Assembly: GCA_030447865.1 (NCBI GenBank) | Contig: JAUJOD010000002.1 | Span: forward strand, 644,473 to 708,472 | Direction: 5' to 3' | Length of the DNA stretch: 64,000 bases | Origin: Nocardioidaceae bacterium | GTDB taxonomy: Bacteria > Actinomycetota > Actinomycetes > Propionibacteriales > Nocardioidaceae | In this document: one piece after another, positions 1-64,000 of the stretch | How positions within the stretch are numbered: the first letter of the stretch is position 1 | How the letters are laid out: each line of letters begins with the position of its first letter | The notes under the pieces: generated by a model | What the model was told of the DNA's origin: nothing | The model's input: the letters and a program-made list of their open reading frames with translations, nothing else | Databases searched by the model: none | Made by a program: the position numbers and the translations under genes

Positions 1-3
1 GGC

Positions 4-43
4 CCGACACGCCGGGAAAGCCGGGCCTTCGTTGACGTGTCGG
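4..43. terminator. Weak inverted repeat downstream of degV
   Basis: CCGACAC at 4-10 pairs with GTGTCGG at 37-43 just beyond the degV stop codon. There is no clear T-tract on the minus strand, so this may be a weak or factor-dependent terminator. Confidence is low because the spacer is not itself well paired. Confidence 0.25.
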
Positions 44-55
44 CCTAGAGGTGGC

Positions 56-901
56 CTAGAGGTGCGGGGAGACGACGACGGCCAGCATGCCCGGGCCGAC
101 GTGGGCGCCGATGACGGCGCCGACCTGGTTGACGACGAGCTCGTCAAGCTTCAGCACTCTGCTTCGCAGCCGCTCGGCGAGGGTCTCCGCCCGGTCGGGG
201 TTGGCCAGATGCGACACGGCGATGTCGACAGGTTCGTCGCCGGCTGCCACCACCGCCAGCTCTTCGAGCCGGCTCAGGGCGCGACCCGACGTACGGACCT
301 TCTCTAGGGGGACGATCCGACCATCCTCGACCTTGAGTAGGGGCTTGACCGCCAGCGCGGACCCGACCAACGCTGCAGCGGCCCCCACTCGGCCGCCGCG
401 CCGCAGGTACTCCAGCGTGTCGACGTAGAACAACGCGCTGGTCCCTACCGCTCGACGGCGCGCCACCTCTGCCGCGTCGTCGACGCCAGCACCGGCGTCC
501 AGCGCTTCAACTGCGGCCCGCACCGCAAAACCAGTGCCCATGCCGATCTGCCGGCTGTCGACAACCCGCACCGGCACCGACGCCCCCTTGGCGGCGAGCT
601 CGGCCGACTCGTAAGTGCCTGACACCTCGCCGGACAGGTGCACCGACAGCACGGCCTCGGCGCCATTCTCGGCCGCCGCTTCGTACGCCCGGAGGAACAC
701 CTCGGGCGCGGGACGGCTGGTACTGACCGGTGACCACTCCTTCAGCGCCGCCGCGACAGTCTCGGGGCTTGCGGCGGAGCCTTCGTCGTACGACCGCGCG
801 CCGATGACCACCTGCAGCGGCACCACCACGACGTCGAGCGCGTCAGCCATTGCGCGGTCCACCGACGTGGAGTCGGTGACGAGGGCGACGCGGCGAGCCA
901 T
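56..901 (-). CDS. DegV family fatty-acid-binding protein
   Basis: 281 residues, the usual DegV length. The N-terminus VALVTDSTS is the hallmark first loop; a central segment with VLSVHLSGEVSGTY and VRVVDSRQIGMGTG matches the conserved DegV core. DegV proteins bind a single fatty acid and can act as the FakB subunit of the fatty-acid kinase FakA; no fakA is visible here, so the partner is unknown. The gene follows leuS on the same strand with a 68-bp gap, an arrangement common in Actinobacteria upstream of comEA/comEC. A TAGTGT -10 box ends 6 nt before the ATG, suggesting its own leaderless transcript. Family assignment is firm; the physiological ligand is not. Confidence 0.92.
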   Translation of the reverse strand: MARRVALVTDSTSVDRAMADALDVVVVPLQVVIGARSYDEGSAASPETVAAALKEWSPVSTSRPAPEVFLRAYEAAAENGAEAVLSVHLSGEVSGTYESAELAAKGASVPVRVVDSRQIGMGTGFAVRAAVEALDAGAGVDDAAEVARRRAVGTSALFYVDTLEYLRRGGRVGAAAALVGSALAVKPLLKVEDGRIVPLEKVRTSGRALSRLEELAVVAAGDEPVDIAVSHLANPDRAETLAERLRSRVLKLDELVVNQVGAVIGAHVGPGMLAVVVSPHL

Positions 902-907
902 AGCGTG

Positions 908-913
908 ACACTA
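908..913 (-). promoter_or_regulatory. -10 box of degV (leaderless)
   Basis: TAGTGT ends 6 nt before the degV ATG, the spacing expected if transcription starts at or next to the start codon. Confidence 0.5.
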
Positions 914-969
914 CAGCGCAGCTGGAAGCCGTTCGTTCAGCCGGGGTTCTGTCAGAGTTCACCCATCGT

Positions 970-3492
970 TCAGCCGACGACGACGTTGACCACCTTGGGC
1001 GGCCGAGTGACCACCTTGCGCACGGGCGACGTCCCGATCGCGTGCACCACCGACGGCTCAGCCAGCGCGAGACGTTCCAGGTCAGCCGCTGAGACCGACG
1101 GGCTGACTTGCAGCTTGCCGCGCACCTTTCCCTGCACCTGCACGATGCAGGTCACCTCGTCCTCAACCAACAGCGTGTCCTCGGCGCGTGGCCAGCCGGC
1201 TTTGGCGACGGTCGGGGAATGCCCCAGTCGCTCCCACATCTCCTCGGCGGTGTAGGGCGCCACCAGGCTCAAGATCACCGCCACCGTCTCGGCCGCCTCC
1301 CGCACCGCCGGGTCGGCCGGCCCGCAGCCGGTGTCGATGGCCTTGCGCGTCGCGTTGACCAGCTCCATCACCCGGGCGACGACCACGTTGAAGCGGTGTA
1401 CCTCCAGCAGGGCCGTAGCCTCCGCAATCGTCTTGTGCGTCGTCTTGCGCAGCGACACATCACCAGCGGTGACGTCGACGCCCCGCTCGCTGGTCACGTC
1501 GCCGCTCAGCCGCCACGCCCGTTGCAGGAACCGCAGTGAGCCACTGGGGGACATGTCGGCCCAGTCGATGTCGTCCTCGGGCGGACCCGCGAACACCATG
1601 GTCAGCCGCACGGCGTCGACGCCGTACTCGGTGATCTGCTCGCCCAGGTCGACGCCGTTGCCCAGCGACTTGCTCATGCCGCGGCCCTGGTTGATGACCT
1701 CCCCCTGGTTCAGCAGCGCCGTGAACGGCTCGACGAAGTCCAGGTAACCCATGTCGTGCAGCGCCTTGGTGACGAACCGGGAGTACAGCAGGTGCAGGAT
1801 CGCGTGCTCGACCCCGCCGACGTACTGGTCGACCGGCGCCCAGCGGCGCAGCGCCTCCACGTCGAACGGCTGCGTGTCGTCGTTCGGGGTCGGGTAGCGC
1901 AGGAAGTACCACGAGGAGTCCACGAACGTGTCCATGGTGTCGGTGTCGCGCTGCGCCGCGCCGCCGCACTTCGGGCACTCGACGTTGACCCACTCGGTGG
2001 CCGCACCCAGCGGCGATGTGCCCTTGGGCAGCAGGTCAGCACCCCGCATGTCGGGCAGTACGACGGGCAGGGCGTCCTCCGGGACCGGCACCTCACCGCA
2101 GTTCTCGCAGTGGATGATCGGGATCGGCGCTCCCCAGAAGCGTTGCCGCGACACCAGCCAGTCGCGCAGCCGGTAGTTGACGGTTCCGCGGCCGTCGCCC
2201 CTGCGTTCCAGGTACTGGATGATCGCCGCCTTCGCCTCGACGACGTCCATCCCGTTCAGGTCAACCTCGTCGTTGGCGGAGTTGATGGCCGGCCCCTCGC
2301 CGGTGTACGCCTCGCCGTCGAAGTCCTCTGGCGGCTGCACCGTCCGCACGATCGGTAGCCCGAACTTCGTCGCGAAGTCCCAGTCGCGCTGGTCCTGCCC
2401 TGGGACCGCCATGATGGCGCCGGTGCCGTAGTCGGCCAGCACGTAGTCGGCGGCGTACACGGCGATGTGCTCGCCGTTGACCGGATTGACCGCGTGGACG
2501 CCCAAGAAGACACCGGTCTTCTCCCGGCCCTCGGTCAGCCGCTCGATCTCCGTGGTCCTGCGCACCTGCTCCAGGTAGTCGTCCAGGGCCGGCCGCTGCT
2601 CCGGCGCGCACAGCTCGGCGGCCAGCGGGGCGTCGGCTGCGACCACGAAGAACGTCGCACCGAACAACGTGTCGGGGCGCGTGGTGAACACCGTGACCTT
2701 CTCGCGCGTGGGTCGCCCTTCTCGAGACGACGCCTCGTCGGCTTCCCCTGAACCGACGATCCGGAAGTCGACGTGCGCACCCTCCGACCGGCCGATCCAG
2801 TTGCGCTGCATGGTCAACACGCGGTCGGGCCAGTTGCCCTTGAGCGCCTCCATGTCGTCCAGCAACCGGTCGACGAAGTCGGTGACCTTGAAGTGCCACT
2901 GAGTCAGCTCACGCTTGGTCACCTCGGTGCCGCAGCGTTCACATCTGCCGCCGATGACCTGTTCGTTGGCCAGCACGGTCTGGTCCTGTGGGCACCAGTT
3001 GACCGCCGAGGCCTTGCGGTAGGCCAGCCCGTTCGCGAACAGCCGCAGGAACAGCCACTGGGTCCACTTGTAGTACTCCGGATCGGAGGTGTGCAGCCGC
3101 GTCGACCAGTCGAACGAGATGCCGTACCGGCGGAACGACTCCGCCTGCTTCTCGATGTTCTTGTACGTCCACTCCGCCGGATGCTCGTTGCGCCTTATCG
3201 CGGCGTTCTCCGCGTTCAACCCGAAGGAGTCCCAGCCGATGGGGTGCAGGACGTCGTACCCCTGCTGGAACCAGTACCGCGCGATCACGTCCGCCAGCGC
3301 GAAGACCTCGGCGTGTCCCATGTGCAGGTCGCCTGAGGGGTACGGGAACATGTCGAGCAGGTAGCGACGCTCGCGGCTGCCGTCATCGACCGCCTTGAAC
3401 GGGTCGAGGTCGGTCCACACCTTCAACCACTTGTCCTGAACGGCGTGCACGTCGTACGTCGCGCGCGGTTCTCGTTGCTGTTGCTCAGTCAT
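970..3492 (-). CDS. leuS: Leucyl-tRNA synthetase
   Basis: 840-residue class I synthetase charging tRNA-Leu. The HIGH motif reads HMGH within [11 protein letters not shown], followed by [14 protein letters not shown] typical of LeuS; the KMSKS loop reads GMSKS, a variant also found in Streptomyces-type LeuS. An editing (CP1) domain with [11 protein letters not shown] is present between them, and CxxC zinc-like pairs occur near the N-terminal third. An upstream in-frame GTG at 3684 would add 64 residues, but these cover the attenuator; the ATG at 3492 has AGGAG about 10 nt upstream and starts where LeuS homology starts. Expression is very likely controlled by the leader peptide and terminator at 3595-3691. 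Confidence 0.97.
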
Positions 3493-3594
3493 CTGGGTTT
3501 CTCCTGGCTCTCCTGCTGCGGTGACCGACGGTTGGGGAACGGTTGGGGATCGCTTGCTGTTGTGGCCGCGTGCTCCGCAGCAACTCGCGGGCAC

Positions 3595-3620
3595 AAAAAA
3601 GCCCCTCAGGCATGAGGGGC
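3595..3620 (-). terminator. Intrinsic terminator in the leuS leader
   Basis: On the minus strand GCCCCTCA-TGCC-TGAGGGGC (3620-3601) forms a perfect 8-bp stem with a 4-nt loop followed directly by six T residues (3600-3595). It lies about 100 nt before leuS, inside its 5' leader, so it must be conditionally read through for leuS to be expressed. Confidence 0.85.
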
Positions 3621-3654
3621 AGCCGCGCTGATGATGACCGTGGTCAGCGCGGCT
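3621..3654 (-). promoter_or_regulatory. Regulatory hairpin overlapping the leader-peptide stop codon
   Basis: A perfect 11-bp stem, AGCCGCGCTGA paired with TCAGCGCGGCT (3654-3644 with 3631-3621), with a 12-nt loop. Its 5' arm covers part of the leader-peptide stop codon and its 3' arm abuts the terminator stem at 3620. A ribosome stalled on the Leu codons or terminating at the stop would affect this hairpin, as expected of an attenuation switch. The exact alternative (antiterminator) pairing is not obvious by eye. Confidence 0.6.
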
Positions 3655-3679
3655 AACTAAGAAGCAGGACCTGCCGCAT
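3653..3679 (-). CDS. Leucine leader peptide of leuS (MRQVLLLS)
   Basis: Eight codons, Met-Arg-Gln-Val-Leu-Leu-Leu-Ser then TAG, with three consecutive Leu codons (CTG CTT CTT). It is followed immediately by an 11-bp hairpin and a T-tailed terminator, the classical layout of a ribosome-mediated attenuator. A TACCCT -10 box ends 6 nt before the ATG, so the peptide is probably translated from a leaderless transcript. Low charged tRNA-Leu would stall the ribosome on the Leu run and favour readthrough into leuS. The mechanism is inferred from layout. Confidence 0.75.
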
Positions 3680-3685
3680 GACACC

Positions 3686-3691
3686 AGGGTA
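3686..3691 (-). promoter_or_regulatory. -10 box of the leuS leader transcript
   Basis: TACCCT ends 6 nt before the leader-peptide ATG at 3679, placing the transcription start at the peptide start codon. Confidence 0.5.
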
Positions 3692-3743
3692 GCGCAGCGG
3701 AGGCGCGTCGCGCCACGCTTGAGTCGGTGGCACCGCCCCGACT

Positions 3744-3796
3744 GCGATTCGTCCGATCCACCGACCGCCCCCCCCCCGCTCAGTAGGACGAATCGC
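3744..3796. repeat. Palindromic element with a C10 tract between leuS and the ureohydrolase gene
   Basis: Perfect 11-bp arms GCGATTCGTCC (3744-3754) and GGACGAATCGC (3786-3796) flank a 31-bp centre containing ten consecutive C residues (3768-3777). It lies in the divergent intergenic region, so it cannot be a simple 3' terminator for either neighbour. Its size resembles the other roughly 50-bp palindromes in the window, though the arm sequence differs. Confidence 0.6.
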
Positions 3797-3902
3797 GAGG
3801 GGCGGCGCGGCGAGAGACTCCGAGCACCACCGCTGACATGTGCGACCGTATGCGCATGCCTCTCCTCACTGACGTCGCGCGCTGGTGGCCGGGAGCGGTG
3901 CG

Positions 3903-4931
3903 ATGACCCGGTACGGCGCGCAGTACGGCCCCGACGTCACGTTCCTCGGGATCGACAGCTGCAACCTGGACGAGCCGGCGTCGTACGCCGATGCCGACGT
4001 GGTGATCGTCGGGGCGCCGTTCGACGGCGGTACGTCGCACCGGCCGGGCACCCGCTTCGGCCCGCAGGCGATCCGGATCACCGACTACCTGCCGCACGAC
4101 GGCTCGCGGCCGAGCCTCGCGCTGCGCACCGATGGTCTGCGCGACCTGCGGGTCGTCGACGCCGGCGACGTGGAGATGTACTCGGGTGACATCCAGACGG
4201 CCCTGCCGCGACTGGAGGCAGCGGTGCAGGCAGTGGCAGCGGCGGGGGCGATCCCCGTCGTGCTGGGGGGTGACCACTCGATCACGTACCCCGACGCGAA
4301 GGGAGTCGCGAACGTGCTCGGCCACGGCCGGGTGTCGCTCCTTCACTTCGACGCCCACGCCGACACCGGCGATCTCGAGTTTGGTTCGCTGTGGGGACAC
4401 GGGCAGCCGATGCGGCGCTTGATCGAGTCCGGTGCCGTGCGTGGCGACAGGTTCCTCCAGGTCGGTCTGCGCGGCTACTGGCCGGGTCCGGCGACGCTGA
4501 ACTGGATGGCGAGCCAGCGGATGCGGTCCTATGAGATGACCGAGATCGTCGCCAGGGGTCTGACCGATTGTCTGACCGAGGCGTTCGCCGTGGCTGTCGA
4601 CGACTGTGACGGTGTGTTCTTGTCGGTCGACATCGACGTCTGCGACCCCGCCCACGCACCCGGCACCGGCACTCCAGAGCCCGGCGGCCTGAGCGCACGA
4701 GAGCTGCTCGACGCCGTCCGCCGCGCCTGCCTCGAGCTGCCGATCGTGGGAGTCGACGTTGTCGAGGTCAGCCCGCCCTACGACTCCGCCGACATCACCG
4801 CCGCACTGGCCAACCGGGTGGTGCTGGAGTCGCTGTCGGCGATCGCGCGGCGTCGCCGGGACGAGCGCGAGGGTACGTCGCTGGACCCGGCACGTCCGCT
4901 CCTGGAGGGACTCGGTGGCGGGCCGACGTAG
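3903..4931 (+). CDS. Ureohydrolase (agmatinase/arginase superfamily)
   Basis: 342 residues. Signature manganese ligands are all present: GGDHS (His125), DAHAD (Asp150, His152, Asp154) and SVDIDVCDP (Asp243, Asp245). The family hydrolyses guanidino compounds (agmatine, guanidinobutyrate, guanidinopropionate, or free guanidine in some members) to urea and an amine. [17 protein letters not shown] near residue 38 is typical of agmatinase-like members rather than arginases, but substrate cannot be set from sequence by eye. The ATG at 3903 is preferred over GTG 3885 because GGGAG sits 7 nt upstream. No polyamine or urea genes are adjacent. Confidence 0.9.
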
Positions 4932-5015
4932 GAGCGCGAGGTGCAAGCGCACGGCGCTGCTACAGCTCGCCTAGCCTGGCTGCACACACGATGAGCAGCA
5001 GGAGACGAGGTCGGC

Positions 5016-6062
5016 ATGAGTGCAGAGGAGCAGGACGCCAAAGGGTCCTACGTCGAGACCGGCAGGGAGTTCAAGCGCGACACCAACTACATCACCACCC
5101 GGATCACCGAGGACGGCCAGGACGGCTACCCGGTCGAGCCGGGGCGCTACCGGCTGGTCGCCGCCCGGGCTTGCCCGTGGGCGAACCGGGCGATCATCGT
5201 CAGGCGGTTGCTCGGCCTGCAAGACGTGATCTCGATGGGGCTGTGCGGCCCGACGCACGACAAACGCAGTTGGACATTCGACCTCGACCCGGGGGGCGTC
5301 GATCCGGTGCTCGGCATCGAGCGCCTGCAGCAGGCCTACTTCAAGCGCTTCCCTGACTATGAGCGCGGCATTACGGTGCCGGCCATCGTCGACGTTCCAA
5401 GCGGTGAGGTGGTCACCAACAACTTCCCGCAGATCACGCTGGACTTCTCCACCGAGTGGCGCAAGTACCACCGGGAGGGCGCTCCCGACTTGTACCCAGA
5501 GGCGCTGCGGGAGGAGATCGACGAAGTGGCCGAGCGCGTGTTCCGCGAGGTCAACAACGGGGTCTACCGGTGCGGGTTCGCTGGGTCACAGCGGGCCTAT
5601 GACAAGGGGTACGACCGGCTGTTCACCGCGTTGGACTGGCTAAGCGATCGACTGACGACCCAGCGTTACCTGGTGGGCGATACCATCACGGAGGCCGACG
5701 TGCGGCTGTTCACGACGTTGGCGCGTTTCGACCCGGTCTACCACGGTCACTTCAAGTGCAACCGGCACAAACTCACCGAGCTGCCGGTGCTGTGGGCGTA
5801 CGCGCGAGACCTGTTCCAGACCCCCGGTTTCGGGGACACGACCGACTTCGTGCAGATCAAGCAGCACTACTACGTCGTCCACACCGACATCAATCCGACG
5901 CAGATCGTGCCTAAGGGTCCCGACCTTTCCAACTGGCTCGAACCGCACGGGCGCGAGTCCTTGGGTGGCCGCCCGTTCGGTGACGGAACTCCCCCCGGCC
6001 CGCCGCCGGTTGGTGAGGCCGTGCCCGCGGAGCACACGCCGCTACTGAGCGCCGCAGAGTAG
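5016..6062 (+). CDS. Glutathionyl-hydroquinone-reductase-like protein (Xi-class GST fold, YqjG/ECM4 family)
   Basis: 348 residues. Residues 47-60 contain ACPWANR with the catalytic Cys53 of the CPWA motif that defines this family; the N-terminal thioredoxin-like domain and an all-helical C-terminal domain with ITEADVRLF (the GST helix-6 motif) are both present. Homologues reduce glutathionyl-quinols. Actinobacteria normally make mycothiol, so the real thiol may be mycothiol; this is inference. A roughly 45-residue Pro/Gly-rich tail ends the protein. A TAGCCT box about 40 nt upstream and AGGAG 9 nt before the ATG support the start. It lies alone on the plus strand. Confidence 0.88.
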   Translation: MSAEEQDAKGSYVETGREFKRDTNYITTRITEDGQDGYPVEPGRYRLVAARACPWANRAIIVRRLLGLQDVISMGLCGPTHDKRSWTFDLDPGGVDPVLGIERLQQAYFKRFPDYERGITVPAIVDVPSGEVVTNNFPQITLDFSTEWRKYHREGAPDLYPEALREEIDEVAERVFREVNNGVYRCGFAGSQRAYDKGYDRLFTALDWLSDRLTTQRYLVGDTITEADVRLFTTLARFDPVYHGHFKCNRHKLTELPVLWAYARDLFQTPGFGDTTDFVQIKQHYYVVHTDINPTQIVPKGPDLSNWLEPHGRESLGGRPFGDGTPPGPPPVGEAVPAEHTPLLSAAE

Positions 6063-6117
6063 AGGAAGCCCCGGGTCAGCTCGCGCTGCCCGGGGCCTTC
6101 TCTTTGCTGCGAGTTAG

Positions 6118-7908
6118 TTACCGCACACGCAGGTGCAGGTGCTTGTAGCCCGAGACCACGTCGCCGGCGGCCTCGCTGTCGCTGGTGCGGCTGCTGCCAC
6201 GACCATCCTTGCCAGCCCGCACGGTGGCGGTCACCGTGTCGTTGGTTGGCGCGCTCTCGAGCTTGTCGAGGAACTCGTCGAACGACCCAGCGCGGGTGCG
6301 ACCCTCGTCGCCACCGCCATTGACGTACAAGGTCGCCGAGTGACCCCGTGCGGACTTCGGGATCCGGACGTTGAGTCGCACGACCTTGGACTCTGCGGTG
6401 TCCCTGCTCGGAGCCAGGGTCACGCGCACGGGCAGGTCGGTGCCGGCGTACACGGTCCTGGTCGGGCGGTGACTCGTGATCGTGATCCACCGGTCAGCCG
6501 GCTTGATCTCGTACTGCTTGATCTGGAAGGCGTTGAACCGCGGGCTGTACTGCGCCCGGTAGTGGACGTCGGTGATCCGCACCCGCTCGTACTTGTTGTG
6601 CATGATCTGCGACATCTGCCGGTAGGAGTCCCAGATCGACGCGAACGTGATGTCGCGGCGGCTGGCGAACCGGTCGAAGCGAGAGAACGTCCACGTGCTG
6701 CCGTCGGCCCGCGTGCCGTCGAAGGTCCATCTGACTGTCGCGGTCCCGGCACCGAGCTTGTCGAGCACCCGGTCGGCGTTGGAGAGCAGGTGCAGTGACG
6801 ACAGGTACGGCGTCGCCGGACGGTAGGTGATCACCGTCTTGCCGCGGCGGGAGTTGCCGTTGGTGACCTTCTCCACGTAGGAGGTCACCTCGGTGGACTT
6901 GGGGGTCTGGCCGAGGATTCCGTGGATAGCGGCCAGGTGGTCACCGATGACCTGCCCCACCGGTGCAGACGGGTTGGCAACCTTGAACGACCCGAAGACG
7001 GTGTCCTTTTGGATGTAGATGGCGTCGCCGCCGTGCATCGACAAGGTGCTGTGACCCGACCAGAGCAGCGGGTGACCGAAGGCGAGCACCTCGTTACCGC
7101 AGACTGCGGTGGCGGTGCCCATTCCGGCGTAGGTGATGTCGCCGTACGACAGTGAGCCGGCGAGGTTGCCGCCGGGCACGATGGCGGTGGGTTCGGCGGC
7201 CGCGGAGGTGCGTCCTCCGACAACGACCGGGCCCTTGGCGTTGAACCGGTTAGCGGCCTTCTGCAGGTGGCTGTTGGACAGACCCGACACGCTGAATGGC
7301 ATCGGCAGCCGCTGGAACCCGCTGTCGGCCTGCACTGTGCTCATGTCGCCCGACGCGACCATACGGTCGGCCGTAGCGTCAGGGATTGCGATCTTCTTGG
7401 TGCTGGCTGCTGCGTTGATCGCGGTGCTGTCCTGGCTGTCGAGGAGTTCCCGCATCGCCGCGCCTGGTGTAACGCCGGCGACATCGCTTGGCGACCACGA
7501 CAACCCGTAGGCGACAGCCCCAAGCAGGCGGCCCCGGTTGTCGTAGACAGGTGAGCCGGACATGCCGGCCCAGATGCCCTTGTCGACGCTGCCATCATCG
7601 TGGGTGATCTCAGACCCCTCGAGTCTGACCATGATCATGTCGAGACCAGGCGCGATGCCGTCCTGGAGCACACCGAGCACCTCTCCCTGGAACGCGTCCG
7701 GGGTGGTGCCGCTGCTGACGGTGAGGCCGTGAACACGCATGCCCTTGTCGATCGCGCGAGCGGGCGTCGCCACGGGGCAGCTTGCTTCGTCGACTGACTG
7801 GGCCGGCAACGCCGGCACGGTGGTAGCGACCAAAGCGGCCGCCGACATGCCGAGTACCGTCGCGCGCGGCCGGATCCAGCTGCGCCGCGCTAGTGAACGT
7901 TGTGCCAT
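6118..7908 (-). CDS. Secreted SpoIVB-type (peptidase S55-like) protein
   Basis: 596 residues. The start at 7908 is chosen because it begins an Arg-rich n-region and a hydrophobic signal segment (ATVLGMSAAALVATTVP) and has GAAGGG upstream; longer in-frame starts lack this. Mature residues carry IWAGMSGSPVYD, the catalytic-serine motif of the SpoIVB S55 group, and later LAFGHPLLWSGH, containing a plausible catalytic His. In SpoIVB the GH motif precedes the GMSGSP motif; here the order is reversed. The C-terminal 250 residues look like beta-rich adhesion or binding domains. Known actinobacterial homologues have no defined substrate. Predicted extracellular or membrane-anchored by an uncleaved signal. 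Confidence 0.8.
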   Translation of the reverse strand: MAQRSLARRSWIRPRATVLGMSAAALVATTVPALPAQSVDEASCPVATPARAIDKGMRVHGLTVSSGTTPDAFQGEVLGVLQDGIAPGLDMIMVRLEGSEITHDDGSVDKGIWAGMSGSPVYDNRGRLLGAVAYGLSWSPSDVAGVTPGAAMRELLDSQDSTAINAAASTKKIAIPDATADRMVASGDMSTVQADSGFQRLPMPFSVSGLSNSHLQKAANRFNAKGPVVVGGRTSAAAEPTAIVPGGNLAGSLSYGDITYAGMGTATAVCGNEVLAFGHPLLWSGHSTLSMHGGDAIYIQKDTVFGSFKVANPSAPVGQVIGDHLAAIHGILGQTPKSTEVTSYVEKVTNGNSRRGKTVITYRPATPYLSSLHLLSNADRVLDKLGAGTATVRWTFDGTRADGSTWTFSRFDRFASRRDITFASIWDSYRQMSQIMHNKYERVRITDVHYRAQYSPRFNAFQIKQYEIKPADRWITITSHRPTRTVYAGTDLPVRVTLAPSRDTAESKVVRLNVRIPKSARGHSATLYVNGGGDEGRTRAGSFDEFLDKLESAPTNDTVTATVRAGKDGRGSSRTSDSEAAGDVVSGYKHLHLRVR

Positions 7909-8225
7909 GTACTTTGCCCTTCGATGAGGTTGCGGCCACCCCCCAATGGCGCGACCTGTGCTCATTAGACTCTCTCGCGGCGTAACTCGTTGGCCTCCGA
8001 AGATCACGGTTCGGTCACGAGTTGGCGACTTTTCTTGAGATTGTGCAGTCCGCGCTTTAGTCCCCGACTCGGCGGCACGTTCCGGTCTCGCACCGCCTTG
8101 ACTAGGTGGCGGCACCTTCACTGTTCCAAGGGTGGCTCTCCGGCCCGAATTGCCCGATTCGGCCATGCTTCCACCCAGTGAAGGCGGCCGGGCACGCGCT
8201 CTGACCTCCGCATCTCCAGCAGCGG

Positions 8226-8231
8226 TAGGTT
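8226..8231 (+). promoter_or_regulatory. -10 box of exonuclease III gene (leaderless)
   Basis: TAGGTT ends 6 nt before the GTG start at 8238. Confidence 0.45.
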
Positions 8232-8237
8232 GCCGCC

Positions 8238-9026
8238 GTGCGGATCGCCACCTGGAACGTCAACTCCATCCGGGCCCGGCTCGACCGCGTGGTCGCTTGG
8301 CTGGAACGCAGTGAGGTCGACGTACTCGCGATGCAGGAGACCAAGTGCCGCGACGATCAGTTCCCGTACGACGTGTTCGGGCGGCTGGGCTACCAAGCGG
8401 CGCATTGCGGCGTCTCCGGGTGGAACGGCGTCGCCGTGCTCTCCCGCGTCGGGCTTGCCGACGTCCAGGTTGGGTTCCCCGGCCAGCCGTGCTGGGGCGA
8501 CGAACCCGTCGCGGAGGCGCGGGCGCTGGCTGCCATCTGCGACGGCGTACGGGTGTGGAGCCTGTACGTGCCCAACGGCCGCACGCTGAGCGACCCGCAC
8601 TACCTCTACAAGCTGGAGTGGTTGGCCCGGCTGCGTGCTGCGGCAGCAACCTGGCTGGCGCAGGATCCCCAGGCGCAGATCTCGCTCAGCGGCGACTGGA
8701 ACATCGCACCCCAAGACGACGACGTGTGGGACATGCGCGTCTTCGCCCACTCCACGCACGTGTCGGCGCCGGAGCGGGCGGCGTTCGCGGCGATCGTCGA
8801 CGCGGGGTACGCCGACGTGGTCCGTCCGTACGCGCCCGGCCCTGGCGTCTACACCTACTGGGACTACACCCGGCTGCGGTTCCCCCGCCGCGAGGGGATG
8901 CGCCTCGACTTCCTCCTCGCCAGTCCCGCCTTGGCCGACCGGGTCACCGCCGCCGTGATCGACCGGCAGGAGCGCAAAGGCAACGGCGCCAGCGACCACG
9001 CCCCGGTGATAGTCGACCTCGACTGA
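8238..9026 (+). CDS. xthA: Exodeoxyribonuclease III (AP endonuclease)
   Basis: 262 residues of the Mg-dependent EEP nuclease fold. MRIATWNVNSIRAR opens the protein, the metal-binding Glu is in MQETKC near residue 36, SGDWNIAP supplies the catalytic Asp/Asn pair, and GASDHAPV at the C-terminus carries the catalytic His. The enzyme cleaves at abasic sites and trims 3' ends during base-excision repair. GTG start at 8238; a TAGGTT box 6 nt upstream suggests a leaderless mRNA. It is divergent from the S55-like gene. Confidence 0.95.
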   Translation: MRIATWNVNSIRARLDRVVAWLERSEVDVLAMQETKCRDDQFPYDVFGRLGYQAAHCGVSGWNGVAVLSRVGLADVQVGFPGQPCWGDEPVAEARALAAICDGVRVWSLYVPNGRTLSDPHYLYKLEWLARLRAAAATWLAQDPQAQISLSGDWNIAPQDDDVWDMRVFAHSTHVSAPERAAFAAIVDAGYADVVRPYAPGPGVYTYWDYTRLRFPRREGMRLDFLLASPALADRVTAAVIDRQERKGNGASDHAPVIVDLD

Positions 9027-9062
9027 CCGCTCACCGCACGCGTGGATCGGGTTCGCTCGCCG

Positions 9063-9068
9063 TAAATT
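9063..9068 (+). promoter_or_regulatory. -10 box of the PIG-V-like gene (leaderless)
   Basis: TAAATT ends 7 nt before GTG 9076, which is why that start is preferred to the TTG at 9067 lying inside the box. Confidence 0.45.
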
Positions 9069-9075
9069 GTCGGTG

Positions 9076-10263
9076 GTGAAGATGCAGCGGCCCGAGGCGC
9101 TCGACGTGCCTGCTTCAGCACGCTCATCGATCCGTAGGGCGTCAGAACGCGCTGCGCCAGCACTCGGCGCTTTCGTTGCGGTCAAACTGCTCGGACTTGC
9201 GGCGTTGACCGCCTTCACAACGGTCGCTGACCGACATGCGCATCACCTGCTGACCTCCTGGGACGCCCAGTGGTACGCAGGAATCGCTCGAGACGGGTAC
9301 GGCTTCGTCCGGGTTCATGACGACGGCCGGCTGCTGTCTGACTATGCCTTCTTCCCGCTCTACCCGTTCCTGGAGCGGATGGTCGCCCAGGTCACGGGGC
9401 TGCCGTACGTCGATGCCGGTCTGGCTGTCAGCTGGCTGGCTTCGGTGGCCGCTGCCTGGGGAATCTTCGCCGTCGCCGACCGGCTGTACGGCCGTCGGGT
9501 CGGCGTGCTCGCCACCGTTTTGTGGGCCGCACTGCCGGTCGGCATCGTCTCGTCGATGGCTTACAGCGAGTCGCTGTTCACCGCGCTTGCCGCCTGGTCG
9601 CTCTATGCGGTTCGTACCGAGCGGTGGGTGTGGGCCGGACTGCTGGCCTGCCTAGCCGGCCTGACCCGCCCGGTCGGCGCGGCGGTGGTTGCGGCGGTCG
9701 TCGTCCCTGCCCTGCTGAGGTGGGTTCAGGCTGTCCGTGCCGGCCGGCCCGGCTCGACGAGTCGCTCCCAGGTGCCACGTCTCGCGTTGGCCGCTGTCCT
9801 CGCGCCGTTGGGTTGGTTCGGGTACGTCGGCTGGGTCGGATTGCAAACCGGCACCCCCACCGGCTACTTCACGGTGACCAGCAACTGGGGCAATACCGTC
9901 GATGGTGGCAGCGCCTTCGCCCGGTGGATCTGGGCGTTTCTGGTCAGCTCAGACTTCTTGCTGGGCGTGGCGATCTGCGCAGGACTTGGGCTTCTCGGGT
10001 GGCTCTTTGCGCTGTGCGTTCGAGACCGCCAACCGCTGCCGCTCCTGATTTTCTCCGGACTTCTGATGCTGGTGGCGCTGACGACTTCGGGCTACTTCGG
10101 CTCCAAGCCACGCTATCTGCTGCCCGCCTTTCCGCTGCTCTTTCCGATCGCTGTGCGGCTGGCCCGACGGAGTATGCCCGTTGTGGTGTCGGCGCTTGGC
10201 CTGCTGGCGACAGCCGCAGCGGTCTACGGCGGCGTCTGGCTGCTCGGCCCAGGCCCACCCTGA
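9076..10263 (+). CDS. Membrane mannosyltransferase of the PIG-V/GT-C type
   Basis: 395 residues with about 9-10 hydrophobic segments. SWDAQWYAGIARDGY at about residue 65 is the acidic first-loop motif of PIG-V-like GT-C enzymes, and FFPLYPFLERM follows, also characteristic. Such enzymes transfer mannose from polyprenyl-phosphate donors on the outer face of the membrane, in actinobacteria probably to lipoglycans, glycolipids or proteins. Acceptor unknown. A TTG at 9067 and GTG at 9073 are alternative starts. Confidence 0.85.
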   Translation: MKMQRPEALDVPASARSSIRRASERAAPALGAFVAVKLLGLAALTAFTTVADRHAHHLLTSWDAQWYAGIARDGYGFVRVHDDGRLLSDYAFFPLYPFLERMVAQVTGLPYVDAGLAVSWLASVAAAWGIFAVADRLYGRRVGVLATVLWAALPVGIVSSMAYSESLFTALAAWSLYAVRTERWVWAGLLACLAGLTRPVGAAVVAAVVVPALLRWVQAVRAGRPGSTSRSQVPRLALAAVLAPLGWFGYVGWVGLQTGTPTGYFTVTSNWGNTVDGGSAFARWIWAFLVSSDFLLGVAICAGLGLLGWLFALCVRDRQPLPLLIFSGLLMLVALTTSGYFGSKPRYLLPAFPLLFPIAVRLARRSMPVVVSALGLLATAAAVYGGVWLLGPGPP

Positions 10264-10329
10264 CCCGCGCCAAGGGGCACCGAACAGGCCTGAAAGGGCG
10301 CCGGTGTTAAAGGTGACAGACTTGCGCCG

Positions 10330-11787
10330 ATGACAACTGAACTCCTGGAGCGTGAGGACAAGTACGACGTCCCCGAGGACTTCGACGTACCGGACTTGGC
10401 CCATGCCGTTCCGAACGGCGACGTCACCGCTCGCACCTACCAGCTCGAGGCGACGTACTACGACACGGTCAGCGACCACCTACGGGGGCAGGGGATCACC
10501 TTGCGGAGGCGGCGGGGTGGGGACGACGCCGGCTGGCACCTCAAGCTCCCAGCCGAGAAGGGCCGCCTCGAGGTCACGGTCGACTCCGAGGCCGGCTCCC
10601 CTCCCGCGGAGCTCACGTCTGTGTTGTTGGGTGCGCGCCGTGGCCAACGGCTGGTGCGCAAGGCGACGCTGTCGACCACCCGCCACAGCTACGTCTTGAG
10701 CGATGGCGACGGACGGATGCTCGCCGAGGTGGTTGACGACCACGTTCGCGCCGTACCGCTCGATGATCACCCAACAACGCCGAGCGAATGGCGGGAGATC
10801 GAGGTCGAGCTCGCGCCAGGCGCCGACGACGACGGGCTGCTAGGCACGATCGGCGAGCTGCTGACGAGAGCGGGTGCCGAGCCGGCGGCCAGTGGGTCGA
10901 AGTTCGCCCGGGCAATGGGTCCGGCGCCAGAGCGTCGCAGGCCGGGCGGGCTGGCCGGAGTGGTGGACGATTACTTGCAGGCGCAGTACGACGCGATCCT
11001 GGCCGGTGACCTCGGGCTTCGACGCGAGGAGAACCTGATCCACGCCACCCGCGTCGCGATCCGGCGGCTGCGGAGCACGCTTCGGGTGTTCGGGTCGCTT
11101 TTCGACCCAGCGGAGGCTGAACGCCTCCAGAACGAGTTGGCCTGGTACGCCGGCCGGCTGGGCGCCGTGCGGGATCTCGACGTACAAGCGAGGCGGCTGG
11201 GCAAGCAGGTGGCGGAGTTGCCCAAGGAGTTTGTGCTCGGCCCGGTCGCCGCCGAGCTTGAGTCGACGCTGGCGGCCGAACGCGCCGACGCCTGGCGCAA
11301 GCTGCGCTCAACCATGAACGGCAAGCGCTATCTCGCGCTGCTGAGCGAGTTGGAGCAGTGGCGCACCGACCCTCCACTGACGGCAGCGGGCGACAAGAAG
11401 CCCGCGCGGGTGGCCAAGTACGTGGCGGCGGCAGAGAAGCAGCTGCACAAGCGGCTGCGTGCAGCGGCAACGCAGGACACCGACGACGAGCTGTTCCATC
11501 GAGCGCGCAAGGCGGCGAAGCGGTACCGGTACGCGAACGAGCTCGCAGAGCCGGTGCTTGGCGAGACAGCGGCTGCCGTCGTTGAGCAGACAAAGGAACT
11601 GCAGGCGTTGCTCGGCGAGCACCAAGACAGCGTGGTGAGCGTGGAGATCCTGCGTCGACTCGGCGTTAGCGCGGGGTCGGAGCCCGGCACCAACGGTTTC
11701 ACTTACGGCGTCCTGCTCGCCCAGCAACTCCACGGCTCAGCTGAGTCTCGCGCCGAGGTGGTCCGCCTTGGGACAGCGCCTGGGTAA
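10330..11787 (+). CDS. CYTH and CHAD domain protein
   Basis: 485 residues. The N-terminal CYTH domain begins with the ExExK signature (Glu7, Glu9, Lys11), followed by ITLRRRRGGDDAGWHLKLP, the basic strand that grips triphosphate. From about residue 205 to the end is a CHAD helical domain with histidine/arginine-rich helices (HATRVAIRRLRSTLRVF, FHRARKAAKRYRYANEL). CYTH enzymes hydrolyse or cyclise triphosphates; CHAD domains bind inorganic polyphosphate. The fusion suggests a polyphosphate- or tripolyphosphate-linked phosphohydrolase. The mannosyltransferase gene ends 66 nt upstream on the same strand; no ppk is visible nearby. Confidence 0.93.
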   Translation: MTTELLEREDKYDVPEDFDVPDLAHAVPNGDVTARTYQLEATYYDTVSDHLRGQGITLRRRRGGDDAGWHLKLPAEKGRLEVTVDSEAGSPPAELTSVLLGARRGQRLVRKATLSTTRHSYVLSDGDGRMLAEVVDDHVRAVPLDDHPTTPSEWREIEVELAPGADDDGLLGTIGELLTRAGAEPAASGSKFARAMGPAPERRRPGGLAGVVDDYLQAQYDAILAGDLGLRREENLIHATRVAIRRLRSTLRVFGSLFDPAEAERLQNELAWYAGRLGAVRDLDVQARRLGKQVAELPKEFVLGPVAAELESTLAAERADAWRKLRSTMNGKRYLALLSELEQWRTDPPLTAAGDKKPARVAKYVAAAEKQLHKRLRAAATQDTDDELFHRARKAAKRYRYANELAEPVLGETAAAVVEQTKELQALLGEHQDSVVSVEILRRLGVSAGSEPGTNGFTYGVLLAQQLHGSAESRAEVVRLGTAPG

Positions 11788-11914
11788 CGAGTCGCCGCGG
11801 TCAGACAACTCGCTCCACGGCATTGCCGTTAGGCGTGTTCGCGAACCAACTCCTTCGATGATGCTCGCGATAGCCCCACTCTTGCCGCTTACCACCCACT
11901 TGCCGCCGCCACAA

Positions 11915-12643
11915 TCAGTCGAACAACACCCAGGCAGTGAAACTACAGCCCAACGCCTCGAACCCGATCAACTTGGTGACCTTGCCGACTGCTGTGAAAC
12001 TGGCGACCACAGAGCCGGCACAGAACGCTACAGTCCCAACCTTCTTGATTGTCTCTTTAGGAAAGCCGTTCCAAGGCGTAGAACCGGTGCACATTCCGGC
12101 GTAGACGTTGTAGGGGTAGATGTAGTTGGGGTCGCCGCCGCAATTGGCATACCTCTCCAGGCGCCGAACGTAGGAGCGGGCCGTTGCGTCAATCTGCTCC
12201 TGAGCATCCGGAGCAGTAGTGTCAATGCCCTGCTGCTTAGCGAGAACAGAGTTGTTAGCCAGCCGATTGGCGATCTGGACCCTGAGCATCTTGCGAGCCT
12301 GCCTAGGGTTGGCGAACTTAGAAAACGAGAAGTCGTATCTCCCCATCTTCTTCTGCTCGTCGTACCGATTCTTGAACCACCGTCCAGCCTTCACCGGGTA
12401 GCACGGGTCACCGTTGTCCTCGACGCAATACTCAATCACGGCATGGTCATCGGCCAGCCGAGGGGAGACCGAACCCTCCGCAACCACAGCCGAAAGGAAC
12501 AGATTGGCCACCAACGCAACGACCACCCCCGTCGCGGTGAATGTCACCACCTTGGCAACCTTCTTGCTCCGCTCACCGCTGATGCGTGCGAACAACGGCT
12601 CCATCTTCCCGGTGTCCCAATCTCGTTCCGTCATAAATCTCAT
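11915..12643 (-). CDS. Low-GC protein of unknown function, membrane-associated
   Basis: 242 residues, not recognised. One clear transmembrane segment lies near residues 30-50 (VVVALVANLFLSAVVA) and a second hydrophobic stretch near the C-terminus (VAFCAGSVVASF). Between them is a basic, Tyr/Asn-rich region with six Cys residues in the predicted protein, some in pairs that could form disulfides. Base composition and codon use are visibly less GC-rich than neighbours, so recent transfer is likely. ATG 12643 is chosen for the AGGGTG upstream; ATG 12634 and 12667 are alternatives. It sits about 450 bp from tRNA-Ala, a common integration target, but no integrase is seen. Confidence 0.55.
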   Translation of the reverse strand: MRFMTERDWDTGKMEPLFARISGERSKKVAKVVTFTATGVVVALVANLFLSAVVAEGSVSPRLADDHAVIEYCVEDNGDPCYPVKAGRWFKNRYDEQKKMGRYDFSFSKFANPRQARKMLRVQIANRLANNSVLAKQQGIDTTAPDAQEQIDATARSYVRRLERYANCGGDPNYIYPYNVYAGMCTGSTPWNGFPKETIKKVGTVAFCAGSVVASFTAVGKVTKLIGFEALGCSFTAWVLFD

Positions 12644-13098
12644 GGCACTCACCCTGCCGCTCTGCACGCTGCGGCTTGGGCTTGGAACCTAGAAACCTCA
12701 GTTTCCACCCGGTCATTCATGGCCTTGACCTCGGCGGTGATTGCCCTTTATGTCGGCGGTGATTGCAGTGACCGTCCGAGTCAGCGCTGCCGGGTCGGCA
12801 GACCCGGCAACAGTCGAGCCACTCATCGACTTGTCCCCCCTTCAGATGCATCGAGACTACTCCGTGGGAGTCAGTTGTCAACGTTTCACACCACGACTTC
12901 AAACCGCATGGTGCCGCGCACTACACCGTCCTTAGTAGGGCACTACACCGTCCTTAGTAGGTACGTCAGTGATCGAGAGAAGCGAGGACTGCACAGATGA
13001 GACGATGCGCAACCCCACTCCCATTGATGCACCTGGTTGGCTGCATCGTGAAAGACTCGACGCAGCCGTGACGTTGCTAGTACCCCGGTTGCCAGTGG
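12644..13098. other. Gene-free stretch between the low-GC gene and tRNA-Ala
   Basis: No convincing coding region. It holds a 22-bp perfect tandem repeat (12918-12961) and a 15-bp near repeat of TCGGCGGTGATTGC around 12730-12765. Composition is mixed, lower in GC than the backbone on the left side. Confidence 0.5.
12918..12961. repeat. Perfect 22-bp tandem direct repeat
   Basis: The 22-bp unit beginning GCACTACACCGTCC at 12918-12939 is repeated exactly at 12940-12961 with no spacer. It lies in the gene-free region beside tRNA-Ala. It may be a replication-slippage duplication, an operator pair or a remnant of integration. Confidence 0.85.
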
Positions 13099-13171
13099 TG
13101 GAGCTGAGGGGACTCGAACCCCTGACCCCCTCCATGCCATGGAGGTGCGCTACCAGCTGCGCCACAGCCCC
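13099..13171 (-). tRNA. tRNA-Ala (anticodon GGC)
   Basis: 73 nt without encoded CCA. Acceptor arms GGGGCTG and CAGCTCC pair with the G3:U70 wobble that identifies alanine tRNA; the anticodon loop ATGGCAT gives GGC; the T-loop GTTCGAGTC and D-arm are canonical. Discriminator base is A. Confidence 0.97.
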
Positions 13172-13492
13172 GCGAAAGCGGACGCCCAAGCGGGTCTTGG
13201 CCCGGCCGAGCCCCTGAAGTTTAGCCATCCACCGAAGCTCGAGCGAATTTCCGTCGCAGCGAGCTCAGGCTGTCGGGCAACTCCACGGTGACGTTGCAGT
13301 CCCTCCGCTCCATCCAACCACCGCCGCTGGTGGAGCCGCTCGTGTGCAGCGGCTGGAGGAGAACGGCAGTCAGGTGGCAGCAATCAACGGAAGATGTTCG
13401 CGATCCGGATCTGTCCCTATGTGTCTGGAGGAGCTACGACTCAGACACCGGCGTCCTTCACGCCGCCTACCATCCACCGAGTCCGCATCGGC
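13172..13492. other. Intergenic stretch without a recognisable gene
   Basis: Between tRNA-Ala and the broken NUDIX gene no coding region, RNA or strong repeat is seen. Some short open frames exist but have no recognisable motif and poor codon usage. Confidence 0.4.
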
Positions 13493-13934
13493 ATGGGAGC
13501 GGAGTGCCATGACCGCGCCACTCTGGAGATACGCCACGACGACGTAGACCCGTCGGCCCCCCTCGTCGAGCGCGTCGCCGCCCGTGCGGTCATCCGACGC
13601 GCGACCACCTCCTGCTGATGCGGTCGCGGCACGGCGACTTCAAGTTCCCCGGCGGAGGTGTGAATGACGGCGAGACTGTCGCCCACGCTCTAGCGGCTGA
13701 GCTTCGCGAGGAAAGCGGCTTGCGCGAGGTCGCGGTGGGAAAGCTGTTGTGCACCGCACTGGAACTGTCACGAGCACGTGAGCCCGGCGCGGTGGTCAAG
13801 ATGACGTCGCACTACTTGGAGTGCAGCACTGATGCTGACACACCCTGCCGTGGCTCCTGCGCGAGCTACGAGTGCTGGAGACGTTGGCAGGCACAGCGTC
13901 TGAGCCCAGCAGCGGGCACCAGCCGGCTGAATGA
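13493..13934 (+). pseudogene. NUDIX hydrolase, broken by two frameshifts
   Basis: Three reading frames together make one NUDIX protein. An N-terminal strand ending ARAVIRR is in the frame of ATG 13493; it shifts near 13600 to DHLLLMRSRHGDFKFPGGG and the NUDIX box GETVAHALAAELREESGL, in which the usual Arg of RE is Ala; a second shift near 13840 leads to LPWLLRELRVLETLAG and a stop at 13932. Each segment reads as a normal NUDIX piece, so the gene was once intact. NUDIX proteins hydrolyse nucleoside-diphosphate compounds. Sequencing error is possible but the junctions are not in homopolymers. Confidence 0.75.
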
Positions 13935-13992
13935 GAGCTCACCGCATCCGGAAGCAGGCAACTCGCGGCCTGACGTTTCAGAGCAGGAGGAG

Positions 13993-14685
13993 TCAGGGGC
14001 TAGCGAGGTCGTCGGCGAGCTCGAGCGGCTCGGGCAGCGTCTGGGCGTTGTAGTCGATGATCTGCCACCCGCGATGATGATGCTGCTCCAACACCGCCCA
14101 GGCGCAGTTCGACATGCCCGCGATCATCTCGCGCAGCTCGGGTGGTGCACCGAAGAACGCCAGCAGACCAGCTCGCAGCGACGCTCCATGCCCCACGAGC
14201 ACCCCAGTGTGCCCCTCCTCAAGTGCCTGAGCAGCGGCAGTCAGCACCGCCAGCATCCGTTCGCGCACCTGGTCGGGGTCCTCTGCCCCGGGCACGCGAC
14301 GTACCGGCGCCTGCTCGTTGTCGCTGTGAGAGTCGAGGAACAGCTCCGGAAAGGCCTCCTTGAACTGCGCGAAGGTCATCCCCTGGCGGGCGCCGACGCC
14401 GAACTCCCGCAGCCGCGGGTCGAGCACGACCTGCTGGCCAGTCAAGGCCGCGAGGCGCTCCGCCGTCTGCCGGGCCCGGGCAAGGTCGCTCGACCAGATG
14501 AACGCCGGCTCGTACGACGCGAGGAACGGCGCCGCCCGCTCCGCTTGTGCCACGCCCACCTCGTCGAGCGGGACGTTCGCATGCCCCTGGGCGATGCCAA
14601 GCCGGTTCCACTCTGTGCGACCGTGCCGCCATAGCACCAGCCGCCGCGGCAGCCGGGACGGCTGCACCATCTCCGGCGGGATCAC
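13993..14685 (-). CDS. Histidine phosphatase family protein (phosphoglycerate-mutase-like)
   Basis: 230 residues. LWRHGRTEWN near residue 18 is the RHG catalytic motif with the phospho-accepting His, and LVGHGASLR about residue 165 supplies the second catalytic His. SSDLARARQTAE is also typical. Substrate is not predictable; in actinobacteria this gene usually follows rsfS, and members include glucosyl-3-phosphoglycerate phosphatases. The ATG overlaps the rsfS stop codon in ATGA, so the two are translationally coupled. Confidence 0.9.
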   Translation of the reverse strand: MIPPEMVQPSRLPRRLVLWRHGRTEWNRLGIAQGHANVPLDEVGVAQAERAAPFLASYEPAFIWSSDLARARQTAERLAALTGQQVVLDPRLREFGVGARQGMTFAQFKEAFPELFLDSHSDNEQAPVRRVPGAEDPDQVRERMLAVLTAAAQALEEGHTGVLVGHGASLRAGLLAFFGAPPELREMIAGMSNCAWAVLEQHHHRGWQIIDYNAQTLPEPLELADDLASP

Positions 14686-15113
14686 CCCGGCGTACGAGAA
14701 GAGTCCGGGACGTCGCCGAGCACAGCGCTGGGCCCGGTCCCCCGGCCGGAGCTGACGGTCTCAGGCAGCGAGATGGTGGGACAGTCGCGCCAGATGCGCT
14801 CGAGTGAGTAGTAGACCCGCTCCTCGGCGTGTTGCACGTGGACCACGATGTCGCCGTAGTCAAGCAGGACCCACCTGCCGTCGCGCTCGCCCTCTCGGCG
14901 TACGGGCTTGGCGCCGATGTCGCGAAGCTTCTCTTCGATCTCGTCGACGATGGCCCGCACCTGCCGGTCGTTCGGCGCCGAGCACAGCACGAAGGCGTCG
15001 GTGATCACCAGCTGGTCGGACACGTCGAAGGCGATGATGTCGTCAGCGAGCTTGTCGGAGGCCGCTTGGGCCGCGGTGGTGACGAGCTCGACGGCCCGAT
15101 CAGTTGCTGTCAC
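14682..15113 (-). CDS. rsfS: Ribosomal silencing factor RsfS
   Basis: 143 residues. [19 protein letters not shown] and [15 protein letters not shown] are the conserved RsfS (Iojap) core. The protein binds L14 on the 50S subunit and blocks subunit joining in starvation or stationary phase. A roughly 30-residue Ser/Thr/Gly-rich tail extends past the core. It overlaps nadD upstream by 4 nt and the phosphatase gene downstream by 4 nt, so all three form one translationally coupled unit. Confidence 0.95.
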
Positions 15114-15733
15114 GTAGCTTCGGCTTCCTTCTGTGGGGTGTAGAGCCCACGCTTGGCAATGTACTGGACCACACCGTCAGGAACGAGATACCAGACCGGC
15201 TCGCCAGCCTCGGCGCGCTGCCGGCACTCCGACGACGAGATGGCGAGCGCCGGAACCTCGATGATCGTCACCCGGTCGGGAGGCAGCCCGTCGAGGGTTG
15301 CGGAGTCGATCCTGGTGCCGGGCCGGGTGCACCCCACGAAGTGGGCGAGCTCGAAGACCTTCTCTGCGTCGTGCCAGGTGAGAATCTGCGCGAGCGCGTC
15401 GGCGCCGGTGATGAAGAAGAACTCGCTGCCCGGCCGCTCGGTGTGGAGGTCGCGCAAGGTGTCGATCGTGTACGTCGGCTTGCCGCGGTCGACGTCGACC
15501 CTCGACACCGAGAACCGGGGGTTGGAGGCGGTGGCGATCACCGTCATCAGGTAGCGGTCCTCGGCGGGTGAGACTGCACGGTCGGCTTTCTGCCACGGCT
15601 GGCCGGTCGGCACGAAGATGACCTCGTCGAGGTTGTACCAGGCCTGCACCTCAGACGCCGCCACCAGGTGGCCGTGGTGGATCGGATCGAACGTGCCGCC
15701 CATCAGACCGATCCGCTGCACCGGGTCTGCCAT
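15110..15733 (-). CDS. nadD: Nicotinate-nucleotide adenylyltransferase
   Basis: 207 residues. [15 protein letters not shown] at residue 9 holds the GxFxPxHxGH nucleotidyltransferase signature, and ISSSECRQR near the C-terminus is the second conserved motif (ISST-like). The enzyme adenylylates nicotinate mononucleotide in NAD synthesis. ATG 15733 is chosen because it overlaps the stop codon of the small membrane-protein gene upstream (TGATG). It overlaps rsfS downstream by 4 nt. Confidence 0.96.
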
Positions 15734-15879
15734 CAGCTGTGCGGCCGCCCCTTGCCGAACATGAGCAGGGCCCACAGCATCATCATCAGCAACCCGAACG
15801 CCAACGTCCCGTAGACCAGCGGGTCGGCCGGGAGCTCGCGATGAACTTCCTCAGCGGCGACGAGCAACGACGAGGCCAT
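15733..15879 (-). CDS. Small single-pass membrane protein upstream of nadD
   Basis: 48 residues: a short acidic N-terminus ([13 protein letters not shown]), one transmembrane helix rich in Leu and Met ([14 protein letters not shown]) and a basic end (KGRPHS). A comparable tiny membrane protein often precedes nadD in actinobacteria; function unknown. The stop codon shares its A with the nadD ATG. TAGCCT ends 6 nt before the ATG, so this gene likely opens the nadD operon on a leaderless mRNA. Confidence 0.75.
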
Positions 15880-15885
15880 GGCTCA

Positions 15886-15891
15886 AGGCTA
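15886..15891 (-). promoter_or_regulatory. -10 box of the nadD operon (leaderless)
   Basis: TAGCCT ends 6 nt before the ATG at 15879 of the small membrane-protein gene. Confidence 0.45.
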
Positions 15892-16042
15892 ATGGATCGT
15901 CGGACTCTGCCCTGCACGTGTCGTACCGGCGAAGCCCCGGAGGCACCTCAGAGCGGTAGACCGGTGCGGCTCAACGCAGTACCGTCTCAGCCAACAGCGA
16001 CTGCCGCATCCACCACTGGCTGCCGCCCCGTAAGGAGGAACC

Positions 16043-16717
16043 GTGCGAGTCTTCCCGTCGACGCTTCGAAGCACAGCTGTGCTGCTGGGCGCCTGCGCGT
16101 TGAGTATCTCGGCGCCCCCGGCGAGCGCGCGGAACGTCGAGTATGGGACGAACGGGCCAGACGTCATCGTCGGGACCGACGGCCGGGACGAGATCCATTC
16201 GCTAGCCGGCAACGACGACGTGCGAGCCCGTCGCGGCGGGGACCAGGTCCTCGCTGGGTCCGGCGATGACGTCGTGGCTGGCGGGCGAGGCTTCGACTTT
16301 CTCGAGGGCCGTGGCGGGTCCGATCTTCTCGTGGGCGGCCTTCGGCAGGACGTCATCCGGGGCGGGCTCGACAACGACGTCATCCGCGGCGGCGCGGGAC
16401 GGGACTTCATCGGCGGCAGCCGTGATGACGACATACTGCGTGGCGGACTCGAAAGCGACCACATCACCGGCAGCGTGGGCCGGGACACCTTGCGCGGCGG
16501 CCCGAACGCAACTCGGCGCGATCAACTGGTCCCTGGCCCGGGCCGCGACGTCGTCCGTGGCGGCGCGGGTAATGACGTGATCAGACTCCGCAACGACGGT
16601 TCCCGCGATGTCATCGACTGCGGGTCGGGTGAGGATGTCATCGACTACCGGACCGGCCCCGACCCACAAGACGTCGTGCTGGGCTGCGAAGCCACCCAAG
16701 CCAAGGCCCAGCCCTGA
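16043..16717 (+). CDS. Secreted RTX-like (hemolysin-type calcium-binding) repeat protein
   Basis: 224 residues. A signal peptide (hydrophobic AVLLGACALSISAPPASA, cleavage after ASA near residue 29) is followed by about a dozen nonapeptide-like repeats of the form GGxGxDxI (GGAGRDFI, GGLDNDVI, GSGEDVI), which form a calcium-bound parallel beta-roll in known RTX proteins. No catalytic domain is seen, so this is a repeat-only protein. GTG start with AAGGAGG 6 nt upstream. It lies between the nadD operon and capA-like gene. A degenerate copy of a palindromic element follows the stop codon. Confidence 0.85.
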   Translation: MRVFPSTLRSTAVLLGACALSISAPPASARNVEYGTNGPDVIVGTDGRDEIHSLAGNDDVRARRGGDQVLAGSGDDVVAGGRGFDFLEGRGGSDLLVGGLRQDVIRGGLDNDVIRGGAGRDFIGGSRDDDILRGGLESDHITGSVGRDTLRGGPNATRRDQLVPGPGRDVVRGGAGNDVIRLRNDGSRDVIDCGSGEDVIDYRTGPDPQDVVLGCEATQAKAQP

Positions 16718-16734
16718 CGGCCGGAACCCTGACC

Positions 16735-16784
16735 TAAGTCGCTCATCGAGCCGCTCACCCGGCGGCCGAAGCATACTTCCGTCA
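16735..16784. repeat. Degenerate copy of the 50881 palindromic element
   Basis: The first 24 bp (ACCTAAGTC, CTCAT, GAGCCGCT blocks) match the reverse complement of the palindrome at 50881-50930 at 22 positions; the rest is diverged and the right arm is not complementary. It follows the RTX-like gene. Confidence 0.45.
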
Positions 16785-16857
16785 GCACTTCGGCGGTGAC
16801 GGCAGAATGACCCATCACAGCGGCCCTGGGTTAGAGCCCGGTGGCACACTGATCGCG

Positions 16858-16863
16858 TAGCGT
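16858..16863 (+). promoter_or_regulatory. -10 box of the CapA-like gene (leaderless)
   Basis: TAGCGT ends 7 nt before the ATG at 16871; GGAG in the spacer is too close to act as a normal ribosome site. Confidence 0.4.
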
Positions 16864-16870
16864 CGGAGCA

Positions 16871-18340
16871 ATGGTGCGAGGGCGGGTCGCCGTAGCGGCG
16901 GTGGTTGTCTGCGTGGCCTGCGCGTGTACGTCGTCCGAGCAGCCGGAGCTGACGAAGCCGACCCCGACCCAGACCACCCCGACCCAGACCACCCCGACCC
17001 AGACCACTCAGACGACGCCCTCGTCGCTGCAACCGAGCCAGCCTTCGCCGACCACCCCGAGCAGCCCGACGACCTCCCCGGCTGCCCATACCCAACCGCT
17101 CGCTCTGGCCGTGAGCGTGCACCGGCCGCCGCTTGAGCTGACCACTGCCGAGGCTCGAGCCGTGATCGCCGGTGAGCTCACGAGGTGGCCGCAGCTGGGG
17201 CAGTCCGGCGGACCCATCGCCGTACGGCGGGGGCGGTCCGGTCTTGTTGCCCTGCGCACCCAAGAGGATGCGCTGGCCGTGGTGCCAGCGTCAAAGCTCA
17301 CGCCGCTGGTGCAGGTCGCGAAAGTGGCCGGGATCGACCCGCTGCGGGCGCCGCACCGCTACCCGCTCACCACCCCGGCAGGCACGGCTCAGCCGGTCGT
17401 GACGACGCTCACCGTGGTCGGCGACATCATGCTCGACCGCGGGGTGGCGGCTGTGTCGCCCGAAGACCCGGCAGCCGCCCTGGAGCCAATGCAGCGACGG
17501 CTGGCGCGCGCCGACCTCACCGTCGGGAACCTGGAGAGCACGCTGTCGATGGCCGGAGCGCCCCAGCAACCCGGCGACGACTCGTTCGCCGCCGACCCCG
17601 ACGTGCTGCCCGGTCTGGAGGCCGCGGGTTTCGACCTGCTCAGCCTCGCGAACAACCACACCGGCGACTACGGCGAAACGGCGCTGCTGCAGACCCTGCA
17701 GTCGATCGACGACTCCACCATCGCGCGCGTCGGCGCGGGCCGCAACGCCCGCGCGGCCTGGCGTCCCGTGGTGCTGCGCCACAACGGCGTCAGCTTCGGC
17801 TTCCTCGCCTTCAACGCGATCGGTGAGACGCCGCGGGCAACGGCGGACTCCCCCGGTGCCGCGGCGATCCGCATGCAACCGCGAACCGGTCCGCTCAACA
17901 CCGGCGACCTGTCGAGGATGACGCGCAGCATCGGCCGGCTGGCTCAGCGGGTCGACGTCGTCGTCGTGCTGCCGCACTGGGGCGACCAGTACGAGCACCA
18001 GCCGGTGCCCGCCCAGCGAACGGTCGGGGCGGCGCTTGTCGACGCCGGCGCCGACATCGTCGTGGGCGGGCATCCACACGTCGTTCAGGGAGTGCAGCTA
18101 CACGACCGCCGGCTGGTCGTCCACTCGCTCGGCAACTTCATCTTCGACATGAACTTCTATGTGCGAACCCAAGAAGGGGTCGTGCTCGAGTTGGTGTTCT
18201 GGGACGGCGTACTGCGCGGCACCCGGTTCACGCCGTACGTCATCGGTGCGGACTTCGCCCCGCGGCTGGTTGACGGACCGCGGGCCCAGTCCATCCTGGC
18301 CGACATCTGGCAGGCCAGTGAGGCGCCGCTCAGGCGCTGA
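16871..18340 (+). CDS. CapA-family lipoprotein (metallophosphatase-like)
   Basis: 489 residues. The lipobox-like ACACTS sequence at about residue 18 predicts a lipoprotein; residues 25-75 form a Thr/Pro/Gln linker encoded partly by three exact 15-bp tandem repeats at 16961-17005. The PGA_cap domain starts about residue 180 with VVGDIMLDRG and contains NLESTL, NNHTGDYG, HWGDQYEHQP and GGHPHVVQG, the metal-binding motifs of calcineurin-like CapA proteins. CapA in Bacillus takes part in poly-gamma-glutamate capsule export; no capB/capC is nearby, so a different envelope role is likely. It converges on the M28 gene, overlapping it by 11 bp. Confidence 0.9.
   Translation: MVRGRVAVAAVVVCVACACTSSEQPELTKPTPTQTTPTQTTPTQTTQTTPSSLQPSQPSPTTPSSPTTSPAAHTQPLALAVSVHRPPLELTTAEARAVIAGELTRWPQLGQSGGPIAVRRGRSGLVALRTQEDALAVVPASKLTPLVQVAKVAGIDPLRAPHRYPLTTPAGTAQPVVTTLTVVGDIMLDRGVAAVSPEDPAAALEPMQRRLARADLTVGNLESTLSMAGAPQQPGDDSFAADPDVLPGLEAAGFDLLSLANNHTGDYGETALLQTLQSIDDSTIARVGAGRNARAAWRPVVLRHNGVSFGFLAFNAIGETPRATADSPGAAAIRMQPRTGPLNTGDLSRMTRSIGRLAQRVDVVVVLPHWGDQYEHQPVPAQRTVGAALVDAGADIVVGGHPHVVQGVQLHDRRLVVHSLGNFIFDMNFYVRTQEGVVLELVFWDGVLRGTRFTPYVIGADFAPRLVDGPRAQSILADIWQASEAPLRR
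16961..17005. repeat. Three tandem 15-bp repeats in the CapA linker
   Basis: Three exact copies of ACCCCGACCCAGACC encode a repeated Thr-Pro-Thr-Gln-Thr linker. This looks like slippage-driven length variation of a surface linker. Confidence 0.9.
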
Positions 18341-19361
18341 GCCACTCCCACATCAACCTGCCCACGCGGCTGAGCTGCGCCTGGTGGACGACGCTTGGAA
18401 GGTCTGCTGCGCTGTGATACTCGGCGTACGACGTGCCGCCGACCCGAGCCGCCGGCAACCCGGCCTTGTCGAACGACCAGTGGTCGCTGGTCTGGCTCTC
18501 ACACGCCTGCGCTGGGATTCCGGCCCGGTCTGCCGTCCGCAGCAGACCACCGCGCACGGTTGGCGGCTCGAGCCCGCCGCTGCACACCGGCACGACCGCG
18601 CCCACCCCAACCCGGTCGAGCGACACCATCGCGGTCATCGCCTGACGCTGGTTCGTCGCCATCCGGTCGACCATTGCCGTGGAGCCGAAGTGGTGCAGGT
18701 CGTCGCCCTCCCCCCGCGGCTCCTCGCCGCCGAACGCGACGAACATCGCCGGGAGGCGGGCGTCGTTGTCCGCCGCCAACCGGGCCAGCTCGAGTACGAC
18801 GGCCACTCCCGACGCGTTGTCCTCAGCGCCCGGTGCCTGGGGGACGGTGTCGAGGTGGGCTCCGACGATGACGTGCGGCTCGGTCCGGTCGAACCCGGCG
18901 GGTACGGCGACCACGTTGAAGGTGGTGCCCGCAGGCACGTCGATCCCCCACGAGTTGCCGGCGGGCACAAGTACCGGATTGCGCCGTACCTCGTAGTCGA
19001 GGGCTGCGAACTGCCGTTCGACCCAGGCCGCGGCTCGCCGAAAATCAGGTGAGCTGGCCTCTCGGGGTCCGATGTGACCGGCGAGGAAGCGCACCGTCCG
19101 CATCGCCGCTGCTGCACGGAACGTGGCCGGCTCTGGTGACGAAGTCTGCGTTGGGACGGTCTGCGATGGTCCAGTCGTCGGCGTCTGGGTGGTCTGAGTC
19201 GGCGAGGTCTGCGGGGACGTCGGCTCTGGCGAGGTGGTTCTCGTCGGCGGGCGTGACGAAGCCGAGTTGGGGGCTGCCGACGGGTCACCGGTCGCCGTAC
19301 ATGAGGTACACACAAGCGCCGTCAGCACTGCCACGCTCCCCCAGCCGCGCACACCCCGCAT
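18330..19361 (-). CDS. M28 family metallopeptidase, predicted lipoprotein
   Basis: 343 residues. N-terminal hydrophobic segment with TALVCTSC suggests lipidation; a Thr/Pro/Ser linker follows to about residue 80. The M28 zinc site is complete: GAHLDTV (His and bridging Asp), AEDNASG (Asp), GGEEPRG (catalytic Glu plus ligand) and the distal His in EYHSAADLP. Members are aminopeptidases acting outside the membrane. ATG 19361 is chosen as the start of the signal sequence with GGGGG just upstream. Its 3' end overlaps the CapA-like gene by 11 bp in convergent orientation. Confidence 0.9.
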   Translation of the reverse strand: MRGVRGWGSVAVLTALVCTSCTATGDPSAAPNSASSRPPTRTTSPEPTSPQTSPTQTTQTPTTGPSQTVPTQTSSPEPATFRAAAAMRTVRFLAGHIGPREASSPDFRRAAAWVERQFAALDYEVRRNPVLVPAGNSWGIDVPAGTTFNVVAVPAGFDRTEPHVIVGAHLDTVPQAPGAEDNASGVAVVLELARLAADNDARLPAMFVAFGGEEPRGEGDDLHHFGSTAMVDRMATNQRQAMTAMVSLDRVGVGAVVPVCSGGLEPPTVRGGLLRTADRAGIPAQACESQTSDHWSFDKAGLPAARVGGTSYAEYHSAADLPSVVHQAQLSRVGRLMWEWLSA

Positions 19362-19456
19362 GCCCCCAGCGTTGCCTAAGTCGAGCGAACTACCAACTAG
19401 GCGCGGCGGTTGCACTGCCGCCGCGGTCGGAGTTACAGCCGCCACGATGCAACCGG

Positions 19457-19536
19457 CTACCGCGACAACCCGGTAAAACGTACGGCCCGAAGCGCATCCG
19501 CCAACCGTCTACCGCGACAACCCGGTAAACGTACGG
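19457..19536. repeat. Two direct copies of a 28/29-bp sequence
   Basis: A sequence starting CTACCGCGACAACCCGG occurs at 19457-19485 and 19509-19536. The copies differ only by one extra A in the first, and the period is 52 bp. Location upstream of the M28 gene suggests paired operator sites or a duplicated promoter segment. Confidence 0.8.
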
Positions 19537-19642
19537 GGCGAGTGTGCGACGCCCGTGTGGAGTGCTGTCGTCAAATCCGGCTCCGGTTAAGCGACGTTGT
19601 CCGCGTAATGGCCCCGGAGCGGCCGCCGAGAGCGTCAGTGCT

Positions 19643-19673
19643 GTTCACGCCGACCGACTCGGTGGGCGTGAAC
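19643..19673 (-). terminator. Stem-loop downstream of obg
   Basis: GTTCACGCC (19643-19651) pairs perfectly with GGCGTGAAC (19665-19673) across a 13-nt loop, 47 nt past the obg stop. No T-tract follows, which is common for actinobacterial terminators. Confidence 0.45.
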
Positions 19674-19719
19674 GCCCGTCGGTCGCCGCCGCCGCGTCCC
19701 CAGGTTCCTTGCTATTGCT

Positions 19720-21093
<1,374 letters not shown>

Positions 21094-21612
21094 CTACTCC
21101 GCTTCCGGTGCGTCGTCCGCCGGGTCCGCCGGTGCGGCTGTCGGCGCATCATCGGTGGTGCCACCCGTGGCGACCCGTGTCACCGCGTCGGTCGCAGAAC
21201 CCACGGCAACCCGCGTCGCCGACGTCACCACGTCCACGGCAGCGCCTGCGGCAGACCGCGCAACCGACGTGACGGCCTCTGCTGCGGCACCGGCGACAGA
21301 GCGCGCAACTGACGGGAGGGCATCCACCGGCTCAACAGGCGCAGCAGTTGCGGCACGCGCCGCGGTGGGAACGATGTTGATGACTCGCCGACCACGCCGG
21401 GTGCCGAACTCGACGTTGCCCGCGGTCAGCGCGAAGAGGGTGTCGTCGCCACCCCGGCCGACGTTCGTGCCGGGATGGAAGTGGGTGCCGCGCTGGCGGA
21501 CGATGATCTCACCGGCATTGACGAGCTGGCCGCCGTACCGCTTCACGCCAAGACGCTGGGCGTTGCTGTCGCGGCCGTTCCTGGTGGAGGCCGCACCCTT
21601 CTTGTGTGCCAT
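21094..21612 (-). CDS. rpmA: 50S ribosomal protein L27 with an unusual C-terminal repeat extension
   Basis: 172 residues, about twice the usual 85. Residues 1-80 are ordinary L27 ([36 protein letters not shown]). Residues 84-172 are an Ala/Val/Thr-rich tail absent from typical L27, containing three tandem 15-residue repeats at 101-115, 116-130 and 131-145 (consensus [15 protein letters not shown]), followed by an acidic, Pro-rich end. The repeats look amphipathic-helical. No internal stop or frameshift separates tail and core. L27 reaches the peptidyl transferase centre with its N-terminus; the tail would leave from the opposite end, near the subunit surface. In operon with rplU (19-bp gap). 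Confidence 0.93.
21178..21312. repeat. Triplicated 45-bp coding repeat in the L27 tail
   Basis: Codes for three consecutive related 15-residue units (residues 101-145). Copies one and two are closest in protein sequence; copy three is more diverged. Confidence 0.8.
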
Positions 21613-21631
21613 GGCTAGTTCTCGCCCTCAA

Positions 21632-21943
21632 TCACTGGGTGTTGATCGCGGTCACTTTGACCTGCGTGTAGTGCTGACGGTGACCCTGCCGCTTGCGGTA
21701 GCCGGTCTTGTTCTTGAACTTCATGATGTGGATCTTGGGACCCTTGGTCGCGCCGAGCACCTCAGCTTGGACGTCGATCCTGGCCAGCGTGTTGGCGTCT
21801 GACGTCACGGTGTCTCCGTCGACGAGGAGTAGCGCCGGCAACGACAGGCTTTGACCGGTCGGGGTCGTCACCTTGTCGATCTCGATGACGTCGCCGACGG
21901 CAACCTTGTGTTGCAGGCCGCCACTGCGCACGATCGCGTACAC
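21632..21943 (-). CDS. rplU: 50S ribosomal protein L21
   Basis: 103 residues, the standard length. GTG 21943 is the start, giving [14 protein letters not shown]; longer frames upstream are not L21-like. [19 protein letters not shown] is the conserved rRNA-binding C-terminal segment. It opens the rplU-rpmA-obg operon, 101 bp after rne. Confidence 0.96.
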
Positions 21944-22044
21944 CGCGAACTCACTCTCTTCGGTAGGAACCGTCAGGTCTGGGAACGCCCCGGCCCGTTG
22001 GCCGGGCTGGACCACGGCGTGCAACCGCACGCCAAACGCACAGT

Positions 22045-24783
22045 CTACGGACGGGCGCCCGCCTCGGTCAAAGCAGCGGGCTCGGTAGTCGACTGCTCAG
22101 CCGTCGCCGGCTGGGTGTCCTCGCTTCGACCGTTCGACTGGGCGCTGTCGCCGTCGTTCGGTGCACCGCTGGGCTGGTTCTTCGGCTTCGAGCTGCTTCG
22201 GGCGCCGCTCTTGGCGGCAGCGCGGCTGCCGGTTCCCCCACGGCTGCCATCCTTGGCGCTGCTGTCGCGCCGGCCGCTCCCGCCGGTCCCACTGCCACCG
22301 CTGCCGTTGCCGGAGCCGGGGTCGTCGACCACTGGCTCGGGCTTGATCTTGACGCCGCGGCCGTTGCAGTGCTCGCAGTTCTCACTGAACGCCTCGAGGA
22401 GCCCGGTGCTGATGCGCTTGCGGGTCATCTGCACCAGACCGAGCGAGGTGACCTCGGCGACCTGGTGCCGGGTGCGGTCGCGCCCCAGGCACTCGACCAG
22501 CCGCCGAAGGACAAGGTCACGGTTCTCTTCAAGCACCATGTCGATGAAGTCGACAACGATGATGCCGCCGATGTCGCGCAGGCGGAGCTGTCGGACGATC
22601 TCCTCAGCCGCCTCGAGGTTGTTCTTGGTGACCGTCTGCTCGAGGTTTCCGCCGGCCCCGGTGAACTTGCCGGTGTTGACGTCGACGACGGTCATCGCCT
22701 CGGTGCGGTCGATCACCAGCGACCCGCCGGATGGCAACCAGACCTTGCGCTCGAGAGCCTTGGCGATCTGCTCGTCGATCCGGTAGTTCGCGAACAGATC
22801 GGACCCGTTGTCGCTGCCGTCGCCGGTGTATCGCTCCAGCCGGTCCTCCAAGTCAGGCGCCACGTGGCGGACGTACGCCTCAACCATGTCCCAGGCGTCG
22901 TCACCGGAGATGACGAGCTTGCCGAAGTCCTCGGTGAACAGGTCGCGCACCACCTTGAGCGTGGTGTCCGGCTCGCCGTACAACAGCGCCGGGGCTTGGC
23001 CGTTCTTGGACTTCTTCTCGATGTCGTCCCACCGCGCCGTCAGCCTGGCGACGTCACGGGTGAGCTCCTCCTCGCTGGTGCCCTCAGCGGCGGTGCGGAT
23101 GATGACGCCGGCGTCGTCGGGCACCAGGTCCTTGAGGACGTTCTTGAGCCGGTTGCGCTCGGTGTCGGGCAGCTTTCGGCTGATGCCGCTCGTCTCGCCG
23201 CCCGGAACGTACACGAGGTAGCGGCCGGGCAGGCTGATCTGACTGGTGAGCCGGGCGCCCTTGTGCCCGACCGGGTCCTTCGTCACCTGCACCAGCACTG
23301 CCTGGCCAGGTTTGAGCGCGTTCTCGATCCGGCGCGGCTGGTTGGTGTCACCACGCAACGCCCAGTCAACCTCCCCGGCGTACAGCACGGCATTGCGCCC
23401 CTTGCCGATGTCGATGAAGGCCGCCTCCATGCTGGGCAGCACGTTTTGTACCCGCCCGAGGTAGACGTTGCCGATGAGGGAGTTCTGTGACTCGATGGCG
23501 ACGTAGTGCTCGACGAGCATGCCGTCTTCGAGTACGCCGATCTGGGTGGTCTCGCCTCGCTGTCGGATCGCCATCACCCGGTCGACTGCTTCGCGGCGAG
23601 CCAGGAACTCCGACTCGCTGAGGATCGGCGGCCGCTTGCGGCTGGCATCTCGGCCCTCGCGCCGGCGCTGCTTCTTTGCCTCGACCCGGGTGGACCCCTC
23701 AACGTTGGTGATGGCCTCCTTCTTCGCGCGCGGCTCACGCACCTTCACCACAGTGGTCGGCTCGTCGACTGCATCTCCAGCCTCGTCGCCGTCGCGGCGC
23801 CGACGCCGGCGCCGGCGGGAGGAGGGTGCGTCGTCGGTGTCGATGGGGCGGTCGGCCCCGTCGACCGCCGTGTCACGGCTGGTCTGTGCGCTCTTGGCCG
23901 GTCTGTCGGGCGTCGAGTCCGGGCTTGGCGCTGCATCGCCACCGGGCACCGACTTCACTCCGCCACGCGAGGCGCTGGCGTCGGCACCCGAGTCGTCTGG
24001 CTTGGCTGGGTCGGCGTCACCGGCGGGCTTGCGTCGGCTTCGTCCTCCCCGGGATCGGCGACGACGGTTGCTGGTTGTCTCTTCGGTCGGCTCTCCATCG
24101 GATGCATCGGCGGGAGCGGAGTCCGTCAAGTCGGTGGCCGTGCCCGATGGTTGCGACGACTGCGGAGCGCTTGCTGAGCCAGCGTCAGATACTGGCTGGG
24201 GCGGCTGGAAGAGCAGCGCGACCGGGGAGGCCGGCACTGAAGCCGGCGTCGAATGACCGCTCGCCTCCTCCGTCGTGGGCGGCTCGGCAGGCCGCTCGTC
24301 CGTCTGAGCCGACTGAGCAGGCGGCTCGTCGGCGAGCGGCTGGGCGGGCGGCGCCTTCTTCGTGGAGCGGCGCGACGTCGTCTTCCGCGGCGCCTTGGCC
24401 GTCGGCGTCGGCGGTGCCGGCTCCTCGCCGGGGAACTCACTCGACGCCGAGGTGGTCACCGAGGTTTCAGCCGGTTGTGCGGTTTCGGCCGGTCCTGAAG
24501 TCTCGGGCGGTCCCGACGGCTCCCGCGAAGAGCCGTCTGGACTCGGCTGCGGCGGCTGCATCACTGGCGGCGGAGCTGAACCTGTCGGCGACGGTTCCTC
24601 CCCGGGCTGTGAGTCGGATGCCCCCGTGCGCACGGAGGTGGCCGAACCGCCGTCGGATGGTGGCGGGGCAGCAGGAGGTCCGGCGGGACGGCTCGCAGCG
24701 CGGCGCCGGGAGCGGCGTACCGGAGTCACCGGGGATGATGTTGGGCTCTCTGGGGTTGCCGACGAAACGTCGTCGTTGAGCAT
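22045..24783 (-). CDS. rne: Ribonuclease E/G family endoribonuclease
   Basis: 912 residues. Residues 1 to about 395 are a low-complexity, disordered region rich in Pro, Ser, Thr, Asp and Arg runs ([18 protein letters not shown]). The catalytic part has an S1 domain ([20 protein letters not shown]), RNase-H-like and DNase I-like parts with [19 protein letters not shown] and [11 protein letters not shown], which hold the two catalytic Asp residues, and the zinc-link CEHCNGRG. A Gly/Ser/Arg-rich tail of about 90 residues follows. The scaffold is on the N-terminal side as in other actinobacteria. ATG 24783 has AAGGAG 6 nt upstream; a longer frame lacks that. Confidence 0.95.
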
Positions 24784-24984
24784 GTGCGCTCCTTGCTCGC
24801 CTCCGGGCGCTGGGCGCCGCGCGGAGGCGGTCGGTTCGCTGCCAGTCGCCTCACCGATACGGTGACGCACTCGCAGCACAAGCTTGCGGTGGCGCTCCGG
24901 CGAGCGGCTGACCGGATGGTCTCGGCTCAGCAGGAGCGGCGACAACGCCCCATCGGGTGACCCGGGAGCGAATGCTCTCGCCGA

Positions 24985-25743
24985 TCAGCGGTCGCTGCCG
25001 ATTGTCGGCGCGTCGCGGTCAGACTCAAGCGGATCACCCACGGCGCCGGTCTCTGAGTCGAGCGGCCCTTGCGCCAACCGCGTTTGCAGCGGTGGTACTG
25101 GCGTCACAAGCCCGGCAATCTCAACAAGACCGGCGAGGATGTCGTCGGGTCGCACAGCAGGTGTCCCGTGTCGTACGACCAGCTCCATTATCGCACACTC
25201 TGCACCGGAGCTACCGCCCTCGCGTGCCGACAGCCTCACCACGGCGGCCCGGCAGTCGAACGACCGGAGCCCGCGCTTTGTCATCCGCTCGACCTCGAGG
25301 TGGTCGCGGGCCAAGAACCGCTCGACAGCTGCTTTGGCCGCGGTGGTGTCGACCCCGGGCAGCTCGACCCGCCATACCGACGCCTCCAACCGGTCAGCGA
25401 GCGACCCGGACCGCGCTATGACGACATCGACGATGTCGAGCCCGTCGGGCAGGGCTCGATCGAGGGCCCGTCGTATGGCGTCCGGCTGGCACGCGCGCGT
25501 CACACCGATCTCCAGGTACTCCGCCTCGCTGGCGGCCCCGGTCGGCGAGGCGTTGGCATAGGAGATCCGCGGGTGCGGACTGAATCCGGACGAGTACGCG
25601 ATGGGAACTCCAGCGCGCTGCACCGCACGCTCGAATGCCCGACCGAAATCGCGGTGGCTGGTGAACCGCAGGCGACCACGCTTGGCGTACCGCAGCCGCA
25701 GCTTCTGCACCGGCGGCGGCTGCTGAGCGGGTTGGTCGGGCAC
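24985..25743 (-). CDS. DUF2344 (TIGR03936 family) radical-SAM-associated protein
   Basis: 252 residues. RLRYAKRGRLRFTSHRDFGRAFERA followed by SSGFSPHPRISYA is the family signature. This protein usually lies directly after a large B12-domain radical SAM protein and upstream of rne; here the radical SAM gene is 4 kb away at 29810. Function is unknown, thought to pair with the radical SAM partner. GTG 25743 has TAGCGT ending 6 nt upstream, so it has its own leaderless promoter. Confidence 0.9.
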   Translation of the reverse strand: MPDQPAQQPPPVQKLRLRYAKRGRLRFTSHRDFGRAFERAVQRAGVPIAYSSGFSPHPRISYANASPTGAASEAEYLEIGVTRACQPDAIRRALDRALPDGLDIVDVVIARSGSLADRLEASVWRVELPGVDTTAAKAAVERFLARDHLEVERMTKRGLRSFDCRAAVVRLSAREGGSSGAECAIMELVVRHGTPAVRPDDILAGLVEIAGLVTPVPPLQTRLAQGPLDSETGAVGDPLESDRDAPTIGSDR

Positions 25744-25749
25744 GCTCCG

Positions 25750-25755
25750 ACGCTA
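25750..25755 (-). promoter_or_regulatory. -10 box of the DUF2344 gene (leaderless)
   Basis: TAGCGT ends 6 nt before GTG 25743. Having its own promoter fits separation from its usual operon partner. Confidence 0.45.
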
Positions 25756-25886
25756 TCTGCCCCCGATAGCGTCGGACTGAGCCGCACGGCACCCCCCCGG
25801 GTAGTCGGCCCGCTTGGTCCGCGCCGCGCGTAGGCCATCGGTCCCGGTTGCGGGTTGTCGGGCGCTGCGATGGAGAATCACTGACT

Positions 25887-27113
25887 GTGTCTCGCCACCG
25901 TCGAACGCAGGTCTTCACCGCCGTCGGCTTGGTGGTGCTGGCGGTCAATCTGCGCCCGGCGGCTGTCAGCGTTGGGCCCGTCCTGCAAGACGTCCGTCGC
26001 GGGTTGGCGATGAGCGCCGCGACGGCCGGTGTGGTCACGACGTTGCCGGTGCTCTGCTTTGCGGGCTTCGGCGCCCTGGCCCCGTGGGTCGCCCGCACGC
26101 TCGGCGTACACCGACTGATGTTGCTGTCGCTGGCGGTGCTTGCCGGCGGCTTGGGTGTGCGCGCCTACGCCGACAGTTCAGCGCTGTTCATCGCCGCCAC
26201 AGTGCCCGCGCTGGCGGCGATGGCGACGGCGAACGTCCTGCTGCCGTCGCTGGTCAAGGAGCACTTCCCGCACCGCATCGGGCTGGTCACCGCGGTCTAC
26301 ACGACCGCGCTGTCCATCGGACTCACCGCAGCGTCGCTTCTCACCGTTCCGCTGGCGGAGGCGTTCGGTTCCTGGCGGGCTGGTCTGGCGGGCTGGGCGT
26401 TGGTGGCGGCGGTGGCGGCGTTGCCGTGGCTGGGCTTGCTGCGGCACGACATCAAGCCTGAGATGGCTCGCCACGACACGATCCCGACCCGGGCGATGCT
26501 GTCGTCGCGGTTGGCGTGGGCAATGGCGCTGTTCTTCGGCACCCAGTCGTTGCAGGCGTACGCCGTGTTCGGGTGGCTGGCGCAGGTGTACCGGGACGCC
26601 GGCTTCTCCGCCGAGACGGCGGGGCTGCTGCTCGGGGTGGCCGCGGGGGCCGGCATCCCGTTGGCGTTTGTGCTTCCGAGGATCGCCGTGCGTATGCCGA
26701 ACCAGGCGCCGCTCATCCTCGGGTTGTGCGCGTCGTACGTCGTCGGCTACACCGGGCTGATCCTCTGGCCGGTGGCCGGAGCCTGGCTCTGGGCGCTGCT
26801 CATCGGCATCGGTGCCGGGATCTTCCCGCTCGTCTTGACGCTGATCGGCCTGCGGGCGCGCACCAGCGACGGTACGGCGGCGCTGTCTGGTTTCAGCCAG
26901 AGCGTCGGCTACCTGATCGCCGCTGTCGGCCCGTTCCTGATGGGAGCCCTGTACGGCGCCACCGGCGGCTGGACGGTCCCGTTGACGGTGTTGGCCCTGC
27001 TCGTCATCCCCCAAGCCATCGCCGGGCTGCTCGTTTCCCGCCCGCAGTACCTCGAGGACGATCTCCGCCTGCCTCCCGACCTGTCAGTCCCCAGTGGACA
27101 TGCTCGGGCGTAA
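25887..27113 (+). CDS. MFS transporter of the CynX/NimT-like group
   Basis: 408 residues with about 12 hydrophobic segments. LVVLAVNLRPAAVSVGPVL in helix 1 and the central VKEHFPHRIGLVTAVYTTAL loop are typical of the CynX/NimT/YycB group of major facilitator transporters. Substrates in characterised members include cyanate and 2-nitroimidazole; none can be assigned here. GTG 25887 is chosen for GGAGA 10 nt upstream; an upstream GTG at 25848 is possible. It is divergent from the DUF2344 gene with a 143-bp gap and followed by the HIT gene. Confidence 0.9.
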   Translation: MSRHRRTQVFTAVGLVVLAVNLRPAAVSVGPVLQDVRRGLAMSAATAGVVTTLPVLCFAGFGALAPWVARTLGVHRLMLLSLAVLAGGLGVRAYADSSALFIAATVPALAAMATANVLLPSLVKEHFPHRIGLVTAVYTTALSIGLTAASLLTVPLAEAFGSWRAGLAGWALVAAVAALPWLGLLRHDIKPEMARHDTIPTRAMLSSRLAWAMALFFGTQSLQAYAVFGWLAQVYRDAGFSAETAGLLLGVAAGAGIPLAFVLPRIAVRMPNQAPLILGLCASYVVGYTGLILWPVAGAWLWALLIGIGAGIFPLVLTLIGLRARTSDGTAALSGFSQSVGYLIAAVGPFLMGALYGATGGWTVPLTVLALLVIPQAIAGLLVSRPQYLEDDLRLPPDLSVPSGHARA

Positions 27114-27131
27114 GTCGTACTGACAACTCGG

Positions 27132-27137
27132 TAGGGT
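27132..27137 (+). promoter_or_regulatory. -10 box of the HIT gene (leaderless)
   Basis: TAGGGT ends 5 nt before the ATG at 27143. Confidence 0.4.
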
Positions 27138-27142
27138 GGCGC

Positions 27143-27688
27143 ATGCCGACACTCGATGAGCTGATCGCCGACTCCTGGTTTCCGTTCGCCGGCGACATCA
27201 CCGTCAAGCCGTTCGACCCGCCCGTTATCCCCGAGCCTGACCGCGGCGGGCTAGATCCGGCGACGTGTTGGTCGTGCCAACGGCCCGACGCCGACTACGT
27301 CTGGACCGACGCGAACTGGCGTCTCAACGGCATGCTCCCAACTCAGCTCCGGGGCATTGTGCTGCTCGAGACACGAAACCACCACGACTCGTTCGCTGAC
27401 ATGCGGCCGGACCTGTTGGCCGAGATCGGCCCGATGATCGCCCGGGTGGAGAAGGCGCTGCTAGGGCTCGGCGACATCGCGCGGGTGCACGTCAACCGAT
27501 GGGGCGACGGCGGTGCCCACTTCCATCTGTGGTTCATGCCGCGGCCGCTCGGCATGCTGCAGCTGCGCGGATCGATGCTGCCGATGTGGCTTGACCTGAT
27601 GCCCGACGTCTCGCCTGACGACGCCGCGGCCGCGCTTCGCGGCATCGCATCCACTTTGGCTGCAGACGGCGGTACCGCGCACGCCTGA
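27143..27688 (+). CDS. HIT-like protein with a degenerate histidine triad
   Basis: 181 residues. CWSCQRPDADYVW near the N-terminus has a CxxC-like start and the C-terminal half contains GGAHFHLWFMPRP, which aligns with the HxHxH triad but has Trp where the third His should be. Classic HIT enzymes are nucleotide hydrolases or transferases; loss of this His would be expected to reduce catalysis, or this branch uses a different chemistry. It starts 29 bp after the MFS gene and has its own -10 box. Confidence 0.75.
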   Translation: MPTLDELIADSWFPFAGDITVKPFDPPVIPEPDRGGLDPATCWSCQRPDADYVWTDANWRLNGMLPTQLRGIVLLETRNHHDSFADMRPDLLAEIGPMIARVEKALLGLGDIARVHVNRWGDGGAHFHLWFMPRPLGMLQLRGSMLPMWLDLMPDVSPDDAAAALRGIASTLAADGGTAHA

Positions 27689-27697
27689 CCGTCCGAT

Positions 27698-28162
27698 CTA
27701 GGAGGTGAAGTACTCGCGCATCAACACGGTCGCCCAGTTCGGTTGGCGAACATCACCAGGTAGGAACTCACGGATGACGGGTTTGATGTCGAGGACGGGT
27801 GTCCCATCTACGGCGTCCAGGCCGCGGACCACCAGTTCGCGCTCCCCAACTGTGAGTAGCTCAGACGCCGTGACACCGATGCGGTTTGGGCGCCCCGGCC
27901 CGCGGGCAGCGAACACCCCCACCTCGGGCATATCGGCTCGTCCGCGCGGCCGCCGCCTGGCCGAATAGTCTGACCGCTCAGCCATCCGATCGAAGACGAA
28001 AACGACCTCCACGTGCGAGAACTCGCTCAGACCAACAAGGCAGTCGTTCCCAAATCGTTCGTCGATCACGATGCTGCTCACAACGTCACCCCAATGATCG
28101 GTGTCGGCCGGGTCCGATCGGGAGTTGTGCACCGACCCAATGGGAGTCACGGTGAACGTCAC
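27698..28162 (-). CDS. TrmO/TsaA-like SAM-dependent protein
   Basis: 154 residues. The UPF0066 core is visible: TVTPIGSVHNSRSDP, SHVEVVFVFDRM and FAARGPGRPNRIGVTASELL. E. coli TrmO N6-methylates t6A37 in tRNA-Thr using S-adenosylmethionine; this shorter protein may act likewise or on other substrates. GTG 28162 has AGGAGG 7 nt upstream, unlike the many leaderless starts around it. It is convergent with the HIT gene (9-bp gap). Confidence 0.85.
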   Translation of the reverse strand: MTFTVTPIGSVHNSRSDPADTDHWGDVVSSIVIDERFGNDCLVGLSEFSHVEVVFVFDRMAERSDYSARRRPRGRADMPEVGVFAARGPGRPNRIGVTASELLTVGERELVVRGLDAVDGTPVLDIKPVIREFLPGDVRQPNWATVLMREYFTS

Positions 28163-28334
28163 TGGCCGCCTCCTTCGTCGCTGTGGCTTCCTTTACCATC
28201 CCGAAGATGAATACCCGCGGAAGCGACGCGACATGGGAGGCCGTTGTCACCAACATTCTCGAGGTTGGTACGTGCGAACGGTCGTCGCTCCCCCGTGACC
28301 TAGCTGGCGTCGAGAGCGTGAGCAGGTCCTCGAG

Positions 28335-28722
28335 TCAGGCCTCGACGTCGAGGGGTTCGACGAGGTGCGCGCGCCCAGGGGGCGGCTCGAACGGTTCAGG
28401 CCAGAATCAGTTATGTGTATGACCAGTCCCTCAGCGTCGAACTCCAGGAAGGCGATAGTCTCTCCGCCCTCTTGCCGCCGCCAGTCCAGGAACACCAGGT
28501 GACGGCGTACTGATTCTCGGTGATTGTGCGCTTCAAGTGCAGGTGCCAGTCTCCTGGGTACTCCTTGTTGAAGCGAAGGTACTTTTCCCGCCCGCGGATC
28601 CGCTCACGCGACTGCGGGAGGTCGTACACGACGTCGGGGTGCAGCAGCGACGCCCAGGTTTTCCAGTCGCGCCGCTCGAGCGTCTCGATGAAACGGGCGA
28701 CAAGACCGGAGGTGTCCGTCAT
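28335..28722 (-). pseudogene. NTF2-like (SnoaL-fold) protein broken by two frameshifts
   Basis: The first frame (ATG 28722) gives a normal NTF2-like start (ARFIETLERRDWKTWASLLH, VVYDLPQSRERIRG) up to QYAVT. Homology continues in a second frame as VFLDWRRQEGGETIAFLEFDA and then in a third as FWPEPFEPPPGRAHL to a stop at 28335. Joins lie near 28500 and 28425. The fold commonly binds small molecules or catalyses isomerisation, but no function can be given. A single intact ancestor is clear from the joined product. Confidence 0.7.
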
Positions 28723-28733
28723 GCGCTGCGAGG

Positions 28734-29219
28734 CTACCGGACACCGTCAGCGCTCAGCGCCGCAGCCACAATCGCCGGGTCCGAGCAGGCGGCGGCGAAC
28801 GCCTCGATCCGGCGGCGGATCTCCCGCCCGAGCAGCCACTGCCCGATCGGCTCTGCCACGGGGCGCAGCCACCGCGGCCGCACGCTGTAGGTGTACTTCC
28901 ACACCGCGCGGGTCCCCTCGCCTTCTGGTTCGAAGCGCCAGCCACCGCCGAACGACTCAAAGAACCATGGGCCGGTCACCATGGTCATGCCGACGTTGCG
29001 TGGCGGCGAGTAGGAGACGTAGCGGCTCACCATGACCGGACCGAGCCGGGCCTTGGTCAGCGTCTGAACCCCTTTACCTGGCCGGGTGGCGCCGTCGAGG
29101 AACCGTTGCCTCCTCATGAACGGATCCCACTGCAGCCGCACCTCACCTGTCGTCTGCGAGACAGCGAACGCCGTGTCGGCCGAGACTGGCACCCATACCT
29201 CGGCTCTGACCTGCGGCAT
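28734..29219 (-). CDS. SRPBCC-fold lipid/ligand-binding protein
   Basis: 161 residues. The sequence starts RAEVWVPVSADTAFAVSQTTGEV, typical of the polyketide-cyclase/START superfamily entry strand and helix, and ends with the long C-terminal helix EPIGQWLLGREIRRRIEAFA that closes the ligand cavity. Ligand unknown. TAGGCT ends 6 nt before the ATG, so it is likely leaderless. The broken NTF2-like gene begins 11 bp downstream on the same strand. Confidence 0.8.
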   Translation of the reverse strand: MPQVRAEVWVPVSADTAFAVSQTTGEVRLQWDPFMRRQRFLDGATRPGKGVQTLTKARLGPVMVSRYVSYSPPRNVGMTMVTGPWFFESFGGGWRFEPEGEGTRAVWKYTYSVRPRWLRPVAEPIGQWLLGREIRRRIEAFAAACSDPAIVAAALSADGVR

Positions 29220-29225
29220 GCAAGG

Positions 29226-29231
29226 AGCCTA
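29226..29231 (-). promoter_or_regulatory. -10 box of the SRPBCC gene (leaderless)
   Basis: TAGGCT ends 6 nt before the ATG at 29219. Confidence 0.45.
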
Positions 29232-29300
29232 CGGTCACCCGACGCCCCACTCCCACCGCCGCAGTGCAGCGGCTCCCTCCGAGCGGCGCGATGGCCGCTG

Positions 29301-29800
29301 TTACGGGTGCGGACGCTCCCGGAGCAGGAGAGACGTGGCCGGAGCGAAGCCGGCTCGTGAGTAAACCGGCACCGAGCGCTGACTCGGGCTCAGCACGAGA
29401 CGGGCGAACCGTGCTCGTCGGCGTACCCCGTGGCGGCGGACACGAGCGCACCGCCGATTCCCCGGTCACGGACCGATTCCTCGACGTACACGTTGGCGAT
29501 GTAGCCCCACTGACTCGGTCGAGGTGCGCCGTCGGCCGCCCGTGGCCACGGCATCCTCGTGAACACCAGCAAGTTCAGCATCCCGACCGGCCGACCGGCG
29601 AGCTCGGCCAACCAGGTGACCCGCTGGTCGCTTTCCCGCTCGAACCACTTGCTGAACCGTTGGTCAAACCCGTCATCCTCGATGCTTTCGCCCGCTTGCT
29701 CCGCTGCCCAGCGTCGTCGCATCGCCGCTAGCACTTGTACGTCGGCGGGGCCGCACGCACGGATGGTGTACCGGGCGAGCCAGGTGGGGTGCCCGTTCAT
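29301..29800 (-). pseudogene. GNAT acetyltransferase with a C-terminal frameshift
   Basis: Frame one (ATG 29800) gives YTIRACGPADVQVLAAMR and the acetyl-CoA motif YVEESVRDRGIGGALV, then ends early after ADEHG at a stop near 29390. In the next frame the expected GNAT end follows: FARLVLSPSQRSVPVYSRAGF to a stop at 29301. A one-base loss in GGTTC near 29410 explains the break. The truncated product retains the acetyl-CoA loop but lacks the last strand. Substrate unknown. Confidence 0.7.
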
Positions 29801-29809
29801 CGGCGAGTA

Positions 29810-31732
29810 TCACACGACGGACAGCGGCAGGAGCTGCTTGCCGGTCGGGCCGACCTGGATGTCGGTGCCCATCTCGGGGCACACGCCGCAGTCGAAGCAG
29901 GGCGTCCACCGGCAGTCGTCGACCTCCACCTCGTGCAGAGCGTCCTGCCAGTCCTCCCACAGCCAGTTACGGTCGAGGCCGGAGTCGAGGTGGTCCCAGG
30001 GGAGCACCTCGTCGTAAAGCCGTTCCCGGGTCGTGTACCAGTCGAGGTCGACCGGCGTACAACCAAGAACCCGGTCAGCGGCCGCCATCCAGCGGTCGAA
30101 GGAGAAGTGCTCGCTCCAGCCGTCGAACCGCCCGCCGTCGCGCCATACCGCCTCGATGATCGCGCCGACCCGGCGGTCACCGCGCGACAGCAGGCCTTCG
30201 ATGATGCCCGGCTTCCCGTCGTGATAGCGGAAGCCGATCGCGCGGCCGTACTGCTTGTCCTGCCGGACCGCGTCGCGCAGCTGCTTGAGCCGGGCGTCGG
30301 TGGTCTCGTGGTCGAGCTGGCTCGCCCACTGGAACGGCGTGTGCGGCTTGGGCACGAAGCCGCCGATCGAGACGGTGCATCGAATGTCGCGCCGCCCCGA
30401 CACCTCGCGCCCGGTGGCGATGACCCGTTTGGCCAGGTCGGCGATGGCCATCACATCGTCGTCGGTCTCGGTGGGCAGGCCGCACATGAAGTACAGCTTC
30501 ACCTGGCGCCAGCCAGCCGAGTACGCCGCAGCGACGGTGCGGATCAAGTCGTCCTCCGACACCATCTTGTTGATGACCTTGCGCAGCCGCTCAGAGCCTC
30601 CTTCGGGCGCGAAGGTGAGCCCAGACCGGCGGCCGTTGCGAGACAACTCGTTGGCCAGGTCGATGTTGAAGGCGTCGACCCGCGTCGACGGTAGCGACAG
30701 CGAGACGTTCGTGCCGTCATACCTATCAGCGAGCCCCTTGGCGACCTCCGCGATCTCGGAGTGATCGGCCGACGACAGCGACAGCAGCCCGACCTCTTCG
30801 AAGCCCGACTTCTTGACACCGTTCTCCACCATGTCACCGATCGTGGTGATCGACCGTTCGCGCACGGGGCGGGTGATCATGCCGGCCTGGCAGAACCGGC
30901 AGCCGCGGGTGCAGCCGCGGAAGATCTCGACCGAGTAGCGCTCGTGCACGGTCTCGGCGAGCGGCACCAGCGGCTTGCTCGGGTACGGCCAGGAGTCGAG
31001 GTCCATCAGCGTGTGCTTGTGCACTCGAGACGGCACCCCGGGCCGATTGGGTACGACGCGCTGGATGCGCCCGTCGGGGAGGTAGTCGACGTCGTAGAAC
31101 TTCGGCACGTAGACACCGCCGGAAGCGGCCAGCCGCATCAGCAGCCCGTCTCGCCCACCGGGACGCCCCTGCTCCTTCCACTCGCGCACGACCTCGCTGA
31201 TCGCCAGCACCACCTCTTCACCGTCGCCGAGCACCGCGGCGTCGATGAAGCCGGCGATCGGCTCGGGGTTGAAGGCCGAGTGCCCGCCGGCGATCACGAC
31301 CGGCGCGTCGTCACCCCGGTCGGTGGCGTGCAGTGGGATGCCGGCGAGGTCGAGGGCGGTCAGCAGGTTGGTGTAGCCCAGCTCGGTGGCGAATGACACC
31401 CCGAGAAGGTCGAACGCGCCGACCGGGCGGTGGGCGTCGACGGTGAACTGCGGGATCTTGTGTTGGCGCATCGCCTGCTCCATGTCAGCGAACACGGAGT
31501 AGGTGCGCTCGGCGAGGATCCAGTCGCGCTCGTTCAAGATCTCGTAGAGGATCTGCACGCCTTGGTTGGGCAGGCCCACCTCGTACGCGTCGGGGTACAT
31601 CAGCGCCCACCGCACCGCCGCAGAGTCCCAGTCCTTCACCGTCGAGTTGAGCTCGCCACCGACGTACTGGATCGGCTTCTGCACCGTCGGCAGCAACGGC
31701 TCCAGCTGCGCGAACACTGACTCGACAGGCAT
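29810..31732 (-). CDS. B12-binding-domain radical SAM protein (TIGR03960 family)
   Basis: 640 residues. The radical SAM cluster motif is GCTRGCRFCQAG (CxxxCxxC) about residue 275, after an N-terminal cobalamin-binding-like domain with HSAFNPEPIAGFIDAAVLGDGEE. A C-terminal cysteine-rich end (CFDCGVCPEMG) could hold another cluster. Members occur next to a DUF2344 protein and rne; function is not established. Here the DUF2344 partner is separated by about 4 kb of accessory genes. TAGGGT ends 6 nt before the ATG. A palindromic 50-bp element lies 18 bp upstream of the start. Confidence 0.93.
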   Translation of the reverse strand: MPVESVFAQLEPLLPTVQKPIQYVGGELNSTVKDWDSAAVRWALMYPDAYEVGLPNQGVQILYEILNERDWILAERTYSVFADMEQAMRQHKIPQFTVDAHRPVGAFDLLGVSFATELGYTNLLTALDLAGIPLHATDRGDDAPVVIAGGHSAFNPEPIAGFIDAAVLGDGEEVVLAISEVVREWKEQGRPGGRDGLLMRLAASGGVYVPKFYDVDYLPDGRIQRVVPNRPGVPSRVHKHTLMDLDSWPYPSKPLVPLAETVHERYSVEIFRGCTRGCRFCQAGMITRPVRERSITTIGDMVENGVKKSGFEEVGLLSLSSADHSEIAEVAKGLADRYDGTNVSLSLPSTRVDAFNIDLANELSRNGRRSGLTFAPEGGSERLRKVINKMVSEDDLIRTVAAAYSAGWRQVKLYFMCGLPTETDDDVMAIADLAKRVIATGREVSGRRDIRCTVSIGGFVPKPHTPFQWASQLDHETTDARLKQLRDAVRQDKQYGRAIGFRYHDGKPGIIEGLLSRGDRRVGAIIEAVWRDGGRFDGWSEHFSFDRWMAAADRVLGCTPVDLDWYTTRERLYDEVLPWDHLDSGLDRNWLWEDWQDALHEVEVDDCRWTPCFDCGVCPEMGTDIQVGPTGKQLLPLSVV

Positions 31733-31738
31733 CTCGCC

Positions 31739-31744
31739 ACCCTA
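31739..31744 (-). promoter_or_regulatory. -10 box of the radical SAM gene (leaderless)
   Basis: TAGGGT ends 6 nt before the ATG at 31732, immediately next to a palindromic element (31750-31799). Confidence 0.45.
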
Positions 31745-31749
31745 ACCGA

Positions 31750-31799
31750 GAGTTGTCAGACTCCACTCGGTCTATAGGCCGACTACGTTCTGACAAGTC
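31750..31799. repeat. 50-bp palindromic element, copy A
   Basis: Arms GAGTTGTCAGA (31750-31760) and TCTGACAAGTC (31789-31799) pair with one mismatch and the centre contains CTATAG; the whole element is an imperfect palindrome. Its reverse complement matches copy B (40410-40459) at 45 of 50 positions. It lies between the rodA stop and the radical SAM promoter, so it could serve as the terminator of mreBCD-mrdA-rodA on the far side or as a regulatory site. Confidence 0.85.
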
Positions 31800-31816
31800 G
31801 AGGGAGGGAGGCGGGG

Positions 31817-33049
31817 TCAGAAGCGGCGGGAGCGCGCCATCCGTTCCCGGAGCACCACGCCGAGACCGATCGAGCGCTCGGTGCGCAGATGGATGTTGAG
31901 CAGCAGGCCCACCGCCATCAGGGACGCGAACATCGACGTACCGCCGTACGAGACGAGCGGCAGGGGTACGCCGGTCACCGGCATGATGCCCAGGCACATA
32001 CCGATGTTCTGGAACGCCTGGAACCCGAACCAGCACACGATTCCGCCACCGGCCAGCCGCCCGAACATGTCGTCGGCGCGGACGGCGATGCGGCAGGCTC
32101 GCCACAGCAGCGCAAGCAGCAGCGCGATCAAGGCGCCAGCCCCCACCAGGCCCAGCTCCTCCCCCGCCACAGTGAACACGAAGTCGGTGTGCTGCTCGGG
32201 CACGAAGCCGGACTGGGTCTGCGAGCCGTGGAAGAGGCCTTGACCGAACAGGCCGCCGTTGCCGATGGCGATGCGCGCCTGGACGGTGTTGTAGCCGGCA
32301 CCCTGCGGGTCGAGCGCGGGGTTGATGAACGCCTCGAACCTCAGCAGCTGGTAGCCCTGTAGCACTCCCAGCTGTACGGCGGCCACCGTCCCAGCCAGCG
32401 CAGCCGCGACCAGTCCCACCAGCCAGCGCCGGGGCGCCCCCGCCACCGCCAGCAGCCCAAACACCGTGGCGGCCAGCACCAGCAGCGTCCCGAGATCCGG
32501 CTGGGCCATGATCAACGCAGCCGGTACAGCCGCGATAGCCAGCGCCGCCAGCACGTCCCAGCCGCGTAAGGAGGCTGCCGACCGGCGCGCCTCAGTGCGC
32601 TCAGCCAGCAGCAGCGCCATGCCGGCTACCACCCCCAGCTTGGCGAACTCGGCGGGCTGGATCGACAGGCCGCCGACCAGGATCCACGACCGGGACCCGT
32701 TGATCACCGCTCCGAGCGGGGACAGCACCAGGCCCAGCCCGATGACGCCGCCGAGGTAGACGACCGGCGCCCAGATGCGCACCCAGCGATGGTCGGTCGC
32801 CGCTATCAACGCGGCCAGCACCAGCCCGACGGCCATGTTGGTCAGGTGCCTGACGATGTACTCCGAGCCATCGCCTCCGGTCAGCGCCGCCCGACCGGCC
32901 GTGGCCGACCACACCAGTAGCGAGCCGAGCACCAACAGCGCGGCGGTGGAGCCCACCACCACCACATCCAGCCGCTGCCACGTCGACCGGCGGTCGGTGA
33001 CGTGGATCCGACGAGATGTGCGTGTGGTTGAGGTCGCCAACGCGGTCAA
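31817..33049 (-). CDS. rodA: RodA, SEDS peptidoglycan glycosyltransferase
   Basis: 410 residues, ten hydrophobic segments, SEDS family. GNGGLFGQGLFHGSQTQSGF followed by PEQHTDFVFTVAGEELG is the conserved large-loop signature with the catalytic Asp. The TTG at 33049 overlaps the mrdA stop (TTGA) and has GGGGAGA about 10 nt upstream. RodA polymerises glycan strands with its partner PBP2, encoded directly upstream. It is the last gene of the mreB-mreC-mreD-mrdA-rodA operon. Confidence 0.95.
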   Translation of the reverse strand: MTALATSTTRTSRRIHVTDRRSTWQRLDVVVVGSTAALLVLGSLLVWSATAGRAALTGGDGSEYIVRHLTNMAVGLVLAALIAATDHRWVRIWAPVVYLGGVIGLGLVLSPLGAVINGSRSWILVGGLSIQPAEFAKLGVVAGMALLLAERTEARRSAASLRGWDVLAALAIAAVPAALIMAQPDLGTLLVLAATVFGLLAVAGAPRRWLVGLVAAALAGTVAAVQLGVLQGYQLLRFEAFINPALDPQGAGYNTVQARIAIGNGGLFGQGLFHGSQTQSGFVPEQHTDFVFTVAGEELGLVGAGALIALLLALLWRACRIAVRADDMFGRLAGGGIVCWFGFQAFQNIGMCLGIMPVTGVPLPLVSYGGTSMFASLMAVGLLLNIHLRTERSIGLGVVLRERMARSRRF

Positions 33050-35157
33050 CGGGGGTTTTCTCCTGTGCGGCGAGGCGGGGAGATCTGCCCGCTGGGTTTG
33101 AAGACAGGGAGGCCATCCGGTGGCTCCGCGCCCGGCTGGGCCGCGTTGCGCAGGTCTACCTTGCTGCCCTGGATCCCGTACAGCGTCTCCCAGATGGTGC
33201 GCGCCGCGTCTCCGGACGTGCCGGACCCGGTGCCCCCTTGGGAGATCTGCATGATCACGACGTACTGCTCGTCGTAGCTGGCGATCCACGATGTGGTCTG
33301 CTTGCCGAAGACCTCCGCGGTGCCGGTCTTGAAGCGCACTGGCACCCGGCCGAGCGGGAAGCCCCCCATCTTCCACGCCATCGTGCCGACCTTGCCGGTG
33401 CCGAGCAGGGCGCGGTCGATGTAGTCGATGATCCGCTGGGGGATCGGGATGCGCCCCGCGGCGTGCGGCCAGATCCGCTTCACCACGTCGCCGTCGGCGT
33501 CGATGACCGCCTTGGCGACCCGGGGCTCCCAGAGGGTGCCGCCGTTCGACAGGGCGCCGTACGCGACCGCCAGTTGAATCGGCGTGAGGACCGTGTCGCC
33601 CTGCCCGATCGAGAAGTTGACCGCGTCACCGGCGCGGTAGTTCCAGCCGTCGATGCAGAACTCGCGGGCGAAGACGTGCAGGAAGTCGTTGCCGGGCTCC
33701 TTCCCGAGCTTGCAGTAGTAGTCCTTGCTGGCCTTCCAGTACGAGAGCTTCCACTTGCGGTCGGCGATCCGCCCGGTCACCTCACCGGGGAGGTCGATGC
33801 CGGTCTTGGACCCGAAGCCGAACGCCTTTGCGTTCTCGACCAGCGGGTCCTTGATGCTGGTGTCCTCCCGGTCGCCCCCAGCCTCGAGCCACTTGGCGTA
33901 CGCGATGCGGTAGAAGAACGTGTCGCACGACAGCTGCAGCGCCTCGGCGAACGTGATCCGCCCGTAGGAGGCCGACTCGTAGTTCTTGAACACCCGGCCG
34001 CCCACGGTGTACGACGAGGAGCAGTCGAGCTTATCCTTGATGGAGTAGCCGGAGGTCAGCGCCCCCGCAGCGGTGACCGGCTTGAACGTCGAGCCCGGCG
34101 CGAACAGCCCTTGGGTCGCCCGGTTCAGCAACGGCGTGTCCGCCTGGTCGCTGTACAGCCGGTCGAGGTCGCCTTGGCTGATGCCGCCAACCCAGACGTT
34201 CGGGTCGTACGTCGGGTAGCTCGCGAGCGCAACCACCCGGCCGTTAGTCGCGTCCATCACGACCACGGACCCCGAGTCGGCGACGTACTTGCGCCCGGTG
34301 ACTTCGTCGAAGGTCTTGCGCGCTTGCAGGATCGAGCGTTCAAGTTCCCGCTCGACCACCGCCTGGACCTTCGCGTCGATGCTGGTCACGAGCGTGTGAC
34401 CCGGCTTCGGCTCGATGACGGCGGCGTCGCCGAGCACCCGCCCCATCGAGTCGACCGCCACCTGGTGCACGCCCGAGGTACCGCGCAGGTACCGGTCGTA
34501 GGCGTCCTCCAGGCCAGACCGGCCCACCGACGACAACGGGCTGACCCCGTCGTCGCCACGAGCCTTCGCCGCGTCGAGCTCCTGCTCGGTGATCGGGGAG
34601 ATGTAGCCCAGCGCGTGGACGGCGTTGACCCCGAACGGGGCGGGGTAGGCGCGCACCTTGCGGGCCTCGGCGGTCACGCCGGGGTAGTCCTCGGCCTGCT
34701 CGAGGATCGACGCGGCGAGCACCTGGGTCACGTCCTCCGCGACCGGCACCGGCTCGTACGGCGACCCGTTCCAGCAGACCGGGGGCTCGGCGGCTCCCGG
34801 CTCCCCGCACGTCTTCGTCCGCCGCTCCAGCTCCTCGCGCGAGAGCCCCAACGTGTTGGCGAGTCGCCCGAGCACCGCCCGGCGCGTCGACGCGCCGAGC
34901 CGGTCGAGCACGTCACGGTCGACGGTGACCACCCACGCCGTGCGGTTGGCCACTAACGGTCGGCCCATCGCGTCGACGATCAGCCCCCGCGGGGCAGTGA
35001 CCTCGATGTCGCGTACGGCGTTGTCCTGAGCAGCTGCCTGGTAGGTCTCCGCGCCGACCACCTGCAGGTACCACAGCCGCGCGAAGAGGGTGGTGAACAG
35101 CGCCAGCACCATCACCTGTACGACGACCAGCCGCAGGCTCGATCGCGTTCTCAGCAC
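33046..35157 (-). CDS. mrdA: Penicillin-binding protein 2 (MrdA), class B transpeptidase
   Basis: 703 residues. One N-terminal transmembrane helix (VQVMVLALFTTLFARLWYL), a PBP dimer domain, and a transpeptidase domain with SxxK as STFK (PGSTFKPVTAAG), SCD as the SxN-like motif and KTG as FKTGTAEV. It crosslinks peptidoglycan for lateral wall growth with RodA. It begins 7 bp after mreD and overlaps rodA by 4 bp. The C-terminus is Pro/Arg-rich. Confidence 0.95.
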   Translation of the reverse strand: MLRTRSSLRLVVVQVMVLALFTTLFARLWYLQVVGAETYQAAAQDNAVRDIEVTAPRGLIVDAMGRPLVANRTAWVVTVDRDVLDRLGASTRRAVLGRLANTLGLSREELERRTKTCGEPGAAEPPVCWNGSPYEPVPVAEDVTQVLAASILEQAEDYPGVTAEARKVRAYPAPFGVNAVHALGYISPITEQELDAAKARGDDGVSPLSSVGRSGLEDAYDRYLRGTSGVHQVAVDSMGRVLGDAAVIEPKPGHTLVTSIDAKVQAVVERELERSILQARKTFDEVTGRKYVADSGSVVVMDATNGRVVALASYPTYDPNVWVGGISQGDLDRLYSDQADTPLLNRATQGLFAPGSTFKPVTAAGALTSGYSIKDKLDCSSSYTVGGRVFKNYESASYGRITFAEALQLSCDTFFYRIAYAKWLEAGGDREDTSIKDPLVENAKAFGFGSKTGIDLPGEVTGRIADRKWKLSYWKASKDYYCKLGKEPGNDFLHVFAREFCIDGWNYRAGDAVNFSIGQGDTVLTPIQLAVAYGALSNGGTLWEPRVAKAVIDADGDVVKRIWPHAAGRIPIPQRIIDYIDRALLGTGKVGTMAWKMGGFPLGRVPVRFKTGTAEVFGKQTTSWIASYDEQYVVIMQISQGGTGSGTSGDAARTIWETLYGIQGSKVDLRNAAQPGAEPPDGLPVFKPSGQISPPRRTGENPR

Positions 35158-35164
35158 CGGTGCC

Positions 35165-35677
35165 TCACCACCGCTCGGCGGGTTCGAGGCGCCGGAAGAG
35201 CATGACCACGAGTGGGATGACCAGCGGCGTCACCAGCACGTCGTAGGCAACGGTCAGCGGGATCACGTCGAGAGCTGTCGAGACGTCGACGGCCCCCTCT
35301 CCGAGCACCAGGCCGGTCAAGGCGAAGACCGAGGTCCCGATGAACGCGCCGGCGGCGACGATGACCAGCGTGCCGACCACGGTGATGTCGCCCTCGCGCC
35401 TCGCGAGGCCGGTCAGGTAACCGACGAGGAGGAACGACAGCGCCCAGCGGCCGGCGGTGTGGTCTGCCGGCGGCGCCAGGTCAAGGACCAGCCCCGTGGC
35501 GAAACCGACGAGTGCCGCGTAGTCGGGGCCGCGCACCAGCGCCGCGGCGATGACGACGAGCAGGGCGAGGTCGGGGACCGCCCCGCGCAGCGAGAAGTGG
35601 CTGAAGATGCTCACTTGCAGGGTGATCGTCACCACGACGAGCACGGTGACGACGAGGAGGCGCAGTGCGGTGGTCAT
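35165..35677 (-). CDS. mreD: Rod-shape protein MreD
   Basis: 170 residues, five hydrophobic segments. LQVSIFSHFSLRGAVPDLALL is the MreD N-terminal motif and GFATGLVLDLAPP the conserved central loop. It is the membrane partner of MreC. The start overlaps the mreC stop by 4 bp, so the pair is translationally coupled. Confidence 0.93.
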   Translation of the reverse strand: MTTALRLLVVTVLVVVTITLQVSIFSHFSLRGAVPDLALLVVIAAALVRGPDYAALVGFATGLVLDLAPPADHTAGRWALSFLLVGYLTGLARREGDITVVGTLVIVAAGAFIGTSVFALTGLVLGEGAVDVSTALDVIPLTVAYDVLVTPLVIPLVVMLFRRLEPAERW

Positions 35678-36564
35678 CGGCTCGAGTCCTTCGGCGCCTC
35701 CATGGCGGTGGAGGAGTCCTCGGCCGAGGAGGTGACGACAGCCACCAGGTCGAGGGAGGAGAAGTCGACGTACGGCTGCACCGACGCGGTCTCGGTCAGC
35801 TCGGCCGGTGAGGACTGCACGCTCACCACCGACCCGACCGGCACGCCGGCAACGTAGGGAGCACCGTTGCGTGAGCCCCAGGTCACGACGACGTCACCCG
35901 CGCGTGGTGAGACGGTGTGGTCGACGAGGCTGAACTGAAGCACCCCGTCGTCGCTGACCTGTCCGTCACCCGTCAGGAACCCCAGCTCCATCGAGTTGCC
36001 AAGGCGGCCACCGATGACGGACTGCCCGTCGACGATCAGTAGCACGGTGGCGGTCGTGGGGCCGGCCCTGAGCACCCGGCCGACGAGTCCGTCAGCGTTG
36101 ATCACGGTGAGGTCGGGGACGACGCCGGCACGAGTTCCCGCGTCGATTGTCACTGTTCGGGAGAACGACTGGGCCGCTCCGAGCGCCACCACCTGCGCGG
36201 TGACGGTCTGAAATCCCGACGAGTCGGCGAGCATGGCGATGCCGTCGAGCTCCCGCGCCCGGTTCGCGGCGGCATCGGAGGCCCGCAGCTGGGACTGCAG
36301 CGCGGCGTTCTCGGCCTGCAGCTTCGCGTTCTCTGAGCGCAGCTCGCTGACGTCGCCGAAGTACCTGGGTATCGCACCAATGGGTGTCGCGATCCGGTCG
36401 GCCGCCGTCTCCACCGGGCCGACGACGGCGGCGGTCGCCGTACGCAGTGGGTCGACAGGCGAGCCAGCCACCCCGCGCCGGGCGTCGAGGGTGATGATCG
36501 TGACCGACGCCAGCACAAGCAGCCCCAGCACGGCGCGGGACCGCCGCGGGTCGACCCGCCTCAT
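35674..36564 (-). CDS. mreC: Rod-shape protein MreC
   Basis: 296 residues. One N-terminal transmembrane helix, then a coiled coil (VSELRSENAKLQAENAALQ), then the beta-rich MreC domain (INADGLVGRVLRAGPTTATVLL, VVVTWGSRNGAPYVAGVPVG). It links MreB to the PBP2/RodA machine in the periplasmic-side space. The ATG 36564 shares its first base with the mreB stop codon (TGATG). Confidence 0.94.
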   Translation of the reverse strand: MRRVDPRRSRAVLGLLVLASVTIITLDARRGVAGSPVDPLRTATAAVVGPVETAADRIATPIGAIPRYFGDVSELRSENAKLQAENAALQSQLRASDAAANRARELDGIAMLADSSGFQTVTAQVVALGAAQSFSRTVTIDAGTRAGVVPDLTVINADGLVGRVLRAGPTTATVLLIVDGQSVIGGRLGNSMELGFLTGDGQVSDDGVLQFSLVDHTVSPRAGDVVVTWGSRNGAPYVAGVPVGSVVSVQSSPAELTETASVQPYVDFSSLDLVAVVTSSAEDSSTAMEAPKDSSR

Positions 36565-37589
36565 CAGCGCCTCGGCTCGGAGACCAGCACCTGCTGGAGG
36601 GCTTCGAACTCCTCGACGCACTTGCCGGCACCGAAGGCGACCGAGTCCAGCGGCTGGTCGGCAAGGTGGACGGGCATGCCGGTCTCGTGCCGCAGCCGCT
36701 CGTCGAGCCCACGCAGCAGCGCTCCGCCCCCGGTCAGGACGACACCACGGTCCATGATGTCGCCGGCCAGCTCGGGCGGCGTCTTGTCGAGTGTGGTGCG
36801 AACCGCGTCGATGATCGAGTGCAGCGGCTCCTCGATGGCCTGGCGCACCTCCGCCGACGACACCACGACGTTGCGAGGCAGGCCGCTGATCATGTCGCGC
36901 CCGCGGATCTCGGCCTCCGGCTCGTCGGGCAGCGGGAACGCCGAGCCGAGCGCTACCTTGATCTCCTCGGCGGTGCGCTCCCCCAGCATGAGGGAGTACT
37001 CCTTCTTCATCCAAGTGATGATCGCGGCGTCGAGCTCGTCACCCGCCGTCCGGATCGACTGGCTCGTCACGATGCCGCCGAGGCTGATCACCGCCACCTC
37101 GGTGGTGCCGCCGCCGATGTCGACGACCATGTGGCCGGTCGGCTCGTGCACGGGCAGGCCGGCTCCGATGGCCGCGGCCATCGGCTCCTCGATGATGTAG
37201 ACGCGGCGAGCGCCGGCCTGGTAGCCAGCCTCCTTGACGGCCCGCTGCTCGACTGCCGTAATGCCGCTGGGAACGCAGATCACAAGCCGTGGCTTGGCGA
37301 AGTACCGACGGCGGTGCACGCGCTGGATGAAGAAGCGCAGCATCTGCTCGGTGGCCTCGAAGTCGGCGATCACGCCGTCCTTGAGGGGACGGATCGCGGT
37401 GATGTTGTCGGGGGTGCGCCCGATCATCCGCTTGGCTTCGGTGCCGACAGCGAGGATCTCCCGGGTGTGTGCGTTCATCGCCACCACCGACGGCTCGTTC
37501 AGCATGACGCCGCGGCCGCGCACGTAGACCAACGTGTTCGCGGTGTCCAGATCGACCGCCATGTCGCGGCCGATGATGCTGTTGGCCAT
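36564..37589 (-). CDS. mreB: Rod-shape determining actin homologue MreB
   Basis: 341 residues of the actin/Hsp70 ATPase fold. [14 protein letters not shown] and GGGTTEVAV are the two phosphate loops and [18 protein letters not shown] the adenosine motif. MreB filaments direct lateral wall synthesis. It opens the mreB-mreC-mreD-mrdA-rodA operon. The presence of the complete set suggests a rod-shaped cell, a spore wall or a similar lateral-wall role. Confidence 0.97.
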
Positions 37590-37808
37590 GTGAGGAACCC
37601 AACCCCTTTCGCGCCCGTCGACTGGCGCGAATTCAGACTAAGTTGGCCGCTGACCCAGACCGGCGCGACACTTCGGCATACCCCACCCCTTTTGGGATTC
37701 TTTCCCGGGCCGCCACTCGGTCGGGTCGCTGGCGAGAAGAGAAAATGGTCACCAGCTGACTATTGTCCTTCTTCCTGGAGGCCAGAGGGGAGCCTCGGCC
37801 CGCCCGCC

Positions 37809-37814
37809 TAGGAT
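37809..37814 (+). promoter_or_regulatory. -10 box of the SnoaL-like gene (leaderless)
   Basis: TAGGAT ends 7 nt before the ATG at 37822. Confidence 0.45.
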
Positions 37815-37821
37815 CGGCGCC

Positions 37822-38220
37822 ATGCCCGAGCACCCCGACTCAGTGTCCAAGGCGAGCACACCCGCCGATGTCCTCTCGCAGTGGCACGAGGCCGTCAACT
37901 CCGGCGACGTCGACACCGCCCTCTCGTTGTGCGCGGACGACGTTGCCGTCCAGGGCCCTCGGGGCACCGGGCACGGACGCGATCTGATGCGCACGTGGCT
38001 GGTCCGCTCCGGCATCCGCCTGGAGCCGCAGGAGGAGTTCCGTGAGGTGGACGGTCGGTTTGTCGTACGCGAACTCGCCCGGTGGACCGCCGCGACGGCG
38101 CCCGACGGCGCACCCCTGGAGCCCACTGAGACGTGGTGCCTCTTCACGGTGAGCGGCGACCAGGTCACGTCCGTCGCGCGGTTCGAGCACCGCGACGAGA
38201 TCCCGCCCGCCGACTCCTGA
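37822..38220 (+). CDS. SnoaL/NTF2-like protein
   Basis: 132 residues. The opening ADVLSQWHEAVNSGDVDTALSLCADDV is the NTF2-like helix pair, followed by VQGPRGTGHGRDLMRTWLVRSG and strands ending TVSGDQVTSVARFEHRDE. The fold forms a small ligand pocket; the function is unknown. It lies alone on the plus strand between mreB and ndk, and converges on ndk with a 12-bp gap. Confidence 0.8.
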   Translation: MPEHPDSVSKASTPADVLSQWHEAVNSGDVDTALSLCADDVAVQGPRGTGHGRDLMRTWLVRSGIRLEPQEEFREVDGRFVVRELARWTAATAPDGAPLEPTETWCLFTVSGDQVTSVARFEHRDEIPPADS

Positions 38221-38232
38221 GGACTGAGTGGG

Positions 38233-38640
38233 TCAGAGGTCGGGGAACCAGAGGGCGATCTCGCGCTGAGCGGACTCCGCGGAGTCTGAGCCGTGCACGA
38301 GGTTCTCCCGGTTGGAGAGGCTGAGGTCACCTCGGATCGATCCCGGCGCTGCCTTCCGGCCGTCGGTCGCGCCGTTGATCGCCCGCACGACATCAACCGC
38401 TTCCTCACCCTCGAGCACGGCCGCCACGAGCGGCCCCCCAGTGACGAAGGCCCGCAGCGGTGGGTAGAAGTCCCGGTCGACATGCTCGGCGTAGTGCTGG
38501 TCGGCCAGGTCGGCACCGATCGTGCGCAGGTCCATCGCCACCAGGGTCAGCCCCTTGGCCTCGAACCGGCTGAGTACCGCGCCGATGAGCCCTCGGCGTA
38601 CGGTGTCGGGCTTCAGCAGGACGAGCGTGCGCTGTGTCAT
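38233..38640 (-). CDS. ndk: Nucleoside diphosphate kinase
   Basis: 135 residues. [17 protein letters not shown] starts the protein and [19 protein letters not shown] holds the phospho-accepting His. It equilibrates nucleoside di- and triphosphates. TAGGCT ends 7 nt before the ATG, giving it a separate leaderless promoter although it follows the folC-DUF4233 pair by only 26 bp. Confidence 0.97.
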
Positions 38641-38647
38641 GGCGAGC

Positions 38648-38653
38648 AGCCTA
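38648..38653 (-). promoter_or_regulatory. -10 box of ndk (leaderless)
   Basis: TAGGCT ends 7 nt before the ndk ATG, in the 26-bp gap after the DUF4233 gene. Confidence 0.45.
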
Positions 38654-38666
38654 AGCCGTGGCTCCG

Positions 38667-39011
38667 TTAACCCTCCGACGCACCGACCTGCTGGGCCTCG
38701 ATCTTGCGGCCCAGCACGTACGCCGTCGTCCACAGCCCGGCGAAGACCAGCCCGAGCACGAACATTACGGTTACCACGAACCCCATCGCCACCGCCGCGA
38801 CCTGTAACGCGAAGCCGGCGTAGTAGGCCCACTCGGCGCCCAGCAGACCGGCGATGACCAGCGCGGCCACTGCGAGACCGAGGCCGAGGCCCAGCGCGAC
38901 GCCGCGGGGCACGTCTTCCACCGTGATGAGGACCGGCGTGGCCAGGCCAAGCACGATGCCCTCAACCGCCAAGACCGAGGCACACATCGTCCGGCGTGGT
39001 GACCGGCTCAC
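38667..39011 (-). CDS. DUF4233 membrane protein
   Basis: 114 residues with four hydrophobic segments ([20 protein letters not shown] is the first). The family is actinobacterial and nearly always sits between folC and ndk. Function unknown. GTG start overlaps the folC stop (GTGA), so the two are translationally coupled. Confidence 0.88.
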
Positions 39012-40381
39012 CGGCTGCCACCGAGCAACGTTCGGGCCTCCCCCGCTGTGATCACCGACCCGGTGACCAACACGCCGCCTCCACCCAGGCCGATGCCGTT
39101 GGCGTCAGCCGCCTCGGCCAGGCCCACGGCCAGGTCGAGCGCGTCGTCGAGCCGCGGCGCCACCTCCACGCGCTCAGAGCCGAAGATGCCCCTGGCCACC
39201 TCAGCCAGCTCCTTAGCCGGCATCGCCCTAGCGGTGGAGTTCTGCGTGCAGACGACCATCGACATCACCGGCTCGAAGGCGTCGAGCACACCTTCCACGT
39301 CCTTGTCAGCCATCACGCCCACCACCCCGACCAGCGGGGAGAACGAGAACGCCTCCTGCACCGCCTCAGCGGTGGCCAGCGCCCCGTGGGGGTTGTGGGC
39401 CGCGTCGAGCACGACGGCCGGCGATCGGCGTACGACTTCCAACCGGGCAGGCGACGTGACCTTCGCGAACGCCTCGCGCACCGTGTCGAGGTCGAGCCCG
39501 CCGTCGAGGCCCTTCCCGCCCGCGAACGCCTCGACCGCGGCCAACGCGCAGGCGGCGTTGTGAGCCTGGTGGGCGCCGTGCAGCGGCAAGAAGATTTCGT
39601 CGTACGTCGTCGCGAGCCCCTGCAGGCTGACGAGCTGGCCGCCGAGTCCTGGTGCACGGTGCAGCACTCCAAATTCAAGGCCCTCGCGAGCGACCGTCGC
39701 ACCCACCTCGGCGGCCCGGCGGAGCAGCACCTCCGCGGCGTCGACCTGCTGCTGGGCCAGCACCAAGAACGTGCCGGCCTTGAGGATCCCGGCCTTCTCG
39801 ATCGCGATGACCTCTGGCGCGTCGCCGAGGAGCCGCTCGTGGTCGACGCCGATCGGCGTGACGACCGCGACAGCGGCGTCAGCGACGTTCGTGGCGTCCC
39901 ACGAACCACCCAGGCCTACCTCGATCACGCCGGCGTCGACAGGAGCGTCGGCGAAGGCGGCGAACGCCATAGCGGTGATCAGCTCGAAGAAGCTCAGCGG
40001 GTGCTCGCCGGAGCGGTCGACGACATCGGCGTACGGCGCCACCTCGTCGTACACCTCGGCAAACCTCTCGCGGCTCAGCTCCTCCCCGTCGACGCTGATC
40101 CGCTCGGTCATCTGCTCCAGGTGCGGACTGGTGAATCTGCCCGTGCGCAGCCCCAGCGCCCGCAGGAGTACGTCGATCATGCGGGCGGTGGACGTCTTTC
40201 CGTTGGTGCCGGTCAGGTGCACGACGGGGAAGGCGCGCTGCGGCTGCCCGAGCAGGTCACACAACGCTGCGATGCGGTCAAGCGACGGCTCGAGCCTGCT
40301 CTCCGGCCACCGGGCGAGTAGCGCCCGCTCGACCTCGCGGTAGCGCTCCGCTCCGCTCGGCTCAGCCCTCGCCTCAGACAC
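39008..40381 (-). CDS. folC: Folylpolyglutamate synthase / dihydrofolate synthase
   Basis: 457 residues. The P-loop is HLTGTNGKTSTARM near residue 60, followed by TSPHLEQMTERI and, later, EVGLGGSWDATNV and VLDAAHNPHG. The enzyme adds glutamates to folates. GTG 40381 has TAGACT ending 6 nt upstream. In actinobacteria folC commonly follows valS; here valS lies downstream on the opposite strand, beyond a two-component/ABC block. Confidence 0.95.
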   Translation of the reverse strand: MSEARAEPSGAERYREVERALLARWPESRLEPSLDRIAALCDLLGQPQRAFPVVHLTGTNGKTSTARMIDVLLRALGLRTGRFTSPHLEQMTERISVDGEELSRERFAEVYDEVAPYADVVDRSGEHPLSFFELITAMAFAAFADAPVDAGVIEVGLGGSWDATNVADAAVAVVTPIGVDHERLLGDAPEVIAIEKAGILKAGTFLVLAQQQVDAAEVLLRRAAEVGATVAREGLEFGVLHRAPGLGGQLVSLQGLATTYDEIFLPLHGAHQAHNAACALAAVEAFAGGKGLDGGLDLDTVREAFAKVTSPARLEVVRRSPAVVLDAAHNPHGALATAEAVQEAFSFSPLVGVVGVMADKDVEGVLDAFEPVMSMVVCTQNSTARAMPAKELAEVARGIFGSERVEVAPRLDDALDLAVGLAEAADANGIGLGGGGVLVTGSVITAGEARTLLGGSR

Positions 40382-40387
40382 CGCCGC

Positions 40388-40393
40388 AGTCTA
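40388..40393 (-). promoter_or_regulatory. -10 box of folC (leaderless)
   Basis: TAGACT ends 6 nt before GTG 40381. Confidence 0.5.
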
Positions 40394-40409
40394 TGGTCGC
40401 CCTCCCCGG

Positions 40410-40459
40410 GACTTGTCAGAACCCAGTCGAGCTATAGACCGAGTGGAGTCTGACAAGTC
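40410..40459. repeat. 50-bp palindromic element, copy B
   Basis: Perfect 11-bp arms GACTTGTCAGA (40410-40420) and TCTGACAAGTC (40449-40459), with an imperfectly palindromic centre around CTATAG. 45 of 50 bases match the reverse complement of copy A (31750-31799). It sits in the divergent region between folC and the histidine kinase gene, upstream of both. Confidence 0.9.
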
Positions 40460-40587
40460 GGAAGGGCAGGGGCACGTCAGAGCGGTCACCACGTCGGATC
40501 CTGCGCTGGCCCGTCATGGCGGTGTACGCCGGCGAGAGTATGCCTCGATACGACGTCGGGGCGACGACACGGCACTGCGATCTCGCC

Positions 40588-40593
40588 TACGGT
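40588..40593 (+). promoter_or_regulatory. -10 box of the histidine kinase gene (leaderless)
   Basis: TACGGT ends 6 nt before GTG 40600 and is the main reason to choose that start. Confidence 0.4.
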
Positions 40594-40599
40594 GCCCGG

Positions 40600-41748
40600 G
40601 TGGCCAACTCACACCGCAGCTGGCTGCCGTCGGGTCCCCTGCTCCCCATCGCCGGCCCGCTGGCGCTGGCCGTCTTCTCGGTGGTTGGCACGATCGGGGC
40701 GGCCCGAGGCCAACCCGACCGCCAGCCGCTCGATGCGCTTGCGGTCGGGTTGGTGCTGGCAGGCCCGCTCGCGCTGTGGTGGCTGCGTCGCACACCGGTG
40801 GGTGTGCTCTGGTTCGTCACCGCAGTGACGCTCACCTACCTGCTGCGCGGGTACCCGTACGGCCCGGTGATCATCGCTGCTGTCGTCGCGGCTTTCTCGG
40901 CCGTCGTGACGGGGCACCGCATCGCGGCCTGGTCGGCGGTCGCCGTACTGTACGTCGGGCACTTCGCGCTCCGCGCTGTCTTCCGGGACGAAGCATGGGT
41001 GTGGGGCCAAGGGTTCGACGTCGGTGCCTGGGCGTTGCTGATCTTGGTGGCCGGTGAGTTCGCGCGAGTGCGACGAGACCGCGCTGCCGCGGCTCGAGCG
41101 GTCAGAATGGAGACCCAGAAGCGCCAAGCCAATGAGGAGCGACTGCAGATTGCCCGCGAGCTCCACGACACCGTCGCCCACCACATGTCCCTGATCAGCG
41201 TGCAGGCAGGAGTTGCACTGCACCTCATCGACCGACGGCCCGAACAAGCCCAGGCGGCACTGACGGCGATTCGCGATGCCAGCAAGGAAGGTCTGGCCGA
41301 GCTTCGGGCCCTCGTCGACGTGATGCGTGACGACTCCCGGCCGGCACCGCGGTCTCCGACCGCCATGCTGGGCTCTCTGGGCGATCTCATCGACCGCAGC
41401 CAAGCCGCTGGCCTTCGCGTCACCAAACGGGTCGAGGGTGCCGAGCGATCACTCCCCACCGCTGTGGAGTTGGCGGCTTTCCGGATCGTCCAGGAGGCGA
41501 TCACCAATGTCGTCAGGCATTCCGGCGCCTCCACCGCGCAGATCACTCTCGGTTACGGCGACCAGCAACTGACCGTGCAGGTCGACGACGACGGGCGAGG
41601 CGGCGAGGTAGGGCCCGACACCCACGGAAGCGGTATCCGCGGCATGCGGGAGCGGACCGAGGCGCTCCGCGGCTCTCTCACCGTCGGCCCCTCCCCGCTC
41701 GGCGGATTGCAGGTCCGCGCCCAGCTACCGACGCCGAGCGTCGCATGA
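40600..41748 (+). CDS. Sensor histidine kinase, HisKA_3 (NarL-partner) type
   Basis: 382 residues from GTG 40600. About five transmembrane segments (residues 8-160) form the sensor with little extracellular domain, then the dimerisation helix IARELHDTVAHHMSLISVQ with the phospho-His, and an ATPase domain with N-box TNVVRHSGA and G-box GSGIRGMRERTEALRG. This intramembrane-sensing layout is typical of LiaS/DesK-like kinases that monitor the membrane. An upstream ATG at 40516 or 40540 would lengthen it. It overlaps the response regulator gene by 4 bp and likely controls the ABC exporter that follows. Confidence 0.9.
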   Translation: MANSHRSWLPSGPLLPIAGPLALAVFSVVGTIGAARGQPDRQPLDALAVGLVLAGPLALWWLRRTPVGVLWFVTAVTLTYLLRGYPYGPVIIAAVVAAFSAVVTGHRIAAWSAVAVLYVGHFALRAVFRDEAWVWGQGFDVGAWALLILVAGEFARVRRDRAAAARAVRMETQKRQANEERLQIARELHDTVAHHMSLISVQAGVALHLIDRRPEQAQAALTAIRDASKEGLAELRALVDVMRDDSRPAPRSPTAMLGSLGDLIDRSQAAGLRVTKRVEGAERSLPTAVELAAFRIVQEAITNVVRHSGASTAQITLGYGDQQLTVQVDDDGRGGEVGPDTHGSGIRGMRERTEALRGSLTVGPSPLGGLQVRAQLPTPSVA

Positions 41749-42410
41749 TCAGGGTCGTGCTGGCCGACGACCAGGCACTTCTTCGCGCCGGCCTGCGCGC
41801 CCTGCTCGATGCCGAGGACGACATCGAGATAGTCGGCGAGGCGGCGAACGGCCGGGAGGCGGTCGCGCTGGTGCGGTCGAACCACCCCCACGTCGTACTC
41901 ATGGATATCCGGATGCCCGACATCGACGGCTTGGAGGCCACCCGAAGAATCGCGGCAGACCCGGAGCTCGAAGCGACCCGCGTCATCATCTTGACCACGT
42001 TCGACCTCGACGAGTACGTGTTCGAAGCCCTCCGCATCGGCGCAAGCGGGTTCTTGGTGAAGGACACCGCTCCCACCGCCCTGCTCGCTGGGGTGCGCGC
42101 GGTTGCCGACGGGGAGGCCCTGCTCTCGCCGGGCGTGACCCGCAGGCTGATCGCCGAGTTCGCCAGCAAGAGCCGACCGACGCGCGAACCCGCCCAGCTC
42201 CAGTTGCTCACCGACCGTGAGCGGGAGGTCGTGTCTCTGGTGGGAGAGGGCCTCAGCAACGACGAGATCGCTGAACGTCTCGTGGTGTCGCCGGCGACAG
42301 CCAAGACCCACGTCAGCCGGGCGATGATCAAGCTGCACGCCCGTGACCGGGCCCAGCTGGTCGTGATGGCCTACGAGAGCGGTCTCGTCAGACCCGGTTG
42401 GACCAGCTGA
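41745..42410 (+). CDS. NarL/LuxR-family response regulator
   Basis: 221 residues. Receiver domain with VLADDQ and the phospho-Asp in LMDIRMPDIDG; C-terminal LuxR-type helix-turn-helix LTDREREVVSLVGEGLSNDEI with VVSPATAKTHVSRAM. Translationally coupled to the kinase (ATGA overlap). Its likely targets are the SHOCT/ABC genes 140 bp downstream. Confidence 0.95.
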   Translation: MIRVVLADDQALLRAGLRALLDAEDDIEIVGEAANGREAVALVRSNHPHVVLMDIRMPDIDGLEATRRIAADPELEATRVIILTTFDLDEYVFEALRIGASGFLVKDTAPTALLAGVRAVADGEALLSPGVTRRLIAEFASKSRPTREPAQLQLLTDREREVVSLVGEGLSNDEIAERLVVSPATAKTHVSRAMIKLHARDRAQLVVMAYESGLVRPGWTS

Positions 42411-42551
42411 CCTACCTCCGCTGGAGTAGCTGGAACCCCTGCGCTGCTCCCGGCGCAGCAGACCAAGTCACGCCGCTGAGGGGACGATCTGCGTGCCGAG
42501 CGAGGCGAGGATCGATCAGGTAAGCAGTTCCCTTCGCATCAGGAGAACATC

Positions 42552-42812
42552 ATGGTTTCCCTCACTCAAGCAGCCCTGTTAGCAGGTTCGGACCGCTGGG
42601 ACGGCCCAGGTCCCTGGTGGCCGCTGTTCCCGCTGCTCTGGTTCCTCCTGGCTGCGGGACTTGTCGCGACGTTCGTCCTCATCGGTCGCCGCAACCGCAG
42701 CCGTGCGGGCGCCTGGACCGGTGAATCCGCGCTGGCAGAGCGGTTCGCCGCCGGCGAGATCACCGAGGAGGAGTACCGCCATCGCCTCGGCGTGCTCAAG
42801 GAGAAGCGATGA
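42552..42812 (+). CDS. Small membrane protein with a SHOCT domain
   Basis: 86 residues: one transmembrane helix (PLFPLLWFLLAAGLVATFVL), a basic loop and the SHOCT motif ALAERFAAGEITEEEYRHRL at the C-terminus. SHOCT domains are short oligomerisation units often at protein ends. AGGAGA precedes the ATG by 6 nt. Overlaps the ABC ATPase start by 4 bp, suggesting co-translation with the exporter. Confidence 0.85.
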   Translation: MVSLTQAALLAGSDRWDGPGPWWPLFPLLWFLLAAGLVATFVLIGRRNRSRAGAWTGESALAERFAAGEITEEEYRHRLGVLKEKR

Positions 42813-43724
42813 CCGCCGTGATCGAGGTTCAAGGGCTCACCAAGCGGTACGGCGGCCACACCGCGGTCGACGCGATAAGCCTTACCGTCCGCTCGGGCGA
42901 GGTCTACGGGTTCCTCGGTCCCAACGGCGCGGGCAAGACGACCACCTTGCGGATGCTGCTGGGGCTCATCGCTCCCTCAGCAGGAACAGTCAGCGTGCTG
43001 GGCGAGCGCCCAGGAACGACGACGGCCCTTGCCCGCACCGGATCCCTTATCGAGGGTCCCGCCTTCTACCCGTACCTGTCCGGGCGCGACAACCTGCGAG
43101 TCCTGGCGAGGTACGCCGGTGTGCCCGCCCGCCGCGTGCATGGGGTGTTGGCGATGGTCGCCCTCGACAGCCGCGGCGGCGACAGGTTCTCGACGTACTC
43201 CCTGGGCATGAAGCAGCGCCTCGGCGTCGCCGCGGCGCTGCTCAAGGATCCTGAACTGCTGATCCTTGACGAGCCGACGAACGGGCTTGACCCAGCCGGT
43301 ATGCGGGACATGCGGCGCCTCATCCAGGAGCTGGGGGCCAGCGGCCGGACCGTGGTCTTGTCGAGCCACCTGATGAGCGAGGTGCAGGCAGATCTGCGAT
43401 CGGGTCGGCGTCATCGACTCCGGCAGGATGCTGACCGAGAGCACCGTGGCCGACCTACGCGGCGGTGGCGACCTCGTCGTCGCCGCGACACCCTCGGATC
43501 TCGCCCGGGAGGCGCTCGCCGCGATGCCGGCGGTCCAGCAGGTGCGCCTCGATGCGGGCATTCTCCGGGTTCGGGTGGAGGACAAGCACACCGCCGACAT
43601 CACCCGCTCGCTGGTGGCGGCGGGCCTCGCCGTGACCGAGGTACGGCGCGACACCCGGCAGCTCGAAGACGTGTTCTTCGAAATGACGCAGGCCGACACG
43701 AGTCAGGAGTTGGACCATGTCTGA
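42809..43724 (+). pseudogene. ABC transporter ATP-binding protein, frameshifted by a 4-bp duplication
   Basis: The gene is joined from two frames. Frame one (42809 to about 43388) has GPNGAGKTT (Walker A), YSLGMKQRLG (signature), LILDEPTNGLDPAG (Walker B) and SSHLMSEV (H-loop). The GCAG at 43384-43387 is repeated at 43388-43391, shifting the frame; the expected QICDRVGVIDSGRM and the C-terminal part to 43724 continue in the +1 frame, which also has its own ATG at 43428. Removing one GCAG restores a normal-length ATPase. The NBD core survives, but the C-terminal extension is lost from the first product. Partner permease follows. Confidence 0.8.
43384..43391. repeat. GCAG tandem duplication causing the ABC frameshift
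   Basis: Two adjacent GCAG units; deletion of one restores the reading frame across the H-loop to the C-terminus. A two-copy 4-bp repeat could revert by slippage. Confidence 0.75.
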
Positions 43725-44571
43725 GATCATTCGCGTGGCGCGGGCTGAGCTCTTCAAGCTAGTCCGCCGACCAGCCGTCTGGGTGCTGCTTGTCACCGCG
43801 GCACTTCTCAACCAGGTGTTCGCCTATCTGGTGCCGTATCTGTCCTACCGGGGCGGCGGCGAGAGCGACGTGATGGACGGTGCGTCACCCGGGCAGATGT
43901 TGGCAGCCACGTTGCCAGAACACATCGTGATGAACACGATCGGTGCGTTCCCGGTCTTCGCCGGAGCGCTGGCGCTGGTGCTCGGGGCGCTGATGTTCGG
44001 CGGCGAGTACGCCTGGGGCACCGTCAAGACGCTGTTCACCCAGCGGCCCGGCCGAGCCGTGGTGCTCGTCGGGCAGTTCTTGGCCCTCACGATCGCCGTG
44101 CTGATTGGTGTCGTCGTGCTGTTCGGAGCCGGGGCAGCGACCTCGGTGGGCATCGCGCTGGCAGAGGACCAGTCGACCGCGTTTCCCGCTCCGCTTGCTC
44201 TCCTCGAAGGCTTCGCCGCCGGCTCGCTGATCCTGCTGATGTGGGCCAGCCTTGGCGCCGTACTCGGCGCGTTGCTGCGCAGCCTCGCACTGCCGCTGGG
44301 GCTGGGAGTCGTGTGGGTGCTCGGGATCGAGAACCTGGTGTCGGCGATGGCGGGATCGGTGCTCTCGGCGCTGGAGCCGCTTCGTGATGTGCTGCCCGGA
44401 GTCAATGCCGGCTCGCTCGTCTCGTCGGTGGTTGCCGACGCGATCGTCGAGGCACCGCCGGGTGTCACGTCCAGCGTCGGCGGCGGCCGCGCCGTGATCA
44501 CCGTGGCGGCGTACGTCGTCGTCAGTGTCGGGTTGGCCGTCTGGTCCAGTCGCCGCCGAGACGTCATCTGA
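43717..44571 (+). CDS. ABC transporter permease
   Basis: 284 residues with about six hydrophobic segments. RAELFKLVRRPAVWVLLVTAA is the usual start of ABC-2-type permeases, and a long outer loop follows the first helix. It overlaps the end of the ATPase gene by 8 bp. With the TCS and SHOCT protein it forms a bacitracin/antimicrobial-exporter-like module; the substrate is unknown. Confidence 0.85.
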   Translation: MSEIIRVARAELFKLVRRPAVWVLLVTAALLNQVFAYLVPYLSYRGGGESDVMDGASPGQMLAATLPEHIVMNTIGAFPVFAGALALVLGALMFGGEYAWGTVKTLFTQRPGRAVVLVGQFLALTIAVLIGVVVLFGAGAATSVGIALAEDQSTAFPAPLALLEGFAAGSLILLMWASLGAVLGALLRSLALPLGLGVVWVLGIENLVSAMAGSVLSALEPLRDVLPGVNAGSLVSSVVADAIVEAPPGVTSSVGGGRAVITVAAYVVVSVGLAVWSSRRRDVI

Positions 44572-44610
44572 CCTGTGTCGCCTTCCCCGCGCAGGCGCCT
44601 CTCCGCGAAA

Positions 44611-44652
44611 GATCCGACGCTCAGTGCGCAATAGCGAGCTCAGCGTCGGATC
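44611..44652. repeat. Inverted repeat GATCCGACGCT upstream of valS
   Basis: Perfect 11-bp arms GATCCGACGCT (44611-44621) and AGCGTCGGATC (44642-44652). It lies between the ABC permease and valS, so it may terminate the exporter operon. The arms share GATCCGACG with elements downstream of valS at 47415-47462. Confidence 0.75.
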
Positions 44653-44698
44653 GTTCCCAAACGCAGGAAACGGTTCGTGCCAACGGAGCGGGTCGCCG

Positions 44699-44704
44699 TA
44701 GGCT
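44699..44704 (+). promoter_or_regulatory. -10 box of valS (leaderless)
   Basis: TAGGCT ends 8 nt before the ATG at 44713. Confidence 0.4.
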
Positions 44705-44712
44705 TGGCGACC

Positions 44713-47322
44713 ATGACCGAGACCCTTCCGCGCTCCGCTCCCGACACGTCGACCGCAGCTTCGCGCTCGGTCGACGTACCCGAGCGTCCGAGCCTGGACG
44801 GGCTGGAGGCGAAATGGAGCGCGATCTGGGAAGACCGCGGTGTCTACGCGTTCGACCGCAGCAAGTCGCGCGACCAGATCTACTCGATCGACACCCCGCC
44901 GCCGACCGTGTCGGGCACCCTCCACTTCGGCAGCGTCTGCTCCTACACGCAGTGCGACCTGATCGCGCGCTATCAGCGGATGCGCGGCAAGGAGGTCTTC
45001 TACCCCATGGGGTGGGACGACAACGGCCTGCCGACGGAGCGCCGGGTGCAGAACTTCTACGGCGTGCGGTGCGACCCCACGGTCGGCTACGACGCCAGCT
45101 TCCGACCGCCGGACAAGCCCGACCCGAAGAAGCAGGTGCCGATCTCGCGGGGTAACTTCATCGAGCTCTGCGAAGAGCTGACAGCTACCGACGAGGTCGC
45201 CTTCGAGCAGCTCTTCCGCACGATCGGCCTGTCCGTCGACTGGTCCTTGCTGTACACCACGATCGGGAACGAGTCGCGGACCGTGTCGCAGCGTGGGTTC
45301 CTCCGCAACCTGGCCCGTGGCGAGGCCTACCAAGCCGAAGCGCCGACCCTCTGGGACGTGACGTTCCAGACGGCCGTCGCCCAGGCCGAGCTCGAGGCGC
45401 GCGAATACCCCGGCCACTACCACCGCGTCGCCTTCCACGGCGCGGCCGGCCCAGTGTACGTCGAGACGACCCGCCCTGAGCTGATCGGCGCCTGCGTCGC
45501 GCTGATCGCGCACCCCGACGACGAGCGCTACCAGCCGCTGTTCGGTACACCGGTCCGCTCGCCGCTGTTCGGGGTCGACCTGCCTGTGCTGGCCCACCCG
45601 GGCGCCGAACCCGACAAGGGTGCCGGCATCGCCATGTGCTGCACGTTCGGCGACCTCGCCGACGTCCAGTGGTGGCGTGAGCTACAGCTTCCGGTGCGGG
45701 CAATCATCGGGCGCGACGGCCGGCTGCTGCGCGAGACACCAGAGTGGTTCACCACCGACGCCGGCCGAACGGCGTACGAGCAACTGGCGGGGAAGACGAC
45801 GCACAGCGCCCGAGAGGTCACTGTCGCTCTGTTGCGCGAGTCCGGCGACCTCGACGGCGAGCCCAAGGCCACCCAGCGGATGACGAACTTCTTCGAGAAG
45901 GGTGACAAGCCGCTGGAGATCGTCGCGACCCGGCAGTGGTACATCCGCAACGGCGGCCGCGACGACGACATCCGCCAAGCACTGATCGCCCGCGGCGCCG
46001 AGCTGGAGTGGGCGCCGCCGTACATGCAGCACCGCTACACCAACTGGGTCGAGGGCCTCAACGGCGACTGGCTGATCTCCCGCCAGCGCTTCTTCGGCGT
46101 CCCGTTCCCTGTCTGGTACCCGCTGGACGCCGATGGCGAGCCGCAGTACGACAACGCGCTGGTGGCCAGCGAGGAGCAGCTGCCCGTCGACCCGTCGGCT
46201 GAGGCGCCAACCGGCTACGAAGAGGCGCAGCGCGGCAAGCCCGATGGCTTCATCGGCGACCCCGACGTGATGGACACCTGGGCGACGTCGTCGCTCACCC
46301 CGCAGATCGGCGGCCGCTGGGAGACCGACCCCGATCTCTTCGGTCGCGTGTTCCCCTTGGACCTGTGCAGCCAGGCGCACGACATCATCCGCACCTGGTT
46401 GTTCTCCCGGGTGGTGCGCTCGCACTTCGAGCACGACGCGGTGCCGTGGCGCTCGGCCATGATCTCCGGGTTCGTGCTCGACCCTGACCGCAAGAAGATG
46501 AGCAAGTCCAAGGGCAACGTGATGGTCCCCACGGAGCTGCTTGATCGCTACGGCTCCGACGCCATCCGGTGGCGTGCGGCGTCGCTGCGACCCGGCCAGG
46601 ACTCCGCCTTCGCCGAACACCCGTTCAAGATGGGTCGGCGGCTGGCGACGAAGCTGCTGAACGCGTCGAAGTTCGTGCTGGGGCCTGGCGCGAGCGGCGG
46701 CGACCTGCGCGCGATCGACGAGCCACTCGACCAGGCGATGATTCAGCAGCTACGGCAGATCGTGCTCCAGGCGACCGAGGCGTTCGAGCGCTACGACTAC
46801 ACGACCGCTTTGGAGGTGACCGAGAGGTTCTTCTGGACCTTCTGCGACGACTACCTCGAGCTGGTCAAGGAGCGGGCGTACGGCGCCCGCGGCGCGGCGG
46901 CCGCTGCCTCGGCGCAGGCCGCGCTCTCCGCGGCGTTGTCGGTGCAGCTTCGGCTGTTCGCGCCGTTCCTGCCTTACGTCACCGAAGAGGCGTGGTCATG
47001 GTGGCAGGAGGGGTCCATCCACCGGGCGGCGTGGCCCGACGTGGAGGCCGACCTCGACGCCGTACCCCATGACCCGGCCCTCCTCGACGCCACAGCGGCT
47101 GCGCTGGCCGGGGTGCGGGGCGCCAAGTCGGTCGCGAAGGTCTCGATGCGCACTGAGGTGGCATCCGCCACCGTCTCCGGCCCGGCGGCGAAGCTGTCGC
47201 TGATCGAGCGGGCTCTCGACGACCTACGCGCGGCTGGCCGGATCTTGGGAGATGTGGTCTTGACGCCTCGGGAGGGCAGCGAGATCGGCGTCGAAGCTGA
47301 GCTTGTCTCACCCAAGGGCTGA
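44713..47322 (+). CDS. valS: Valyl-tRNA synthetase
   Basis: 869 residues. The HIGH motif reads HFGS (residues 71-74 of [14 protein letters not shown]), a variant seen in the type 2 ValS branch; [20 protein letters not shown] also fits that branch. KMSKS is intact ([11 protein letters not shown]). Editing and anticodon-binding domains are present, but the usual C-terminal coiled coil is shorter. ATG 44713 with TAGGCT 8 nt upstream is chosen over the TTG/GTG options. It is the only valS in the window. A 17-bp tandem duplication spans its stop codon. Confidence 0.95.
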
Positions 47323-47352
47323 GCCTGCCCAACGGCTGAGCCTGCCCAACGG
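47319..47352. repeat. 17-bp tandem duplication across the valS stop codon
   Basis: Two exact copies of CTGAGCCTGCCCAACGG, at 47319-47335 and 47336-47352. The first copy contains the valS TGA; removing one copy leaves the stop unchanged. Confidence 0.9.
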
Positions 47353-47386
47353 ATCCGAGCCTGACGCTGTCGTAGCGACGCCAAAC

Positions 47387-47468
47387 GCGGATCCTTCGGC
47401 CGGCCAGTTGCCGCAAGGATCCGACGGAGGGATCGCGATGGCGTGCGCAGCGTCGGATCCTTCGGCGT
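47387..47468. repeat. Cluster of GGATCC-centred repeats before the type III PKS gene
   Basis: AAGGATCCGACG (47415-47426) and CGTCGGATCCTT (47451-47462) form 12-bp inverted arms; CGGATCCTTCGGC occurs at 47388-47400 and again at 47454-47466. The core matches the palindrome upstream of valS. Location directly upstream of the PKS promoter could mean a regulator site or a valS terminator. Confidence 0.7.
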
Positions 47469-47487
47469 GGGGGTTGAGGTCGCCACG

Positions 47488-47493
47488 TAGGCT
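47488..47493 (+). promoter_or_regulatory. -10 box of the type III PKS gene (leaderless)
   Basis: TAGGCT ends 7 nt before GTG 47501. Confidence 0.45.
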
Positions 47494-47500
47494 CGGTGCC

Positions 47501-48553
47501 GTGACTCGTATCGCGGCAGTGCACGGCGTACTGCCACCGCACGAGTACTCCCAAGCCGAGATCACCGAACGGTTCGCCGACCTGTGCCTGCGATCCGACG
47601 CCAAGCGGGCACTGCTGCAACGGCTGCATTCCAGCGCCGCGGTCACCACCCGGCACCTCGCGCTTCCGCTGGAGCGCTACGCCGCGCTCGACAATTTCGG
47701 CGCGGCCAACGACGCCTTCATCGAGTCGGCGGTGGAGCTGGGAGCCCAAGCCGTGCGAGGGGCGCTCGATGAGGCTCGGCTCGACCCCACCGACGTCGAC
47801 GTCATCATGTCGACGACGGTCACCGGCATCGCCGTACCGTCGATCGAAGCGCGGATCGCGGCCGTCGTCGGGCTGCGGCCTGACGTCAAGCGCATCCCTC
47901 TCTTCGGACTGGGTTGTCTGGCCGGTGCCGCGGGGATAGCCCGCCTGCACGACTTCCTGCTCGGGTGGCCGGACGCGGTCGGCGTACTGCTCTCGGTCGA
48001 ACTGTGCTCGCTCACGCTGCAGCGCGACGACCCGTCGACCGCCAACATGGTGGCGAGCGGCCTGTTCGGCGACGGCGCCGCCGCAGTGGTCATGGTCGGC
48101 GCCAACCGACCCGCCGAGGGCCCTGACGTGCTTGCCAGCCGGGCGCACCTCTACCCCGACACGCAGCGCGCCATGGGCTGGGACATCGGCGCCTCCGGGC
48201 TGAAGATCGTGCTCGGCGCCGAGGTTCCCGACCTGGTCAGCATGCACCTCGCCGACGACGTCAAGGGGCTGCTCGCCGACTTCGACCTGGAGATCCGCGA
48301 CGTGACCGGTTGGGTGGCGCATCCGGGCGGCCCGAAGGTGCTGCGCGCCGTCGAGGCATCGCTCGGCATCGGCGAGGATGCGCTCGCGGTGACCTGGCGC
48401 TCACTCGAGCGCATCGGCAACCTCTCGTCGGCGTCGGTCCTGCATGTCCTGCGCGACACCCTCGACACCTGTCGACCGCCGGCGGACACTCCGGGCGTGC
48501 TGTTTGCGATGGGGCCTGGCTTTTGCGCCGAGCTGGTGCTGCTGCGGTGGTGA
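47501..48553 (+). CDS. Type III polyketide synthase (SrsA-like)
   Basis: 350 residues of the chalcone-synthase fold. The catalytic triad is Cys139 in FGLGCLAGA, His274 in [10 protein letters not shown] and Asn307 in RIGNLSSAS. Such enzymes extend a fatty acyl starter with malonyl units to make alkylresorcinols, alkylpyrones or tetrahydroxynaphthalene. The two genes downstream (ICMT-like methyltransferase and FAD oxygenase) match the srsABC pattern, where they methylate and hydroxylate alkylresorcinols, so a phenolic-lipid product is the likeliest. Starter length cannot be read from sequence. GTG start with a leaderless-type -10 box. Confidence 0.92.
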
Positions 48554-48592
48554 GACAGCTCGGCAACGCTTCCCGCCGCAACGGCCCCACGA

Positions 48593-48628
48593 GGCCGTAG
48601 TGATGTCGACCGCCGTAGTGATGTCGAC
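48593..48628. repeat. 18-bp tandem duplication over the ICMT start codon
   Basis: GCCGTAGTGATGTCGACC is present twice in tandem (ends approximate by a base), duplicating the start codon region. The second copy lacks the upstream GAGG ribosome-binding sequence. Confidence 0.7.
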
Positions 48629-49175
48629 CGCGGCCTTGTACGCGGCCCTGGTCGTCGCCGTTGCAGTCGAACGCTTGGCTGAGCTGGTCGTCTCCAAGCG
48701 CAACGCAGCGTGGAGTTTTCGGCGCGGCGGCCGCGAGTACGGCGCCGGGCACTATCCGGCGATGGTGGTGCTGCACACTGGCCTGCTGGTGGGGTGCCTT
48801 GCAGAGGTGCTGGTGGCCGGTCGGCCGTTTCTGCCTTGGCTGGGCTGGCCGATGCTCGCAGTCGTGCTGGGATCGCAGGGTTTGCGCTGGTGGTGCATCA
48901 GCACTCTCGGGCATCAGTGGAACACGCGGGTGATCATCACGCCGGGTCTGCCGCTGGTCAGCCGCGGACCCTACCGGTGGCTGAAGCACCCGAACTACGT
49001 CGCGGTCGTTGCCGAAGGTGTTGCGTTGCCGCTGGTTCACACCGCTTGGGTCACCGCCCTGGTGTTCACCGTTGCCAACGCCGCGCTGCTACGGGTGCGC
49101 ATCGGCGTCGAGGACGCCGCCCTCGAGCTGGCGGAGTCGACGACCCACTCCAGCCAGCGGCCGACCCATGCGTGA
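48603..49175 (+). CDS. Isoprenylcysteine-carboxyl-methyltransferase-like protein (SrsB-like)
   Basis: 190 residues, about five hydrophobic segments. GHQWNTRVIITPGLPLVSRG and YRWLKHPNYVAV are the conserved ICMT-family SAM-binding and substrate motifs. In phenolic-lipid operons the homologue O-methylates the polyketide product, e.g. BpsB in Bacillus. The start at 48603 has GAGG 8 nt upstream; an 18-bp tandem duplication just there (MSTAVV repeated) offers a second ATG at 48621. Located 49 bp after the PKS gene and 54 bp before the FAD gene. Confidence 0.88.
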   Translation: MSTAVVMSTAALYAALVVAVAVERLAELVVSKRNAAWSFRRGGREYGAGHYPAMVVLHTGLLVGCLAEVLVAGRPFLPWLGWPMLAVVLGSQGLRWWCISTLGHQWNTRVIITPGLPLVSRGPYRWLKHPNYVAVVAEGVALPLVHTAWVTALVFTVANAALLRVRIGVEDAALELAESTTHSSQRPTHA

Positions 49176-49229
49176 TCTGTACGTCGCGGGGCTGGCGGCC
49201 TCGCGACGCCGTGTGACGGGTGATCTCCG

Positions 49230-50246
49230 TTGCTTGACCTGCTAATCGCCGGTGGCGGGCCGGTCGGCTTAGCGACCGCGCTGTACGCCGACCGCGCCGG
49301 GCTGTCCGTCGCCGTACTCGAGCCACGGCCCGGGCCCATCGACAAAGCGTGCGGCGAAGGACTGATGCCAGGAGCGGTCCAGGCGCTGAGCCAGCTAGGT
49401 GTACCCGTCGGTGGCCACCGGCTGACCGGGATTCGTTACACCGATGGACGACACACCGCGGAGGCTTTGTGTCGAGGCGGCGAGGGACGCGGCGTACGCC
49501 GTACGGAACTGCACGCCGCCCTGACCACGGCGGTTGAGGCAGCGAAGATTCCCGTCCTCACGCGGGCAGCTGGTTATGTCGAGCAGCGCGGCGACCGAGT
49601 TTGCGCGGGCGGCGTGGAGGCGCGGTATCTGGCCGCGGCTGACGGCTTGCACTCGCCCATCCGCCGTCAGCTCGGGCTCAGCGTCCCGGTTGACACCCGG
49701 CCCCGGTACGGCTTGCGGCAGCACTACCGCCTGGCGCCGTGGACCGACCTGGTCGAGGTGCACTGGGGACCGGACCTCGAGGCGTACGTGACTCCGGTAG
49801 ATGCTGATCTGATTGGGGTGGCGCTGCTGACGAGCCGCCGGGAACCGTTCGCCGTACAGCTGCGCGCCTTTCCCGCGCTACTGAAGCGACTACCGGCCAA
49901 CGCCGTGACGGCGACACGTGGTGCAGGGCCGCTGCGGCAGCGCAGCCGCGCCAGGGTGGCCGGTCGGGTGCTGCTGGTCGGCGACGCGGCGGGGTACGTC
50001 GACGCGCTGACCGGTGAGGGAATCTCCGTGGGCCTGGCATCGGCGCGCGCACTGGTGGAGTGTGTGGCGGCTGAGCGACCCGGAGACTATGAGCGCCGGT
50101 GGCTAGCGGCCAGCCGCAGGTACCGCTGGATCACCGAGTCTCTGTTGGAGGTGCGGTCGCACCGTGCAGGAGCTCGACTGATCGTCCCCGCGGCCCAACG
50201 GCTGCCGCGGGTCTTCGGCGCCGCCGTCAACCAGCTCGCCAAGTAG
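49230..50246 (+). CDS. FAD-dependent monooxygenase/geranylgeranyl-reductase-like flavoprotein (SrsC-like)
   Basis: 338 residues. TTG 49230 starts LDLLIAGGGPVGLATALYA, the GxGxxG FAD-binding fold; DKACGEGLMPGAV and LLVGDAAGYVDALTGEGI are the second and third FAD motifs of the group. In the srsABC system the corresponding flavoprotein hydroxylates the resorcinol ring, leading to a quinone. An in-frame stop just upstream rules out a longer N-terminus. Convergent with the vapC gene (46-bp gap). Confidence 0.9.
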   Translation: MLDLLIAGGGPVGLATALYADRAGLSVAVLEPRPGPIDKACGEGLMPGAVQALSQLGVPVGGHRLTGIRYTDGRHTAEALCRGGEGRGVRRTELHAALTTAVEAAKIPVLTRAAGYVEQRGDRVCAGGVEARYLAAADGLHSPIRRQLGLSVPVDTRPRYGLRQHYRLAPWTDLVEVHWGPDLEAYVTPVDADLIGVALLTSRREPFAVQLRAFPALLKRLPANAVTATRGAGPLRQRSRARVAGRVLLVGDAAGYVDALTGEGISVGLASARALVECVAAERPGDYERRWLAASRRYRWITESLLEVRSHRAGARLIVPAAQRLPRVFGAAVNQLAK

Positions 50247-50292
50247 CGCGACCTGAGGCGACAGACCAACGTGACCAGAAGGAGTCAGCGTC

Positions 50293-50703
50293 TCAAGGAA
50301 CGATCGTGAAGCTTCCCCCAGTAAGCGGTCGCAACGCGGTGACGTGTCTGCGCTCGAGGGTTGCGATGGTTCGGGTCTCGTAGCGTTGAGCAAGCACGAC
50401 CAAAGACGCGTTCGCGAGGCCGATGCGCTGATCGGCGTACTTGTCGAGCAGTGCCACGGCGGCGTTGAGGTCCTTCGCCGGAAAGGACGGCAGCTCCCAA
50501 GCCCCGGCTGCAAGCTCAGTCAACACAGCAAGCTCTGCTTCCACCCCTACCCGGGTTGCCACGAGGTAGTCGAGCTCGGCCAGCACGTACGGCGATACCA
50601 CAAGCCCCTCGGACGGCTCAGCGGTGAGCGCCTCGATCACACGCTGGTGCTGGGGCTCAGCCGCATTGAAGAAAGCCAGCAGTGCACTCGTGTCAACGAT
50701 CAC
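50293..50703 (-). CDS. PIN-domain VapC-type toxin with a degenerate acidic site
   Basis: 136 residues. MIVDTSALLAFF gives the first catalytic Asp (Asp4) and VLAELD the Glu (Glu43), but IGLANASLVVLA has Asn98 where PIN ribonucleases carry Asp (IGLADASLV). A later acidic Glu117 (TLERRH) is retained. Loss of the third acid would be expected to weaken ribonuclease activity. GTG 50703 overlaps the truncated vapB stop (GTGA). The antitoxin gene upstream lacks its DNA-binding start, so a crippled toxin without antitoxin would be tolerated. Confidence 0.8.
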   Translation of the reverse strand: MIVDTSALLAFFNAAEPQHQRVIEALTAEPSEGLVVSPYVLAELDYLVATRVGVEAELAVLTELAAGAWELPSFPAKDLNAAVALLDKYADQRIGLANASLVVLAQRYETRTIATLERRHVTALRPLTGGSFTIVP

Positions 50704-50882
50704 CTTTCGCCGAAGCCGACGAGCAGCTCGTCGACGCGTTCAGCAAACGGCTCAGCGCGGAACAGCCCCGCTTGAGGCGCGACACCCGCGGGAAGGAGGC
50801 TCGCGCGGATGGACGCTCTAATGACTTCAGCCTCCGACAATCCGCTCTCTCGTGCGCGAGCCACACCGACCAAAGTGCTGAC
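50700..50882 (-). pseudogene. vapB-type ribbon-helix-helix antitoxin, 5'-truncated
   Basis: 60 codons open between an in-frame TAG at 50883-50885 and the stop overlapping vapC. The sequence RESGLSEAEVIRASIRASLLP followed by GLFRAEPFAERVDELLVGF matches the helix-2 and C-terminal toxin-binding tail of CopG-type VapB proteins; the N-terminal beta strand that binds DNA is missing. Homology stops exactly where a 50-bp palindromic element begins (50881). TTG 50873 or GTG 50864 could start a short product. Confidence 0.65.
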
Positions 50883-50930
50883 CTAAGTCCCCTCCAACCG
50901 CCCATTAGCGGCTCAATGAGGGACTTAGGT
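50881..50930. repeat. 50-bp palindromic element, copy C, at the vapB truncation
   Basis: Perfect 11-bp arms ACCTAAGTCCC (50881-50891) and GGGACTTAGGT (50920-50930), with CCGC/GCGG pairing inside. Same 50-bp length and arm size as copies A and B but different arm sequence. A degenerate relative is at 16735. It lies 57 bp past the clpX stop and abuts the truncated vapB, so it could be an inserted mini-element or a clpX terminator. Confidence 0.85.
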
Positions 50931-50986
50931 CAGGGGTTCGGCGTCCGCTGCAGAGGTTTCGGTCGTATCGCGGCGTGCGCCGCTGG

Positions 50987-52276
50987 TCAGGCGGACTTCT
51001 TCTTCTTGGCGGCGGGGGCGGGCGGCTCCTCGCGGCGTACGAGCGTCGGGTTGACGTTGTCGGACACGACCTCACCGCTGATGACAACCTTGGCGATGTC
51101 TTGGCGCGACGGGACGTCGTACATCACGTTGAGCAGGACCTCTTCGAGGATCGCGCGTAGCCCCCGCGCGCCAGTGCCGCGGAGCATCGCCTGGTCAGCG
51201 ATCGCCTCCACCGCATCGCCAGTGAACTCCAAGGCGACCGAGTCGATCTCGAACAGCTTCTGGTACTGCTTCGTCAGCGCGTTGCGCGGCTCGATGAGGA
51301 TGCGCTTCAGGTCGGCCTCGGACAGCTTGTCGACGGTGGCGATCACGGGAAGCCGACCGACGAACTCGGGGATGAGGCCGAACTTGCGCAGGTCCTCGGG
51401 TCGAACCTCGGAGTAGATCGTGTCGAGCTCGGCGTCGCTCTTGTTGGGCAGGTCGGCGGTGAACCCCAGCGTCTTCTTTCCCGCGCGTTGCTCGATGATG
51501 TGCTCGAGACCAGCGAAAGCGCCCCCGACGATGAACAAGATGTTGGTGGTGTCGATCTGGATGAACTCTTGGTGGGGATGCTTGCGGCCGCCTTGCGGCG
51601 GCACCGACGCCGTGGTGCCCTCAAGGATCTTTAGTAGCGCCTGCTGCACGCCCTCCCCCGACACGTCGCGGGTAATCGAGGGGTTCTCGGACTTGCGCGC
51701 GACCTTGTCGACCTCGTCGATGTAGATGATGCCGGTCTCGGCCTTCTTGACGTCGTAGTCGGCTGCCTGGATCAGCTTGAGCAGGATGTTCTCGACGTCC
51801 TCACCGACGTAGCCGGCCTCGGTCAACGCAGTGGCGTCGGCGATCGCGAATGGCACGTTGAGCATGCGTGCCAGGGTTTGGGCGAGGTAGGTCTTGCCGC
51901 AGCCGGTTGGCCCGATCAACAAGATGTTGGACTTGGCGAGCTCGACCGGCTCTTCCTTGCCCTGCCGGGGCGCCGCCACACTTGCCTGGACGCGCTTGTA
52001 GTGGTTGTAGACGGCGACGGCGAGCGACTTCTTGGCGGCGTCCTGACCGATGACGTAGCCGTTGAGGAACTCGTAGATCTCTCGCGGCTTGGGGAGCTCC
52101 TCCAGCCCGAGGTCACTGCCTTCAGAGAGCTCTTCTTCGATGATCTCGTTGCACAGGTCGATGCACTCGTCACAGATGTAGACGCCGGGACCAGCGATCA
52201 GCTTCTTGACCTGCTTTTGGCTCTTACCGCAAAAGGAGCACTTCAGCAGGTCTCCGCCGTCACCTATGCGTGCCAC
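50987..52276 (-). CDS. clpX: ClpX, ATP-dependent Clp protease unfoldase subunit
   Basis: 429 residues. N-terminal zinc finger [13 protein letters not shown] ... [10 protein letters not shown]; Walker [12 protein letters not shown], Walker [12 protein letters not shown], and a C-terminal sensor-2 domain. It unfolds substrates and feeds them to ClpP1P2. GTG start with AGGAGA upstream. It ends the clpP1-clpP2-clpX run, 103 bp after clpP2. Confidence 0.97.
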
Positions 52277-52379
52277 CTGCGGCGTCTCCTTTGCGTCCGG
52301 TCACGACGCCTCGCGCGCCCTGGCCTGTCGTTCCATGTTGACCGTACCGGTAGGCACCGTCAACAGCGCGGATTCGGTT

Positions 52380-53072
52380 CTAGGCGTTCAGCAGTGTCGC
52401 CTTGCGCGACTCGAGCACCGAGTCGATCAGCCCGTAGTCGAGTGCTTGCTCAGCGGTGAGGATCTTGTCGCGCTCGATGTCGCGGCTGACCTCCTCGGGG
52501 CTCTTGTCGGTGTGCTCGGAGATCATCAGCTCGAGCAGCAGGCGCATGCGCAAGATCTCGTTCGCCTGGATCTCGATGTCGCTCGCCTGACCGTAGCTGC
52601 CTTCGGTGTAGGGCTGGTGGATCAGGATGCGGCTGTTCGGCAGCGCCATCCGCTTGCCCTTTGCGCCCGCCGCCAGCAGAACCGCGGCGGCGCTGGCAGC
52701 TTGACCCAGGCACACCGTCATGACGTCGGGCTTGACGAACCGCATGGTGTCGTAGATCGCCGTCAGCGCCGTGAACGATCCGCCTGGGGAGTTGATGTAG
52801 ATGATGATGTCGCGCTCGGGGTCCATCGACTCCAGGCACAGCAGCTGCGCCATCACCGCGTTGGCGATGTCGTCACTGATCGGAGTACCGAGAAAAATGA
52901 TGCGGTCCTCGAACAGCTTGGCGAACGGGTCGATGCGCCGGACGCCGTACGACGTGCGCTCCTCCCACTGCGGGATGTAGTAGTCGGCGCGTGGTGCCGT
53001 TTGCTGATGCAGGGGTACGTCGGCCACGAAAGGTCCTCCAAGAGCTGCGGCGAGCTGGCGGTCGGCGGTCAT
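52380..53072 (-). CDS. clpP2: ClpP2 protease subunit
   Basis: 230 residues. Catalytic Ser in [11 protein letters not shown], His in LIHQPY and Asp near the C-terminal helix; an N-terminal region of about 35 residues before the core is typical of actinobacterial ClpP2. Start ATG 53072 overlaps the clpP1 stop by 4 bp (ATGA), so the two are made in a fixed ratio. ClpP1 and ClpP2 form a mixed tetradecamer in actinobacteria. Confidence 0.95.
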
Positions 53073-53716
53073 TGAGACTGTCCCATCGGGGGAACGGTGC
53101 TCTTGCCGGCGTTTTCGACGTCTGCCTCGCGGGCGACGACATGGTCGATGAAGCCGTACTCCTTCGCCTGCTCGGCAGTGAACCACCGGTCTCGGTCGGC
53201 GTCGAGCTCGACCTGGTCGAGGTTTTGACCGGTGTGCTCGCTGATCAGCTTGAAGAGGATCTTCTTGATGTAGATCGACTGCTCGGCCTGGATCTTGATG
53301 TCAGACGCCGAGCCGCCGAGCCCCCCGGTCGGCTGGTGCATCATGATCCGGGCGTGCGGCAACGCGTAGCGCTTGTCTTTGGCACCAGCGCAGAGCAAGA
53401 ACTGACCCATCGAGGCAGCCAGCCCCATGCCCACCGTCGCGACGTCGTTGTCGATGAACTGCATGGTGTCGTAGATCGCCATACCAGCGTCGACAGAGCC
53501 GCCCGGTGAATTGATGTAGAGGAAGATGTCGCGGTCGGGGTCTTCGGCGTTCAGGAGCAGCATCTGGGCGCAGATCGCGTTGGCGTTCTCGTCCCTGACC
53601 TCGGAGCCGAGGAAGATGATGCGCTCCTTGAGAAGCCGCTGGTAGATGTGGTCGTCGAGGCCCGGTGCAGCCGGGCTGGCGGCCATCGAGATGCGAGTGG
53701 AGTCGGTGGCAATCAC
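53069..53716 (-). CDS. clpP1: ClpP1 protease subunit
   Basis: 215 residues. Catalytic Ser in [11 protein letters not shown], His in [21 protein letters not shown] starts the core. GTG 53716 is preferred over ATG 53686 because TAGTGT ends 7 nt before it and no ribosome-binding site precedes the ATG. Coupled to clpP2 by a 4-bp overlap. Confidence 0.94.
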
Positions 53717-53723
53717 CTGACCG

Positions 53724-53729
53724 ACACTA
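53724..53729 (-). promoter_or_regulatory. -10 box of clpP1-clpP2 (leaderless)
   Basis: TAGTGT ends 7 nt before GTG 53716. No ClgR-like site was identified by eye. Confidence 0.45.
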
Positions 53730-53821
53730 GCGACAGGTGGGGACAAAGCCACGGCCCCGCGGACCCTGTTCGCCGTTAGCGCACGCCCGGCCGGGTGAGA
53801 TGAGCTCCGGTGGCGGGTCGT

Positions 53822-53827
53822 TACACT
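53822..53827 (+). promoter_or_regulatory. -10 box of the NUDIX gene (leaderless)
   Basis: TACACT ends 7 nt before GTG 53835. Confidence 0.4.
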
Positions 53828-53834
53828 GCCGCCG

Positions 53835-54365
53835 GTGGCGCCGTCCCTTCGCATCCGCCCGGCCGCCCGCGCCGTGGTGATGGACCGCGACCAGCGCGTG
53901 CTGCTCGTCCACTTCGACTTCGTCAAACCCGAGCTGCCGACGGGTCTGTGGGCCTGCCCCGGCGGCGGGCTCGACCCAGGAGAGACCCCCGCTCAGGGGC
54001 TGGTGCGTGAGCTCGAGGAAGAACTCGGGCTCACCATCGACGACCCTGGCGCGCCGGTGTGGTGGAAGGAGCACATCTTCGCGCTAGCCCACTGGGACGG
54101 CCAGCTCGACACGTTCTTCTTCGTCGAGGTCGACACCTTCCAGCCGCGGCCGACGTTCACCGAGGCGGAGCTGCGGGCCGAGCACCTCGACGGGATGCGG
54201 TGGTGGGACTACGACGAGATCCAAGCGGCGCAGCGGTTGTACGACGAGGGGTTGCGCGAGTCGCCCGACTTCGTCACGTTCTCGCCGCGCCGGCTGGGGC
54301 ACTTGCTCGAGGATCTGCTGCGCAACGGGCGGCCAGCCGCGCCGCTGCACATCGACCCGCTGTGA
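53835..54365 (+). CDS. NUDIX hydrolase
   Basis: 176 residues. The box is complete: [24 protein letters not shown], here written in parts, with GGGLDPGET and RELEEELGL both present and spaced normally. [18 protein letters not shown] is the first strand. Substrate unknown; the enzymes hydrolyse nucleoside-diphosphate-X compounds. GTG start, leaderless-type -10. Divergent from clpP1 with a 118-bp gap, and convergent on the SRPBCC gene. Confidence 0.9.
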
Positions 54366-54378
54366 TGAGCCCGGTCGG

Positions 54379-54852
54379 CTAGCTCTCGGCCGCTGCCTTG
54401 ATGCGCTCCAGCGTGCTGTGCATGCCTGCCATCATCTCGTCAGCGTGCCCCGCCACACCGCCGAGAAATCGGTCGGCAAAGAGTGCGGCCACCGGCGGGA
54501 CGCCATCGGGCATGTCACGCCGCTCGGTCAGCCGAGTCCCCCCGGCGTCGTCATCGGCCAACTCGTAGCTCCACCGAGCCCGGTTCTCCCGCACCCGCCA
54601 GCCGATGCCGCGCCCCTCGTCGTACCGGACGACCTGGCACGTCGTGGCCCAGATCACCAGCTTGCGCCGGTTGATGCCGGTGAACCAGGCGCCTGCGCGC
54701 ACCTCGCCGCCCCAGACAATCACCTTGCGACACTGCGGGCTCCACTCCCCCATTCGGCGGACATCGGAGACCACGGCCCAGACCTGTTCGGCCGGGGCGG
54801 CGATGTCGATGGACGCCTGGAGCGGCGGGATGTGCTCGCTGTTTCCCCGCAC
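54379..54852 (-). CDS. SRPBCC-fold protein
   Basis: 157 residues: IDIAAPAEQVWAVVSDVRRMGEWSP is the start/polyketide-cyclase signature, and the C-terminal helix ADEMMAGMHSTLERIKA closes the fold. Ligand unknown. It follows tig by 7 bp on the same strand and is probably cotranscribed with it. GTG start at 54852. Confidence 0.85.
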   Translation of the reverse strand: MRGNSEHIPPLQASIDIAAPAEQVWAVVSDVRRMGEWSPQCRKVIVWGGEVRAGAWFTGINRRKLVIWATTCQVVRYDEGRGIGWRVRENRARWSYELADDDAGGTRLTERRDMPDGVPPVAALFADRFLGGVAGHADEMMAGMHSTLERIKAAAES

Positions 54853-54859
54853 CGCGGCC

Positions 54860-56347
54860 CTATCGGGGCTCGCTGTCCGCCGGCTCGGTCTCGACGATGT
54901 AGTCCGACGTGCTTACGACGTCAGCGGCGGCGTCGACGCCCGGAGCAGGCGCCGCAATGCCGGGGCGTGCTGCGCCAGGCTCGGTGGCTGTTGGAGAGTC
55001 CACGGCGGCATCGGGGTCGGCATAAGTGCCGTCTGGCTGCAATCGCCTCAGCTCGATCCGGTTTCCGGAGGTGTCGGTGACCTCGGCGTTCTCGACGACG
55101 TGCGCCAGCGCCTTGCCGCGGCGTACCTCCGCGACCATCTCCGGCAGGTGGTTGTGCTCCATCATGTGCTGGATGTACTGCTCGGGGCTGACACCGGCCT
55201 GCTGCGCCCGGCGGAACAGGTGCGAGGTGAGGTCGCCCTCACTGACCGCGACCGCCTCGGCCGACGCGATCTCGTCGAGCAGGAACTGCGCGGCCATGGC
55301 GTCGCGCACCCGGCGGCTGAGCTCGTCGGCGAACTCCTCCTCGCTCTGCCCCTCGGACTCGAGGTAGTCGGCCTCGGTCATACCGGCCGCTGAGAGCTGG
55401 TCGTTCAACGAGTCGCGGCGGGCCTTGATCTCGTCAGCGACTGCCGAGTCCGGCAGCGGGATGTCGGTCATCGTGAGTAGCTTTTCCAGTACGGCGTCGC
55501 GCGCGGCGCTGGCCTGCTCCAAACGCAAACCGCGGACGATGCGGTCACGGAGATCCTCCCGAAGCTCCTCGACAGTATCGAACTCCGACGCCTCCTGGGC
55601 GAAGTCGTCGTCGAGGTCTGGCAGCTCCTGCTCCTTGACCGCCGTCACCTTGACGGTCACGTCGACCAGCTGGTCTGCGAACTCTCCGCCGATGAGCGTC
55701 GACGGGAACGTCTTCTCATCGCCGGCGCTCATCCCCTCCAGCGCCTCGTCCAGCCCCTCGAGCATCGTGCCGCGCCCCACCTGGTAGCTGATGCCGGTCG
55801 CCTGCGCCTCCTCGATGGGCTCGCCGTCGTTCGCGGCCGACAGGTCGATGGTCACGAAGTCGTCCTGCGCAGCCAGCCGGTCGACCGGGATCAGGCTGCC
55901 GAACCGCTCGCGCAGCAACTCGATCTGCTCGCCGACGTCGTCGTCGGTGACCGTGGCGTCCTCAACCTGCACCTCGAGCCCGATGTAGTCGGGCAGGGTG
56001 ATCTGCGGCTTGACGTCGAGCTCGGCGGTGAAGTTCAGATCGGCGCCGTCGTGGAAGTCGCCGAGGTCGACGTCGGGCTGGCTCATCGGTGTGATGTTGT
56101 TGTCCTGTAGCGCCTGGACGTACAGCTTCGGTAGCGCGTCGTTGACAGCCTCGTCAAGCACGTAGTTGCGTCCAACCCGCTGGTCGATCACCATCGCGGG
56201 CACCTTGCCGCGCCGGAAACCCGGCACGTTGATCTGCTGCGCGATCTTCTTATACGCCGCGTCGAGGCTGGGCTTGAGCTCCTCGAAAGGCACCTCGACG
56301 GTCAGCTTGACCCGGGTCGGGTTCAGTGGCTCGACGGCGCTCTTCAC
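54860..56347 (-). CDS. tig: Trigger factor, ribosome-associated chaperone
   Basis: 495 residues, about 50 longer than most. Residues 1-130 form the ribosome-binding domain with FRRGKVPAMVIDQRVG, 150-240 the FKBP-type prolyl isomerase, and 260-430 the chaperone arms. A Pro/Ala/Asp-rich tail of about 60 residues is added at the end. AGGAGA precedes the ATG. It heads the tig-SRPBCC pair and lies downstream of tRNA-Pro in the usual order. Confidence 0.95.
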   Translation of the reverse strand: MKSAVEPLNPTRVKLTVEVPFEELKPSLDAAYKKIAQQINVPGFRRGKVPAMVIDQRVGRNYVLDEAVNDALPKLYVQALQDNNITPMSQPDVDLGDFHDGADLNFTAELDVKPQITLPDYIGLEVQVEDATVTDDDVGEQIELLRERFGSLIPVDRLAAQDDFVTIDLSAANDGEPIEEAQATGISYQVGRGTMLEGLDEALEGMSAGDEKTFPSTLIGGEFADQLVDVTVKVTAVKEQELPDLDDDFAQEASEFDTVEELREDLRDRIVRGLRLEQASAARDAVLEKLLTMTDIPLPDSAVADEIKARRDSLNDQLSAAGMTEADYLESEGQSEEEFADELSRRVRDAMAAQFLLDEIASAEAVAVSEGDLTSHLFRRAQQAGVSPEQYIQHMMEHNHLPEMVAEVRRGKALAHVVENAEVTDTSGNRIELRRLQPDGTYADPDAAVDSPTATEPGAARPGIAAPAPGVDAAADVVSTSDYIVETEPADSEPR

Positions 56348-56419
56348 AAGTTGATCTCCTACTTCGTTCTCAGGCGAGTTTCACGGGCGAATGTCTGGGG
56401 CTGGCGAGTTCGGTTGGAG

Positions 56420-56492
56420 TCGGGGCGACAGGACTCGAACCTGCGGTCTCCTGCTCCCAAAGCAGGCGCGCTAGCCACTACGCTACGCCCCG
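56420..56492 (-). tRNA. tRNA-Pro (anticodon TGG)
   Basis: 73 nt. CGGGGCG pairs with CGCCCCG, discriminator A; the anticodon loop TTTGGGA gives TGG; the T-loop is GTTCGAGTC. The variable and D arms are normal. Location upstream of tig is common in actinobacteria. Confidence 0.96.
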
Positions 56493-56591
56493 GCGTACAG
56501 CGGCCGAGTCTAGACGAGTTGCGCCTGCGGAGCCGCATCGCCGTAGATTCCCCATCGCCGCCACACCACCCTCCCGCAGGTAAACAAATCG

Positions 56592-57167
56592 TCATGTGGT
56601 GGTGACCTTTTCTTGACCTGCCAGACCAGCTCGCAACGGCAGTCGGAGCCGGATCTCGGGGAGAGCGACGCCCTCGCTCCCCCAGATGGTCTCAGCGCCG
56701 TCGGGCCACCAGCCGCGAGCGGCGTACCACCGGCGGCTCGACGTGTTTGCCGCCAGGACCCAGAGCGCTGCCTCGTCGAACCCGCTGGTCCTCAGCACGT
56801 CGAGGGCGGCGTCGTGCAGTGCCGTGCCGGCACCCCGACCCTGCAGCGCGGGATGGGTGTAGATCGCGTACACCTCGCCCCAAGTTTGCGTCTGCTCGCT
56901 GGGGTCGGCGTCCTGCTGGGGGCGATACGGCCCCACGATCGCGTAGCCCGCCAGCATGCCAGCCATCTCGGCGGCGAGGAACGACGCACCCGGCCGCCTG
57001 CCCTCGGCGAGGTTGTGGCGCCACCGCTCACGGAACGTCTCCAGCCTCAACCCGGCCAGATGCGCGGCGGGGATGAGGCCGGCGTACGCGTCGCGCCACG
57101 TCTCGAGATTGATCACGGCGAGCCGGTCGACGTCGGCAAGGGTGGCTTGGCGTACGACGGCGCTCAC
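56592..57167 (-). CDS. GNAT acetyltransferase
   Basis: 191 residues. VVRQATLADVDRLAVINLETWRDAY opens the domain; YTHPALQGRGAGTALHDAAL is the acetyl-CoA-binding motif A; SSRRWYAARGWWPDG is the C-terminal motif. Substrate unknown. GTG 57167 is chosen as the start of the domain; upstream in-frame sequence overlaps the tRNA-Gly and is not coding. Lies between tRNA-Pro and tRNA-Gly. Confidence 0.85.
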   Translation of the reverse strand: MSAVVRQATLADVDRLAVINLETWRDAYAGLIPAAHLAGLRLETFRERWRHNLAEGRRPGASFLAAEMAGMLAGYAIVGPYRPQQDADPSEQTQTWGEVYAIYTHPALQGRGAGTALHDAALDVLRTSGFDEAALWVLAANTSSRRWYAARGWWPDGAETIWGSEGVALPEIRLRLPLRAGLAGQEKVTTT

Positions 57168-57329
57168 GGCGGTTATCGTCTCAGCCCGCACCGCTGCGAT
57201 GTACTGCGTGCGGTGTGTCGCCAGACCGCACGAGGTAGCAGGCTCGCTCTGCTGAGCATCGGCATGGCAGCATGTACGCCGCGTGGTTGAGGTAGGCAGA
57301 GCGCTCGCGCCGCCGGACCTCGGCCGTGC

Positions 57330-57400
57330 GCGGGTGTAGCTCAATGGTAGAGCCCCAGCCTTCCAAGCTGGCCATGCGAGTTCGATTCTCGTCACCCGCT
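57330..57400 (+). tRNA. tRNA-Gly (anticodon TCC)
   Basis: 71 nt. GCGGGTG pairs with CACCCGC, discriminator T; the anticodon loop CTTCCAA gives TCC; the D-loop is short as in tRNA-Gly and the T-loop is GTTCGATTC. Confidence 0.96.
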
Positions 57401-57793
57401 CGAGTGTTTGCAGGTCAGCGACCTGCACCGTCATACGGCCACCGGACCATGAACAGCAAGCGGCGTCGCCATCAACGACGGATGCATCGAGCTCATCGGG
57501 CGCCTCGCGGCGGCGTTGGTGAGCCGCCGCGGATGCCGAGTTCACCGGAGCGGAGTCCTGAAGCCGCCGGCGCAATGGTGACCGCGCATCTTGGCCATCT
57601 CGCTGATCTGAGGTTGAACGCAGCAGCGGCTGTGGAAACGGAGGTGCGACGGCTCGTTGACCAGGTATCGGCTGAGGCGAGATCGGCCGCGCCCTTGGGG
57701 TCAGCCGCCAGGCCGCGCGGCAGAGATACGTAGAGCACAAGGACTGAGCCCATGGATCTTAAGCCTGCGGTAATACCGAGTTATACTCACTCT
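57401..57793. other. Gene-free stretch between tRNA-Gly and mazE
   Basis: No recognisable gene or RNA. It contains short open frames on both strands without family motifs. The right end holds the mazE promoter with TATACT. Confidence 0.4.
57782..57787 (+). promoter_or_regulatory. -10 box of mazEF (leaderless)
   Basis: TATACT, a near-consensus -10, ends 6 nt before the mazE ATG at 57794. The surrounding AT-rich sequence is unlike the rest of the window. Confidence 0.6.
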
Positions 57794-58036
57794 ATGAAGA
57801 CGGCCATCTCGGTTCCCGACGACATCTTTGCCGACGCCACGAAGCGTGCGAAAGATCTCGGCATCAGTCGGTCAGAGTTCTTCAGCAGGGCCGTGCGACG
57901 GTACTTGGACGAGCTCTCGCGGGAGTCGCTGACCGCGCAGATCAACCAGGTCCTCCGCCTTCCCGACTACGACGACGAAGCGTCCGCAGTCGCGGTTGAA
58001 GCAGGTCGTCGTCGCCTCAGCGAGGCCGAGTGGTGA
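57794..58036 (+). CDS. mazE: MazE-type ribbon-helix-helix antitoxin
   Basis: 80 residues. MKTAISVPDDIFADATKRAKDL is an RHH DNA-binding N-terminus and a long acidic C-terminal tail follows for toxin binding. It precedes and overlaps the mazF gene by 7 bp, the normal toxin-antitoxin layout, and the RHH protein would repress the shared promoter. Confidence 0.85.
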   Translation: MKTAISVPDDIFADATKRAKDLGISRSEFFSRAVRRYLDELSRESLTAQINQVLRLPDYDDEASAVAVEAGRRRLSEAEW

Positions 58037-58380
58037 TCCGGCGTGGCGAGATCTACTGGGTGGACCTCGGTGGGCCTCGAGGAAGCACGCCAGCGAAGCG
58101 ACGCCCAGTCCTCGTCGTCCAGGCGGACGCTTACAACGCCAGTGGCCTGAGGACCGCTCTCGCCGTCGTCATTACGTCGAACACGTCGGACGCCGCGTTG
58201 CCGGGCAACGTCTTCGTGCCAGCCAGCGCCTCGGGCCTGCCCAAGGACTCGTCAGTCAACGTCACTGCCTTCGTCACTCTCGACAAGTCCGACTTCGAAA
58301 ACACCGCAGCCGTCGGGGAGTTGCCCGCTTACTTGATGGACGACGTCGACCGCGGCCTCCGCCTCGTCCTCAACCTTTGA
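58030..58380 (+). CDS. mazF: MazF/PemK-family endoribonuclease toxin
   Basis: 116 residues. IRRGEIYWVDLG and RRPVLVVQADAYN form the MazF N-terminal motifs, followed by ITSNT and SSVNVTAFVTLDKSDF with the conserved Thr and Asp residues. It cleaves mRNA at short sequences. GTG 58030 or 58033 starts it, overlapping mazE. No internal damage is visible, so this TA pair looks intact. Confidence 0.88.
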   Translation: MVIRRGEIYWVDLGGPRGSTPAKRRPVLVVQADAYNASGLRTALAVVITSNTSDAALPGNVFVPASASGLPKDSSVNVTAFVTLDKSDFENTAAVGELPAYLMDDVDRGLRLVLNL

Positions 58381-58796
58381 GCAGTTGTTCCGAAACCAGC
58401 GACAACAAGCGTTGTCGCTGGTAGAGACGCAAGAGGTGTGTCCATCCTCTCCTGGGCTCTTGCTCACCTCCCAAGCTGGCAAGCGGTGTCGTCAGCAGTA
58501 CCGCTTCATCTGAGGAGCTCCGTCATGGTCAGTCAGCACGGCAGGTTCTCCGTCCATGTCAAGGCTGACTGAGGTCTTGCACAACTCATGATTGAGCGAA
58601 GGCTGGCGGCCACTCTGCGTAGGTCGGCGGAACCACCGTGCACGCCGTCACCGATCGTCACTCGGGCTATCGAGCTGCAGGCCTCACCAGATCCGTGGTC
58701 ATACGACGTTCGGCTTGCGGTAGCCATTGCCGCCGACAAGCACCTGACTCGCGATCTGCTGCCACCTCGTGGGCACTAGTGGCAGAGTGCTGTTCC
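58381..58796. other. Stretch after mazF without a supported gene
   Basis: A 63-codon open frame at 58588-58779 ends in a fairly regular sequence (YDVRLAVAIAADKHLTRD) but no family is recognised and there is no upstream start signal. It may be a fragment of a lost gene. Confidence 0.35.
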
Positions 58797-59375
58797 ATGA
58801 TCGACGACGCCGCGAAGGCCAACCTGTACGACTACCTGAAGCACGAGCGCGAGGCGGTGCTCGCCAAGCTCGACGGGCTCTGCGAGTACGACGTCCGTCG
58901 CCCGTTGACCGTCACCGGGACCAACCTGCTGGGCCTGGTCAAGCACCTGGCGACCTGGGAGGCCAGGTACCTCGGCGAGGTCTTCGACCGTCCCTTTCCC
59001 GAACCCCTGCCTCGGTGGGACGTCGAGGCCGAGCGACTCGCCGACATGTGGGCGACCGAGCACGAGTCCCGCAGCGACGTCGTCGGCCGCTACCGACGCG
59101 TGTGGGACCACAGCGACGCGACGGTGGACGCCCTCGCCCTCGATGCCACCGGCCGCGTGGCCTGGTGGCAGGACGCCGAGGTGCCCCTGTTCAACATCCT
59201 CGTTCATCTGCTTGCCGAGACCAGTCGGCACGCCGGCCACGCTGACATCCTGCGCGAAGAGCTCGACGGAGCGGTGGGAACCGACGCGGAGAGCATGGCC
59301 GTACAGCAGCACGACCCAGCCTTCTGGACGAAGCGGCGCGAGGAGATCGAGGCGGCCGCCAGGTCAGCCGGTTGA
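58797..59375 (+). CDS. DinB-family protein
   Basis: 192 residues of the DinB four-helix metal-binding fold. Metal ligands are expected at His in GLVKHLATWEARYLG, and in NILVHLLAETSRHAGHAD near the C-terminus (HxxxH pattern). Such proteins in actinobacteria are often thiol-S-transferases or mycothiol-dependent enzymes, but no function is established here. ATG 58797 follows a purine-rich GGCAGAG. It is separate from the second DinB gene at 61561. Confidence 0.85.
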   Translation: MIDDAAKANLYDYLKHEREAVLAKLDGLCEYDVRRPLTVTGTNLLGLVKHLATWEARYLGEVFDRPFPEPLPRWDVEAERLADMWATEHESRSDVVGRYRRVWDHSDATVDALALDATGRVAWWQDAEVPLFNILVHLLAETSRHAGHADILREELDGAVGTDAESMAVQQHDPAFWTKRREEIEAAARSAG

Positions 59376-59522
59376 CCCAGATCGCGAGCTAAGACTGAGG
59401 ATCCGCGGGCGCCGCCATGCGGCCGTCGGTTGGCCGCGAGCCGATCGTCTACCGGCGGCCCGGTAAGGGTTCGGCTACTGAGACGGCCCCCGGACATGCC
59501 GAGTTGAGGTCGTGGCGACCGC

Positions 59523-59528
59523 TAGTGT
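59523..59528 (+). promoter_or_regulatory. -10 box of the AAA kinase gene (leaderless)
   Basis: TAGTGT ends 7 nt before the ATG at 59536, the basis for choosing that start. Confidence 0.4.
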
Positions 59529-59535
59529 CCTTTGC

Positions 59536-60078
59536 ATGGAGAAGGCACCCCACCTGATCGTGCTGCGCGGCAACGCGGCTTGTGGCAAGAGCACCGTGGC
59601 GGCTGCGCTCCAACGCGCGCTCGGCCGTGGGACAGCAAACATTGGACAGGACCACTTCCGACGGGTTGTCCTACGTGAGCATGATGTGCCAAAGGGGGAC
59701 AACATCGGCCTCATGGCGCACACCATCCGGTACTGCACGAGCATCGGTTATAACGTCATCGCCGAGGGGATTCTCCTGGCGGAGCACTACCGCGACATGC
59801 TTCGGGACGTCATCACCGGGCATCAGGGCCCGACCCACCTCTTCTACCTCGACGTCTCGCTTGAGGAAACGCTGCGCAGACACCGGACCCGACCTCTTGG
59901 AGCAGAACTAACGACCAGCAAACTCCGAGAGTGGTACGTCCAGTCGGACACGTTGGGGCTGTCTGGCGAGATTGTGCTCGCCGGCAACGCCGACCTGGAG
60001 GTCGTCGTCGCGGAGATCCGGGACAAGATCGGGCCTGTCCCGACCAGGGCACCCGAGGATGGTGCCCGGTTCCTCTAG
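59536..60078 (+). CDS. P-loop kinase (AAA/zeta-toxin-like)
   Basis: 180 residues. Walker A is VLRGNAACGKSTVAAAL; the lid region has LRRHRTRPLG with several Arg residues. GYNVIAEGILLAEHY is typical of zeta-like and small-molecule kinases in this superfamily. Neither a zeta antitoxin nor a defined substrate is visible. Shorter than chloramphenicol phosphotransferases but related. An upstream ATG at 59512 is possible. Confidence 0.75.
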   Translation: MEKAPHLIVLRGNAACGKSTVAAALQRALGRGTANIGQDHFRRVVLREHDVPKGDNIGLMAHTIRYCTSIGYNVIAEGILLAEHYRDMLRDVITGHQGPTHLFYLDVSLEETLRRHRTRPLGAELTTSKLREWYVQSDTLGLSGEIVLAGNADLEVVVAEIRDKIGPVPTRAPEDGARFL

Positions 60079-60233
60079 ACCGCCGCTGGGTCGTTCGGCG
60101 CTCAGCCTCCCCCACGGCGAACCGGACTTCACAGCCAAGATCCCGCACTTGGCTTGTGACCTCGAGCGACAACCCGCCTTCTCGAGCCTTTGGTGCATTG
60201 AGAGGTACCCGGCGCGTTCATCAACGCATCCTT

Positions 60234-60803
60234 CTATTCACCGAGGACCACGACGTGGCGGCTTCCGCAGGCTGGTCCACTTCGAGGTAGTAGTCCTCCG
60301 CGCGCATCCACCGTTCGATCCAATCGCGATCGCCTTCCCCGCGCGCCTTCAGTCGGCGTTCACGTACATCCCTGGGTGTCTCGACCCAAACGCTCGCGTC
60401 CCAGTAAGGCCGTAGTCGAGGCTTAAGCAGGAAGACGCCTTCCACAACAACGTGTCGCGCGGTTCGACGCTACGGCACGGCCCGGGAGCGCGATGCTGCC
60501 AATCGAAAGTGGAAAGCGTGCAGTGCGTCGCTGACGAAGCGGTCGGAGTAGTTCACTTTCAAGCCGCACGTGGTCGAAGTAGCGTTCGTAGCCCTGTTCG
60601 GGCGTCCAGCTTCTCCAATTGCGTAGGTCGGGCTGGTAGAAGGCGTCAGTGGCGACGATGATGACCGCTCGGCCACCGGACGCTCGGCGAGCAGCGTTGG
60701 CGATGGTGGTCTTGCCCGAACCGGCCAGCCCATCGAAGGCGACAATCGTGGGCTCGCGGGCGGCCAACTTTGCGATTGCTGCCATCAGTTCGCTCGGCGT
60801 CAC
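60234..60803 (-). pseudogene. Uridine-kinase-like P-loop kinase, frameshifted
   Basis: Frame one (GTG 60803) has the P-loop AFDGLAGSGKTTIANAA, VATDAFYQPD and FDHVRLESELLRPL, then runs into unrelated sequence near 60455. The following segment RHVVVEGVFLLKPRLRPYWD and WVETPRDVRERRLKARG is normal kinase sequence in another frame, to about 60234. At least one frameshift near 60455-60470 and probably a further shift near the end break the gene. Family: uridine kinase-like; substrate not known. Confidence 0.7.
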
Positions 60804-60823
60804 CCTGCCTACTTTCCCACTCA

Positions 60824-60913
60824 GCTGCCGCCATCGGCGGTACCTACCGTGTGCTCTATCGCATCAACGACCAGGCGCATGAGGTAGTCGTCGTACGGAT
60901 CGACCATCGCTAA
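60824..60913 (+). pseudogene. relE toxin remnant, C-terminal 29 codons
   Basis: GGTYRVLYRINDQAHEVVVV followed by RIDHR and a stop at 60911 is the C-terminal strand set of a RelE-type toxin, with the final His. The rest of the toxin and any antitoxin are absent; the left side is the kinase pseudogene on the other strand. It is a relic of a lost relBE locus. Confidence 0.6.
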
Positions 60914-60942
60914 CAACGCGCGGATCCGGCCGTGTGCCTGGA

Positions 60943-60948
60943 TAGCCT
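60943..60948 (+). promoter_or_regulatory. -10 box of the GNAT gene (leaderless)
   Basis: TAGCCT ends 6 nt before the ATG at 60955. Confidence 0.4.
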
Positions 60949-60954
60949 GGCCGA

Positions 60955-61428
60955 ATGGCGTTCCCCGTGACCTTGTTGGCGGACTCCCTTAGCTCGGCGG
61001 AAGCCGTGGCCGACATGAGGTGGAAAGAGTGGGGGCGTCCTCCGGAGCCGGCGGACCCGGAGTGGTGGCTCGAGACCACGGTTCGTGAGGCAGGTAGAGA
61101 AGCACTGCCGGTGACGTTTGTCGCTCATGACGTGACCGGGGACGTTCTGGGGGCGGTCGGTCTGGACACCTACGACCTAAACGAGCGGCACGACACCAGC
61201 CCCTGGGTAACCGGCATGATCGTCCGCCGGGATCGCCGGGGCCAGGGGGTTGGGCAGGCGTTGATGCAGCACCTGGAGCGGTGGGCTGCCGAGCATCGAA
61301 TCGCCGAGGCCTGGGTCGGCACAGACCTTGCGCTGGGGTTCTACCAGCGGTGCGCGTGGACCGTCCAGGAGACATTCACGAGGAGCACAGGCCAGCGCGT
61401 GGCTGTCCTGTACAAGAAGCTTCTGTAG
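60955..61428 (+). CDS. GNAT acetyltransferase
   Basis: 157 residues. MIVRRDRRGQGVGQALMQHL is the acetyl-CoA motif and LGFYQRCAWTVQETF the C-terminal motif. VLGAVGLDTYDLNE is the central strand. Substrate unknown. An inverted repeat ATCACG/CGTGAT begins just after the stop and may terminate transcription. Confidence 0.85.
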   Translation: MAFPVTLLADSLSSAEAVADMRWKEWGRPPEPADPEWWLETTVREAGREALPVTFVAHDVTGDVLGAVGLDTYDLNERHDTSPWVTGMIVRRDRRGQGVGQALMQHLERWAAEHRIAEAWVGTDLALGFYQRCAWTVQETFTRSTGQRVAVLYKKLL

Positions 61429-61429
61429 A

Positions 61430-61451
61430 TCACGGCCCTTGAACGTGATTG
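61430..61451. terminator. Short inverted repeat after the GNAT gene
   Basis: ATCACG and CGTGAT, 6-bp arms with a 9-nt loop directly after the stop codon. No T-tract, weak evidence. Confidence 0.3.
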
Positions 61452-61547
61452 CCTTGGTTACAAGCAGGTTGAACACCTGACCCAACCAGTCAGCTGATCG
61501 TGCAGCAGCCCCCTGCCCCAACTGGCTGGCCAAGGGGTAGACGCGTC

Positions 61548-61553
61548 TAGGGT
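61548..61553 (+). promoter_or_regulatory. -10 box of the second DinB-family gene (leaderless)
   Basis: TAGGGT ends 7 nt before the ATG at 61561. Confidence 0.4.
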
Positions 61554-61560
61554 TGCCGGA

Positions 61561-62067
61561 ATGTCGACATGGACCACGCCCGAGCGACCCGAGCCGCCGA
61601 ACAACCCGATCGACGAGCGCGCCGCGCTCGAAGACCGCCTCGAGTATCAGCGCACGACGTTGCTGCTGAAGTGCGGCGGGCTGACGCCGGAACAACTGGC
61701 GCTGCGGTCGGTGCCGCCGTCGACGCTCTCGCTGCTCGGCCTTGTTCGGCACCTGTCTGGAGTCGAGGCCTGGTTTCATGGGTACGACGGCCAGCCGGAC
61801 CACCAGTATTTCTGGGACTACGTGCCGGGCTCGACAGAAGGCTGCGACGAGGTCGACATCACGCGTGCCGCCGACGACCTGGCCAGCTTTCAGGCGAGTG
61901 TCGCCCGGTCCCGTGAAGCCGTGGCTGGGCGCGGTCTCGACGACGCCTATCCCGGCGAGGACTACACGCTGCGGTGGATCTACCTGCACATGATCGAGGA
62001 GTACGCGCGCCACAATGGCCACGCGGATTTCCTCCGCGAACGCATCGACGGCGCCACGGGCGAATAG
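61561..62067 (+). CDS. DinB-family protein (DUF664)
   Basis: 168 residues. NPIDERAALEDRLEYQRTTLL then VPPSTLSLLGLVRHLSGVEAWF are typical DUF664 starts; the C-terminal HMIEEYARHNGHADFLRERI carries the remaining His ligands of the DinB metal site. Often annotated as mycothiol transferase-like in actinobacteria. Leaderless-type promoter. Confidence 0.85.
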   Translation: MSTWTTPERPEPPNNPIDERAALEDRLEYQRTTLLLKCGGLTPEQLALRSVPPSTLSLLGLVRHLSGVEAWFHGYDGQPDHQYFWDYVPGSTEGCDEVDITRAADDLASFQASVARSREAVAGRGLDDAYPGEDYTLRWIYLHMIEEYARHNGHADFLRERIDGATGE

Positions 62068-62236
62068 CCTGCCGCGAAGTACGGCAGCAAAGTACAGCAA
62101 CGAGCCGCACTACACGGCCACTTGACCCGTGGCCAAGCATCTGCCGCATTGGCCTGTGGCGGCACGAGCATGCGCACTAATCTGCCGCGATTGACGAAGA
62201 GCGGATCCCGGCTCGCCGAGTCTGCCGAAGAAGCGG

Positions 62237-63349
62237 TCAGCCGGCGGAGACGGGCATCGTGAGTTCCAGTTCCAGCCAGTGCGCCAGACCCTCGATCTCG
62301 CGGTGCACTGCGGCGGACATCGTCTTGGTGAACGGCACGTCCTGGTGGATGGCGTTGACCCGAAGCACGCCGGCTTTGCGGTCGGCGGTGGCGTCGAGCT
62401 TGCCCACCAGCCGGTCGCCGTACAGGATCGGCAGCGCGAAGTACCCCCAGCGGCGGTTGGCGGCGGGCTTGTACATCTCCAGGTAGTACTCGAACTCGAA
62501 CAGCTCCATCGTGCGCCTGCGGTCGTGCAGCAGTCGGTCGAACGGGGAGAGCAACGCCGCCCGCCCTGAAAACGGCTGGCCCAAGTACGCTGGATCCACC
62601 CGCCACGCGCCCTTGACGCCCTCAACGATGGCCGGATCGCCGGCCTCACCGACGTCGTTCGGCTCCATCGGACTCACCGCTGCCTTGGCACGGGCGATGC
62701 CCAAAGCGTGCAGCCGGCGTTCGTTGCGGATGCGGAGCGCATCCTCCACTGGGATAGCCGGCTCATCGGGGTAGACCCGGGTGGCCAGGTCCCACAGCCG
62801 CTCGCGGCCCTTGCGCCCGGCGGTCGCGACCTCGCCGCGCTGCACCATGAAGTCGAGGAGCTTGATGACGTTCTGGTTGTTGGTCCATCCGGTCGAGGCC
62901 CACGGCACCGCACAGGTGTCCGGCAGATCACGCGACGGCAGCGGGCCTGATGAACCGAGTCGGTCGAGGATGTCCCGCCGGCACGCATCGTTGGCCCGCA
63001 CCCAGTCGCGGATGTCAACCTGCCAAGCGCGCAGCTCCCCGCGCCCCGGCCACTCGGCCATCTCGGCGCGAAAGAGCGCCAAGTCTTCACTCGGCCGGAT
63101 CAGAGCGCTCAACTCGATCAGCTCCCGACTCTCAAGTGCAGTGGACAAGTCACTTGTCGAGTACGGCGACCCGAGCCGACTCCACGCGACCAGATCGGCG
63201 TTGGGTGCAATGGCGGCGGTAGGGTCGATCTGAAGCAAAGTCAGGTGGCGCACCAGGTCGAGCAACCCGGTTGGCCGCGTGCGCTCCAAGAGCTGCGCAC
63301 GTACGGCGATGCGCCGAGCGTCGGCGCGAGACAGCCGGTGGAAAGTCAC
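62237..63349 (-). CDS. Winged-helix DNA glycosylase-like protein (AlkX/YcaQ family)
   Basis: 370 residues of the HTH_42 family. LLQIDPTAAI near residue 39 holds the Gln-x-Asp motif that is catalytic in E. coli YcaQ (AlkX), an interstrand crosslink glycosylase. LLSPFDRLLHDRRRTMELFEFEY and AANRRWGYFALPIL are the other family hallmarks. Likely a DNA repair enzyme removing alkylated bases or crosslinks. GTG start with a TAGCCT box 6 nt upstream. Confidence 0.88.
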   Translation of the reverse strand: MTFHRLSRADARRIAVRAQLLERTRPTGLLDLVRHLTLLQIDPTAAIAPNADLVAWSRLGSPYSTSDLSTALESRELIELSALIRPSEDLALFRAEMAEWPGRGELRAWQVDIRDWVRANDACRRDILDRLGSSGPLPSRDLPDTCAVPWASTGWTNNQNVIKLLDFMVQRGEVATAGRKGRERLWDLATRVYPDEPAIPVEDALRIRNERRLHALGIARAKAAVSPMEPNDVGEAGDPAIVEGVKGAWRVDPAYLGQPFSGRAALLSPFDRLLHDRRRTMELFEFEYYLEMYKPAANRRWGYFALPILYGDRLVGKLDATADRKAGVLRVNAIHQDVPFTKTMSAAVHREIEGLAHWLELELTMPVSAG

Positions 63350-63355
63350 GATGGG

Positions 63356-63361
63356 AGGCTA
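63356..63361 (-). promoter_or_regulatory. -10 box of the AlkX-like gene (leaderless)
   Basis: TAGCCT ends 6 nt before GTG 63349. Confidence 0.4.
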
Positions 63362-63392
63362 CGGCCGCCACGGGCACCGCAAGCAACGGGGC

Positions 63393-64000
63393 TTAGGCCG
63401 GCTCATCAACTAAAGCGACAGGCGTCGGCCGATCCGCGGCCGCTGGAATCGCGCGGCCCAGCCAGCCGAGCACCAGCATCCCCGCGAACGCGGCGGCTGC
63501 AACCACCGCCCAAGGAAGCCACGCTGCGACGGCGAACAAGGCAACGACCGCGGGCGCCAGCACCTGCGCGGTCGTGAACGCGTACTGGTAGGTGGCCATG
63601 TAGCCGGCGCGGCTTTCCCTCGGCGGCAGGGCCTCCGACAGTGCGCCGGAGACCGGGAAGAACACCTTCGTACCGGCCACCAACAGCGCCCAGGTTACGA
63701 AGGCGTACGGCACCAGCCAGCCGGCAGGCACCCACAGCATGAGCCCAGTCAGCACGGCCCACACCACATAGCTCAAGGCACCGGCCCGCAACGACTGGGT
63801 ACGTCGATAGCCACGCAATGCGTCGACCACCTTGACGCCGTACACACTGGCGAGCAGCGTGCCGGCGGCCAGCAGCGCGCCGGGTAGCCATGCCGGTCCG
63901 TCGAGCACGTCCACGACGAAGAACGGCATGCCCACCAACGCGAAGTCCACGGCAAGCCCCACCAGACACACCGCCGCGATGAGCGCGAGGTAGCGGCGGT
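63393..64000 (-). CDS. MFS transporter, partial (5' end beyond the window)
   Basis: At least 200 residues of a major-facilitator C-terminal half: VDFALVGMPFFVVDVLDG, a gate loop KVVDALRGYRRTQSLR and at least five further helices. The frame stays open to the window edge (RYLALIAAVCLVG), so the N-terminal half is missing. Substrate unknown; efflux type is plausible. Confidence 0.8.
   Translation of the reverse strand, partial: RRYLALIAAVCLVGLAVDFALVGMPFFVVDVLDGPAWLPGALLAAGTLLASVYGVKVVDALRGYRRTQSLRAGALSYVVWAVLTGLMLWVPAGWLVPYAFVTWALLVAGTKVFFPVSGALSEALPPRESRAGYMATYQYAFTTAQVLAPAVVALFAVAAWLPWAVVAAAAFAGMLVLGWLGRAIPAAADRPTPVALVDEPA

Follow-up and report, generated by a model that had tools for sequence, protein, structure and literature searches.

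The element upstream of leuS

The window (the whole stretch of 64,000 nucleotides of Nocardioidaceae DNA that was analysed) carries leuS, and directly upstream of it on the same strand lies a compact leader element in which a promoter box, a short leucine-rich reading frame, a hairpin (hairpin 1) and a terminator follow one another (Table 1). A preliminary description had listed a -10 box, a peptide with three Leu codons, an 11-bp hairpin and an abutting T-tailed 8-bp terminator before leuS, and we confirmed these parts base by base. The -10 box stands 6 nt before the leader ATG, hairpin 1 begins with the A and G of the leader stop codon, and the terminator stem-loop adjoins it with no gap. 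By all sequence signs the leader would be leaderless, with a putative transcription start at 3679.

Table 1. Parts of the leuS leader element and their positions in the window.
Feature	Position	Strand	Basis
-10 box TACCCT (TANNNT type)	3691-3686	-	Sequence; TANNNT kept in leuS-linked copies
Leader peptide MRQVLLLS*, ATG 3679 to TAG 3653	3679-3653	-	Sequence, homologous leaders; leaderless start putative
Leader codons ATG CGG CAG GTC CTG CTT CTT AGT TAG	3653..3679	-	
Three regulatory Leu codons, CTG CTT CTT	3667-3659	-	Conserved Leu run
Hairpin 1, 11 bp (proposed antiterminator)	3654-3644 paired with 3631-3621	-	Fold and covariation
Intrinsic terminator stem-loop, 8 bp, 4-nt loop	3620-3601	-	Fold; family core near-invariant
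Terminator U-tract, T6	3600-3595	-	Sequence
leuS (leucyl-tRNA synthetase), 840 aa, ATG 3492	970..3492	-	Full-length leuS matches in relatives

Inspection of the window sequence between the terminator and the leuS ATG revealed no TA dinucleotide, and therefore no TANNNT promoter box can lie there. A second promoter of this type in the interval was thus rejected, and a polymerase that starts at the leader promoter has to get through the terminator to reach leuS. The leuS frame itself stays open upstream through both hairpins and the leader to a GTG at 3684 (3684-3493, minus strand), so that a gene caller may annotate leuS 64 codons too long.

The minimum free energy of the stretch was -40.9 kcal/mol, as against -28.3 +/- 3.14 kcal/mol in dinucleotide shuffles (z = -4.0; 0 of 200 shuffles), and the region contains two terminator-like sites where 0.2 are expected. 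In an Rfam scan that included the T-box and riboswitch families, no family reached its gathering score over the stretch; the match found there was anti-hemB, at 18.6 bits against a gathering score of 49.5. Abutting hairpins were seen at one of 12 other terminators in the loci, a sample too small to give a background rate.

Conservation before leuS in Actinomycetota

Among relatives collected by a LeuS protein search, the element was found upstream of leuS in about 20 loci, and it was absent from four (L005, L013, L025 and L026) although their upstream sequence was readable. A pattern scan of named genomes yielded about 80 leuS-linked copies, in Micromonospora, Actinoplanes, Nocardioides, Marmoricola, Kribbella, Actinomadura, Nonomuraea, Kitasatospora, Arthrobacter, Knoellia, Intrasporangium, Klenkia and others. 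Since this pattern demanded CTGCTYCTT and CCCCTC/GAGGGG, its copies were not used to judge the conservation of codons or terminator. The nearest named locus that bears a leader belongs to a Nocardioidaceae MAG, whose LeuS is 86% identical in its N-terminal part.

We also built a covariance model of the element. The window, which was in the training set, scored 92 bits, and genomes with the MRAVRLLLSEPR leader, which were outside it, scored 66-72 bits. Matches of any kind occurred in 44 of 396 phylum genomes and in 172 of 297 class genomes, the latter figure being an upper bound for leuS because the weaker matches stand mostly at other genes. In the phylum sample all 29 matches of at least 43 bits were located upstream of leuS and those below 43 bits mostly preceded other genes, while 49 of 60 matches in the class sample lay upstream of leuS. 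The preliminary description had staked its reading on the leuS upstream regions of related actinobacteria, and there the Leu run, the hairpin and the terminator proved to be conserved in many genera.

Strong copies were also seen before leuS in one genus of another class of the phylum (L151, L155, L156 and L174); the terminator stem of L151 is CCCUCC/GGAGGG instead of CCCCUC/GAGGGG. L008 and the related genomes G026 and G029 have two leuS-type genes near each other; at L008, if not elsewhere, each of the two has its own leader. From the same genus there is only one other genome (L028, positions 107-200); it keeps the promoter box, hairpin 1 and the terminator, and has neither an ATG nor a Leu run. 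The leuS of that assembly is also broken by frameshifts; the loss may thus be a sequencing error or decay, an error being likely in view of the frameshifts.

Leader peptide and hairpins

We obtained 153 distinct leuS-linked copies, of which 151 could be parsed. With a spacing of 4 to 10 nt permitted, a TANNNT box preceded the leader start codon in 151 of the 153, by 6 nt in 106 copies and by 7 nt in 45. Given this fixed spacing, the leaders are expected to be leaderless throughout. A Leu run was present in 149 of the 151 parsed leaders. Of the 73 copies that had not been chosen by a pattern containing CTT, 64 have this rare codon as their last Leu codon. They comprise 11 of the 12 copies that came from the protein search and 53 of 61 model matches; the latter count may be somewhat inflated, since CTT-selected copies formed part of the training set of the model. 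By comparison, CTT makes up 1.0% of the 7,926 Leu codons in the leuS genes of the same copies and none of the 65 Leu codons in the leuS of the window.

To assess covariation, 33 diverse copies were aligned by sequence alone. Hairpin 1 showed double-sided compensatory changes in 7 of its 10 modelled pairs, and the covariation score of the structure exceeded those of all 500 shuffles and of every slid control. The terminator core CCCCUC/GAGGGG is nearly invariant across the family and hence gives no covariation signal. The covariance check that had been proposed for the two hairpins therefore came out in favour of hairpin 1, and the terminator stem was too invariant to show covariation. The spacing between the parts is also steady. 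The last Leu codon lies 3-8 nt before hairpin 1 (5 nt in 106 of 149 copies), and in the minimum-energy folds of 148 of 149 copies a gap of 0-2 nt separates hairpin 1 from the terminator, despite the great variation of hairpin 1 in length and loop.

Open frames contain short Leu runs often enough that a small reading frame could come to lie beside an ordinary terminator by accident. This explanation is refuted by the class-wide conservation and the covariation of the element, and we give it a negligible chance; conservation in many genera is what we regard as the decisive argument against it. The claim that leuS is preceded by a leucine attenuator built on a leaderless leader is instead supported by the conserved spacing of -10 box and start codon, the Leu run, the hairpin and the terminator. 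Its leaderless part is also backed by leuL2, a homologue in Streptomyces lividans whose transcription start site has been mapped (PMC8079986).

Folding in the presence of a ribosome

Next, each leader was folded with the ribosome footprint masked, from the RNA start to 12 nt from the first A-site base. Hairpin 1 had a probability of 0.99 when the first Leu codon of the run occupied the A-site; this value fell to 0.20 when the last Leu codon was there, and to 0.00 with the ribosome at the stop codon. The terminator had a probability of 0.96-0.98 in every ribosome state, and in equilibrium folding hairpin 1 and the terminator coexist. Of all the elements, hairpin 1 alone is thus predicted to change with the position of the ribosome.

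In a classical attenuator of the trp type, a third pairing formed during a stall at Leu codons would sequester the 5' arm of the terminator. Antiterminator and terminator hairpins have indeed been named for Streptomyces leuS leaders in an earlier report (Seliverstov 2005, PMC1262725). We therefore looked at the pairing of the terminator 5' arm with upstream sequence before the 3' arm is made. Over the 149 copies, the median probability of this pairing was 0.065 with a stalled ribosome, which is not above the 0.220 at the stop codon. The same procedure gave 0.625 and 0.015, respectively, for Escherichia coli trpL, and is thus able to detect an antiterminator of this type. The stalled value exceeded 0.5 in only 13 of the 149 copies, mostly from Micromonospora, in which a shifted hairpin 1 (GGGCC with GGCCCC) pairs with the terminator 5' arm at about 0.6. 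In most of the 149 leuS copies, then, masked folding revealed no antiterminator helix mutually exclusive with the terminator, and we consider the trp-type explanation unlikely. The suspicion, already voiced in the preliminary description, that the mechanism is not of the trp type gains support from this lack of a conserved antiterminator pairing alongside the positive trpL control.

We also considered a pairing between the Leu codons (CUYCUU) and the terminator 3' arm (GAGGGG), which looks convincing on inspection and has 7-8 pairs including G-U, as an antiterminator. It was rejected because a stalled ribosome would hide it, which gives the wrong sign, and because the perfect local terminator stem wins.

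The predicted coexistence of both hairpins would also suit a role of hairpin 1 as a mere polymerase pause hairpin that synchronises ribosome and polymerase, the terminator being constitutive or tuned in some other way; leaders of the trp type do contain pause hairpins. However, this would give no difference between the RNA of starved and fed cells in a useful direction, and it leaves the constant 0-2 nt gap to the terminator unexplained, so that we judge it about as improbable as the trp-type explanation. Still less probable, in our estimate, is translational control in the manner of the LEU element of leuA, where a pseudoknot with a base stem of Leu codons and Shine-Dalgarno sequence has been proposed (PMC1262725). 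Here the CUYCUU codons, which are complementary to AGGAG-type sites, would mask the Shine-Dalgarno region of leuS by base pairing until a stalled ribosome released it; both sides are nearly invariant and hence uninformative for covariation. A conserved T-tailed terminator lies in between, however, and the number of nucleotides separating the Leu run from the estimated start of leuS ranges widely, from about 80 to 260.

The same layout at other genes

Weaker matches of the model showed tandem hairpins with a gap of 0-2 nt also before cimA (citramalate synthase), ilvB and leuA, the names being given by eye from the downstream protein sequence. These leaders, and a leuC-like one, carry Ile, Val or Leu codons: the cimA attenuators have Ile codons, as in L221 (leader ending in MTLHLIIT*), and examples for ilvB and leuA are L182 (ending in LVLIT*) and L179 (ending in LLLL*). 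The copies comprise L181, L218, L219, L221-L225, L232 and L235 for cimA, L180, L182, L184, L185, L187, L191, L220 and L234 for ilvB, L179 for leuA and L189 for the leuC-like gene. Our literature search found no description of cimA attenuators of this tandem-hairpin layout.

In the genome of the window (97.8% complete), no acetolactate synthase exceeded the family cut-off and no LeuA match was found, and ilvC lies near gatCAB without ilvB or ilvN beside it (L264). The organism is possibly an auxotroph for branched-chain amino acids that keeps a leucine-sensing leuS.

Proposed mechanism

We propose, with a probability of about 0.8, that the leuS element controls transcription by ribosome-mediated attenuation in response to the charging of tRNA-Leu, with hairpin 1 as the putative antiterminator. 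The first transcribed base would be the A of the leader ATG or a neighbour of it, and the ribosome would load on the bare 5' end. When charged tRNA-Leu is plentiful, the ribosome would reach the stop codon and its footprint would cover the 5' arm of hairpin 1, which would leave the terminator free to form and end transcription before leuS. When leucyl-tRNA is scarce, the ribosome would stall on CTG-CTT-CTT just upstream of hairpin 1, and hairpin 1 would form with a gap of 0-2 nt to the terminator stem. It would then hinder closure of the terminator inside the RNA exit channel of the polymerase and allow read-through into leuS, so that the leader would be expected to respond to leucine.

Because hairpin 1 is the sole ribosome-dependent element, it must hinder the terminator if leucine shortage is to raise leuS. 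Given that the two hairpins coexist at equilibrium, such antitermination needs a steric or kinetic effect. The simplest idea is that hairpin 1, placed right at the foot of the terminator stem, acts as a steric block in the exit channel. We put the chance that antitermination is steric at roughly even. Kinetic or triplex effects may act instead; triplexes have been invoked in modelling the trp attenuator of S. venezuelae (PMC4833913). The literature search yielded no leucine-response or read-through data on any leuS leader.

We tentatively suggest, as an idea that is rather more likely to be wrong than right, that a single family unites the Actinomycetota leaders of leuS, cimA, ilvB and leuA, in which the abutting hairpin blocks the terminator sterically and no competing pairing is involved. 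In such a family, translation of the leader would switch the gene off and an untranslated leader would leave it fully expressed, the reverse of trp-type behaviour. All four kinds of leader share the tandem-hairpin layout with no visible trp-type antiterminator. The window instance itself is ordinary, and the useful part is the general pattern: leuS attenuation is common in Actinomycetota and no Streptomyces curiosity, and it appears to be built on a leaderless leader nearly everywhere. With this pattern an old puzzle noted in 2005, that of actinobacterial attenuators with missing parts, now becomes a simple experiment. Of more interest is how antitermination comes about; here the trp-type answer was looked for and mostly not found.

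Comparison with known systems

Attenuators of synthetase genes are known, one before leuS was predicted in Streptomyces in 2005, and the layout is common in the class; the expectation that this element would be an unusual variant was therefore not borne out. The leader of E. coli trpL is alike in combining codons for the regulating amino acid with a terminator. It differs in its competing 2:3 antiterminator, which the same test detected, and it is not leaderless.

Among the systems described in a report on mycobacteria (PMC13236596), the polycysteine uORFs (Canestrari et al. 2020, cited there) are leaderless short reading frames that act as amino-acid-responsive attenuators, but they concern cysteine, another operon and translational attenuation. 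In the attenuator of Mycobacterium tuberculosis ilvB1, the same source states, a ribosome at the stop codon masks the antiterminator and a stall releases it; changing the LVVI codons to Ala abolishes induction, and removal of the terminator relieves the phenotype. This ilvB1NC attenuator is alike in its uORF of branched-chain amino acid codons and in the ribosome at the stop codon that masks the antiterminator, whereupon the terminator acts. It differs in gene and codons, and its antiterminator is only assumed to be the equal of hairpin 1. In S. coelicolor, codon mutations in the ilvB leader had no effect and mutants of the leuA leader did not behave as in classical attenuation (both cited in PMC1262725), which counts against the generality of the mechanism.

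The closest systems are those before leuS in Streptomyces. Seliverstov et al. (PMC1262725) predicted leuS attenuators in S. avermitilis and S. coelicolor in 2005. These share the leader peptide with Leu codons, the antiterminator hairpin and the terminator; the accessible part of the report covers these two Streptomyces only and describes them with no mention of a leaderless start. The leuL2 of S. lividans TK24, MRAVRLLLSEPR*, which lies before leuS and was found to be leaderless by transcription start site mapping in 2021 (PMC8079986), is like the window leader, a putatively leaderless one, in the hairpin and U stretch before leuS, and the identical peptide occurs in several of the leuS-linked copies found here. 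The leuL2 peptide is four residues longer than the window leader, and leaders of its type terminate at a UGA within the 5' arm of the hairpin, whereas the UAG of the window lies at the hairpin base. Judged from these sequence comparisons, the element in the window is a real, conserved leucine attenuator of the kind already described in Streptomyces.
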